From: Gemmatimonadota bacterium
GTDB lineage: Bacteria; Gemmatimonadota; Gemmatimonadetes; Gemmatimonadales; GWC2-71-9
Assembly (NCBI GenBank): GCA_024641745.1
Contig: JAHECL010000009.1
Location: forward strand, 1 to 40,626
DNA: 40,626 bases
Direction: 5' to 3'
The notes beneath the pieces were generated by a model. It was not told where the DNA came from. It was given only the letters and a program-made list of their open reading frames with translations, and ran no database searches. The position numbers and the translations under genes are program-made. Below are positions 1 to 40,626 of the stretch, piece by piece; positions within the stretch are counted from its first letter, which is position 1, and each line of letters begins with the position of its first letter.

Positions 1-264
1 GTGCTGGACCAGGCCGCGGCGGACATCGTGCGCACGGCGGAAAAGACCGGCGCCCAGGTGTCCGGACCGATCCCCCTCCCGATGAAGATCGAGCGGTGGA
101 CAGTGCTGCGCAGCCCGCACGTGGACAAGAAGAGCCGCGAGCAGTTCGAGCTCCGGACCCACAAGCGCCTGCTCGACATCAACGACTCCCGCCCCCAGAC
201 GGTGGACGCGCTGACGAAGCTCGACCTGCCGGCCGGCGTGGACGTCGAGATCAAGGTCCAGTAG
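1..264 (+). CDS. rpsJ: 30S ribosomal protein S10, 3' part (5' end outside window)
   Basis: S10 of the small subunit head, which in E. coli also serves as NusE in antitermination. The frame opens directly at base 1 with V-L-D-Q. This aligns inside the family motif (L-I-D-Q-A in E. coli), so about 16 N-terminal residues lie upstream and the GTG at base 1 is not the start. The core motif [11 protein letters not shown] and the C-terminal [11 protein letters not shown] are clear. It is the first gene of the S10 operon here, and rplC follows after 2 bases. Confidence 0.97.
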
Positions 265-266
265 CC

Positions 267-890
267 ATGACCAACGGACTCATTGGCCGGAAGCTCGGCA
301 TGACCCGGGTCTTCGCCGAGGACGGCACCGCGACGCCGGTGACCGTGATCGAGGCGGGCCCCTGCGCGGTGGTGCAGGTCAAGACGGACACGGTGCAGCT
401 TGGCTTCGGCGCGCTGAAGGCGAAGCGGGCGAGCAAGGCCGCGCTCGGCCACGCCAAGGCGGCGGGGCTCGAGGTGGCGCCCCGGGTCATCAGGGAATTC
501 GACGTGGTGGGTGAGGCGCCGGCGGCGGGCTCGACCGTGACGGTCGAGATCTTCGCGCCGGGCGAGCGGGTCAAGGTGACCGGCACCACCAAGGGCAAGG
601 GCTTCCAGGGCGTGGTCAAGCGCTACGGCTTCGGCGGCGGTCCGGCCTCCCACGGCAACACGCGGCACCGGAAGCCGGGCTCGATCGGGCCGGGCACCAA
701 TCCGTCCCGCGTCATCAAGGGCAAGAAGATGCCGGGCCATCACGGCGCGGCACGCCACACCGAGCTCGGCCTGACGGTCGTGCAGGTGGATGCCGAGCGC
801 AACCTCCTCTTCGTGCGCGGGGCGATCCCCGGCTCGAAGAACGGCATCGTGACCGTCTCCAAGCAGGGAGGCAAGAGCCGCCATGATTGA
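267..890 (+). CDS. rplC: 50S ribosomal protein L3
   Basis: Early-assembly large subunit protein whose loop reaches the peptidyl transferase centre. The protein is 207 aa, normal for the family. It starts [16 protein letters not shown], the canonical N terminus, and carries the central loop [17 protein letters not shown]. The track ORF begins at 96, but only the ATG at 267 gives an L3 N terminus. The stop overlaps the rplD start by 8 bases, which suggests coupled translation. Confidence 0.98.
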
Positions 891-1701
891 GGCTCCCCTT
901 TATTCGGCCGCCGGCGCCAAGTCGAAGACGCCGTTCGCGCTGCCGACCGACATGTTCGACGGCACGGTGCACCAGCCGGTGCTCCATGAGGCCGTCAAGG
1001 TGTACCTGAACAACCAGCGTCAGGGCACGCAGAAGGCCAAGACGCGGGCGGAAGTCTCCGGCGGCAACCAGAAGCCGTGGAAGCAGAAGGGCACCGGCCG
1101 CGCGCGCCAGGGCACCACGCGGGCCCCGCATTGGCGTGGCGGCGGCGTGGCCTTCGCGCCGGTCCCGCGCGACTACCGCACCGGCATCCCGAAGAAGGTT
1201 CGGCAGCTGGCCCGGAAGTCCGCCCTCAACGCCCGCGCGGCCGACGGCCTGCTGGTGGTGGTGGAGCGCCTGGCCTTCGAGACGCCGAAGACCAAGCAGA
1301 TGACCGCCCTCCTCGGCAAGCTCGGGTTCGAAGGCCGCAAGGTGCTGGTCCTGACCCACGGCATCAACTCGGCGGCGTACCTGAGCGCGCGGAACCTGCC
1401 GCGGGCCGGGGTGCTGCCGTACACCGAGGCCTCGGCCTACGACATCCTGTGGGCCGACGCCCTCGTGGTCGAGCAGGGTGCGCTGGGCGGCGAGGCCGCG
1501 GTCGAGGCCGCCGAGCCGAAGGTGAAGAAGGCGAAGACGTCGGCCACGACCGCCAGGCCGAAGGCGGCCAGGGCCAAGCCGGCCACCGCGAAGAAGAAGG
1601 CGGCGCCCAAGGTGAAGGCGCCCAAGGTGAAGGCGCCGAAGGCCGGGGCGCGGCGGTCCACCGCCCGCAAGGCCGAGCCGAAGAAGAAAGGCAGCGAATA
1701 G
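883..1701 (+). CDS. rplD: 50S ribosomal protein L4 with long basic C-terminal tail
   Basis: L4 lines the exit tunnel; in E. coli it also represses the S10 operon. Residues 1-207 or so are a normal L4, with [34 protein letters not shown] split over the conserved extended loop. The family normally ends near residue 205. Here about 65 further residues follow, made almost only of Ala, Lys, Pro and Val and resembling a histone H1 tail. Part of the tail is coded by a 15-base tandem repeat. The start overlaps rplC, and rplW begins at the next base after the stop. Confidence 0.97.
1603..1641 (+). repeat. 15-bp tandem repeat coding the L4 tail
   Basis: Two exact copies of gcgcccaaggtgaag (1603-1617 and 1618-1632) and a partial third copy (gcgccgaag) code for repeated A-P-K-V-K units inside the rplD tail. 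The repeat stays in frame, so copy-number change would only lengthen or shorten the tail. Confidence 0.9.
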
Positions 1702-1989
1702 ATGCCCGCCCTGCATGAAGTGATCGTCAAGCCGCTGATCACCGAGAAGAGCTCGGCGGCCTACCAGGCGCGCAAGGAGTACGCGTTCCAGGTGCATCCG
1801 GACGCGAACAAGTTCCAGATCCGGGATGCGCTGCTGAAGCTGTTCGGGGTCACCGCCACGGACGTCCGCACGATGCAGATGCGGCGCCATGAGGTGACGC
1901 GCGGCCGCACCCGGGGCACCACCGCCCGGTGGAAGAAGGCCATCGTCGTCCTCAAGGACGGCGAGACTCTGCCGGTATTCGAGGGCTGA
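1702..1989 (+). CDS. rplW: 50S ribosomal protein L23
   Basis: L23 sits at the tunnel exit and is the docking site for trigger factor and SRP. The protein is 95 aa, normal length. It shows the conserved N terminus [11 protein letters not shown], then an [15 protein letters not shown] segment and a basic [14 protein letters not shown] region. The ATG directly abuts the rplD stop, and rplB follows after 4 bases. Confidence 0.98.
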
Positions 1990-1993
1990 GCCG

Positions 1994-2833
<840 letters not shown>

Positions 2834-2851
2834 GCCACTGGGGAACACGAC

Positions 2852-3142
2852 ATGGCACGCAGCGTCAAGAAGGGCCCGTTCGTCCAGGATGCACTGCTCC
2901 TGAAGGTCGAGGCCCTGAACCAGAAAAACGAGAAGAAGGTCGTGAAGACCTGGAGCCGGGCGAGCACCATCCTGCCCGAGTTCGTGGGGCACACCTTCGC
3001 CGTCCACAACGGCAACAAGTTCGTGCCGGTGTACGTGACGGAAAACATGGTGGGACACAAGCTGGGCGAGTTCTCGCCCACGCGCCTGTTCCGCGGCCAC
3101 AGCGGCAAGCTCGTGGCGGACAAGAAGGCCAAGCCGGAGTGA
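2852..3142 (+). CDS. rpsS: 30S ribosomal protein S19
   Basis: Small subunit head protein that pairs with S13. The protein is 96 aa and starts [11 protein letters not shown], typical of S19. The conserved [20 protein letters not shown] and [14 protein letters not shown] blocks are present. The stop TGA at 3140-3142 overlaps a possible GTG start of rplV, but the better rplV start is the ATG at 3145. Confidence 0.98.
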
Positions 3143-3144
3143 CG

Positions 3145-3501
3145 ATGCCAGGCACAGCGATCCAGCGGCTGGTGCGCCAGTCGCCCCAGAAGATGCGTCT
3201 CGTCGCGGACCTGATCCGCGGCAAGGACGTGAATGAGGCGTACGCCATCCTCAAGTTCAACAAGAAGCTGGCGGCGCGGCAGATCGAGAAGACGCTGAAG
3301 TCGGCGGTCTCGAACGCCGAGCAGCTCGCCTTGCGGGACAACGAGGCGTTCGACGTCGACGCGCTCTACGTCTCGAAGGCGATGGTGGACATGGGGCAGC
3401 CGCTCAAGCGGTTCACGGCGGCGGCGCAGGGCCGCGCCACGCCGATCCGGAAGCGCACCAGCCACGTGACGATTCACGTGGCGACGAAGGGGAGCAACTA
3501 A
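3145..3501 (+). CDS. rplV: 50S ribosomal protein L22
   Basis: Exit tunnel protein whose beta-hairpin forms the constriction with L4. The protein is 118 aa from ATG 3145. That start is chosen because GGAG lies 5 bases upstream; GTG 3139, overlapping the rpsS stop, is an alternative adding two residues. The core shows [18 protein letters not shown] and the hairpin end [19 protein letters not shown]. Its TAA overlaps the ATG of rpsC (TAATG). Confidence 0.96.
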
Positions 3502-4160
3502 TGGGGCAGAAGACCCATCCGATCGGGTTCCGGCTCGGCATCGTCCAGCCGTGGCGCTCGCGCTGGTTCGCCACCAGGGAGATGCCGGCGCTGCTCAAGG
3601 AAGACGAGCTGATCCGGAAGTACCTGCGGGCGCGCCTCGGGCACGCCGCCATCGCCGACGTGTACATCGACCGGAAGCCGGGCAAGGTGACGGTCACGGT
3701 GCACACCGGGCGTCCGGGCGTGGTCATCGGCAAGCGCGGGGCCGAGGTGGACAAGCTCCGGGACGAGCTGGCCCAGCTGACCGGCAAGGAAGCCGCGATC
3801 AACGTCGAGGAGATCAAGCGGCCGGAAGTGGCGTCGCAGCTCGTGGCCGACAACATCGCGCACCAGCTGGTGCAGCGCATCTCGTTCCGCCGCGCCATGA
3901 AGCGCGCGGTGCAGAGCGCCATGCGGATGGGCGCCCAGGGCATCCGGATCAAGGTGTCGGGCCGCCTCGGCGGGTCGGAAATCGCCCGGACCGAAGGGTA
4001 CCGCGAGGGCCGGGTGCCGCTCCACACCCTGCGCGCCGACATCGACTACGCGACGTCGACGGCCAAGACGACCTACGGCACGATCGGGATCAAGGTCTGG
4101 ATCTTCAAGGGTGAGGTCGTCGAGGAGATGAGCGGCCGCACCTACAGCACGGGGGCCTGA
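3501..4160 (+). CDS. rpsC: 30S ribosomal protein S3
   Basis: S3 lines the mRNA entry channel and takes part in helicase activity. The protein is 219 aa. It opens [14 protein letters not shown], with the KH domain motif [13 protein letters not shown] and the C-terminal [31 protein letters not shown] block. The start overlaps the rplV stop by one base, and rplP follows after 4 bases. A large antisense ORF here is a GC-rich shadow. Confidence 0.98.
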
Positions 4161-4164
4161 GGCC

Positions 4165-4578
4165 ATGCTGGCACCAAAGCGGGTGAAGTTTCGCAAGACG
4201 TTCAAGGGCCGGACCAAGGGGATCGCCACGCGCGGCGCCTCGGTGTCGTTCGGCGAGTTCGCCATCAAGACGCTCGATCCGGGCTGGATCACGAACCGGC
4301 AGATCGAGGCGGCGCGCGTGGCCATGACCCGCGAGATGAAGCGCGGCGGCAAGGTGTGGATCCGGATCTTCCCGGACAAGCCGATCACCAAGAAGCCGGC
4401 CGAGACGCGCATGGGCAAGGGCAAGGGCAACCCGGAGGGCTGGGTGGCCGTGGTGCGCCCGGGGCGTGTGCTGTTTGAGGTGGAAGGCGTGACCGAGGAG
4501 CTGGCGCGCAAGGCGCTCGCCCTGGCCCAGGCCAAGCTGCCGGTGCGGACGCGCTTCGTGAAGCGCGAGGAGATCTGA
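4165..4578 (+). CDS. rplP: 50S ribosomal protein L16
   Basis: L16 helps place the A-site tRNA. The protein is 137 aa, with [16 protein letters not shown] at the N terminus and the functional loop [20 protein letters not shown]. The Arg before MGKGKG corresponds to the residue hydroxylated by YcfD in E. coli; whether it is modified here is unknown. rpmC follows after 3 bases. Confidence 0.98.
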
Positions 4579-4581
4579 CCG

Positions 4582-4791
4582 ATGAACGCCACAGAGTTGC
4601 GGGACCTGTCGGACGACGAGCTGCACGCCAAGCTGGCGGAGCTGAAGGAGGAGCGGTTCCGGCTGCGCTTCCGGTCGGCGTCCGAGTCGATCGACAACCC
4701 GATGCGCTTCCGGACGCTGCGCCGGGACACCGCGCGGATCCTGACGGTCCTGCGCGCGCGCGCGGCCGAAGCCGAGAGAGCGAGAGCCTGA
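4582..4791 (+). CDS. rpmC: 50S ribosomal protein L29
   Basis: Small two-helix protein near the tunnel exit and part of the SRP/trigger factor platform. The protein is 69 aa, with the family pattern ELRDLSDDELHAKLAELKEERFRLRF followed by NPMRFRTLRRDTARILTVL. The TGA stop overlaps the ATG of rpsQ (TGATG). Confidence 0.96.
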   Translation: MNATELRDLSDDELHAKLAELKEERFRLRFRSASESIDNPMRFRTLRRDTARILTVLRARAAEAERARA

Positions 4792-5060
4792 TGCCAGAGA
4801 CTACCGCGACGACCCGCCTCCGGCGGAAGACCCGGACCGGGGTCGTCAAGAGCGACAAGATGCAGAAGACGGTCACCGTCACCCTCACGCGGCGCTTTGC
4901 GCACCCGGTGTACGGGAAGATGATGACGCGGACCGTCACCGTGAAGGCGCGGGACGAGCACGGCGCGAAGGTGGGGGACACCGTCCGCCTGATGGAAACG
5001 CGGCCGCTCGCCAAGACCGTCAATTGGCGCGTGACCGAGATCGTCAAGCGGGCCAAGTAG
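4791..5060 (+). CDS. rpsQ: 30S ribosomal protein S17
   Basis: OB-fold protein that binds 16S rRNA early in assembly. The protein is 89 aa, with RKTRTGVVKSDKMQKTVTV and HPVYGKMMTRTVTVKARDE, then GDTVRLMETRPLAKT, all family hallmarks. It overlaps rpmC by one base, and rplN begins 18 bases later after an AGGAATT ribosome-binding stretch. Confidence 0.98.
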   Translation: MPETTATTRLRRKTRTGVVKSDKMQKTVTVTLTRRFAHPVYGKMMTRTVTVKARDEHGAKVGDTVRLMETRPLAKTVNWRVTEIVKRAK

Positions 5061-5078
5061 CCCACGAACGAGGAATTC

Positions 5079-5447
5079 ATGGTTCAGCAAGAAAGCATTC
5101 TCAGGATCGCGGACAACTCGGGCGCCCGAAAGGCGCTGGTGATCCGCGTGCTGGGCGGGAGCCGGCGCCGCTATGCGGGGCTCGGCGACACCGTGGTGGT
5201 GGCCATCAAGGACGCCATCCCGACCGGCCAGGTGAAGAAGGGCGACGTGGCCAAGGCGGTCATCGTGCGCACCGTGAAGGAGACCCGCCGCAAGGACGGC
5301 TCCTACATCCGGTTCGACGAGAACGCCGCGGTCCTCATTGACGACAAGGGCGAGCCAAGGGCGACCCGCATCTTCGGCCCGGTGGCGCGCGAACTCCGCG
5401 AGAAGCGCTACATGAAGATCGTCTCGCTGGCGCCGGAGGTACTCTGA
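5079..5447 (+). CDS. rplN: 50S ribosomal protein L14
   Basis: Protein at the subunit interface, and the site where RsfS binds in other bacteria. It has the family-standard 122 aa: [20 protein letters not shown], then [32 protein letters not shown] and the C-terminal [10 protein letters not shown]. This is the first gene of the spc part of the operon in E. coli terms. No promoter or terminator is visible before it, so transcription probably continues from the S10 part. Confidence 0.98.
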
Positions 5448-5448
5448 C

Positions 5449-5829
5449 ATGAAGCCACTCGTGCATCGCAAGGCCAAGCGCGTCCGGCAGAAGCCGGTGG
5501 TCCGGGTGTCGATGCCGATCACCAAGGGCGACACCGTCCAGGTGATGTCGGGCGACGACAAGGGGAAGCGGGGGAAGGTGCTTCGCGTGTACCCGAAGAC
5601 CGGCCGGGTGACGATCGACGGGGTCAACATCGTGAAGCGGCACCGCCGCGCCACGCAGACCTCCGAGGGCGGGATCATCGAGTTCCCGGCGCCGATCCAC
5701 CACTCGAAGGCCATGCTGATCGATCCCAAGAGCGACGCCCCGACGCGGGTGCGTCGCCGCCGTGACGCGGACGGGACCATCGAGCGTCTCGCCGTCAAGT
5801 CCGGACAGCCGATTCCGAGGAGCAGGTAA
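5449..5829 (+). CDS. rplX: 50S ribosomal protein L24
   Basis: Assembly initiator protein with a KOW fold. The protein is 126 aa, somewhat long because about 20 basic residues precede the KOW segment ([35 protein letters not shown]). The block [20 protein letters not shown] is conserved. It starts one base after the rplN stop and ends one base before rplE. Confidence 0.97.
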
Positions 5830-5830
5830 G

Positions 5831-6502
5831 ATGGCGACCACGAAGGAGAAGGCGCCCAAGGGGGCGGCAGCCAAGCCGGGCAAGGACAAGGGCGCGGCCA
5901 CGGCCGGCGCCACCGATCCGGCACCGAAGGCGGCCGACGGCACGCCACGGCTCCAGACCTACTACACGTCGGTGGTCCGCCCCCGGCTTGCGCAGCAGTT
6001 CGGGATCACGAACCCGATGCAGATCCCCCGGATCACCAAGGTGGTCCTGAACGTCGGGATGGGCGAGGCGAGCAAGACCCCGAAGCTGCTGGACGCGGTC
6101 GTCGCCGAGCTGGCCCAGGTCACCGGGCAGAAGCCGGTCATCACGCGCGCCAAGAAGTCGATCGCGAACTTCGGCCTCCGGACCGGCGTGCCGGTCGGGG
6201 CCGCGGTGACGCTGCGCGGCGCGCGGATGTACGAGTTCCTCGACCGCTTCATCGCGATCGCGGTGCCGCGGATCCGGGACTTCCGTGGCCTGCCGAACAA
6301 GAGCTTCGACGGCCGGGGCAACTACACGACCGGCATCAAGGAACAGCTGATCTTCCCCGAGATCGACTACGACAAGGTCGAGAAGATCCACGGGATGGAC
6401 ATCACGGTGGTGACGAACGCCGGGCGGGATGACCTGGCGATGGCGCTTCTTCGCGAGCTCGGCTGGCCGTTCCGCGGCGAGACGCCGGTCCCGATGGCGT
6501 GA
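5831..6502 (+). CDS. rplE: 50S ribosomal protein L5 with basic N-terminal extension
   Basis: Central protuberance protein that binds 5S rRNA. The protein is 223 aa, about 40 longer than usual. Residues 1-42 or so are Lys/Ala/Gly/Pro-rich and low-complexity. The ordinary L5 then begins at [18 protein letters not shown] and includes [37 protein letters not shown] and DITVVTNA. The ATG at 5831 follows the rplX stop by one base. An internal start at the L5 core is not supported, because no Met lies there. Confidence 0.96.
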
Positions 6503-6508
6503 AACCCC

Positions 6509-6526
6509 GGCGCCCCCCGGGGCGCC
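6509..6526. promoter_or_regulatory. Perfect inverted repeat between rplE and rpsN
   Basis: ggcgcccc and ggggcgcc form an 8-bp perfect dyad with 2 bases between (in RNA, 7 bp with a 4-base loop). It sits in the 37-base gap before the rpsN ribosome-binding site (aggaga). There is no T-run, so it is more likely an RNA stability or translation element than a terminator. Confidence 0.5.
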
Positions 6527-6539
6527 ACCAGGAGAAACG

Positions 6540-6725
6540 ATGGCAAAGACCAGTTGGATTGAACGAGCCAAGCGCACGCCCAAGTTCAAGGTGCGCGCCG
6601 TCCGCCGCTGTCAGCGGTGCGGGCGGTCACGGGCAGTCCTGCGCAAGTTCGGCCTCTGCCGAATCTGCTTTCGAGAGCTCGCGCTGAAGGGGGAAATCCC
6701 CGGCGTGCGCAAGGCCAGTTGGTAA
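6540..6725 (+). CDS. rpsN: 30S ribosomal protein S14, zinc-binding (type Z)
   Basis: Small subunit head protein. The 61-aa protein is the short C+ form. It carries the zinc ribbon CQRCG and CRIC around residues 24-43 and ends GVRKASW, as in Firmicutes and Thermus. The ATG at 6540 is preceded by aggaga. The track ORF starting at 6429 extends into rplE out of frame and is not real. No zinc-free paralogue lies in the window. Confidence 0.97.
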
Positions 6726-6740
6726 GGGGACGCAAGTAAC

Positions 6741-7136
6741 ATGAGCATGACAGATCCCGTCGCGGATATGCTGACTCGCATCCGGAACGCCTGCTCCGCG
6801 GGCCACCGGCGAGTCGATGTGCCGACGTCCAAGCTGAAGGTCGAGCTTGCGCGCCTGCTTCTGGAAAATCACTACATCGCCGAGTGCAAGGTGCTCGAGG
6901 ATGGCGGTCGCGGCGTGCTGCGGCTCTACCTCAAGTACCACAACGAGCTGCCGGTCATCCGGGAACTCCGTCGCGTCTCGACCCCCGGCCTCCGGCAGTA
7001 CGTGAAGTGCCGGGACCTGCCGCGGATCAAGAACGGCCTCGGCATGGCCATCGTCTCGACGCCCAAGGGCCTCATGACGGACCGGCAGGCGCGCACCGCC
7101 AACCTGGGCGGCGAGCTCCTCGCCGTCGTCTGGTAG
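6741..7136 (+). CDS. rpsH: 30S ribosomal protein S8
   Basis: Binds 16S helix 21; in E. coli it also represses the spc operon. The protein is 131 aa, starting MSMTDPVADMLTRIRNA. The C-terminal half shows RRVSTPGLRQYVKCRDLPRI and GLGMAIVSTPKGLMTDRQAR, both diagnostic. It begins 15 bases after rpsN with aaggggac as a probable ribosome-binding site. Confidence 0.98.
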   Translation: MSMTDPVADMLTRIRNACSAGHRRVDVPTSKLKVELARLLLENHYIAECKVLEDGGRGVLRLYLKYHNELPVIRELRRVSTPGLRQYVKCRDLPRIKNGLGMAIVSTPKGLMTDRQARTANLGGELLAVVW

Positions 7137-7145
7137 GAGGCGGCG

Positions 7146-7685
7146 ATGTCGCGTATCGGCAAGCGGCCGGTGGTGATTCCCGCCGGCGTCACGGTGGACC
7201 TGAAGGGCCATCACATCGCGGTCAAGGGACCCAAGGGCGAACTGGCCCGGGACCTTCCCCGCGACATGGTCGTGGCCCTCGCGGACGGGCAGGTGTCCGT
7301 GTCGCGGCCCAGTGACGACCAGAAGCACAAGGCGCTCCACGGCCTGACCCGCACCCTCGTCGCCAACATGGTCGAGGGGGTCACCGCGGGCTACCAGAAG
7401 GTGCTCGAGCTGCAGGGCGTCGGCTACAAGGCCGAGGTCAAGCCGCACGGCATCACGCTCACCGTCGGGCTGTCCCATCAGGTGCCGTTCCACGCGCCCG
7501 AGGGGATCAAGATCACGGTGGAGAACAACACGGTGGTGCGGATCCAGGGCGCGAGCAAGGAACTCGTCGGGCAGGTGGCCGCCGAGATCCGGTCCGTCCG
7601 TCCGCCCGAGCCCTACAAGGGCAAGGGCATCCGGTACCAGGGCGAGCAGGTCCGGCGCAAGGCCGGCAAGACAGGAGCGAAGTAG
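7146..7685 (+). CDS. rplF: 50S ribosomal protein L6
   Basis: Protein near the sarcin-ricin loop. The protein is 179 aa, starting MSRIGKRPVVIPAGVTV. It has two repeated L6 domains, and the C-terminal signature PPEPYKGKGIRYQGEQVRRKAGKTGAK is intact. It is preceded by taggaggcg, a strong ribosome-binding site overlapping the end of rpsH. Confidence 0.98.
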   Translation: MSRIGKRPVVIPAGVTVDLKGHHIAVKGPKGELARDLPRDMVVALADGQVSVSRPSDDQKHKALHGLTRTLVANMVEGVTAGYQKVLELQGVGYKAEVKPHGITLTVGLSHQVPFHAPEGIKITVENNTVVRIQGASKELVGQVAAEIRSVRPPEPYKGKGIRYQGEQVRRKAGKTGAK

Positions 7686-7687
7686 GC

Positions 7688-8059
7688 ATGCGCGCCATTC
7701 ACGCACCCAAGACGCGCCGCGAACAGCGCTATCGTCGCCACCTCCGCGTCCGGCAGAAGGTCGCCGGCACGCAGGAGCGTCCGCGGCTGGTCGTGTTCCG
7801 GTCCTTGAAGCACATCTCCGCCCAGCTGGTCAACGACGACCTGGGGGTGACCCTCCTCGGCGTGACCGACACCAGCGAGGGCATCGCCATCGAGGGGACG
7901 GGCAAGGTGGCCCGCGCCAAGGCGGTGGGCCAGCTGATCGCCGCGAAGGCGAAGGCCGCCGGGATCACCACGGTGGTGTTCGACCGGGCGGGTTACCGAT
8001 ACCATGGCCGCGTGCAGGCGGTCGCCGACGGCGCGCGCGCCGGCGGACTGGAGTTCTAG
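7688..8059 (+). CDS. rplR: 50S ribosomal protein L18
   Basis: 5S rRNA-binding protein of the central protuberance. The protein is 123 aa. It shows [35 protein letters not shown] and the C-terminal [28 protein letters not shown], both typical. It starts 2 bases after rplF, and rpsE begins 1 base after its stop. Confidence 0.98.
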
Positions 8060-8060
8060 C

Positions 8061-8696
8061 ATGGCTGACGAACAGGCAGCAGTCCCGGGCACGACCACCG
8101 AACCGGCCGCCGCGCCGGCCGCCCCGCAGCAGCGGCGCGGACGTGGCGGACGCAACGATCGGGACCGTGGCCCCCGCCGCGACCGCGGCAACGACCGTGG
8201 CAGCGACCACATCGAGAACGTGATCGCCATCAACCGCGTGGCCAAGGTGGTCAAGGGCGGCCGGCGATTCTCGTTCAACGCCCTCGTGGCCGTCGGCGAC
8301 GGCAAGGGCAAGGTCGGCGTGTCGACGGGCAAGGCGAACGAAGTGTCCGAGGCGGTCCGCAAGGCCGTGGACGCCGCGAAGCGGAGCATGATCGAGGTGC
8401 CGCGCACCGGCGCGACGATCCCGCACGAGATCATCGGCCAGCACGGCGCCGGACGGGTACTCCTGAAGCCCGCCGCCACCGGTACCGGCGTCATCGCCGG
8501 CGGCCCGATCCGGGCGGTGCTCGCCTGCGCCGGCATCACCGACATCCTCACCAAGAGCCTCGGCTCCCCGAATCCGCACAACATGGTCGGCGCCACGATG
8601 GACGCGCTCGCGCGCCTCGTGTCGGTCCGGCAGGTCGCTCGCGAGCGGGGCATCGACGTCAGCGACCTCGGCTACAAGCCGCGCCAGGAGGGCTGA
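8061..8696 (+). CDS. rpsE: 30S ribosomal protein S5 with Arg/Gly/Asp-rich N-terminal extension
   Basis: S5 lines the mRNA entry channel and affects decoding accuracy. The protein is 211 aa, some 45 residues longer than E. coli S5. Residues 1-48 are disordered-looking: an acidic/Ala/Pro stretch, then [19 protein letters not shown]. The normal S5 begins near [18 protein letters not shown], with [23 protein letters not shown] and the C-terminal [16 protein letters not shown]. The ATG at 8061 lies one base after rplR. The track start at 8004 is upstream, inside rplR. Confidence 0.97.
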
Positions 8697-8699
8697 GCC

Positions 8700-8960
8700 A
8701 TGGGACGTAATCCAGTCGTCGGTCGGCAGGGGCCGAAGCACCACGCGGCCACCATCCCCGATGAATCGAAGGCCAAGCGCCTGGCGGTGAAGCAGATCCG
8801 CTCCGGCATCGGCCATGCAGACACGATGCGGCGGACCCTCGCGTCGCTCGGGCTTCGGCATCACCAGCAGACGGTCGAGCTCGCGAACACCGCCTCGATC
8901 CGCGGGATGCTCTTCAAGGTGCGGCACCTCGTCGAGGTGACGCCGGCGCAGGAGGCGTGA
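8700..8960 (+). CDS. rpmD: 50S ribosomal protein L30
   Basis: Small large-subunit protein. The L30 core (VKQIRSGIGHADTMRRTLASLGL, then SIRGMLFKVRHLVEV) occupies about residues 30-80. About 28 residues precede it (MGRNPVVGRQGPKHH...), so the protein is 86 aa instead of about 60. The start ATG lies 3 bases after rpsE. A later start cannot be excluded, but no Met or well-placed GTG precedes the core. Its TGA overlaps the rplO ATG. Confidence 0.93.
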   Translation: MGRNPVVGRQGPKHHAATIPDESKAKRLAVKQIRSGIGHADTMRRTLASLGLRHHQQTVELANTASIRGMLFKVRHLVEVTPAQEA

Positions 8961-9427
8961 TGGCGAAGGCGAAGGAAGTGGCCACCCCGACGGTGACCCT
9001 GTCGAACCTGAAGCCGGCTCCCGGCTCGACCCAGTCGCGCAAGCGGCTCGGGCGCGGCCCCGGCTCCGGCCTCGGCAAGACCTCCGGCAAGGGCCACAAG
9101 GGGCACAAGGCCCGCTCGGGCGGCTCGACGAACCCGGGCTTCGAGGGCGGCCAGATGCCGATGTACCGGCGGCTGCCGAAGCGTGGCTTCACGAACCCGT
9201 TCAAGGTGACGGCGGTGCCGATCAACCTCGCGCGCCTCGCGGCGGTCGAGGGTGGCGACGTCACGCCGGAAACCCTGGCGGCGGCGGGCCTCATCACCCG
9301 TCCTTCCCAGGCCGCCAAGATTCTCGGCACCGGCGATGCCGCCCGGGCCTACACCGTCCGGGGCCTCCCCGTGTCCGCCGCCGCCCGCGCCAAGATCGAG
9401 GCGGCGGGTGGTCGCGTCGAGGCGTAA
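8960..9427 (+). CDS. rplO: 50S ribosomal protein L15
   Basis: Late-assembly large subunit protein. The protein is 155 aa from ATG 8960 (TGATG overlap with rpmD, GGAGG just upstream). The family block KRLGRGPGSGLGKTSGKGHKGHKARSGG is followed by GFEGGQMPMYRRLPKRGF, and the C terminus is a typical L15 domain ending AGGRVEA. secY begins at the next base after the stop. Confidence 0.98.
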   Translation: MAKAKEVATPTVTLSNLKPAPGSTQSRKRLGRGPGSGLGKTSGKGHKGHKARSGGSTNPGFEGGQMPMYRRLPKRGFTNPFKVTAVPINLARLAAVEGGDVTPETLAAAGLITRPSQAAKILGTGDAARAYTVRGLPVSAAARAKIEAAGGRVEA

Positions 9428-10744
9428 GTGACGGCACCCGGCGGCACCCCGACGTTCTCGTTCGATCCGGAGCTGAAGCGCAAGCTCCTCTTTACCCTCC
9501 TGGCCCTGGTGCTCTACCGGGTCGGCGCCCACATCGCGGCGCCGGGCGTCAACGTCCAGGCCCTCTCTGACTTCATCCGGAACTCGGCCGCGGCCGGGTT
9601 CTTCGGCTTGTACGACATGCTGGGGGGCGGGCTGTCGCGCGCGACGGTCTTCGCGCTCGGCATCATGCCGTACATCTCGGCGTCGATCATCTTCCAGCTG
9701 GTCGGCGGCGTCGTGCCGACCATCGCGAAGATGCAGAAGGAGGAGGAAGGCCGGAAGACGCTGACCCAGTGGACCCGGTACATGACGGTGGGCATCTCCT
9801 TCGCCCAGGCGTACACCTTCACCCTCTTCACCGAGTCGATCCCGGGCGCGGTGGCCAACCCGAACTTCGTCTCCCGCCTGGTCATGGTGGTGACGCTCAC
9901 GGTCGGGGCCATCTTCGTCATGTGGCTCGGCGAGCAGATCACCGAGCGCGGCATCGGGAACGGGATGAGCCTGCTCATCACCTTCTCGATCCTCGAGCGG
10001 CTCTGGCCCGGCATCCTGCAGCTGGTGTCCCTGATCAAGGGCAGCGTGGTCTCGCCGATCGGCGCCATCTTCTACCTGGCGGTGCTGGTCGCCATCATCG
10101 CCGCGACCGCCGCGATGACGATCGCCGCCCGCCGGATCCCGATCCAGATCCCGCGCAAGGTGATGGGCCGCGGACGCATCCGCGAAGGGCAGAAGACCTT
10201 CATCCCGATCCGGCTGCTGACCGCGAGCGTCATGCCGATCATTTTCGCCCAGACCATCATCATCGTGCCGGGCACGCTGGCCAGCTTCACGAAGAGCCCG
10301 CTGCTCCGCGACATCGCCGGGTTCTTCAACCCCGGCAGCCTGCCGTACAGCATCATCTTCTCGGTCATGGTGCTGCTCTTCAGCTACTTCTACACCTCCA
10401 TCATCTTCAACTCGGTGGACGTGGCGGAAAACCTGAAGAAGCAGGGCGGGTTCATTCCCGGCGTGAAGCCGGGCGCCAGCACCGCCGATTACATCGACGA
10501 CGTCCTGGTCCGGATCACCCTCCCGGGCGCGATCTTCCTCGCCGCGGTGGCCCTGCTCCCGATCTTCCTGAGCGCCAAGATCGGCGTGCAGCAGCAGTTC
10601 GGCGGCACCTCGGTGCTGATCGTGGTCGGCGTGATCCTGGACACCCTGTCGCAGATCGAGCAGCATCGTCAGCTCCGGAAGTACGACGGCTTCATGAAGT
10701 CGGGCCGGGTCAAGTTCCGGGGACGGCAGCAGCGGTTCATCTAG
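9428..10744 (+). CDS. secY: Preprotein translocase subunit SecY
   Basis: Channel-forming subunit of the Sec translocon in the inner membrane. The protein is 438 aa with about ten hydrophobic segments. Recognisable blocks are [16 protein letters not shown], the [10 protein letters not shown] segment, the cytosolic loop [37 protein letters not shown]-like text and [10 protein letters not shown]-like TM9. The GTG start abuts the rplO stop. A strong hairpin follows at 10790-10835. Confidence 0.98.
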   Translation: [438 protein letters not shown]

Positions 10745-10789
10745 GGCATCGGCATCTCCGCCGCGACGCCGGGCCGGCATGTGAGGCAC

Positions 10790-10835
10790 GAGGACTGAGG
10801 ACTGCGGGCTGAGGCCTCAGTCCTCCGTCCGTTTT
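10790..10835 (+). terminator. Hairpin with short T-run between secY and adk
   Basis: gaggactgagg (10790-10800) and cctcagtcctc (10815-10825) are exact inverted repeats of 11 bp with a 14-base loop. A tttt run lies at 10832-10835. A nested palindrome ctgaggcctcag (10809-10820) offers a competing fold. It resembles a Rho-independent terminator or attenuator within the operon; the T-run is short, so readthrough into adk is plausible. Confidence 0.65.
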
Positions 10836-10853
10836 CAGGGAGGCTGAATCACG

Positions 10854-11426
10854 ATGGATATCCTGCTGATGGGCCCGCCCGGGGCGGGGAAGGGCACCCA
10901 GGCCACGCTGCTCTGCGACGCGCTCGGCCTGCCCACCTTCGCGACCGGCAACCTCCTGCGCGACGCGGTGCGCCGCGGCACGCCGCTCGGGCAGCAGGCC
11001 AAGGCCGTCATGGAATCGGGCCAGCTGGTCAGCGACGACATCATCCTCGGCGTGATCCGCGACGAGCTCGACGCGCCCGCCGCCGCCAACGGGGTCATCT
11101 TCGACGGCGTGGTGCGCACGATTCCGCAGGCGGAGGGAATGGAGCGCCTGCTCGCCGAGCGGGGGCGCCGCCTCAACGCCGTGCTCTTCTTCGACGTCCC
11201 CGACGCCGAGATCCTGGGCCGGATCGAGCGGCGCCGCGGCATCGAGGGTCGGGCCGACGACGATCCGGCGGCGGTGGCCATCCGGCTGCAGAGCTACCGG
11301 GAGCAGACGGCGCCGGTGCTGGCCTGGTACGAGCAGCGGGGGACGCTGGTCCGCATCCCCGCCGTCGGGCCGGTGGACGACATCGCGACGAGAGTCCGGC
11401 GGGCCCTGGCAGAGCACGGCTCGTGA
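10854..11426 (+). CDS. adk: Adenylate kinase (short-LID type)
   Basis: Converts ATP + AMP to 2 ADP in the cytosol. The protein is 190 aa, with a P-loop GPPGAGKGT at residues 7-15. Its LID is short and lacks the four-Cys zinc site, and includes RADDDPAA. Two normally conserved spots differ: STGD is ATGN (Asp33 replaced by Asn) and DGFPRT is DGVVRT (residues 84-89, Arg88 kept). The ribosome-binding site is gggaggc. It follows secY as in many bacteria, but behind a hairpin. Its TGA overlaps the GTG start of map. Confidence 0.95.
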   Translation: MDILLMGPPGAGKGTQATLLCDALGLPTFATGNLLRDAVRRGTPLGQQAKAVMESGQLVSDDIILGVIRDELDAPAAANGVIFDGVVRTIPQAEGMERLLAERGRRLNAVLFFDVPDAEILGRIERRRGIEGRADDDPAAVAIRLQSYREQTAPVLAWYEQRGTLVRIPAVGPVDDIATRVRRALAEHGS

Positions 11427-12178
11427 TCACCCTCAAGTCGCAGCGTGAAATCGAGACGATGGCCCAGGCCGGGGCGATCGTGGGCAGTGTCCTCGACCTG
11501 CTCCGCCGCGAGGTGAAGGCGGGGATGTCCACCGAGGACCTCGACCGGATCGCCGAGGCGTTCATCCGGAGCCACGAGGGCGCCACGCCGTCGTTCAAGG
11601 GCCTCTACGGCTTCCCCAAGACCCTCTGCACGTCGATCAACCAGGAAATCGTCCACGGCATCCCCTCGAAGAAGCGGGTCCTCCGCGAGGGGAGCATCGT
11701 CAGCGTCGACGTCGGGGTGCACCTCGACGGACTGCACGCCGACTCGGCCACCACCATCGGGGTCGGGGAGATTTCGCCGGAGACCGAGCGCCTCCTGGCC
11801 GTCACCCAGGAGAGCCTGGTGGCCGGCATCGCGGCGGCGCGGATCGGCAATCATGTCGGCGATATCGGGCACGCGGTCCAGACGGTCGCGGAAGGGGCCG
11901 GCTTCGGCGTGGTCCGGGAACTGGTGGGACACGGCATCGGTGCCCGCTTCCACGAGGAACCGCAGGTGCCCAACTACGGCACGCCGAAGCGCGGCCCGAG
12001 GCTCCTCGAAGGGATGACCATCGCCATCGAGCCGATGATCACGATGGGCAATCCGGCCACCAAGACCCTGGCCGACAAGTGGACCGTCGTCACCGCCGAC
12101 GGCAGCCTGTCGGCGCATTTCGAGCATACGGTGGCGATCACCGCGGACGGGCCGCGGATCCTGACGAAGGCGCACTAA
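11423..12178 (+). CDS. map: Methionine aminopeptidase, type I
   Basis: Removes the initiator Met from new proteins. The protein is 251 aa. The five metal ligands are visible: Asp96 (VDVG), Asp107 (HADSA), His170 (GHGIG), Glu203 (AIEPM) and Glu234 (FEHT). The substrate-binding His78 is in IVHGIP. The GTG start overlaps the adk stop by 4 bases, so translation is probably coupled. This is the last gene of the ribosomal operon here; infA and the alpha-operon genes that often follow are absent. Confidence 0.97.
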   Translation: MITLKSQREIETMAQAGAIVGSVLDLLRREVKAGMSTEDLDRIAEAFIRSHEGATPSFKGLYGFPKTLCTSINQEIVHGIPSKKRVLREGSIVSVDVGVHLDGLHADSATTIGVGEISPETERLLAVTQESLVAGIAAARIGNHVGDIGHAVQTVAEGAGFGVVRELVGHGIGARFHEEPQVPNYGTPKRGPRLLEGMTIAIEPMITMGNPATKTLADKWTVVTADGSLSAHFEHTVAITADGPRILTKAH

Positions 12179-12197
12179 GTCATTCCCTGATAGCTGC

Positions 12198-12226
12198 TTG
12201 CCGCACCCAGCCGGGTCGGCTAGCTT
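12198..12226 (+). promoter_or_regulatory. Promoter of trpS; predicted leaderless transcript
   Basis: TTGCCG (12198-12203), a 17-base spacer and TAGCTT (12221-12226). Counting from the -10 box, +1 falls at about 12233, the A of the trpS ATG. No ribosome-binding site is seen upstream of that ATG. A small dyad agccg-ggt-cggct lies in the spacer and touches the -10 box, and could be an operator. The TAnnTT form of the -10 recurs at other genes of this window. Confidence 0.65.
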
Positions 12227-12232
12227 GCCACG

Positions 12233-13237
12233 ATGCCCCGCATCTTTTCCGGTATCCAACCCTCGGGCGACCTGCACATCGGCAACTGGCTCGGCGCCGT
12301 CCAGAACTGGGTGGCGCTCCAGGAGCGGCACGAGTGCTTCTTCGCCATCGTCGACCTCCACGCCATCACCGGCCAGCACGACGCGGCCACGCTGGAGCGC
12401 CGTACCCTCGACATGGCGATCGGGCTGCTCGCCTCCGGCATCGACCCGGCGCGCTGCACCTTCTTCGTCCAGTCGCATGTGCCGGAGCACGCCGAGCTGA
12501 TGTGGCTGCTGACCTCCGTCACGCCCCTCGGCGAGCTGGAGCGGATGACGCAGTTCAAGGACAAGTCGCAGCGGACGGAAAGCATCCCCGCCGGGCTGCT
12601 CGCCTATCCGATCCTGATGGCGGCGGACATCCTCCTCTACCGGGCCGACCAGGTGCCGGTGGGCGACGACCAGCTGCAGCACCTCGAACTGGCGCGGGTC
12701 ATCGCCCGCCGGTGGAACGCCGAGTTTGGCGGCGGCGTGGATTTCTTCCCCGAACCCCAGTCCCTGCTGACGGCCGCGCGGCGCATCGTCGGGCTCGACG
12801 GGCAGGCCAAGATGTCCAAGAGTCTCGGCAACACCGTGGGCATCCTCGAGTCACCTGAGGAGATCTGGCAGAAGATCCGCCCGGCGGTGACCGACCCCGC
12901 GCGCGTCACGAAGAAGGACCCGGGGACTCCCGAGGTCTGCAACGTGTATGCGCTGCACCGGCATTTCTCGCCGCCGGACACGGTCAGTGACGTGGCGCGG
13001 AAATGCCGGGCCGCCGAGTGGGGCTGCATCGACTGCAAGCGGGTCCTGGCGGAGAACATGGCGGCCGTCCTCGCCCCAATCCGGGAGCGGGCGGAGGCGC
13101 TCCGGGCCGACGAGGGGGGCGTCCGTGCCATCCTGGCCGATGGCGCGAATCGTGCGCGTGTGGAGGCTCGCCGTACACTCGCCGAGGTGAAGGCGCGCAT
13201 GGGCTTCCTGCCGTCCGAGGGGCCGCCGGGGCGCTAA
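12233..13237 (+). CDS. trpS: Tryptophanyl-tRNA synthetase
   Basis: Class I synthetase charging tRNA-Trp. The protein is 334 aa, normal for bacteria. It starts MPRIFSGIQPSGDLHIGN; the HIGN signature is at residues 15-18 and KMSKS at 193-197. GDDQLQHLELARVIARRWN is typical of TrpRS. The C terminus keeps GCIDCKRVLAENM. It sits 54 bases after map, with its own promoter and no obvious Shine-Dalgarno sequence. Confidence 0.98.
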   Translation: MPRIFSGIQPSGDLHIGNWLGAVQNWVALQERHECFFAIVDLHAITGQHDAATLERRTLDMAIGLLASGIDPARCTFFVQSHVPEHAELMWLLTSVTPLGELERMTQFKDKSQRTESIPAGLLAYPILMAADILLYRADQVPVGDDQLQHLELARVIARRWNAEFGGGVDFFPEPQSLLTAARRIVGLDGQAKMSKSLGNTVGILESPEEIWQKIRPAVTDPARVTKKDPGTPEVCNVYALHRHFSPPDTVSDVARKCRAAEWGCIDCKRVLAENMAAVLAPIRERAEALRADEGGVRAILADGANRARVEARRTLAEVKARMGFLPSEGPPGR

Positions 13238-13245
13238 CTCTCGGC

Positions 13246-13257
13246 CACACATGTGTG
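13246..13257. promoter_or_regulatory. Perfect 12-bp palindrome upstream of pilT-like gene
   Basis: CACACATGTGTG lies in the 47-base gap between trpS and the PilT-like gene, 28 bases before the ATG. It could be an operator. No regulator gene is adjacent and no clear promoter boxes flank it, so this is tentative. Confidence 0.3.
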
Positions 13258-13284
13258 TTGCCCCCTCCCGGGGCGCGAGGTCCC

Positions 13285-14355
13285 ATGGAGAAGATCATCA
13301 AGGCGGCCGTCGAACGGGGTGCATCGGACCTGCATATCAAGGCAGGTGACGTATTTCGCGCCCGGATCAACGGCCGGCTCGTCCCCCTCACCAAACAGCG
13401 CCTCACCCCCGACCAGACCCGGGCCATCGCCCACAAGCTGATCCCCAGCGAGCAGGATCGCGCCCACCTCGAGCGGATGCGCGATTTCGACTGCTCCTGG
13501 GGCATGCCGGGGGTCGGCCGCTTCCGGGTCAACGTGCTGCGGCAGCGCTCCTCGTTCATGATCGTGATGCGGGTCATTCCCTTCGCCGTGCCCTCGGTGG
13601 CCTCGCTCGGCCTGCCCGAGGTGGTCTCCACCCTTGCCGAGTCGGAGCGGGGCCTCCTCCTCGTCACCGGCGTGAGCGGCAGCGGCAAGACGAGCACGGT
13701 GGCCGCGATCATCGAGCACATCAACCGCACCAAGCAGAAGCACATCGTCACGATCGAGAATCCGATCGAGTTCCTCCACCGCGACATCAATTGTTCCGTG
13801 ACCCAGCGCGAGGTCGGGGTCGACACCGAGAGCATGGCCGTCGGCCTCCGCGCCGCGCTCCGCCAGGATCCCGACGTGATCCTGATCGGGGAGATGCGCG
13901 ACCCGGAGACCGCCGACATCGCCGTGAAGGCCGCCGAGACGGGGCACCTGGTCATCTCGGCGATGCCGACGCCGGATGTGCCCACGACGGTCGAGCGGAT
14001 GGTGGCGATGTTCCAGCAGGATGAGCGGGACATCGGGCGGGTGCGCTTCTCGGAGGCCCTCCGGGGCGTCGTGAGCCAGCAGCTGCTGCCGAAGCCGGAG
14101 GAGGAGGGCAGGGTGGCCGCCATCGAGGTGCTGGTCAGCACGCCGGAGGTGCGGGCCTGCATCAAGGACCCCGCCCGCTGGGGCGAGCTGCGCACCCTGA
14201 TGGCGGAGGGCCGCGAGCAGCACGGGATGCAGACCTTCGAGCAGAGCCTGGCCGACCTCGTCGAGGAAGGGCTCGTCACCGAGGAGACGGCCCAGGCGGC
14301 CTCGCGCGGGGATCCGGAGCCGGCCACGCGCGAGCGACGGAAGAAGGGGCGCTAG
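13285..14355 (+). CDS. PilT-like type IV pilus/secretion ATPase, divergent
   Basis: Hexameric motor ATPase of the PilT/GspE family, which in pilus systems drives retraction. The protein is 356 aa from ATG 13285; the longer track ORF runs back into trpS. The Walker A is GVSGSGKTST (129-138), the Walker B-like segment DVILIGEMRD (197-206) and VTQREVG is conserved. Two family motifs deviate: the Asp box reads TIENPIEF instead of TIEDPIEF, and the His box reads HLVISAMPT instead of HLVFGTLHT. The AIRNLIREGK motif is replaced by ACIKDPARWGELRTLMAEG. Other pilus genes are absent, so its system is unknown. It may be a PilT, a PilU-like accessory or an ATPase of another secretion machine. Confidence 0.85.
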   Translation: MEKIIKAAVERGASDLHIKAGDVFRARINGRLVPLTKQRLTPDQTRAIAHKLIPSEQDRAHLERMRDFDCSWGMPGVGRFRVNVLRQRSSFMIVMRVIPFAVPSVASLGLPEVVSTLAESERGLLLVTGVSGSGKTSTVAAIIEHINRTKQKHIVTIENPIEFLHRDINCSVTQREVGVDTESMAVGLRAALRQDPDVILIGEMRDPETADIAVKAAETGHLVISAMPTPDVPTTVERMVAMFQQDERDIGRVRFSEALRGVVSQQLLPKPEEEGRVAAIEVLVSTPEVRACIKDPARWGELRTLMAEGREQHGMQTFEQSLADLVEEGLVTEETAQAASRGDPEPATRERRKKGR

Positions 14356-14357
14356 GC

Positions 14358-15440
14358 GTGGCGCGTCCGCGCGACCTGCTGGCGCTGCTCCTGGACGCAC
14401 CTCGTGAGGCCGGCACCCCGGCGGCGGCCCACGCGAGGCGCCTGGTCGCCGACCACCTGCGGGGACTGCAGTACACCGTCCGCGAACAGCCCTTCTCGTT
14501 CTATCCCTCCAGCCTCAATGCCCTCCCGATGTTCGGCGCCGGCCTCGGCTGGCTGACGCTGCTCCTGATTCCGCTCACGACCGTGGCGGTCGCCCCGCCG
14601 TGGGCGGCGCTGGCGGCGTGGGGGTTCGGCCTGGTCGGGCTCACCCTGCTGGTCCGCGGCACTGCCATGGGGTGGTCATCCCTCGGCGGGGGCGTGCGGG
14701 AGGACGCCAACCTGATCGCCACCCGGGGCGACGAGCCGGTGCGGCGCTGGATCGTGGCGCACCTCGACACCAAGGCCCAGGGCCACTCGATGGCCGGCCG
14801 GGTCGTCGCAGGGGTCATGGCGCTGATCGCGATGCTCGCCCTGACGTCCGTCGCCCTGCTCCGTCTCTGGGGACCGATCGAGAGCGATGCGATGGCCTAC
14901 GCCGCGGTGCTGGCGCTGATGGCCTGCGGGCTGGCCGCACGCGGGGTGCTCCGCGGCACCTCTCGCGGGGCCCGGGACAACGGAACGGGACTCCTGGCGG
15001 CCCTGGTGGCCGCCGAGGCGGCCCCGGCGGAGGGCGTGGGGATCCTTATCACCGGCGCGGAGGAGTTCGGGCTGGTGGGATCGCGGGTCTTTGCCCGGGA
15101 GTTCGGCCCCCAGCTGGTGGGGGTGGAGGTCGTGAACCTCGACACCATCGACGACCAGGGCGCGCTCTACGTCGTGTCGCACGACCCGTCGGGCGGCCGG
15201 CTGGCCACCCGACTGGCCGCCGAGCTGGCGCCGGTCGCACCCGCGGTGCGCCGGCGGGGGGCGCCGCTCTGGGCCTACGTGGACAGCGGACCCCTCGCCC
15301 TGACCGGGGCGGCGGCGCTGACGGTCGCCCGGCTCGACTGGCGAACGCTTCGCCTGATCCACACCCGGCGCGACACCCCGGACGGAATGGTGTTCGAGAC
15401 GGCCGAGGCGGTGGGGCGCCTGGTCGCGGCGCCGATTTGA
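14358..15440 (+). CDS. Membrane-embedded M28 family metallopeptidase
   Basis: Probable zinc aminopeptidase. The 360-aa protein combines M28 motifs with about four hydrophobic segments (near 56-75, 80-100, 146-170 and 178-196). Metal/catalytic candidates in order: His135 and Asp137 in VAHLDTKAQ, Asp207 in GARDNGTG, Glu235/Glu236 in GAEEFG, Asp262 in NLDTID, and a C-terminal His in LIHTRRD. The membrane segments interrupt the catalytic domain between the first and second motif sets. The GTG start lies 2 bases after the pilT-like stop, suggesting co-transcription. The substrate is unknown. Confidence 0.85.
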   Translation: MARPRDLLALLLDAPREAGTPAAAHARRLVADHLRGLQYTVREQPFSFYPSSLNALPMFGAGLGWLTLLLIPLTTVAVAPPWAALAAWGFGLVGLTLLVRGTAMGWSSLGGGVREDANLIATRGDEPVRRWIVAHLDTKAQGHSMAGRVVAGVMALIAMLALTSVALLRLWGPIESDAMAYAAVLALMACGLAARGVLRGTSRGARDNGTGLLAALVAAEAAPAEGVGILITGAEEFGLVGSRVFAREFGPQLVGVEVVNLDTIDDQGALYVVSHDPSGGRLATRLAAELAPVAPAVRRRGAPLWAYVDSGPLALTGAAALTVARLDWRTLRLIHTRRDTPDGMVFETAEAVGRLVAAPI

Positions 15441-15465
15441 CCCGGGAGCCGTCGCCAGCTAGCTT
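15437..15465 (+). promoter_or_regulatory. Promoter of purA
   Basis: TTGACC (15437-15442), a 17-base spacer and TAGCTT (15460-15465). The -35 box overlaps the stop codon of the M28 peptidase gene. Predicted +1 near 15472 gives a leader of about 59 bases containing a hairpin. The -10 box is identical to that of trpS. Confidence 0.65.
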
Positions 15466-15481
15466 TTCCCTGAGGATACAC

Positions 15482-15499
15482 GGGCCCCGCAAGGGGCCC
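15482..15499 (+). promoter_or_regulatory. GNRA-capped hairpin in purA leader
   Basis: gggcccc and ggggccc form a perfect 7-bp stem closed by the tetraloop gcaa, followed by three T. It lies between the promoter and the purA ribosome-binding site (gagggg). It looks like a weak terminator or attenuator, or a 5' stabilising hairpin. Confidence 0.5.
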
Positions 15500-15530
15500 T
15501 TTGCATTGGCCCGAGCCCGTGAGGGGACGC

Positions 15531-16808
15531 ATGTTCGATCCGAAGACCCAGTGTGTCGTCGTGGTGGGCGCGCAATGGGGCGATGAAGGCAAGGGGAAGC
15601 TGGTGGACGTGCTCTCGGAGCGCGCCGACTGCGTGGTGCGCTACCAGGGCGGCGCCAACGCCGGGCACACGGTGGTCATCGGCGAGGAACAGTTCATCCT
15701 CCAGCAGATCCCGTCCGGCATCCTGCATGCGGGCGCCCGGTGCGTCATCGGCAACGGCGTCGTGCTCGACCCCGAGACCCTCTTCCAGGAACTCGACGGG
15801 CTCACGCAGCGCGGCGTCGACATCACGGGCCGTCTCTTCGTGTCGGAGCGCGCCCACCTGGTGCTCCCCTACCACAAGCTGCTCGACGCGGCGAGCGAGA
15901 AGTCCCAGAAGATCGGGACCACCGGCCGCGGCATCGGGCCCACGTACGAGGACAAGTACGGACGCCGCGGGGTGCGGGTGATCGACCTGCGGGACGGCAA
16001 GGCGCTGCGGGCGTTGCTGGAGGTCCGGCTCGACCGCGCCAACCGTCTCCTGGCCATGATGGGCGCCGGACCGGCCTCGCTCGACGAGCACCTGGCGCTC
16101 CTGGAGCGCCTGGCGCCGCGCCTGCTCCCCCTGGCGACCGACACCGGGCTGCTGGTGCACCGGGCCCTCCGCGCGGGCAAGCGGGTCCTCCTGGAGGGCG
16201 CGCAGGGCGCGCTGCTCGACGTCGACCACGGCACCTACCCCTACGTCACCAGTTCCAACACGACGGCCGGCGGGGCGTCGATCGGGTCGGGCATCGGTCC
16301 GACGGCCATCGACGGCGTGCTCGGCGTCGTGAAGGCGTACACGACGCGGGTGGGCAACGGGCCGCTCCCGACCGAGGCGATGGGCGAGGGGGGGAAGGCG
16401 CTGCAGCGGATCGGCGGCGAGTTCGGGGCGGTCACCGGGCGCCCGCGGCGCTGCGGCTGGTTCGACGCGAACGTGGTGCGCTACTCGGTCCGGGTCAACG
16501 GGCTCACCGGGCTCGCGGTGACCAAGCTGGATGTGCTCGACACCTTCAGCGAGATCCCGGTCGGCACCGGGTATCGCCTCCACGGGGAGCTGACCGAGGA
16601 GCTGCCCGCGGAAGTGGAGCAGCTGGAGCGCGTCGAGCCGGTCTACGAGACGCTGCCGGGCTGGAAGAAGTCCACCGAGGGCGCGCGGCGCATGGCCGAC
16701 CTTCCCCCGGAGGCCCGCGCCTATCTCGACCGGCTGCAGGACCTCGCCGGGGCCCCCATCCGCTACGTGAGCGTGGGAACCCGCCGGGACCAGATCATCG
16801 AGGTGTAG
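15531..16808 (+). CDS. purA: Adenylosuccinate synthetase
   Basis: Joins IMP and aspartate with GTP in AMP synthesis. The protein is 425 aa from ATG 15531, chosen because gagggg lies 5-6 bases upstream; TTG 15501 and GTG 15519 are weaker alternatives. The P-loop region reads [11 protein letters not shown], followed by [49 protein letters not shown] and the C-terminal [15 protein letters not shown]. All are family signatures. Confidence 0.98.
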
Positions 16809-16875
16809 GCGATGGCGTCCAGTGTTCTCCTGCGGTTCCGGGGCCCTTTTCACTCCTGATTTCGTGAGCTGGCAG

Positions 16876-18207
16876 ATGGCCGACACTACCCTCATGGACA
16901 AGCTCGTGTCGCTGTGCAAGCGGCGCGGATTCGTCTTTCAATCCTCCGAGATCTACGGTGGCCTCGGCTCGGTCTGGGACTACGGGCCGCTCGGCGTCGC
17001 GCTCAAGAAGAACGTGAAGGACCGCTGGTGGCACGCGATGGTCCAGGCACGGGACGACATCGAGGGGCTCGACGCCGCCATCCTGATGCATCCCAGGGTC
17101 TGGGAGGCCTCAGGGCACGTGTCGGGGTTCACCGACCCGCTGGTGGACTGCAAGACCTGCAAGGCGCGCTTCCGCGCCGACCAGCTGGAGGACGCGGCCT
17201 GCCCGCAGAAGCCGAGCAAGAAGGCGGGCCAGCACACCACCTGCGAGCTGACCGAACCGCGGCTCTTCAACCTCATGTTCAAGACCTTCATGGGGCCGGT
17301 GGAAGAGTCGGCCTCGGTGGTGTACCTCCGTCCCGAGACGGCGCAGGGGATCTACGTCAACTACCTGAACGTCCTCCAGGGCTCCCGGCAGAAGGTGCCG
17401 TTCGGCATCGCGCAGATCGGCAAGGCGTTCCGGAACGAGATCACCCCCGGCAACTTCATCTTCCGGACCCGCGAGTTCGAGCAGATGGAGATGCAGTTCT
17501 TCGTGAAGCCCGGCAGCGACGGCGAGTGGTTCGAGCGCTGGCGCGAATGGCGGATGGCGTGGCACCACGCCCTCGGCCTCAACCCCGCCAAGCTCCGCTG
17601 GCACCAGCACGGCGAGGGCGAACTGGCCCACTACGCCAAGGCGGCCTACGACATCGAGTACGAATTCCCCTTCGGCTGGAACGAGATCGAGGGGATCCAC
17701 AACCGGACCGACTTCGACCTGCAGCGTCACCAGGCGGCGTCCGGCAAGAAGCTCGATTATTTCGATCAGCCCAACAACGAGCGGTTTGTCCCGTTCATCG
17801 TGGAGACCTCCGCCGGGGCCGACCGGGTCACCCTCACGGCGCTGGTGGACGCCTACCGCGAGGAACAGGTGGAGGGGGACACCCGCGTCGTGCTCGGCTT
17901 TCACCCGTCCATCGCGCCGATCAAGGCCGGCATCTTCCCGCTCGTCAAGAAGGACGGCATGCCGGAGTTCGCCACGAAGCTCTACCACGACCTCAAGCCG
18001 CACATTCCGCTGTTCTACGACGACAGCGGCGCCGTCGGCCGGCGCTACCGCCGGATGGACGAGGCCGGCACGCCGTTCTGCATCACCGTGGACGGGCAGA
18101 CCCTGACCGACGGCACCGTGACGGTGCGCCACCGTGACTCGATGGCGCAGGACCGGGTGGCGGTGGATCAGCTGAAGGGGTGGTTGAAGGAGCGGACGGA
18201 GGGCTGA
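16876..18207 (+). CDS. glyS: Glycyl-tRNA synthetase, single-chain class II type
   Basis: Charges tRNA-Gly. The protein is 443 aa from ATG 16876 ([29 protein letters not shown]), the usual N terminus of the alpha2 enzyme; the track start at 16822 adds an unrelated leader. Class II motif 2 is seen as [25 protein letters not shown] in parts, [14 protein letters not shown] lies before it and SAGADRVTL is motif 3. A Cys-rich insert (CKTC...C...C) near residues 90-120 may bind zinc. This is the archaeal/eukaryotic-like form rather than the alpha2beta2 GlyQS. Confidence 0.96.
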
Positions 18208-18236
18208 GCGCCGGATGCCGGAACGCCGGCCGGCGC
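18208..18236. other. Dyad between glyS and PLP enzyme gene
   Basis: gcgccgg (18208-18214) and ccggcgc (18230-18236) form a 7-bp stem over a 15-base loop in the 50-base gap. There is no T-run. It could be a weak terminator or an RNA stability hairpin. Confidence 0.35.
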
Positions 18237-18257
18237 TGAAACCGGAAAGGGATCGTC

Positions 18258-19526
<1,269 letters not shown>

Positions 19527-19569
19527 GCACGCGCGGCGGGGCGGCGGGGGCGGGAGTCAGCGGGGCCGC

Positions 19570-20271
19570 ATGAGGCTGGACCCGTTTCGTGCGATGGTCC
19601 GGACGATGAGTGCGGAGGTGCCCGCCGAGTTCCTCGACGGCGTCTCCGAGATCACGGTGTCGCCGCGGGCCGTCCCGCATCCCACCAGGACAGAGATCTT
19701 CACGCTGGGCCACTGCATCCCCTTCCACGCCGGCGAGACCGGCGCCCCCGACGACATCCAGAGCCGGATCGTCCTGTATCACGGTTCCTTCCTGGCGCTG
19801 GCGGAGCTGGACGAGGGTTTCGACTGGCGGACCGAGGCCTGGGAGACGCTCACCCACGAACTCCGGCACCACCTCGAGTGGCGGGCGCGGGAGGGGGCGC
19901 TCGAGGCGTTCGACGAGGCGGCGGAACAGAACTTCGCCCGGATGGACGGGGACCCCTTCGACCCGCTCTTTCACCTCGGGGGTGAGGCGGTGGCGGAGGG
20001 CGTCTTCCAGGTGGATGACGACTTCTTCATCGACATGGTGGTGCGGCGCCTGCCGGACGCAGTGTCGTTCGGATGGCACGGCCGCGCCTACCGGGCGGTG
20101 GCCCCGACGGGGGCCACGCTGCCCGCCTTCCTGTCGGTCGAGGGGGTGGCGGACCCCCCGCCGGGGGAACTGGTGCTCGTGATTCGCCGCCGGACGGGGC
20201 TCCTGGAGCTCTTCCGGTCGCGGGCGCCGTTCACCGCCACCGTATCGGCGAATCCCGCGGGGAGCGATTAA
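19570..20271 (+). CDS. Zincin-like metallopeptidase family protein
   Basis: Putative metalloprotease with an HExxH motif, HELRHHLE, at residues 96-103 (His96, Glu97, His100; possible third ligand Glu103 or Asp115). The N-terminal half resembles the small 'metallopeptidase family' proteins of about 120 aa. The 233-aa length leaves a C-terminal region of about 100 residues that I do not recognise. There is no signal peptide. The stop codon TAA lies inside the -10 box of the next gene. The function is unknown. Confidence 0.7.
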   Translation: MRLDPFRAMVRTMSAEVPAEFLDGVSEITVSPRAVPHPTRTEIFTLGHCIPFHAGETGAPDDIQSRIVLYHGSFLALAELDEGFDWRTEAWETLTHELRHHLEWRAREGALEAFDEAAEQNFARMDGDPFDPLFHLGGEAVAEGVFQVDDDFFIDMVVRRLPDAVSFGWHGRAYRAVAPTGATLPAFLSVEGVADPPPGELVLVIRRRTGLLELFRSRAPFTATVSANPAGSD

Positions 20272-20274
20272 CTT
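20269..20274 (+). promoter_or_regulatory. Candidate -10 box (TAACTT) for the propeller gene cluster
   Basis: TAACTTTG overlaps the preceding stop codon and fits the Bacteroidetes-like TAnnTTTG form. Predicted +1 is near 20281, 26 bases before the ATG. No TTG-type -35 is visible at 16-18 bases, so support is only moderate. Confidence 0.4.
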
Positions 20275-20306
20275 TGGAGCCTGCACTTACGCGCTGGAGG
20301 GATGGC

Positions 20307-21491
20307 ATGCGGGGCTGCTTGCTGCTGGGACTGGGACTGGGACTGGGACTTATGGCCGCGCCGCTCCCGGCGCAGACCGCCACCGGGCCGTACCAGGTCG
20401 GCGTGGTCAGCGAGTCGGGGGACATCGTCACCTGGCTGCGACCGGAGGGCCACACCCTGGTCGTCGACCGTGTGGTGCCGGTCGGCGTCATGCCGGCCGA
20501 CATCGACGGGCCCCACAACATCACCGTCTCCGCCGACCAGCGCTGGTATTTCATCTCCATCGCGCACGGCACCCCCTATGGCACGCTCTGGCGCTTCGAC
20601 GCCGCGAACGACACCGTCGCCGGGCGGGCCCAGCTCGAGTACTTCCCCACCACGATCTCGGTGACCCCGGACGGTGATTTCGCCTTCGTCGCCAACTCCG
20701 ACTTCCACGGCGACCATCCGCGGGTCAACACGATCACCGCGGTGTACACGCCGGACATGCAGACCATCACCGACATCGCCGCCTGCGACATGCCGCACGG
20801 GGTGAAGGTGAACCATGCCGGCACCGCGGTGTGGATCTCCTGCATGCACAGCGACGAGCTGCTGCAGGTCGATCCCGCCACGCTCGACGTGGTGCGCCGG
20901 GCGTCGACCGGCGCCGGGATGGCCATGCCGGGGAGCTCGATGGTCGGCATGAATCACGGCGCGATGGCTCCCACGCCCGCGCCGACCAGTCCACCGGCGC
21001 CGGCTGTCGCCTCGGCCGGCGCGGACCGGATGGTCCCTCCCTCCCCCAAGGTGGACAAGGAGTGCGCGCCCACCTTTGTCAGCGTCTCCGCCGACGATCG
21101 GACCCTGTATGTCGCCTGCAACCACAAGGGGACGCTGCAGGTGTGGGATGCGGAAGCGCTGACGATGACGAAGGAGATTCCGGTTGGCGCCGGCGCCTAC
21201 AACGTGGAGCCCTCGCCCGACGGCCGGCTGGTGGTGGTGACCAACAAGAAGGCGCAGAGCGCCAGCATCGTCGACGCGAAGACGCTCAAGGAGCTGGCCC
21301 GCGTCCCCACCACGAAGAAGATCGTCCACGGCGTGGCCTTCAGCCCCGACAGCCGGTACGCCTACGTCACGCAGGAGTCGATCGGTTCCGATCCCGGTGC
21401 CGTCGACGTGATCGACCTGACCACGCTCACCACGGTGAGCACGACGCCGCTGCCGGCGCAGCCGACCGGCATCGCCATTCTCAAGCGCTGA
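20307..21491 (+). CDS. Secreted YVTN/YncE-like beta-propeller protein
   Basis: A 394-aa exported protein from ATG 20307, with ggaggg upstream. The signal peptide MRGCLLLGLGLGLGLMAAPLPAQ contains an LG dipeptide run coded by a hexanucleotide repeat, with cleavage probably after LPAQ. The mature part shows blade-like repeats: ISVTPDGDFAFVANS, VSVSADDRTLYVACN, VEPSPDGRLVVVTN and VAFSPDSRYAYVTQE, as in YncE/lactonase propellers. Near residues 205-235 an insert rich in Met, His, Pro and Ala (MVGMNHGAM) could bind metal. It leads a four-gene run; the ligand is unknown. Confidence 0.85.
   Translation: MRGCLLLGLGLGLGLMAAPLPAQTATGPYQVGVVSESGDIVTWLRPEGHTLVVDRVVPVGVMPADIDGPHNITVSADQRWYFISIAHGTPYGTLWRFDAANDTVAGRAQLEYFPTTISVTPDGDFAFVANSDFHGDHPRVNTITAVYTPDMQTITDIAACDMPHGVKVNHAGTAVWISCMHSDELLQVDPATLDVVRRASTGAGMAMPGSSMVGMNHGAMAPTPAPTSPPAPAVASAGADRMVPPSPKVDKECAPTFVSVSADDRTLYVACNHKGTLQVWDAEALTMTKEIPVGAGAYNVEPSPDGRLVVVTNKKAQSASIVDAKTLKELARVPTTKKIVHGVAFSPDSRYAYVTQESIGSDPGAVDVIDLTTLTTVSTTPLPAQPTGIAILKR
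20325..20348 (+). repeat. Hexanucleotide tandem repeat (ctggga)4 in a signal sequence
   Basis: Four perfect copies of ctggga code for the L-G run of the propeller's signal peptide. A change of one copy adds or removes two residues without a frameshift, altering the length of the hydrophobic core. Confidence 0.92.
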
Positions 21492-21502
21492 GCGGACTCG
21501 CC

Positions 21503-21775
21503 ATGGTACACGAGAAACAGACGACGCTGACCGGCCCGGAGGTGATCGGGCGCGCCAAGGCCTTCTTCAGCCAGCGGATGCCGCAGTCGGCGGCGTTCCC
21601 GGAAGCGGAAGGCCCGGGCTTCGTGACGCTGCGGGGGCAGGGCGGGGAGGAAATCGCCCTCGCCGCCTTCGCCGCCGACGGCGCCACCCGGGTCCGGGGC
21701 TCGACGCTCTTCTTCGACCAGGCGCTGGCGCGCTTCCTGTCCACGCTGCCGGAACCCGCGGTGGTGACGACATGA
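21503..21775 (+). CDS. Small conserved-looking protein of unknown function (90 aa)
   Basis: I do not recognise this protein. It starts MVHEKQTTLTGPEV with a helix-prone region (residues 12-27). A beta-rich stretch (GFVTLRGQGGEEIALAAFAA) and a final helix (DQALARFLSTLP) follow. There is no signal peptide or membrane segment. It begins 11 bases after the propeller gene and overlaps the ubiquitin-fold gene by 4 bases (ATGA), so the two are probably made together. Absence of Cys and composition like its neighbours suggest an ordinary cytosolic protein, perhaps a partner of the next gene product. Confidence 0.75.
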   Translation: MVHEKQTTLTGPEVIGRAKAFFSQRMPQSAAFPEAEGPGFVTLRGQGGEEIALAAFAADGATRVRGSTLFFDQALARFLSTLPEPAVVTT

Positions 21776-22035
21776 GCGAAGACGCGCGCCTGGTCCGGGT
21801 CACCGTGCAGGACACCTGGGACACGGTGGAATTGAAGATGCCGGCGTCGGCGTCGGTGGCCGAGCTGAAGCTCCGTGCGCTGGTGATGATGCACGTCGCG
21901 AAGGATCCGGGTGGCTACGAGGTCAAGTATCGCGGGGCGTCGCTCCGGGACGAGACCGCATCGCTGGACGCGGCCGGGGTGGTGGACAACGCCGCGCTCA
22001 TCGTGCTTCCGATCCGGCGCCGCCCCGTCCGGTAG
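21772..22035 (+). CDS. Ubiquitin-like beta-grasp fold small protein
   Basis: An 87-aa protein whose pattern follows ubiquitin: strand VRVTVQDTWD, strand TVELKMPAS, helix SVAELKLRALVMM, strand YEVKYRGASL, then the LDAAGVVDNAALIVLPIRRR ending. That ending mirrors the last part of ubiquitin (L-S-D-Y-N... L-H-L-V-L-R-L-R). It ends RRRPVR, with no Gly-Gly, so classical conjugation is not predicted from this gene product. Similar folds occur in EsaB/YukD of type VII secretion. It overlaps the 90-aa gene and lies 27 bases before a deacetylase-family gene. The fold assignment is by eye. Confidence 0.7.
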   Translation: MSEDARLVRVTVQDTWDTVELKMPASASVAELKLRALVMMHVAKDPGGYEVKYRGASLRDETASLDAAGVVDNAALIVLPIRRRPVR

Positions 22036-22062
22036 TTCCATCCTCACGCACCGGCGGGCCTG

Positions 22063-22959
22063 ATGGCCGTCGCGGTCTATCACCATCCCGGCTGCGCCCT
22101 GCACGACGCCGGTCCGGGCCATCCCGAAGCGCCGGGCCGGATCCTCGCCGTGCTCGAGGCGCTGGCCGCCCTCCCCGCCGTCCCGCTCCACGCCGCGCAG
22201 CCCGCCTCGCCCGACCAGCTGCTGGCCGTCCACACTGCCGACCATCTGGCCCTGCTCACGGCGACCCATGCCGCCGGCGGCGGGGCGCTCGACGCCGACA
22301 CCATCATGAACGCCCACAGCTGGGACGCGATGCTCGGTGGCGTCGGCGCCGTCCTGGAGGCCGTCGGGTACGCCCACGCCGGGCAGGGGCACGCCTTTGC
22401 CGCGGTGCGGCCCCCGGGCCACCATGCCTCGGCCGGTCGGGCCATGGGGTTCTGCCTGGTCAACAACGCCGTCCTCGCCGCCCGACGGTTCCAGTCGCTG
22501 GGCCGCCGACGGGTGCTCATCGTCGACTGGGACGTGCATCACGGCAACGGGACCCAGGCGCTGGTGGAGCACGATGCATCCGTGCGCTTCGTGTCGTTGC
22601 ACCAGTCGCCCTGGTGGCCGTTCACCGGGGCCGCCGGCGAGCGGGGTGTGGGCAACGTCTTCAACGTGCCACGGCCGCCCGGGCTGGCGCCGGAGCAGTA
22701 CGTGCGCGATCTCTGGCTCGCCCTCGAGGCCGCCACGAAGGACTGGACGCCCGAGGCGCTGGTGGTGTCGGCGGGCTTCGACGCGATGGCGGGGGACCCC
22801 CTCGGCGGGTTCACCCTGGCACCGCGGCATTACCGGATCCTGACGGAGCGGCTGCGGGAGCGCATGCCCGACGTGCCGATCGTCGGCACGCTGGAGGGCG
22901 GCTACGTGCCCGGTCGCCTCGCCAAGGGGGTGGCGGCGCACGTCCTGGCACTGGGGTGA
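22063..22959 (+). CDS. Histone deacetylase/acetylpolyamine amidohydrolase family protein
   Basis: Zinc-dependent amidohydrolase of the HDAC/AcuC superfamily. The protein is 298 aa. His120-His121 lie in RPPGHHA; the metal ligands Asp157 and His159 are in DWDVHHGNGT and Asp240 in SAGFDA; LEGGY near the C terminus is conserved. A substrate-side segment HQSPWWPFTGAAGERG is typical of the bacterial class II-like members. It is the last gene of the propeller-unknown-ubiquitin-fold run. The target (acetyl-lysine, acetylpolyamine or another acyl amide) cannot be set from motifs. Confidence 0.93.
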   Translation: MAVAVYHHPGCALHDAGPGHPEAPGRILAVLEALAALPAVPLHAAQPASPDQLLAVHTADHLALLTATHAAGGGALDADTIMNAHSWDAMLGGVGAVLEAVGYAHAGQGHAFAAVRPPGHHASAGRAMGFCLVNNAVLAARRFQSLGRRRVLIVDWDVHHGNGTQALVEHDASVRFVSLHQSPWWPFTGAAGERGVGNVFNVPRPPGLAPEQYVRDLWLALEAATKDWTPEALVVSAGFDAMAGDPLGGFTLAPRHYRILTERLRERMPDVPIVGTLEGGYVPGRLAKGVAAHVLALG

Positions 22960-22979
22960 GCCGTGCACGGCCTGACTCC

Positions 22980-23007
22980 TTGCCGCTGACGCCGGGATCG
23001 GTAGGTT
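22980..23007 (+). promoter_or_regulatory. Promoter of the dipeptide epimerase-priA unit
   Basis: TTGCCG (22980-22985), a 16-base spacer and TAGGTT (23002-23007), followed by tcg. Predicted +1 is near 23014: 7 bases before GTG 23021 and 34 before ATG 23048. It fits the TTGnnn/TAnnTT pattern of trpS and purA. Confidence 0.55.
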
Positions 23008-23047
23008 TCGTGACTCTGGCGTGTCCTCCATCGAACTGAGTGTCTCC

Positions 23048-24064
23048 ATGCTGCGCCTCCAAGCCGAGTATCTCGCCCTCCGCACCAGGCACCCCTTCAT
23101 CATCGCGCGGGGCGGCCAGAGCGACTACCGCACCGTCTGGATCCGGCTGACCGATGCCGACGGGAACGAAGGCTGGGGTGAGGCGGCGCCCAACAGGTAC
23201 TACGGCGAGACGGCCGAGACCGTGATGGAAACGCTCCAGGTCTACGCCCAGCACCTCCCGGCCGATCCCTTCGACCTCGAGGAGACCGACCGCCGGCTCG
23301 AGACCGCGCTGCACGGGAACCCCTCCGCCCGGGCTGCCCTCTCCGCCGCCATGCATGACCTGGCCGGCAAGCGGCTCGGTGTGCCGGTCTACCAGATGTG
23401 GGGGCTCGACCCGGCCAGGGCGCCGATGTCCACCTTCACCATCGGCATCGACACCCCCGAGCGGATCCGGATGAAGCTGCACGAGGCCGCCGAGTATCCG
23501 ATCCTGAAGATCAAGCTGGGGAGCGACCGGGATCTCGAGATCCTGCGGACTATCCGCGACGTGACCGACCGCGAGCTCCGGGTGGACGCCAACGCCGGCT
23601 GGACGGTGAAGCACACCCTCCGGATGCTGCCGATCCTCGAGGAGTTCGGGGTGACGGTCCTCGAACAGCCGCTGGTCCCGAGTGACCTGGAAGGATTCGG
23701 CATCATCCGGCGCGCCGCGACGATCCCGCTCATCGCCGACGAGTCGTGCAAGACGGTCAGCGACATTCCCGGCCTGGTCGGGCAGGTGGACGGCATCAAC
23801 ATCAAGCTGGCCAAGTGCGGCAGCCTCCGGGAGGCGATCCGGATGATCGCGACGGCGCGGGCGCATCACATGATGGTGATGGTCGGGTGCATGATCGAGA
23901 GTTCGCTGGCCATCACCGCGGCGGCGCATGTCACGCCCCTGGTGGACATCGTGGACCTCGACGGTGCCGCGCTGCTCGCCGAGGACCCGTTCGTCGGCGC
24001 CACCATCGCCGGCGGACAGCTGCGCCTCCCAACCGGACCGGGGCTCGGCGTCACGTCGCGATGA
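23048..24064 (+). CDS. Dipeptide epimerase, enolase superfamily (L-Ala-D/L-Glu epimerase-like)
   Basis: Probably epimerises dipeptides such as L-Ala-D-Glu from murein turnover. From ATG 23048 the protein is 338 aa. The acid/base lysines are in KIK (Lys154, Lys156), the metal ligands are Asp180 (VDANAGW), Glu206 (LEQPL) and Asp231 (ADESC), and the second catalytic Lys is Lys253 (NIKLAK). Positions match the E. coli enzyme closely. GTG 23021 would add nine residues and sits 7 bases from the predicted +1, so it is a real alternative. Its TGA overlaps the priA ATG. Confidence 0.92.
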   Translation: MLRLQAEYLALRTRHPFIIARGGQSDYRTVWIRLTDADGNEGWGEAAPNRYYGETAETVMETLQVYAQHLPADPFDLEETDRRLETALHGNPSARAALSAAMHDLAGKRLGVPVYQMWGLDPARAPMSTFTIGIDTPERIRMKLHEAAEYPILKIKLGSDRDLEILRTIRDVTDRELRVDANAGWTVKHTLRMLPILEEFGVTVLEQPLVPSDLEGFGIIRRAATIPLIADESCKTVSDIPGLVGQVDGINIKLAKCGSLREAIRMIATARAHHMMVMVGCMIESSLAITAAAHVTPLVDIVDLDGAALLAEDPFVGATIAGGQLRLPTGPGLGVTSR

Positions 24065-26481
24065 CCGATCGGTTTGCGCAGGTCGCGCTCCCGCTCCCCC
24101 TCGCCACTCCCTACACCTACCAGATCCCCGACACCCTGGCCGACCGCGTGGCGGCCGGGGCCCGGGTCGTCGTGCCGGTACGCGGCCGCGAGCTGATCGG
24201 CATCGTCACCGGCGTGGACGTCTCCCCGCCCGACGTCACCGCCCGTCCCATCCTCGCCACCCCCGACGACGCGCCCGCGCTTCCCCCCGCCCTGCTGAAG
24301 ACGGTCGAATGGATGGCGGGCTACTACGGCGCGCCGATCGGGCTGGCCCTGAAGGCGGCGCTCCCGGCGGGTCTCTGGGGCAGTTCCACCGTCGTCGTGG
24401 AGGTGGCCGATGCCCGCCGGGTGCCCGGAGGGACCGGCGCCGAGATCCTGCAGTGGCTGGAACGGAAGGGGGGCAGCGCGCCGGTACACGCCGTCGCGCG
24501 CGGCCTCAAGCGCGGGGTCTGGGACGCCGTCGACCGCCTGGCGCGGGTGGGGGCGGTCATCCTCCGCATCGTCCCGCCCGACACCGGTGGTGGCGCCGTG
24601 ACCGAGCGGGTGCTGGTGCTCCCCGACCAGCGCCCGACCCTGCTCGAACGGCAGGCACTGTTCGACGGCAAGCCACGGCAGCGGGCGCTGGTCGAGGCGG
24701 TGGAGCAGCTGGGAGGCAGCGCCGCGGTGGCGCACCTCCGCACCCAGCTCGGCTTCAGCAGCGCCCTCATCAGGGCGCTCGTGACGGGCGGCCACGCGAG
24801 CATCGACGAGGTCGAACGGGTCCGCGATCCGTTCGCCGGCGAGGCGGGGACGCCGCCCCCCGATGCGCTCTCGGCGGACCAGCAGGGCGCGCTCGAGGGC
24901 ATCGAGGCGCTGCCCGCGGGCGAAGGGGCGCTCCTCTTCGGGATCACCGGGAGCGGGAAGACGTTCGTCTACCTCGAGGCGATCCGTCGCGGGCTGGCCC
25001 ACGGTCGCGGAGCCATTGTCCTGGTCCCCGAGATCGGCCTGACGCCGCAGACGGTGCGTCGGGTCCGTGGCATGTTCGGCGACGACGTGGCGGTGCTCCA
25101 CAGCGGACTCTCCGACGGGGAACGCGCCGACGCCTGGCGGGCGCTGCGTCGGGGCGACCGGCGGGTGGCGGTCGGGGCGCGCTCCGCGATCTTCGCGCCG
25201 ATCGAGGGGCCGGGCGTGATCGTGGTGGACGAGGAGCACGAGGCGACATACAAGAACGGCGAGACGCCGCGGTACCACGCCCGCGAGGTGGCGGCGGTCC
25301 GCGCCCGTCTGGAGGGGGCCCGGCTGGTGCTCGGCAGCGCCACGCCGTCGCTCGAGAGCTGGTCCGATGCGGGGGAGGGGAGACGGCTGCGCCTGATCGG
25401 GCTGCCGGAGCGGGTGGGAGCGGGCCGGCTTCCCGCCGTCGAACTCGTCGACCTCCGCGTCGCGCCGAGGGTGCGGGGCGCCGGGGCGATCCCCTGGTCG
25501 GACACCCTCGACGCCGCGGTCTCCCGCGTCCTGGTGCGGGGCGAGCAGGCGATGCTCTTGTTGAACCGGCGCGGGTTCGCCGCCTTCCTGCAGTGTCCCG
25601 ACTGCGGCCACGTCCCCGAGTGCCCCTCCTGCAGCATCAGCCTCACGGTGCATCGGTCACCGCCGGCGCTGCGGTGCCACTACTGCGCCCACGAGGCGCC
25701 GCTCACGGAGGCGTGCGCCTCCTGCGGGCACCCGGTGGCGCAGATGCGCGGCATCGGGACGCAGCAGCTCGAGCAGTGGATCGCGGAACGATTTCCCGAT
25801 GCCCGGCTCGCGCGGATGGACATGGACACCACCACGACCAGGTGGGCCCACCACCGGATCCTCGGCACGGTGGAGCGGCGCGAGGTGGACCTGCTCCTTG
25901 GCACGCAGATGATCGCCAAGGGACTCGATTTCCCGAACGTCACGCTGGTCGGCGTGGTCGACGCCGACACCGCGCTGCACCTCCCCGACTTCCGGTCGGC
26001 GGAGCGCACCTTCCAATTGATTGCGCAGGTGGCTGGCAGGGCGGGGCGGGGGCCGAAGGGGGGCAAGGTGATCGTGCAGACCCGTCAGCCGACGCACCAC
26101 GCCCTGGTCCGGGCATCGGACCACGATGCGCGGGGGTTCCTGACCGACGAGCTGGCCCTCCGGGGCTCGCCGCCCTATCCCCCGCTGATTGGCCTGGTCA
26201 ACCTGGTGGTGTCGGGCCGTGAGGAGCCGGCCGTGGGGCGCGTGGCCGCGGAGGTGGCTGAGTGGGCCGCAGCGCTCGCCCTGAGGCATGATCTGGACCT
26301 GACCGTCCTCGGACCAGCCCCCTGCGCGCTGGCGCGGATCAAGGGGCGCTGGCGCTGGCATGTGGCGCTCAAGGGGGACGGAGGGACGCTCGGGCGGGTG
26401 GTGCGGTACGCGGCGAGGAGGCTGGCGGGCTCAGGAGAACCCCGGGTCACGATTGACCGTGACCCGGTGAGTCTCCTCTAG
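24061..26481 (+). CDS. priA: Primosomal protein N' (replication restart helicase PriA)
   Basis: 3'-5' helicase that reloads the replisome at stalled forks. The protein is 806 aa from ATG 24061; the longer track ORF runs into the epimerase gene. Order: the N-terminal DNA-binding domain (QVALPLPLATPYTYQIP), Walker A GITGSGKT near 294-301, the DEEH box near 389, the zinc-binding region CPDCGHVPECPSCS and CHYC / CASCG near 511-555, then helicase motifs DLLLGTQMIAKGLDFPNV and QVAGRAGRG. It is 4 bases overlapped with the epimerase gene. Its 3' end contains a large hairpin. Confidence 0.97.
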   Translation: MTDRFAQVALPLPLATPYTYQIPDTLADRVAAGARVVVPVRGRELIGIVTGVDVSPPDVTARPILATPDDAPALPPALLKTVEWMAGYYGAPIGLALKAALPAGLWGSSTVVVEVADARRVPGGTGAEILQWLERKGGSAPVHAVARGLKRGVWDAVDRLARVGAVILRIVPPDTGGGAVTERVLVLPDQRPTLLERQALFDGKPRQRALVEAVEQLGGSAAVAHLRTQLGFSSALIRALVTGGHASIDEVERVRDPFAGEAGTPPPDALSADQQGALEGIEALPAGEGALLFGITGSGKTFVYLEAIRRGLAHGRGAIVLVPEIGLTPQTVRRVRGMFGDDVAVLHSGLSDGERADAWRALRRGDRRVAVGARSAIFAPIEGPGVIVVDEEHEATYKNGETPRYHAREVAAVRARLEGARLVLGSATPSLESWSDAGEGRRLRLIGLPERVGAGRLPAVELVDLRVAPRVRGAGAIPWSDTLDAAVSRVLVRGEQAMLLLNRRGFAAFLQCPDCGHVPECPSCSISLTVHRSPPALRCHYCAHEAPLTEACASCGHPVAQMRGIGTQQLEQWIAERFPDARLARMDMDTTTTRWAHHRILGTVERREVDLLLGTQMIAKGLDFPNVTLVGVVDADTALHLPDFRSAERTFQLIAQVAGRAGRGPKGGKVIVQTRQPTHHALVRASDHDARGFLTDELALRGSPPYPPLIGLVNLVVSGREEPAVGRVAAEVAEWAAALALRHDLDLTVLGPAPCALARIKGRWRWHVALKGDGGTLGRVVRYAARRLAGSGEPRVTIDRDPVSLL
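26433..26477. terminator. Hairpin in the 3' end of priA, shared with the convergent gene
   Basis: ccgggtcacg (26442-26451) and cgtgacccgg (26458-26467) are exact 10-bp inverted repeats over a 6-base loop. Outer arms aggaga and tctcct extend the structure. It lies in the last codons of priA, just before the convergent stop of the DUF1254 gene 5 bases after priA. No T-run follows on either strand, so efficiency is uncertain. Confidence 0.5.
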
Positions 26482-26486
26482 GACGA

Positions 26487-28112
26487 TTACTTCACCAGCT
26501 CGACTTCGGTCGGCCGCCAGCTCTTGTCGAAGAACGACTCCAGCGGGCTGTACAGCCGAAGGATCGTGAACCAACCCTTGGCCGGATCGGTCTGGATCCA
26601 GTTGCCACGATCCACCCCGGCAGGCTGCGTCGGGCCGAAGTAGATGGTAGTCGAGCCATCGGGGCTCGCCTTGGCCGCCGGTGACGGATAGCTCTGGCTG
26701 CCGGCACGGGGATAGAGCTGGGGGGTGGCGAGCATCGAGCGGGTCTGGTTGTCATACAGAGTGAACGACCAGAACGCCCGGGCGGGGATGTTGGGCGGAA
26801 GGGTCACCTTGTACGTCTTGGCGCCGTCGAACGGATTCTTGTTGGCGTCGAGGAAGCCCATCAGGTACTGCGAGCCGACGCCGGGGATCCGCATGATCAT
26901 GCCGGGTGAATCGAGCGTGTAGCCGTAGTAGAAGGCGGTGCGCGACGCGAGCGTGCGCGCGCCGGTGGGGGGCAGCGGCTTGAACATCCCTTCCTTGGTG
27001 AACATCGGGGGGGGCGTCTCGAAGAAGGCGCCGCCCTCCCAGAGCATGCTGCTCCATGCGGAGCCGGGGTAGTACGACCAGCCGAGCGACTCGAACGGCC
27101 GCCAGTTCAACACCCGGCCGGTCGCGTTCCCGACAGCGGCCGCCTCGGTGAGGAGCTTCTTCATTCGGGCGTCAGGATTGAACGGCTTCCCCTTCACGAT
27201 CCCGATGGCCGCCATCTGGCCGGCGAGTTCCACATCGTAGCTGGTGGCCGGCTCTTCCTGCACGGTGGCGTTGATCATCTCAAAGAACGAGTAGTCGCTG
27301 GGCGGGATGGTGTTGAAGACCCGATTCGAACCCTCGATGAATTTCATCTCGGGAACCGGCGGATTCTGCGCGATCCGGACCGTCCCCTCGAGCGCGGTAG
27401 CGATGCTCGTTCCCTCGGCTCCTGGCGTGTAGGGATAGATCTTCATGTACTTCTTGATCATGGCGACGGCCGGCTTCGGGTCGTTGTCGACCAGGTAGGC
27501 CCGGGCGGCGTACAGTGCATGTACGGTGCTCGACCGGGCGATGTAGAAGCCGCCTTCGGGCAGCGGGCCATCATAGCCCGGAGGCAGGATGAGATACCGG
27601 CCGCCCTCTCCGCGATCAGGACCGGGGGTGCCGATGTCGATGATCCAGGAGAACCACATGTCGTTGATGGTGCCGACCGACTTGGGCGGCTGCTCAATGA
27701 CGATCGGACCCTTGGTGAGGTCAAGGATGGAGAGATAGTAGATGGTGTCTGCATTGCCGGTCAGGAAGACCGATTTCGAGTTCATCAACTCCGAGAAGAT
27801 GACCACGTCGTTGCCCGCCGCGCCGAGGCTGTAGAACCCCGTCCGCAGGGCATATGCGGACGCGCCCCGAAAACTGTTGTTATAGACGTTGAGGGCGTTC
27901 GTAAAGGCCAGCGCGGAGTACACCGCGTCGGCGGTCGCGGCCGTCGGGGCGCCGTCCTTGAACTCGAGGGTGCCGAACCGGCTGTCCATCTTGGCCGGGG
28001 CGCCGAGAGACTGGACTGGGGCGGGGGGGAGGGCGGGAGCTTGGGCCTCGATGGCTCCTGCGGTGGTTGCGACGAGAATGAGTGAGAGGGTCGTGCTGAG
28101 CGTCGTTCGCAT
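26487..28112 (-). CDS. Secreted DUF1254/DUF1214 domain protein
   Basis: A 541-aa exported protein of unknown role. The signal peptide is roughly residues 1-24 (MRTTLSTTLSLILVATTAGA). The N-terminal half carries the DUF1254 pattern with NTIYYLSILDLTKGPIVIEQPP-like text, reading GNADTIYYLSILDL here. The C-terminal DUF1214 has ARAFWSFTLYDNQTRSML, then GSTTIYFGPTQPAGVDRGNWI and GWFTILRLYSPLESFFDKSW. It converges with priA, 5 bases apart. The start is divergent from the TIGR00300 gene. Family members are often near sulfatases, and one lies 3 kb away on the same strand. Confidence 0.9.
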   Translation of the reverse strand: MRTTLSTTLSLILVATTAGAIEAQAPALPPAPVQSLGAPAKMDSRFGTLEFKDGAPTAATADAVYSALAFTNALNVYNNSFRGASAYALRTGFYSLGAAGNDVVIFSELMNSKSVFLTGNADTIYYLSILDLTKGPIVIEQPPKSVGTINDMWFSWIIDIGTPGPDRGEGGRYLILPPGYDGPLPEGGFYIARSSTVHALYAARAYLVDNDPKPAVAMIKKYMKIYPYTPGAEGTSIATALEGTVRIAQNPPVPEMKFIEGSNRVFNTIPPSDYSFFEMINATVQEEPATSYDVELAGQMAAIGIVKGKPFNPDARMKKLLTEAAAVGNATGRVLNWRPFESLGWSYYPGSAWSSMLWEGGAFFETPPPMFTKEGMFKPLPPTGARTLASRTAFYYGYTLDSPGMIMRIPGVGSQYLMGFLDANKNPFDGAKTYKVTLPPNIPARAFWSFTLYDNQTRSMLATPQLYPRAGSQSYPSPAAKASPDGSTTIYFGPTQPAGVDRGNWIQTDPAKGWFTILRLYSPLESFFDKSWRPTEVELVK

Positions 28113-28282
28113 TCGAAGACTCCGTGAACTCGGGGGGATTTTCTAGAATACGAAGTATAATGGGCGCAGGGCAGTCGGTGACCCATTTGGGGAGGCCTGG
28201 AGTATCGCTATCCTCATACCCCGGGTTCCCGTCCGGGTTCCGCCTTGAATCCCCCCCCAGGCACCCCTAAGATTCCCAGTCC
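28113..28282. other. Divergent intergenic region (170 bases)
   Basis: Separates the DUF1254 gene (-) from the TIGR00300 gene (+). For the - strand, TATACT (28154-28159) and TATTCT (28145-28150) are candidate -10 boxes without a good -35; together they form atac-gaa-gtat. Towards the + strand there is a clear promoter at 28245-28273. The 8-mer cgggttcc occurs twice near 28222-28241. Nothing else was recognised. Confidence 0.5.
28245..28273 (+). promoter_or_regulatory. Promoter of the TIGR00300 gene, near-leaderless
   Basis: TTGAAT (28245-28250), a 17-base spacer containing a C8 run, and TAAGAT (28268-28273). Predicted +1 is near 28280, only 3 bases before the ATG at 28283. No Shine-Dalgarno sequence is seen upstream of that ATG. 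Confidence 0.65.
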
Positions 28283-29380
28283 ATGGCCACTCCGAAGTAC
28301 ATCGCCCCCGACTTCACGAAGCCCCCCTTTGCCGGGGCTCCCGCGGCGCAGTTCGCGCCCCTGCCCGCCGATGGGGTGCTTCCGGAAGGCTTCTTCTCGA
28401 CCTCCAACCTCCCGACCTACGTGCACCTGGGCGGCGGGAAGTGGGTCATGCCCACCCGGCCCCGGATGGACTGCGTCATCGTCCGGCAGGGGGCGGGGTT
28501 GTCGGTGGCCGAGCCGCGCCGGCTGACGGCGGGGGCGGAGATCGTGATGGGGGAGGCGGAAGACGGCAGCCAGGGGGTGTACGTGCACAGCGCCGGGTTC
28601 CTGGCCGGCGCGCACAGCGCCAACGAGTTCCGGTTCATGTCCACCGAGGTGAGCCGCGAGCGCCCCGTCAATTACGAGGAACTGGCGGCGCGCCTCGGCG
28701 AGGAGAAGCAGCGCGGCGGTTACACCATCTGGGTGGTGGGGCCGGCGCTGGTGCACTCCCGGGCGCGGGCCGACTTCGAGTGGTTCATCCGGAACGGGTA
28801 CGTCCAGGCTGTCCTCGCCGGCAACGCCGTGGCGGTGCACGACATCGAGGCCGCCATCTTCGGCACCACCCTCGGGATGTCGAATACCGGGAAGCCCACC
28901 GAGGGCGGACACGGGCTTCACATGCGCGCGATCAACCGGGTCCGGGCGGCGGGTTCCATCGAGGCGGCGGTCGGCTCGGGGCTGATCACGACCGGCATCA
29001 TGCACGCGCTGGTGACGTCGAAGGTGCCCTACGTGCTGGCCGGCTCGATCCGTGACGACGGACCGCTGCCCGGCGTGGTAGGCAACGTCCTCGATGCCCA
29101 GGACGCGATGCGGGAGCATGCGGTGCGCGCCACCGGCGCCATCTTCGTGGCGACCGCGCTGCACGCCATCGCGGTGGGCAACATGCTCCCCGCCTTTCAC
29201 ACCCACTATGACGGCGTGCCAAGCGAGCTGATGACGATCTGCGTCGACCAGACCGAGTTCGTGGTCAACAAGCTCAAGGATCGCGGCACGCACCAGGCGT
29301 ACGGCGTCGTCACCAACGCGCAGGATTTCATGCACGTCCTCCGGCTCTACGTGGAAAAGTGGGAACAGGCTACCCGCTAG
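28283..29380 (+). CDS. TIGR00300 family protein (ornithine cyclodeaminase/ArgZ-AgrE C-terminal type)
   Basis: A 365-aa NAD-dependent-type protein of the LOR/SDH-related TIGR00300 family. Characterised relatives act as ornithine cyclodeaminase in archaea and as the C-terminal half of the cyanobacterial arginine-degrading enzyme ArgZ/AgrE. Visible blocks: LPEGFFSTSNLPTYV (N-terminal LOR-like domain), AGNAVAVHDIEAAIFGTTLGM near 181-200, GGHGLHMRAINRVRAAGS, LAGSIRDDGPLPGVVGNV near 252-268 and HAIAVGNMLPAF. The full N-terminal guanidino-hydrolase domain of ArgZ is absent. The start is a near-leaderless ATG. It overlaps the next frame by 22 bases. Confidence 0.85.
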   Translation: MATPKYIAPDFTKPPFAGAPAAQFAPLPADGVLPEGFFSTSNLPTYVHLGGGKWVMPTRPRMDCVIVRQGAGLSVAEPRRLTAGAEIVMGEAEDGSQGVYVHSAGFLAGAHSANEFRFMSTEVSRERPVNYEELAARLGEEKQRGGYTIWVVGPALVHSRARADFEWFIRNGYVQAVLAGNAVAVHDIEAAIFGTTLGMSNTGKPTEGGHGLHMRAINRVRAAGSIEAAVGSGLITTGIMHALVTSKVPYVLAGSIRDDGPLPGVVGNVLDAQDAMREHAVRATGAIFVATALHAIAVGNMLPAFHTHYDGVPSELMTICVDQTEFVVNKLKDRGTHQAYGVVTNAQDFMHVLRLYVEKWEQATR

Positions 29381-29763
29381 CCGCCCCGGCCGAGCCGGGG
29401 TCGGGCGAGGGCTGGGCGCTGCTCGCGCAGGCGGTGGCGGCCGAGCTGCCGGTGGCCGAGTTCAACGGCCTCTGGGTGTTCCGGCCCTTCCGCCGTGACG
29501 GCAGGGAGTACGGCACGGCCATCCTCTCCCGGATCGACGGCGAGCGGCTGGTCATCTACACCGCACGCTACGCCCATACACTGAAGGGGAAGAAGCGCGG
29601 CGAATTCGCCTCGGAGTGGGCGGAAGTCGGGAGCGGGCCGCTCGAGGCGCTCGACGAGCTGGTGGCCCTCGTGCCGAAGCGGACCGAGGAGGAGCCCCCG
29701 CTCCAGATTCCGCTGGCGCGCTGGTATCCGGTCGAGGACGATGGCGCACCTGACGTCGGCTGA
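29359..29763 (+). CDS. Hypothetical protein (134 aa) bridging TIGR00300 and fur
   Basis: I do not recognise this protein. From GTG 29359 it overlaps the TIGR00300 gene by 22 bases; a later in-frame GTG near 29432 is possible. The central part (VAEFNGLWVFRPFRRDGREYGTAILSR split, then GERLVIYTARYAHTLKGKKRG) looks like a beta-sheet domain, with a Glu-rich C terminus. No signal or membrane segment is present. Codon use and third-position GC look like real coding. The stop lies 23 bases inside the fur gene. Confidence 0.7.
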   Translation: MGTGYPLAAPAEPGSGEGWALLAQAVAAELPVAEFNGLWVFRPFRRDGREYGTAILSRIDGERLVIYTARYAHTLKGKKRGEFASEWAEVGSGPLEALDELVALVPKRTEEEPPLQIPLARWYPVEDDGAPDVG

Positions 29764-30211
29764 GGCCGCCGACCTCCTCGAACGGTTCCGGCACTACCTC
29801 AGGGAGCACCGCCTCCCGGTGACGCAGCAGCGCGACCTCATCGCCACCGCCATCTTCACCGCCCCCGACCACCTGACCGCGGCCGCCGTGCACCAGCGCC
29901 TTGCGCGGCAGGGAAAACGGATCGGGATCGCCACGGTCTACCGAACCCTCGACCTCCTCGTCGAGAGCGGCCTGATCCGGCTCCACGAGTTCGGCGACGG
30001 GTTTCGCCGCTACGAGGGCGCCGCGCCCCAGGGCTCGCACGGGCACCTCGTCTGCGGCGTCTGCGGCGGCGTCGAGGAATTCACCAACGAGCGGCTCGAG
30101 CGAATGCTCCCCATCATCGCCGACGAGCACCACTTCCGCTATCGCACCCATCGCGTCGAGCTGCACGGCACCTGCCGTGCGTGCCAGCAGCGCACCCTGG
30201 AGGGGCTGTGA
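29741..30211 (+). CDS. Fur/PerR/Zur family metalloregulator
   Basis: Transcriptional repressor that senses iron, zinc or peroxide. The protein is 156 aa. The winged-helix domain contains LPVTQQRDLIATAIF and the recognition region GIATVYRTLDLLVESGLI (62-79). The dimerisation domain has HGHLVCGVCG and CRACQ, so the structural zinc Cys pairs are Cys105/108 and Cys145/148. His130-His131 and HRVELHG are further ligands. Metal specificity cannot be assigned by eye. It overlaps both neighbours, so it is co-translated with the unknown upstream gene and ccdA. Confidence 0.93.
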   Translation: MAHLTSAEAADLLERFRHYLREHRLPVTQQRDLIATAIFTAPDHLTAAAVHQRLARQGKRIGIATVYRTLDLLVESGLIRLHEFGDGFRRYEGAAPQGSHGHLVCGVCGGVEEFTNERLERMLPIIADEHHFRYRTHRVELHGTCRACQQRTLEGL

Positions 30212-30936
30212 ACACTCCCGAGCACGTCGGGATCCTCGTGGCGTTTGCCGCGGGGGTGCTGAGTTTCCTCTCACCCTGCGTCCTGCCCCTGGTGCCGAGC
30301 TACCTCGGCTTCCTGACCGGGATGACGCTGGAGGAGATGACCGGGCGGCGCCGGCTCGCGATGGTGCACGCGCTGCTCTTCGTGTCCGGCTTCGCCCTCA
30401 TCTTCATCCTGCTGGGCGCCAGCGCCACGGCGCTGGGCTCGGCGCTCAAGTACTACCAGGTCTGGCTGCAGCGGGTGGGCGGGGTGCTGATCATCCTCTT
30501 CGGGCTCTACGCGATGGGGGTGTTCCGGCTCGGATTCCTGCAGATGGAGAAGCGGGTCCAGCTGGAGCGGAAGCCGCTGGGCTACCTCGGCTCGGTGCTG
30601 GTGGGGATGGCCTTCGCGGCGGGGTGGACGCCCTGCATCGGGCCGATCCTCGGCGGGATCCTCGGCATGGCGGCCACCCAGGGCGACGTGAGCCGCGGAA
30701 TGGTGCTGCTCGGCTCCTATTCGGCTGGGCTGGCAGTGCCCTTCCTGGTGGCGGCCTGGGCGATGGAGAGCTTCCTCGACTGGTTCCAGCGCTTCCGCCG
30801 CTACCTGCCCTGGGTCATGCGGCTGAGCGGGCTGCTGCTGATCCTCGTGGGGTTGCTGATGGTGACCGGAGAATTCACCCGGCTGGCCGGGTGGCTGCAG
30901 GGCCTCACCCCCGACTTCCTGAAGGGACGGCTGTAG
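30208..30936 (+). CDS. ccdA: Cytochrome c biogenesis protein CcdA/DsbD-like thiol transporter
   Basis: Inner-membrane protein that moves reducing power to the periplasm for cytochrome c maturation or redox repair. The protein is 242 aa from GTG 30208, which overlaps the fur stop (GTGA). There are six hydrophobic segments. The paired redox cysteines are Cys24 (SPCVLPLVPSY) and Cys143 (GWTPCIGPILGG). No periplasmic thioredoxin gene is adjacent. The ORF-track start at 30181 would overlap fur further and adds no family sequence. Confidence 0.94.
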   Translation: MNTPEHVGILVAFAAGVLSFLSPCVLPLVPSYLGFLTGMTLEEMTGRRRLAMVHALLFVSGFALIFILLGASATALGSALKYYQVWLQRVGGVLIILFGLYAMGVFRLGFLQMEKRVQLERKPLGYLGSVLVGMAFAAGWTPCIGPILGGILGMAATQGDVSRGMVLLGSYSAGLAVPFLVAAWAMESFLDWFQRFRRYLPWVMRLSGLLLILVGLLMVTGEFTRLAGWLQGLTPDFLKGRL

Positions 30937-30940
30937 ACGA

Positions 30941-30983
30941 AACGGCGGGGAAGCGGGGAAGACCTCCCCGCTTCCCCGCCGTT
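30941..30983. terminator. Bidirectional terminator-like hairpin between ccdA and sulfatase
   Basis: aacggcggggaagcgggg (30941-30958) pairs exactly with ccccgcttccccgccgtt (30966-30983), an 18-bp stem with a 7-base loop. It lies between convergent genes. The - strand side is followed by ttt; the + side has only tt. Confidence 0.75.
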
Positions 30984-30998
30984 CCCGCCGGTCCGCCC

Positions 30999-32561
30999 CT
31001 AGTTGTTCGGTGCTCCGGCGCTCGCCAGGGCCTCGAGTGCGTTGTCGAGCGAGAAGCTGCCTGCCTTCTGGCTCGGGGGAAACTCCTTGAAGGTGCTCAG
31101 GAATCGGGCCACGTACTGTTGCGCCGGTACCATGACAAAGGCGTGCTCGACCCGCCACTTGTCATAGCCGATGGCCTCCGTGTCACCAATTTCGAAGGGA
31201 TCGGACCGCAGGTTGAAGAGCTTCGGGAGGCGGAGGGCGACGAACGGCTCCTGCCACACGTCAAACCCCTCGGCGCGCTGCTCCATGAAGACCACCTTCC
31301 ACTGGTTGTACCGCAGCCCCACCAGCGATCCGTCGTCATTGAAGTAGAAGAAGTCCTTCCGGGGTGACGCGGCCTTCCCGCTGAAGTAGTCCGTCATGTT
31401 GTACCCGTCGAGGTGCACCTTGAAGGTCTTGTTGCCAACCTTGGACCCTGTGAGGAGCTGTTCCTTGACGTCGGGATTCCCCGCTGCGGCCACCAGGGTC
31501 GGCAGCCAGTCCTCGTGGGACACAATGTCGTTGAGGATGGTGCCGGGCTGCACGGTGCCGGGCCAGCGGATCATTCCGGGGACCCGGAAGGCGCCCTCCC
31601 AGTTGGTGGCCTTCTCGTTGCGGAAGGGCGAACTCCCGCCGTCGGGCCAGGAGAACTTCTCGGCGCCGTTGTCGGTGGAGTACGCCACGATGGTGTTGTC
31701 GGCGATGCCGAGGCTGTCGATCAGGTTGAGCAGGGTGCCGATCATCTTGTCATGTTCGACCATCCCGTCGGCGTAGACGCCCAGGCCGGTCACGCCTTCG
31801 CTCTCCGGTTTCAGGTGGGTCCAGATGTGCATCCGGGTGGAGTTGAACCAGACGAAGAACGGCTTGCCGTCCTTGTGGGCCTGCTTGATGAACGCCACCG
31901 CTCCCGCGAGGAACTCCTCGTCCACCGTCTCCATCCGCTTCTTCGTCAGCGGGCCGGTGTTCTCGATCCGCTGGCTGCCGTTCGGGAGCGCCCAGCTGTG
32001 GAGGACGCCGCGCGGGGCGAACTTGGCGCGGAAGGCGGGATCCTTGGGGTAATCGGGGTTCTCTGGCTCTTCCTCCGCATTGAGGTGATACAGCGAGCCG
32101 AAGAACTCGTCGAAGCCGTGCATGGTCGGCAGCATCCTGTCGAGGTCGCCGAGGTGGTTCTTGCCGAACTGGCCGGTCGCGTACCCCAGCGGCTTCAGCA
32201 GTTCCGCGATGGTGACATCGTCGTCCTGCAGCCCTTCGCTGGCCCCGGGAAGCCCGACCTTGAGGAGCCCGGAGCGAAACGGACTCTGGCCGGTCAGGAA
32301 GGCGCCGCGGCCGGCGGTGCAGCTCTGCTGCCCGTAGAGGTCGGTGAAGAGGGCGCCTTCATGGGCGATCCGGTCGATGTTGGGGGTCTTGTACCCCATC
32401 TGACCGAGGTTGTAGGCGCTGACGTTCCAGTATCCGACGTCGTCACCCCACATCACGAGAATGTTGGGCTTCGTCGTGGCCTTCTTGCCGCCCTGTTGGG
32501 CATGCACGGGCAGTGCGATGGCCAGTGTGAGAGTGAGGGCGAGCAGTGCAAGTCTTCTCAT
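30999..32561 (-). CDS. Secreted arylsulfatase, formylglycine type
   Basis: Hydrolyses sulfate esters in the periplasm or outside. The protein is 520 aa, with a signal peptide ending near LPVHAQQ (residue 22). The metal-site residues are in MWGDD (37-41), the formylglycine site is Cys81 in CTAGRGAFLTGQ (C-x-A-x-R form), GKNHLGD carries Lys/His ligands, and YSTDNGAEK holds the Asp/Asn pair. Activity would need a formylglycine-generating enzyme, which is not in the window. The GGAGG ribosome-binding site lies 9 bases upstream of the ATG. The substrate is unknown. Confidence 0.94.
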   Translation of the reverse strand: MRRLALLALTLTLAIALPVHAQQGGKKATTKPNILVMWGDDVGYWNVSAYNLGQMGYKTPNIDRIAHEGALFTDLYGQQSCTAGRGAFLTGQSPFRSGLLKVGLPGASEGLQDDDVTIAELLKPLGYATGQFGKNHLGDLDRMLPTMHGFDEFFGSLYHLNAEEEPENPDYPKDPAFRAKFAPRGVLHSWALPNGSQRIENTGPLTKKRMETVDEEFLAGAVAFIKQAHKDGKPFFVWFNSTRMHIWTHLKPESEGVTGLGVYADGMVEHDKMIGTLLNLIDSLGIADNTIVAYSTDNGAEKFSWPDGGSSPFRNEKATNWEGAFRVPGMIRWPGTVQPGTILNDIVSHEDWLPTLVAAAGNPDVKEQLLTGSKVGNKTFKVHLDGYNMTDYFSGKAASPRKDFFYFNDDGSLVGLRYNQWKVVFMEQRAEGFDVWQEPFVALRLPKLFNLRSDPFEIGDTEAIGYDKWRVEHAFVMVPAQQYVARFLSTFKEFPPSQKAGSFSLDNALEALASAGAPNN

Positions 32562-32588
32562 CGGTTCGAACCTCCATGAATGGTATCA

Positions 32589-32601
32589 AGCTTGAAATAT
32601 A
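32589..32601 (-). promoter_or_regulatory. Candidate -10 box upstream of the sulfatase
   Basis: On the - strand TATATT (32601-32596) followed by tc fits the TAnnTT form. Predicted +1 near 32589 gives a 28-base leader with GGAGG. No TTG-type -35 is found at the right distance, so support is weak. It would make the sulfatase independent of the upstream operon. Confidence 0.35.
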
Positions 32602-32639
32602 ACAGGGTCGGCTGGCCGTCCCCGGGCATCGCTGTGCCG

Positions 32640-35177
32640 CTAGAAACTCACCACGCCGAAGAAACTCAGCGTGCTCCGCGTCACGCTTGGCTGGGAATCG
32701 AATCCCAGCAGCGCCGCGTTCTGGAAGGACACGCCCAGCTGGCTGGAGTACGAGGCCCACTCCCCCTTCAGGCTGAGGTCGGTCCCGCGGAAGAGCGGCG
32801 CATTGCTCCGCAGCAGGAAGAACTCGACGCCGGCGCCCCAGTGCCAGGTGTTGGGCCAGAGGTTGCTGTTGGGGAAGAAGGTCGGCTGCCGGATCCAGGG
32901 ACCATCGGGATCGGTCAGCGGGACTCCGTCGGTGGCAAGATCCGTCACCTGGTACCAGCTCCAGCCCCAGCCGCCGGTCAGGTAGGGCTGCAGCCCGCCG
33001 GTCAGGATGTTGTACCGGATGCTGCTCGCCAGTTCGTAGAACTTCAAATTGCCGGTGACGTCGAACGGGTCGTCCGGCCGGCCGGTGATCGGAAGGGTGA
33101 TCGACAGCCCGCTGTTGGAGTGGTGATAGGTGTTCTCGGTCACCCACCGCTTGCCGAGATAGAAGCTCACCTGCACCGCGAAGGCGGTCGCATTGTCCGC
33201 CACGTCGACCTCCTCGCCCCCCGGATTGAGCGCGGGGTCGGCGGCGGCGTAGCGGGCGAGAATCGTATCGAGCTGTGGCCCGAAGAGGAGGAGCGCGGTC
33301 CAGTTGGAGTCCATCTGGCTCGTCGTGACGCCTGCGCCCACCGAGACCACCCGGACGGGGAGCTCCGCCTTCGGGTAGTACTGGGTGGGAAACTTGCCGA
33401 AGAGGCGGCGGACCGGAAGGAGCAGCACCTTGTAGATGACGTCGATCGGCGGCAGGCTGATCAGCGCCACGATCGGCGCGTTCAGGTATCCGAGGTTGTT
33501 CTGGACCTGGTCGAGCGGAGATCCGGTGATGATGGCGTGCAGCCGGTGCGGGTCGTAGAGGTGATAGCCGCCCGCCCCGGCGCCACTCCGGTTCCAGCCG
33601 CCGTTATAGGTGACGGTGAACGGCGCCAGGTTGCCCGTCTCGGCGTGGCTGACGATGCCGGCAAACGGCGACTTCGCGGCGGGGAACCCTGACCGGATGG
33701 GCAGGACGAACCACGCCCACTCCTTCCGGAACTCGGGGTCGGCATACACCTGCTGGTACACCCGCTCCCAGTCCGGCAGCAGCTTCACGCGCGAGGCCGA
33801 GTCGAACGGCTCGACCCAGTCGGGGAGCGCTGCGCCTCCGGTCAGGTATGCCTGGTGGTCGAACTCCTTCTTGACCTCCTCGGCGGCATCGGCGGGGCCG
33901 ATCTTTTCGTAGATGCCGGCGAAGGGATAGGTCCCGTGCCCGTCCTGGTTGTGGGCGCCGGGGGAGTAGAGAAAGAGGTCGAGTCCCTTGCTGTTCGCCC
34001 CGATGTAGGCGATCGGGTGGGTGTTGGGGACCGTCTCCGCCGTGTCGGCCCAGGCGCGGTAGCGGACGACCGCGGCGATCTCGGCGGCGCCGATCTTGTC
34101 CCGGGCGGCGGCCTGCGCCTGCCGCCGCCACTCGGGGCGCGGCGCGTAGGCGTTCGGTGCGCTGTAGTCGACCGGCATGACGTTTTCGTGGAAGTAGTAG
34201 TCGATCCGCCGGATCACCAGCGGATCCGGCCCGCCCAGCCCCTCCGGCGTGCGCTGAAGCAGCGCCGCCACCCCGGCGGCCGTCAGCGGCGCGGTCACCC
34301 CGGAGAGGGGACTCACGACGACATTGATGTGCTCCCAGTCGCCCTCGTGCTTGTTGCCGGCGTCGTTGTAGGGGTAGAAGAACCAGTACTGCATGATGAA
34401 CTCGTAGCGCGCCTCGGCCTCGCCGTCCACCATCACCGGCGCGATGAACGGGTGGACGTAGACGCCGATCGCCGGATCGAACTCCCGCTTCATCCGCCCG
34501 GTGGACGGGTCCTCGAACGCCGCCTTCCAGGTGGCGGGGTCATAGCCGGGCCAGTTCCAGTACAGGACCGAGAAGGGGTCGTAGTCGGCGTCGACGGCGG
34601 CGGTGTTGAACCGCTCGGCAAGGGGACGGTTCGGGTTGAACTCCTGCAGCAGCTGCAGCACGCGGCAGTCCTCGATCGGCGTCGAGGCGCGTACCATGGA
34701 GAGGAGGCTGTCGCGGTCGACCGACCCGGCGGGGCAGGGGTGCGGGCCGAGCGCCGCGAAGTCCACCGTCTCGGTGCCGAGCAGGCGGGCGCCGGCGTGG
34801 ATGTCCCAGCGGTCCATGGTGAGCAGGGTCGCTCCGCTGATCGCCTGCGCCTTCTGCATGTCGAGCGGGACGTTGCCGGTGTTCCGGATCATGAACGGCG
34901 CGAAGCGGACGCCGAGGGCCTGCAGCAGCTCGCCGCGGGTGTCATCGATGCCGTCCCGCGGCGCGACATCCCGGAAGCCGCTTCCGGTGCGGGCTCCGTA
35001 GAGGTCGAAGACGCTGTCGGGCGCCGTCTGGCGGACGATCCGAGGGTACCCGAGGGGCACATACTGGAAGTACTGCTCCCTGGTCATCCGCGCGTCCTGA
35101 GCGGGCAGGGAGGCGGCCGTCCCGGCGGCGATGGCGATGCCGGCCGCAAGGGTCCGGAGACAGGAGCTGGGCCTCAT
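32640..35177 (-). CDS. Secreted Vps62-like protein with probable C-terminal outer-membrane beta-barrel
   Basis: An 845-aa exported protein with signal peptide up to about LPAQ (residue 27). Residues around 258-290 read EFIMQYWFFYPYND, then HEGDWEHINVVV (277-288), which resembles the GDWEH core of the Vps62/DUF946 family. The C-terminal third (from about 600) alternates polar and aromatic residues: VSVGAGVTTSQMDSNWTALLLF, YELASSIRYNILTGGLQPYLTGGWGWSW and LSLKGEWASYSSQLGVSF. It ends STLSFFGVVSF, with the terminal Phe expected of beta-barrels. It starts 11 bases after the SIMPL gene, with gaggggaa upstream. The function is unknown and the Vps62 match is by eye. Confidence 0.7.
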   Translation of the reverse strand: MRPSSCLRTLAAGIAIAAGTAASLPAQDARMTREQYFQYVPLGYPRIVRQTAPDSVFDLYGARTGSGFRDVAPRDGIDDTRGELLQALGVRFAPFMIRNTGNVPLDMQKAQAISGATLLTMDRWDIHAGARLLGTETVDFAALGPHPCPAGSVDRDSLLSMVRASTPIEDCRVLQLLQEFNPNRPLAERFNTAAVDADYDPFSVLYWNWPGYDPATWKAAFEDPSTGRMKREFDPAIGVYVHPFIAPVMVDGEAEARYEFIMQYWFFYPYNDAGNKHEGDWEHINVVVSPLSGVTAPLTAAGVAALLQRTPEGLGGPDPLVIRRIDYYFHENVMPVDYSAPNAYAPRPEWRRQAQAAARDKIGAAEIAAVVRYRAWADTAETVPNTHPIAYIGANSKGLDLFLYSPGAHNQDGHGTYPFAGIYEKIGPADAAEEVKKEFDHQAYLTGGAALPDWVEPFDSASRVKLLPDWERVYQQVYADPEFRKEWAWFVLPIRSGFPAAKSPFAGIVSHAETGNLAPFTVTYNGGWNRSGAGAGGYHLYDPHRLHAIITGSPLDQVQNNLGYLNAPIVALISLPPIDVIYKVLLLPVRRLFGKFPTQYYPKAELPVRVVSVGAGVTTSQMDSNWTALLLFGPQLDTILARYAAADPALNPGGEEVDVADNATAFAVQVSFYLGKRWVTENTYHHSNSGLSITLPITGRPDDPFDVTGNLKFYELASSIRYNILTGGLQPYLTGGWGWSWYQVTDLATDGVPLTDPDGPWIRQPTFFPNSNLWPNTWHWGAGVEFFLLRSNAPLFRGTDLSLKGEWASYSSQLGVSFQNAALLGFDSQPSVTRSTLSFFGVVSF

Positions 35178-35188
35178 GCTGGTTCCCC

Positions 35189-35923
35189 TCAGTCCTTCAG
35201 GAAGTATTCGACGGTGCTCACCACACGCACCCGCTTGGCGATCTGGCTCTGCTCGCTGATGCCCGGGGCCTGGTCCCGGGCGAGGATCTCGAAGACCCCC
35301 TGGTTGGCGCGCCGGATGCCGCCAAGCCGACTTTTCGAGTCGCTGGCGAACTGATCGGCGGATGCCCGGGCCCGTGCGGTCGCCTCGGCGATCATCTGGG
35401 GCTTGAGGTCGCTCAGGCCGGAGAAGACGAAGGTCGGCCCGCCGCCGCCGTATTCCTGGCCCGAGGAGAAGACGACGCCGGCCTGGACCAGTTCCCCCAC
35501 CTTCTGGCTGGCCGCCAGGATCCCCGCCGGGTCGCCGCTCCGGACCATCAGCGTCTGATTGATCACATACCGCGTCACGACGTCAGAGTTCCGGTACTGG
35601 TTGGTGAAGGCGTCGGCCACCGAGAATGACTGCAGCTCGGTCAGCGTGGTATCGATGCCCTGCCGCGCCAGGAAGGTGCGAATCAGTCCCAGCTGCGTCT
35701 CGAGCCGCGCATACGCCCGGGTGAGGTCGTTGTCGCTCACCACCAGCCGCAGCGGCCAGAGCGCGAGATCGGCCTGGGCGTCGCGCTCGGAAATGCCCTT
35801 GACCGTCACGTACCGGTCGGCGGCCCGGCTGGCGGCGAGGCCGGCGCCGGCCAGCCATCCCCCGGCGGCGAGGCCGAGGGCGAGGACGACGGCGCCAACG
35901 ACGACTGGTTCGAGCTTCTTCAT
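35189..35923 (-). CDS. SIMPL domain (DUF541) membrane-anchored protein
   Basis: A 244-aa protein from ATG 35923, chosen for GGAG 6 bases upstream; ATG 35935 and TTG 35947 are alternatives. An N-terminal uncleaved-looking anchor (VVVGAVVLALGLAAGGWLAGAG, in two stretches) is followed by the SIMPL pattern: RYVTVKGISERDAQADLALWPL, then DVVTRYVINQTLMVRS and VGELVQAGVVF. Then LKPQMIAEATARARASADQFA and a typical end RVRVVSTVEYFLKD. Proteins of this family face the periplasm, and their role is poorly known. The gene lies 36 bases after the ABC gene and 11 before the Vps62-like gene. Confidence 0.9.
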   Translation of the reverse strand: MKKLEPVVVGAVVLALGLAAGGWLAGAGLAASRAADRYVTVKGISERDAQADLALWPLRLVVSDNDLTRAYARLETQLGLIRTFLARQGIDTTLTELQSFSVADAFTNQYRNSDVVTRYVINQTLMVRSGDPAGILAASQKVGELVQAGVVFSSGQEYGGGGPTFVFSGLSDLKPQMIAEATARARASADQFASDSKSRLGGIRRANQGVFEILARDQAPGISEQSQIAKRVRVVSTVEYFLKD

Positions 35924-35959
35924 CCGATGCTCCATCGTGGATGGCAATCCCCTTGCCAG

Positions 35960-37708
35960 TCAGACTTCCAGCTGTGCCTCGATCTCCTGCCGACGGAGAA
36001 GTTCCCAGTATCGGCCGCCCGCCGCAAGGAGGTCGGCGTGGACCCCTTCCTCGACCACCCTCCCCCCATCCAGCACGATGATCCAGTCGGCGTCGCGGAC
36101 AGCGGCGAGCCGGTGCGAGATGATGACGCTCGTCCTGCCCGCCAGCGCGTCGCGCAGCCCGGCCAGGATCTGTGCCTCGGTGTGGGCGTCCACCGCGCTC
36201 AGCGCGTCGTCGAGGATGAAGACCGGGGGGTCCTGGGCCAGCGCCCGGGCGATCGCGGCCCGCTGCTTCTGGCCGCCGCTGAGGTTGATACCCCGCTCCC
36301 CCAGCATAGTGTCATATCCGTTCGGAAGCTCCGGCAGCGCCTCGGCAAGCCGGGAGACCCCGGCGACCCGCTCGAGCCGGCCGTCGTCGGGGGCGCCGAG
36401 CAGGATGTTCTCGCGCACCGTGGCGCTGAAGAGGAAGGTCTCCTGCGGCACCACGCCGAGGTTGCCGCGCAACTCCTCCAGCGACAGGGCGCGGATGTCG
36501 ATCCCGTCCAGCAGCACCTGCCCCCGGTCCGGATCGTAGCTTCGGGCGAGCAGCTCGGCCACCGTCGACTTCCCGGAGCCGGTGGCCCCCACGATCGCCA
36601 GGGACTGACCTGCCTCGACCCGGAACGAGACGTCCTGCAGCACCCACCCGCGGTCCTCGGCCCCGGGGTACCGGAACCAGACGTGCTCGAGCGCGAGGTG
36701 CCGGGCGCCCCGCCGGGGCGGGAGGACGGCGGGGTTGCTCGGCGAGCTGATGGCAGGGTGCTCCCGGAAGAGGGCGTTGATGCGGCCCATGGCGGCCTCG
36801 CCGCGCTGGACCAGCGTGACCGCCCACCCCAGCGCGATGAGCGGCCAGGCGAGCATCAGCAGGTAGACACCGAAGGCCACGTATTCCCCGACGGTGACCG
36901 TCCCGGCCATCACGAGGCGGCCCCCGACCGCGAGCACCACCACGCCGCCGAGCCCGGCGAGGAGGGCGAGCAGGGGGTGGAAGGCGCCCTGCGCCTTTGC
37001 CAGGGCGACGTTGCGCGTCCGGTACTCGTCGTTGAGGAGCCGGAATTCGTCGGTCTCCGCCGCTTCCTGCCGGTAGGCGCGGACGATCCGGAGGCCGGAG
37101 ATGTGCTCGTGGACGTGGGTGGACATGGCACTGAACTGCTCCTGGATGGCCAGGGAGCGCCGGTGGATCTGCTGCCCCAGCGAAATCATCACGATGGGGA
37201 GGCCGAGGAGCGGCATCAGCGCCAGCAGCGTGAGCCGCGGGCTCATGGCCAGCATGGCGGGGAGGATCATCCCGACCCGGACCGCCGTGTCCACCATGTA
37301 CATCAGCGCCGGCCCCGCCGCCATCCGGGCGGCGAGGAGGTCGTTGGTGGACCGCGACATCAGGTCGCCGGTGGAGGAGCGGTCGTAGAAGGCGGGAGAG
37401 AGCCGCTCGAGCTTCTGGAAGAGGTCGTTCCGGAGGTCGAATTCCACCCAGCGGCTGGCGCTGTTGAGGAGCTGCCGCATCCCGAACCGGGCGGTGCCTC
37501 CGAGCAGCGTGACCCCGACGAGGAGGAGGGCGGTGCGGGTGACGGCGGAGGGCGGGGCGCCGCGGTCGATCAGGTTGATGCCGCGCTCGAGGATCCTGGG
37601 CCCGTAGGTGATGAGCGCGTTCGACACCACGACCAGGAGCATGCCGAGGCCGTAGGTCTTCCGGTAATTTGTGAGGTAGGGCACAAGCGCCCGGAGGTCC
37701 CTCAGCAT
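35960..37708 (-). CDS. ABC transporter, fused permease/ATPase half-exporter
   Basis: Type IV-fold exporter half of 582 aa from ATG 37708 (gtggaaag upstream); the track start at 37771 is less likely. There are six hydrophobic segments in the first 300 residues. ATPase domain: Walker A GATGSGKST near 373-381, Q-loop VVPQETFLFSATVRENIL, signature LSGGQKQR near 475 and H-loop ISHRLAA. The Walker B reads FILDDALSAVD: Asp500 is followed by Asp501 where Glu is expected. This occurs in one half of heterodimeric exporters such as MdlA/BmrC types. No second half is adjacent. It leads an operon with the SIMPL and Vps62-like genes. The substrate is unknown. Confidence 0.93.
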   Translation of the reverse strand: MLRDLRALVPYLTNYRKTYGLGMLLVVVSNALITYGPRILERGINLIDRGAPPSAVTRTALLLVGVTLLGGTARFGMRQLLNSASRWVEFDLRNDLFQKLERLSPAFYDRSSTGDLMSRSTNDLLAARMAAGPALMYMVDTAVRVGMILPAMLAMSPRLTLLALMPLLGLPIVMISLGQQIHRRSLAIQEQFSAMSTHVHEHISGLRIVRAYRQEAAETDEFRLLNDEYRTRNVALAKAQGAFHPLLALLAGLGGVVVLAVGGRLVMAGTVTVGEYVAFGVYLLMLAWPLIALGWAVTLVQRGEAAMGRINALFREHPAISSPSNPAVLPPRRGARHLALEHVWFRYPGAEDRGWVLQDVSFRVEAGQSLAIVGATGSGKSTVAELLARSYDPDRGQVLLDGIDIRALSLEELRGNLGVVPQETFLFSATVRENILLGAPDDGRLERVAGVSRLAEALPELPNGYDTMLGERGINLSGGQKQRAAIARALAQDPPVFILDDALSAVDAHTEAQILAGLRDALAGRTSVIISHRLAAVRDADWIIVLDGGRVVEEGVHADLLAAGGRYWELLRRQEIEAQLEV

Positions 37709-37785
37709 ATCTTTCCACTGTTCGGGTGCCGCAATGTCGCCGGGCGCGCCTGCGTCCGGCAAGACGACCATCCAGGAGCTCCACC
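37709..37785. promoter_or_regulatory. Divergent promoter region between ABC operon and lipoprotein
   Basis: On the - strand TTGCCG followed 18 bases later by GACATT is a possible promoter for the ABC operon. On the + strand no clear boxes are seen, although aggag precedes the lipoprotein ATG. Confidence 0.3.
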
Positions 37786-38562
37786 ATGCGTACCGTACTC
37801 ACCGCGATCTGTGTGCTCGGCCTCGCCGCCTGCGGCGGGGGCGACAAGTCCTCCGCCGCCATCGCGGACAGCCTGAGCCGCGATCTGCAGCTTGCCCAGC
37901 AGGACTCCACCCTTCCGATGGCCGACACCGCCGCCACGCCGGCGCCGGCCGCGGTCACCGCCGCGACCCCGAAGGCGGCGGCAAAACCGACGCCGAAGCC
38001 GACGGCCGCCACGCCGAAGCCGGCCGCTCCGGCACCGGCTCCCGCCCTCGCCGCGGGGACCACCTTCTCGGCGTCCGTGCCGGACACTGTCAGCTCCCGG
38101 ACCACCAAGTCGGGCGCGATGATGCAGGCCAAGGTCGGCACCAGCGTGAAGGACGCGGAGGGCCGCGTCGTGATCCCCGCCGGCTCCACCGTCAACATCC
38201 GGCTCGACCAGTTCGTCTCCGCCCCGAAGAAGGGGGGCAAGGAGACCTTCTCGGCCTCGCTGGTGTCGGTCATCATCGACGGGACCAGCTACCCGATCTC
38301 GGGCACCGTTGACCACCTCGACTACACCCTGAAGGGCCGCGGGATCACCGGGGGCACGGTCGCCAAGGTGGGTGCGGGCGCCGCGGCGGGCGCGATTCTC
38401 GGAAAGGCCATCGGCGGGAACGCCACCGGGGCCGTCGTGGGCGGGGTTGCCGGCGCCGCCGGCGGGGCCGCGGTGGCGAATGAGACCGGCGACCAGGACA
38501 TCACCGTCCTGCCGGGCGCGACGGTCACCATGACGGTGACGGACGTCTTCACCGCCGGCTGA
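37786..38562 (+). CDS. Lipoprotein with Pro/Ala linker and glycine-zipper domain
   Basis: A 258-aa lipoprotein with signal MRTVLTAICVLGLAAC and lipobox LAAC at Cys16. Residues 45-90 or so are a Pro/Ala/Thr/Lys linker (KPTPKPTAATPKP), likely extended. A beta-rich domain follows (GRVVIPAGSTVNIRLDQF). The C terminus has a glycine zipper, GAGAAAGAILGKAIGGNATGAVVGG in parts (about 200-230), as in SlyB/OmpA-linked proteins. The ATG at 37786 follows aggag. I cannot assign a function; an outer-membrane or wall-associated structural role is a guess. Confidence 0.85.
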   Translation: MRTVLTAICVLGLAACGGGDKSSAAIADSLSRDLQLAQQDSTLPMADTAATPAPAAVTAATPKAAAKPTPKPTAATPKPAAPAPAPALAAGTTFSASVPDTVSSRTTKSGAMMQAKVGTSVKDAEGRVVIPAGSTVNIRLDQFVSAPKKGGKETFSASLVSVIIDGTSYPISGTVDHLDYTLKGRGITGGTVAKVGAGAAAGAILGKAIGGNATGAVVGGVAGAAGGAAVANETGDQDITVLPGATVTMTVTDVFTAG

Positions 38563-38576
38563 CCTGCCTGGGGCTC

Positions 38577-38600
38577 GGGGGCGCGACAGGTCGCGCCCCC
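38577..38600. terminator. Hairpin between convergent lipoprotein and ggt genes
   Basis: gggggcgcgac (38577-38587) and gtcgcgccccc (38590-38600) are exact 11-bp inverted repeats with 2 bases between. It lies between convergent genes, 15 bases after the lipoprotein stop. There is no T-run on either side. Confidence 0.6.
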
Positions 38601-38618
38601 GCGCCCGGGCCTGCCGTG

Positions 38619-40325
38619 CTAGTAGCCTGACCCCGCCCCCCCATACCTCGGATCGCTGACCCCCTGCCACCCGGTGGGGGTGCGGATGATCGCCTCCACA
38701 TCTCCCGTCGTCCCGCCCTCGTCGACCGTGTGTCCCATCTTCTCGAGCCGGGCGATTGCGCCCGGCGTGAATCCGCCCCGCTCGACGCGCAGGGTGTTCG
38801 GCAGTCCCTGATGGTGGGTGCGGGGCGCCGCGACGGCGTCGGCGAGTGACATCTGGTGATCGAGCACGTTGCTGATCACGTGGTAGACCATCGTGATGAT
38901 CCGCGGGCCGCCCGGGGTGCCCACCACCAGCAGCAGCTGCCCGTCCTGGTCCACCACGAAGCTCGGCGTCATCGCCGAGAGGGGGCGCTTGCCCGGCTGG
39001 ATCGCGTTCGAATCGCCCTGGATGAGCCCGTACATGTTGGGGCGGCCCGGCGCGCTGGCCAGGTCGTCCATCTCGTCGTTGAGCAGGAACCCCGCGCCGG
39101 TGACGGTGACCGCGCTGCCGTAACTGTTGTTGAGGGTCGTGGTGATGCTGACGGCGTTGCCTTCCGCATCCACCACCGAGTAATGCGTGGTGGAGGGCCC
39201 GTCCTTGAGGCCCGGCAGGACTTCGCCCGCCTTCGAGGCGTGCTTCGGGTCGATGGTGGTACGTCGCTCGGCGGCGTAACTCTTGGCGAGCATCTGGTCC
39301 ACCGGGTTGTGCACGAAGCCGGGGTCGCCCATGTAGGCGTTCCGGTCCATGAACGCCCGGCTCATCGCCTCCGCCTCGAGATGCATCAGCTCCGCGGATC
39401 CGAAGGGCGGCAGCGGGGCGTAGCCCTCCATGATGTTGAGGATCAGTCCCATTGTGGTGCCGCCCGAACTCGCGGGCGGCATCGAGTAGATGGTGTCGCC
39501 GCGGTAGGGAAGGATGATCGGGTCGCGCCAGTACGTCCTGTACGCCGCCAGGTCGGCGTGGGAAATCAGCCCCCCGCCGCGTTCCATCTCCGCCACGATG
39601 AGGTCGGCGACGCGGCCGGTATAGAAGCCGGCGGCGCCCTTGTCGCGGATCGCCTCGAGGGTCTGGCCGAGGTCGCGCTGGACCAGGATCGTCCCGGGGA
39701 GCGGGGGATAGTTGTTCGGGAGGAACTGCGCCCGCGAGGCGGGGAAGAGGTAGAGCCGTTCCATGTTCCCGCCGATCGACCGGTACCGGAAGCTGTCCAC
39801 CAGATATCCCTGGTTTGCCAGCTCGATGGCGGGGTTGATCACGTCGGCGAAGGGGAGCCGGCCGAACCGCCGGTGCATCTCCACCAGCCCGGCGGGCGAT
39901 CCGGGGACGCCGGCCGCGAGCGCCCCGGTGAGGCTCAGCTCGGTCGGGTTCCCGTATGGATCGAGGTACATGTCGCGGCTGGCGCCCGACGGCGCCTCCT
40001 CGCGGTAGTCGAGGGAATAGACGGTGCCGTCGGCCTGGCGGTACATCAGGAACCCGCCGCCGCCGATGTTGCCGGCCTCCGGATGCACCACCGCCAGGGC
40101 GAACCCCACCGCGACGGCGGCGTCGATCGCGTTCCCGCCCGCCTCGAGGATGTCGCGGCCGACGTCGCTCGCGATCGGGCTCCCGGAGACCACGACCGCG
40201 TTCACGGCGTCGGTGATCCTGGGGTGGTCGCCGTAGGTCCACGAATCGGCGATACCGGAAGGCTGCGGGCCGGCGCATCCGGCCAGCAGGACGAGCAACG
40301 CGATCGCGATGTGGGTTCGGCGCAC
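38619..40325 (-). CDS. ggt: Gamma-glutamyltransferase, lipoprotein-anchored
   Basis: Cleaves or transfers gamma-glutamyl groups (glutathione, gamma-Glu peptides) in the periplasm. The protein is 568 aa from GTG 40325, with agagga upstream. The lipobox is LLAGC, Cys17. The large-subunit start is typical (GRDILEAGGNAIDAAVAVGFAL, VVHPEAGNIGGGGFLMYR). The autoprocessing nucleophile is Thr379 in STTHYSVVDAEGNAVS. GTPGGPRIITMV near the C terminus is the oxyanion region. Lipid anchoring is less usual than a soluble periplasmic form. The gene diverges from murQ. Confidence 0.95.
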   Translation of the reverse strand: MRRTHIAIALLVLLAGCAGPQPSGIADSWTYGDHPRITDAVNAVVVSGSPIASDVGRDILEAGGNAIDAAVAVGFALAVVHPEAGNIGGGGFLMYRQADGTVYSLDYREEAPSGASRDMYLDPYGNPTELSLTGALAAGVPGSPAGLVEMHRRFGRLPFADVINPAIELANQGYLVDSFRYRSIGGNMERLYLFPASRAQFLPNNYPPLPGTILVQRDLGQTLEAIRDKGAAGFYTGRVADLIVAEMERGGGLISHADLAAYRTYWRDPIILPYRGDTIYSMPPASSGGTTMGLILNIMEGYAPLPPFGSAELMHLEAEAMSRAFMDRNAYMGDPGFVHNPVDQMLAKSYAAERRTTIDPKHASKAGEVLPGLKDGPSTTHYSVVDAEGNAVSITTTLNNSYGSAVTVTGAGFLLNDEMDDLASAPGRPNMYGLIQGDSNAIQPGKRPLSAMTPSFVVDQDGQLLLVVGTPGGPRIITMVYHVISNVLDHQMSLADAVAAPRTHHQGLPNTLRVERGGFTPGAIARLEKMGHTVDEGGTTGDVEAIIRTPTGWQGVSDPRYGGAGSGY

Positions 40326-40363
40326 GGAAATCCTCTGGAGCAGGGCACGTGGGGGGGCGGAGG

Positions 40364-40393
40364 TTGCCCCGGAGTGAAGTGGTGACCTAATTT
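40364..40393 (+). promoter_or_regulatory. Candidate promoter of murQ
   Basis: TTGCCC (40364-40369), an 18-base spacer and TAATTT (40388-40393). Predicted +1 is near 40400, about 49 bases before the murQ GTG. The opposite strand reads TAAATT at almost the same spot, a possible -10 for ggt. Both touch the 12-bp palindrome that follows. Confidence 0.5.
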
Positions 40394-40405
40394 AGCGATA
40401 TCGCT
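40394..40405. promoter_or_regulatory. Perfect 12-bp palindrome between ggt and murQ (putative operator)
   Basis: AGCGATATCGCT reads the same on both strands and begins directly after the murQ -10 box, at the predicted transcription start. The position suits a repressor site controlling one or both divergent genes. The regulator is not known. Confidence 0.5.
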
Positions 40406-40448
40406 CCCGCCGCAAGTCGGCTTCCCTTCTCCAGGTCCAGGTGCCCCC

Positions 40449-40626
40449 GTGCGCGACCCCAGGCTCACCGAGCGGCGAAACCCGCGCACCGCGACCATTG
40501 ACATCGCGTCGAGCCTGGAAATCGTCGACCTGATGTCGGCGGAAGACGCCGCCGTGCCCGCCGCCGTGGCGCGCGCCCGGGAGCCGATTGCCCGGACCAT
40601 CGACCTGATCGACGCTGCCTTCCGCG
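40449..40626 (+). CDS. murQ: N-acetylmuramic acid 6-phosphate etherase, 5' part
   Basis: Splits MurNAc-6-phosphate into GlcNAc-6-phosphate and D-lactate during wall recycling. Only the first 59 residues are in the window; the gene runs off the right edge. From GTG 40449 the frame reads VRDPRLTERRNPRTATID, then SLEIVDLMSAEDAAVPAAVARA, which matches the MurQ N terminus (T-E-x-x-N-x-x-x... ID... S-T-L-E ... DxxVPxAV). The ORF track misses it because it is cut off. Its neighbour ggt and the epimerase at 23 kb may also touch murein peptide turnover. Confidence 0.85.
   Translation, partial: MRDPRLTERRNPRTATIDIASSLEIVDLMSAEDAAVPAAVARAREPIARTIDLIDAAFR

Follow-up and report, generated by a model that had tools for sequence, protein, structure and literature searches.

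A conserved, translationally coupled pair of a 90-residue protein and a ubiquitin-fold protein beside an HDAC6-like deacylase gene in Gemmatimonadota

Background

YukD/EsaB (PF08817) is the ubiquitin-like protein of the T7SSb of Bacillota. YukD has been reported not to be covalently conjugated, and TmoB, a non-conjugated ubiquitin-like subunit of toluene monooxygenase, sits on the catalytic subunit of that enzyme (PMC1779556). By analogy, these non-conjugated ubiquitin-fold accessories appear to be the closest functional counterparts of the 87-aa protein described here (Ubl), which is encoded in a 40,626-nucleotide stretch of DNA (the window; JAHECL010000009.1:1-40626) together with a 90-aa protein (U90) and a histone deacetylase-family enzyme (HDAC). 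Gemmatimonadota are a phylum of soil and water bacteria; the genome that contains the window contig measures 2.67 Mb, and its close relatives belong to the Gemmatimonadales.

YukD/EsaB, the nearest Pfam family, is likewise a small stand-alone ubiquitin fold without Gly-Gly. However, the partner genes of Ubl are those for U90 and HDAC rather than EssC/YukC, its C-terminus is a basic RR(R/Q)PVR sequence, and these genomes contain no WXG100 protein. TmoB is similarly non-conjugated and encoded beside an enzyme, but the enzyme class differs, and the contact with the enzyme that is known for TmoB is hypothetical here. MoaD/ThiS proteins (PF02597) share the ubiquitin fold, and a U90 paralogue precedes moaD in two other families; unlike Ubl, MoaD has a GG C-terminus and matches PF02597. 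No ThiS (PF02597) match was obtained for the window Ubl in our Pfam search, and MoaD and ThiS are encoded elsewhere in the same genome. The E1/E2/JAB/Bil conjugation operons also contain a ubiquitin-fold protein, and Ubl gave a weak profile match to BilA structures, but the Ubl locus has no GG, no such enzymes among its annotated neighbours and no PADLOC match; the last result also led us to set aside a defence system. Our literature searches found no paper joining DUF2604 with ubiquitin-like proteins, nor one joining Ubl, histone deacetylase and Gemmatimonadetes.

Results and discussion

Organization of the locus

The genes under study are listed in Table 1. The original prediction, made from the window sequence, described four packed genes separated by 11, -4 and 27 bases, and both the coordinates and the gaps (11 bp between propeller and U90, -4 bp (ATGA) between U90 and Ubl, 27 bp between Ubl and HDAC) were reproduced. 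All four frames are open and show the expected GC-frame signature, and the dN/dS values of U90, Ubl and HDAC against two congeners (0.09-0.23) indicate purifying selection within the genus. These genes turn out to be the middle of a longer tight co-directional run (15531-26481) of about ten genes, none more than 61 bp from the next, namely adss, glyRS, CGL, zincin, propeller, U90, Ubl, HDAC, epimerase and priA, so that compactness alone is uninformative. The distinguishing mark of U90-Ubl(-HDAC) is its conservation in relatives, not its gene spacing.

Table 1. Features of the U90-Ubl-HDAC locus, in window coordinates
Feature	Position	Strand	Description
Propeller gene	20307-21491	+	Exported beta-propeller protein; Cytochrom_D1/YVTN-type repeats
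U90 (90-aa ORF)	21503-21775	+	No Pfam/NCBIfam family
Ubl (87-aa ORF)	21772-22035	+	Ubiquitin-fold, YukD-like
U90 stop/Ubl start overlap (ATGA)	21772-21775	+	Identical 4-bp overlap in 75/80 independent loci
HDAC gene	22063-22959	+	HDAC6-like class II zinc deacylase

Conservation of the U90-Ubl pair

The pairing was surveyed in 80 independent named Gemmatimonadota loci retrieved by a U90 profile. Because they were chosen through the U90 sequence, these loci cannot measure the absence of U90, which is instead given by searches of 150 sampled genomes of the phylum; the 80-locus set shares some assemblies with a second set of 37 order-level relatives. U90 is directly followed by Ubl in all 80 loci, with the 4-bp overlap in 75, and the pair is nearly universal among the 37 relatives. 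In the sampled phylum genomes U90 was found in 101 and Ubl in 94 of 150, each normally as a single copy and adjacent to the other. The U90-Ubl pairing is well supported.

The gene for HDAC lies within 1.2 kbp of the pair in 77 of 79 loci, usually no farther from Ubl than 60 bp or a single small TM gene, and is the commonest downstream gene. Neighbourhood conservation had been named as the check on the original prediction, and for U90, Ubl and HDAC it is borne out by these counts, as are the tight coupling of the 87-aa to the 90-aa protein and the zinc deacylase following them. The propeller, which in the original prediction might share only the promoter, is indeed a mere neighbour: its gene lies immediately upstream of U90 in only 28 of 72 loci, and it is a variable element outside the conserved unit.

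Several lineages separate the three conserved genes. In families f7 and f11, which fall outside the order, U90 forms a bicistron with a Ubl relative (Ubl') and without HDAC, flanked on both sides by opposite-strand genes in L128, L130 and L285. In L044 and L184 U90-Ubl is kept and the linked HDAC is gone. In genus g46 (L122-L124) U90 leads directly into HDAC, and Ubl was not detected; a TGA counted inside U90 of g46 by the genome search is read as the U90 stop codon, since the called genes are open. These cases mark U90-Ubl as the core and HDAC as a frequent but separable companion, and the U90-Ubl unit is older than its link with HDAC. Regional synteny is also high (glyRS in 52 of 66 and priA in 72 of 76 loci), and HDAC adjacency is thus weaker evidence than the U90-Ubl overlap.

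In a residue-coupling analysis with about 100 sequence pairs, U90-Ubl could not be told apart from U90-HDAC, and its difference from the priA control was slight. The excess over shuffled pairings is attributed to shared phylogeny, and in those controls that were run, the comparison with other-gene pairs was not decisive.

Ubl

The AlphaFold2 model of Ubl, built with 37 relatives aligned, has the arrangement bb-a-bb-b with a pLDDT of 84.5. Ubiquitin and ubiquitin variants dominate its Foldseek matches in the PDB (E 2.4e-7, TM about 0.8), and a Ubl sequence profile also matched ubiquitin in the PDB. By this modelling Ubl is a true ubiquitin (beta-grasp) fold, in agreement with the beta-grasp fold originally expected of the 87-aa protein. 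The best single Pfam match of the window Ubl is YukD (PF08817; E 2.3e-5), with 25.5 bits against a gathering cut-off of 27; at E <= 0.01, YukD was matched by 17 of the 37 relatives and ubiquitin by four.

Residues W16, K52, G55 and R83 of Ubl are invariant. A Gly-Gly C-terminus, reported as missing when the window was first read, is absent from all 118 distinct Ubls. Instead, the strongly conserved extreme C-terminus is, in the Gemmatimonadales, a basic RR(R/Q)PVR sequence (RRRPVR in the window) with about four basic residues among the last eight, and most Ubls of this order have no near-terminal glycine that cleavage could expose. Ubl' of families f7 and f11 ends in ..FEG or ..FRG (e.g. ..RFEG), that is, in a single C-terminal Gly.

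U90 and its wider family

Searches with U90 against Pfam, NCBIfam, PADLOC and PDB sequences gave no significant consistent match, and a plasmid search matched nothing. The only PDB matches of the U90 profile were partial ones, of 29 residues, to polyubiquitin constructs, and we read their scores as repeat artefacts. Ten residues (A18, F21, F22, R44, G45, G47, G48, E49, E50 and F78) are invariant across the 37 relatives and mark the motifs AxxFF and RGxGGEE (RGQGGEE in the window). AlphaFold2 predicts a beta-alpha-beta4-alpha structure (pLDDT 91.3), which Foldseek places nearest to KA1/CIPK-regulatory-like domains (TM 0.72) and more weakly to helix-grip folds, all at E >= 1.5e-3, a likeness at the level of fold only.

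A broader U90 profile detects one or more members, frequently two, in 232 of the 246 genomes of the class. Paralogue B (U90B) lies directly upstream of moaD-moaE-moaA in families f6 and f7 (L126, L127, L129, L131, L133 and L135); U90B and moaD overlap by 4 bp in L129, L133 and L135, against 7 bp (L131) and 40-121 bp (L126, L127) in the other loci. Paralogues C and D have no Ubl alongside. Paralogue C of the window genome (G000:C91:29714-29974; L268) overlaps the end of the myo-inositol-1-phosphate synthase gene and adjoins a CDP-alcohol phosphatidyltransferase-like gene, an arrangement that recurs in relatives, and paralogue D has a DsbA-like gene on one side and a DEAD/DbpA helicase gene on the other. 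We considered whether the second U90 copy of Gemmatimonadales also stands upstream of moaD, but it is absent from 20 moaD regions and sits after inositol-1-phosphate synthase.

In three of the five gene settings a U90-like protein is coupled to a ubiquitin-fold protein, a pattern suggesting that binding of ubiquitin folds may be an ancestral property of the U90 family. This idea is testable through U90B-MoaD, because the biochemistry of MoaD is understood. It could be extended to a bolder scheme, which we regard as speculative and rather improbable as a whole, in which the U90 family would consist of proteins dedicated to ubiquitin folds (Ubl, the Gly-ending Ubl' and MoaD, served by different paralogues) as their chaperone, shield or docking subunit, and the Gemmatimonadales U90-Ubl with its basic tail would be a regulatory subunit of the HDAC6-like deacylase, no conjugation being involved.

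The linked deacylase

HDAC matches Hist_deacetyl (PF00850) in Pfam (E 2.2e-72) and HDAC6 in a search of the PDB (E 9e-81). The zinc ligands, His pair and Tyr (H120, H121, D157, H159, D240 and Y281) are invariant in all 34 linked orthologues. The gatekeeper residue, L247 in the window, is Leu in 32 and Ile in two of these 34, the column lying seven positions past the last zinc ligand, with numbering deduced from zebrafish HDAC6 and HDAC10. A Glu gatekeeper marks the HDAC10-like polyamine deacetylases (PMC5454378), and we therefore rejected such an assignment for HDAC. With all catalytic residues and a Leu/Ile gatekeeper, the window enzyme looks, from its sequence, like an acyl-lysine and not an acetylpolyamine deacylase. 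In these same features it resembles the HDAC6 catalytic domains, bacterial HDAH and the class II deacylases of PF00850; it differs from them as a single 298-aa domain that lacks ZnF-UBP and is linked to U90-Ubl. Many genomes encode further HDAC-family proteins away from the locus, and the Ubl-linked HDACs form a distinct, higher-scoring group. In L042 and L057 the frame of the linked HDAC is split in two, by an assembly error or as a pseudogene.

In 48 of 79 loci, though not in the window, Ubl and HDAC are separated by a gene for a small two-TM/coiled protein. In L030, L033, L037, L043 and others this intervening protein, of 88-94 aa, is predicted to contain two TM segments and has a charged helix at its C-terminus. 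Six loci of family f2 (L059, L060, L062, L137, L139 and L140) carry a MoxR-DUF58-BatA-TM-DUF4159 operon after Ubl, and in several f2 genomes, where the locus extends far enough, this 7-kbp MoxR-vWA operon separates Ubl from HDAC. We also considered this operon as the true partner of Ubl and discarded it: only some f2 loci have it after Ubl, and in other genomes DUF4159 is encoded away from the locus, with one copy on another contig of the window genome.

Possible function of the U90-Ubl module

We favour, with a probability of roughly 0.5, the reading that U90 and Ubl form a non-covalent module that was recruited in the Gemmatimonadales as an accessory to the deacylase. The 4-bp translational coupling would ensure matched synthesis of the two proteins and probably their co-assembly into a heterodimer; that they form a physical complex is quite likely. 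With no Gly-Gly and no conjugation genes alongside, Ubl would not be a conjugated modifier. Its role may rather be that of a protein-docking subunit, on the model put forward for YukD/EsaB or TmoB, with the conserved W16/K52 surface and the RR(R/Q)PVR tail available for contacts. In the Gemmatimonadales the module shares an operon with the HDAC6-type acyl-lysine deacylase, often with the small two-TM protein between them, and U90-Ubl would most likely position or regulate the enzyme; in loci with the TM protein this would take place at the membrane. The conserved operon suggests that U90-Ubl could act on HDAC, a step that we hold only tentatively. The original prediction had proposed a complex of the two small proteins serving as substrate, adaptor or regulator of the deacylase; the fold, the pairing and the HDAC that follows agree with it, but the role assigned to the complex is weakened by the separability of U90-Ubl and HDAC.

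That separability also lends substance to a different reading, in which U90-Ubl is an independent module with a target of its own and HDAC is a passenger, carried along with a conserved stretch of the chromosome. The stand-alone bicistrons of f7 and f11, the synteny of glyRS and priA across the segment, the MoxR operon intervening in part of f2 and the fact that L044 and L184 have lost the linked HDAC all fit such an arrangement, whereas the near-constant presence of HDAC at so short a distance from Ubl does not, and propeller, CGL, zincin and epimerase, which come and go among relatives, are less tied to the pair. We regard a passenger HDAC as a serious though not the expected outcome. A further doubt concerns U90, which might be a general small ligand- or lipid-binding domain whose pairing with ubiquitin folds is coincidental. 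The Foldseek likeness to KA1/CIPK-regulatory and helix-grip folds and the settings of paralogues C (beside inositol-1-phosphate synthase and the phosphatidyltransferase-like gene) and D (with the DsbA-like/DEAD helicase pair) are consistent with this, but members of the family are tightly coupled to three ubiquitin-fold proteins (Ubl, Ubl' and MoaD), and chance coupling to all three is improbable because genes for ubiquitin folds are few in any one genome. We consider a coincidental pairing unlikely.

It is far less probable still that Ubl is a covalent modifier, attached through a processed tail or through a C-terminal carboxylate activated without Gly-Gly, with HDAC acting on the conjugates or on lysines. 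The true ubiquitin fold, the single C-terminal Gly of Ubl' and the conserved extreme C-terminus would suit a modifier; the complete lack of GG and, in most Gemmatimonadales Ubls, of a glycine that cleavage might expose speaks against it, as does the absence of E1/E2/JAB-like genes from the annotated neighbour clusters. A search for E2- and JAB-like genes elsewhere, proposed at the outset, was informative only in part: the E2 profile UQ_con had no match, but it matched no control genome either, and the absence of E2 is therefore weakly shown; in the window genome Prok-JAB gave no more than a weak match. Membership of Ubl in a type VII secretion system, as a YukD/EsaB component, has almost nothing left to recommend it. 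YukD is the best single Pfam match and is shared by nearly half of the relatives, but the window member scores under the Pfam gathering threshold, and no FtsK/EssC-like ATPase was found among the annotated neighbours. This membership is rejected because WXG100 is absent from all 41 genomes searched, the B. subtilis control being positive.

Since the U90-Ubl genes are usually single-copy and translationally coupled across an order, and more loosely so in related orders, the pair is unlikely to be dispensable. It is not described in the libraries and the few papers that we searched, and the data suggest a widespread two-protein module in Gemmatimonadota. If the favoured reading is true, Ubl would represent a new lineage of non-conjugating ubiquitin-like proteins with a conserved C-terminal signature of its own, and would link a ubiquitin fold to HDAC in bacteria, where the targets of HDACs are mostly unknown.

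Other genes near the locus and in relatives

In some relatives (G014:C47:38970-39661, G020:C116:27455-28140 and G016:C7:33087-33769) Prok-JAB directly adjoins a domain of the ThiS/MoaD family and marks a sulfur-carrier or Ubl-like locus distinct from this one. In the window, the zincin gene (19570-20271) gave a weak match to Zincin_1 (PF06262) with a HELRHH motif, and is frequent in the same neighbourhood of relatives. A DUF1254/DUF1214 protein is encoded at 26487-28112 on the minus strand, opposite to the co-directional run, and positions 28283-29380 encode an ArgZ-like arginine dihydrolase C-terminal region (PF21570/PF21571), which is found near priA in many relatives as well.

Follow-up and report, generated by a model that had tools for sequence, protein, structure and literature searches.

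Does a bacterial gene encode a Vps62-like domain fused to an outer-membrane beta-barrel, and what could such a protein do? The question arises from a stretch of 40,626 nucleotides of a Gemmatimonadota genome, hereafter called the window, in which a first-pass annotation based on the sequence alone had pointed to a protein with a Vps62-like motif and C-terminal strands ending in Phe. The open reading frame runs from 35177 to 32640 on the minus strand, begins with ATG, and encodes 845 amino acids; its reading frame was confirmed, and the gene is present in one copy in the host genome.

Architecture of the protein

The full protein was modeled with AlphaFold using 32 family sequences (mean pLDDT 85.9, pTM 0.82), and the N-terminal domain was modeled separately (residues 30 to 602, pTM 0.92). 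Input to these predictions came from the window and the related-locus search, loci taken from genome searches being left out. All features of the gene lie on the minus strand. The translation begins with a predicted signal peptide at residues 1 to 27 (MRPSSCLRTLAAGIAIAAGTAASLPAQ; 35097..35177), which appears in the model as a hydrophobic helix at residues 4 to 22 followed by a low-confidence break at residues 23 to 28. A Vps62/NLP-superfamily domain with large family-specific insertions, supported by the model, Foldseek, and hhalign, occupies residues ∼30 to 547 (33537..35090). A helical linker at residues 548 to 605 (33363..33536; modeled helices 554-557, 563-574, 578-585, and 587-592) leads to an eight-stranded outer-membrane beta-barrel at residues 611 to 845 (32643..33347), identified from the model, Foldseek, and hydropathy, whose last residue is Phe845. 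This anatomy of an N-terminal domain and a C-terminal barrel is well supported. Cys148 and Cys171 are invariant in 14 aligned members from the phylum, which suggests a disulfide, in keeping with an exported domain.

The barrel consists of eight long strands in the AlphaFold model (residues 611-622, 663-674, 678-695, 705-723, 729-749, 777-789, 800-813, and 831-844). When the C-terminal strands were compared to the PDB with Foldseek, OprG (2x27, E 1.1e-5), OmpA, OmpW, Ail, and NspA were among the best matches, at E values from 1e-5 to 1e-3, with OprG and OmpW as the best barrel matches; the barrel surmised in the first-pass annotation is thus borne out. Hydropathy alternation is 2.8 to 4.7 in the barrel strands versus 1.3 to 2.9 in strands of the soluble part. 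Among 38 complete fusions, the last residue is Phe in 30, Tyr in 5, Trp in 1, and Ile in 2, that is, aromatic in 36/38, and the soluble relatives described below have R, P, K, Y, and other residues at this position. The Pfam family PF13505 was matched weakly by 3/32 long and 6/6 short members.

The eight amphipathic strands and the aromatic C-terminal residue are shared with OmpA/OmpW-type barrels. OmpA proper, however, carries a C-terminal peptidoglycan-binding domain after its barrel, whereas the present protein stops at the last strand, without a Pfam match to such a domain, and it differs from OmpW, OprG, and OmpA alike in that a periplasmic domain of ∼520 residues precedes the barrel. A periplasmic N-terminal domain followed by a C-terminal barrel is also the arrangement of POTRA-barrel proteins (Omp85/BamA), but those combine 16 strands with POTRA domains, in contrast to the 8 strands and non-POTRA N-terminal domain found here. 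Type V autotransporters possess a 12-stranded C-terminal translocator rather than eight strands and gave only weak Foldseek matches.

In outer-membrane barrels, long connections usually lie outside and short ones inside. The family-average connection lengths between consecutive barrel strands are 42, 3, 8, 5, 26, 9, and 21 residues, and because the connections alternate between long and short, the N terminus is placed in the periplasm. By this predicted topology, the Vps62/NLP-fold domain probably faces the periplasm.

Kinship of the N-terminal domain

The window protein matched no Pfam family at E ≤ 1 and no NCBIfam model, and PF06101, the Vps62 (DUF946) family, was not matched above its cut-off by the window protein or by any of the 32 long, 6 short, and 12 soluble members. 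In a Foldseek search of a viral-structure library with the domain model as the query, the best match was a Megaviridae "vacuolar protein sorting-associated protein" (E 9.9e-8, probability 1.00, 583 alignment columns), followed by the unnamed M1HG24 (E 4e-5), with all others at E > 0.2. Sequence comparison connects the domain to Vps62 through intermediates. The domain aligned to its soluble relatives with hhalign at E 1e-48, reversed and shuffled controls being negative, and locus L020 of the same phylum matched the soluble-relative profile at E 5e-30, searched over 81 frames. L020 in turn matched PF06101 at E 1.9e-4, with 20.4 bits just below the cut-off of 22.1, in an alignment spanning model positions 286 to 430 and including the DWEH hairpin; the same hairpin matched NPP1 at E 0.053. 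The family profiles also recovered the PF06101-positive loci L023 and L024, both of the phylum, at the YWFFY...H.GDWEH hairpin, in a search space of 81 frames that makes these matches supporting rather than decisive. The protein of L020 (45-1421, minus strand) is lipoprotein-like, lacks a barrel, and shows a match to the dysferlin DysF region (E 1.7e-4) at residues 318 to 377, after its Vps62-like domain.

The domain shares with Vps62 its fold, the YWFFY...H.GDWEH hairpin, and a subsequent SH.(S/T)YP motif in the same order, but it is set apart by large insertions, a signal peptide, and a barrel at the C terminus, and the long and short forms stay below the Pfam cut-off. According to published work, the Pfam Vps62 model also covers, in part, a beta-tripod domain that is not related (PMC7613979, PMC8624791). 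Taken together, the viral fold match and the transitive sequence matches through L020, L023, and L024 uphold the Vps62-like reading, and kinship to Vps62 is well supported.

The closest solved structures are NLPs, which have a beta-sandwich fold. With the domain alone as the query, the best nine PDB matches in Foldseek were all NLP structures, individually weak and partial (E 0.03 to 0.27, TM 0.22 to 0.39 on the target). NPP1 was matched weakly by 5/12 soluble relatives (best E 0.001). PF05630, the NLP family, was not matched by the window protein, and the best soluble relative scored 19.7 bits against a cut-off of 21. No PDB chain was found when profiles of the family or of the soluble relatives served as the query. 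The same Asp/His/Asp/Glu order around H-x-x-D-W-E is present in NLPs, but the present domain exceeds theirs more than twofold in length and is membrane-anchored rather than freely secreted. Where NLPs have the heptapeptide GHRHDWE, the window protein reads KHEGDWE, with H, D, W, and E in 39/39 domains and the three other positions differing. Kinship to NLPs is likely on these grounds. Because no Pfam cut-off is passed, the domain is a distant Vps62/NLP-superfamily relative and not a member of PF06101 or PF05630. A match of residues 460 to 545 (33543-33800) to beta-2-microglobulin (phmmer against the PDB, E 0.0024) was rejected as chance: with the family profile as the query, the PDB search returned no chain, and the model shows no Ig domain set apart at these residues.

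The hairpin stands out by its conservation. The motif D272-x4-H277-E-G-D280-W281-E282 (34332..34364) lies on a strand hairpin; HEGDWEHINVVV corresponds to residues 277 to 288 and KHEGDWEHINVVV to residues 276 to 288 of the 845-residue protein. In 39/39 aligned domains from the long, short, and soluble classes, H242, Q263, Y268, P269, N271, D272, H277, G279, D280, W281, E282, H330, G515, N516, and W528 are identical, and H387 and H414 are conserved in 37/39 and 33/39, respectively. The motif and Phe-ending strands noticed in the first pass are hence real features, kept in the 32 long and 6 short complete relatives, with H277, G279, D280, W281, and E282 invariant. In the NLP of Pythium aphanidermatum, Asp93, Asp104, Glu106, and His159 are among the residues holding Mg2+, which helps to bind the sugar head-group of the lipid receptor (PMC6743777, PMC8078777). 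The shared hairpin suggests that D272, D280, and E282 are equivalent to Asp93, Asp104, and Glu106, respectively. Judging by this pattern of conservation, D272, H277, D280, E282, H242, and H330 probably form a divalent-metal site, of which H387 may well be a part.

A conserved family and its gene neighborhoods

Scanning a single genome from each species yielded 61 related loci. Complete long fusions number 32 (∼790 to 915 amino acids, typically ∼830) and complete short ones 6 (622 to 649 amino acids, ∼630), with the same two-part layout. Matches are present in 6/61 close relatives and, across the phylum, in 16/298 genomes sampled; both counts include the window's genome. The 38 complete fusions span at least eight, roughly ten, phyla, mainly Gemmatimonadota, Krumholzibacteriota, and Cloacimonadota, with one or a few hosts each in Acidobacteriota, Bacteroidota, Poribacteria, Latescibacterota, Aminicenantes, Eisenbacteria, Zixibacteria, and others; nearly all host records are metagenome-assembled genomes, so that wrong binning could account for some of the phyla with one member. 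Environmental metagenomes are the main source of the relatives. Pfam, NCBIfam, and PHROGs have no entry that names the family, and no description of a Vps62-like/barrel fusion turned up in the literature collection searched. The fusion noticed in the first-pass annotation is not unique to the window's genome and belongs to a conserved family.

Barrel-less soluble relatives also occur among the related loci, some with type-IX sorting tails. Loci L074 to L086 make up a soluble family (KSB1, Calditrichota, Neomarinimicrobiota, Eisenbacteria, and others) that contains the domain and is not covered by a dedicated Pfam model; at least four copies are present in the genome of isolate RS_7_18. The short forms (L068 to L073) have a lipoprotein-like Cys at the start and a barrel ending in HY[VLF]RF, and with this combination both of their termini would be membrane-anchored.

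When a maximum-likelihood tree was built from the domain, a single branch set each of the three forms (long, short, and soluble) apart from the rest (supports 99/98, 100/99, and 100/99), which indicates that the fusions are stable architectures. The long and short forms have the domain in common (hhalign E 6e-54). Their barrels aligned with 17% probability and E 0.0015 versus E 0.1 to 0.6 for controls, so that homology is not demonstrated, and either a single fusion followed by divergence or two separate fusions could account for the two forms.

In the window, four genes follow one another on the minus strand in the order ABC exporter, SIMPL, barrel fusion, and sulfatase, with gaps of 12, 11, and 78 nt. 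The exporter (35960..37771; ABC_membrane and ABC_tran domain matches) ends 12 nt before the SIMPL/DUF541 gene (35189..35947; PF04402, E 1.6e-17), which lies 11 nt upstream of the fusion's start; the sulfatase (30999..32561; PF00884, E 7.7e-45), which has a signal peptide, begins 78 nt downstream of its stop. The sulfatase and SIMPL genes are likely to be in the same operon as the fusion. The positions of the exporter and sulfatase are kept in both other genomes of the genus, and the exporter is at the same relative position in L027 and L028; in L031, the sulfatase lies 2 kb away. The downstream sulfatase has a CTAGR-type active-site motif. An ordinary DUF1254/DUF1214 protein is encoded at 26487-28112 (minus strand).

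Omp85-superfamily genes adjoin 8 of ∼40 related loci, and these eight cases represent at least four separate lineages. One Omp85 gene family is found beside L029, L034, L036, L037, L039, and L056, and another beside L030 and L068. Genomes carry 4 to 10 Omp85 genes; by our estimate, chance adjacency would be about half a percent per locus, the loci not being independent of one another. The Omp85/POTRA-like neighbors of the first family (L039:8535-10493; also L029, L034, L036, L037, and L056) are 571 to 689 amino acids long, and several fall below the Pfam cut-offs for Omp85 and POTRA. In the window's genus, the Omp85 gene is not adjacent, and the homolog in the window's genome sits on another contig.

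Possible roles of the fusion

From the computed features of the protein, namely, its two domains, the barrel, the superfamily kinship, and the conserved residues, we infer metal binding, a ligand, and a role. After export, the C-terminal 235 residues would fold into an eight-stranded OmpW/OmpA-like barrel, with the terminal Phe serving as a BAM-type insertion signal. Both ends of the barrel would lie on the periplasmic side, holding the Vps62/NLP-fold domain just below the outer membrane. The domain would carry a divalent-metal site (D272, H277, D280, and E282 with H242, H330, and probably H387) and, by analogy to the Mg2+/sugar head-group binding of NLPs, could bind a glycan or glycolipid head-group, such as LPS core, lipid A, or peptidoglycan. 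The recurrent Omp85 neighbors would fit a protein that takes part in assembling the outer membrane or in handling glycolipids. We tentatively favor this reading of a metal-dependent head-group binding module held beneath the outer membrane by its barrel, which is an argument from analogy and stands somewhat short of an even chance. The neighbors in the window count against it, being sulfatase, SIMPL, and ABC exporter genes and not Omp85, as do the partial NLP fold matches, none of them significant by itself; the number of conserved histidines would fit an enzyme too.

The main rival is indeed that the domain, anchored by the barrel, is an enzyme that depends on a metal; it might, for instance, hydrolyze a periplasmic glycan, glycolipid, or phosphodiester. 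The unusually many invariant polar residues (H242, Q263, D272, H277, D280, E282, H330, and, nearly always, H387), the large insertion-rich domain, and the adjoining secreted sulfatase agree with such an activity. However, Pfam, NCBIfam, PDB profile searches, and Foldseek returned no enzyme-family match, and the related NLP fold is not known to have enzymatic activity; we consider an enzyme somewhat less likely than the binding module. A different division of labor would assign the main function to the barrel, as a small OmpW/OprG-like channel that passes hydrophobic or small solutes, with the domain as its periplasmic receptor or gate. OprG and OmpW as the best barrel matches, and the run with an ABC exporter and sulfatase in the window's genus, would suit a channel, but conservation between the long and short forms is far higher in the domain than in the barrel, which would be expected of a barrel that mainly anchors, and we regard this as distinctly improbable. 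The barrel could also work like a small autotransporter that displays the domain on the cell surface, where it would act on other cells like NLPs, the nearest solved folds. Against display stand the 8 rather than 12 strands, the loop lengths that place the domain in the periplasm, the KHEGDWE in place of GHRHDWE, and the mainly environmental origin of the relatives, so that we consider it very improbable.

Returning to the binding-module reading, a broader and more doubtful extension is that these proteins constitute a widespread, unannotated outer-membrane class in which a periplasm-facing Vps62/NLP-fold domain recognizes glycolipids in a metal-dependent manner and works as a pair with an Omp85-type insertase or transporter. 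If this is true, the Vps62/DUF946 fold, whose eukaryotic function is not established, would gain a bacterial counterpart in envelope glycolipid handling.

To the first-pass annotation, the analysis adds the NLPs as the closest solved fold, a predicted periplasmic location of the domain, and the standing of the fusion as a conserved family. Far from being a one-off, the protein belongs to a family that lacks annotation, extends broadly across phyla, and combines two domain types already known. Its soluble domain, with defined site residues, offers a simple construct for testing the biochemistry of the Vps62 fold. The fold and its probable metal site recur across a large group of secreted bacterial proteins that lack annotation, and the uncharacterized Vps62/DUF946 family and the toxin-associated NLPs are here linked to a bacterial envelope setting.
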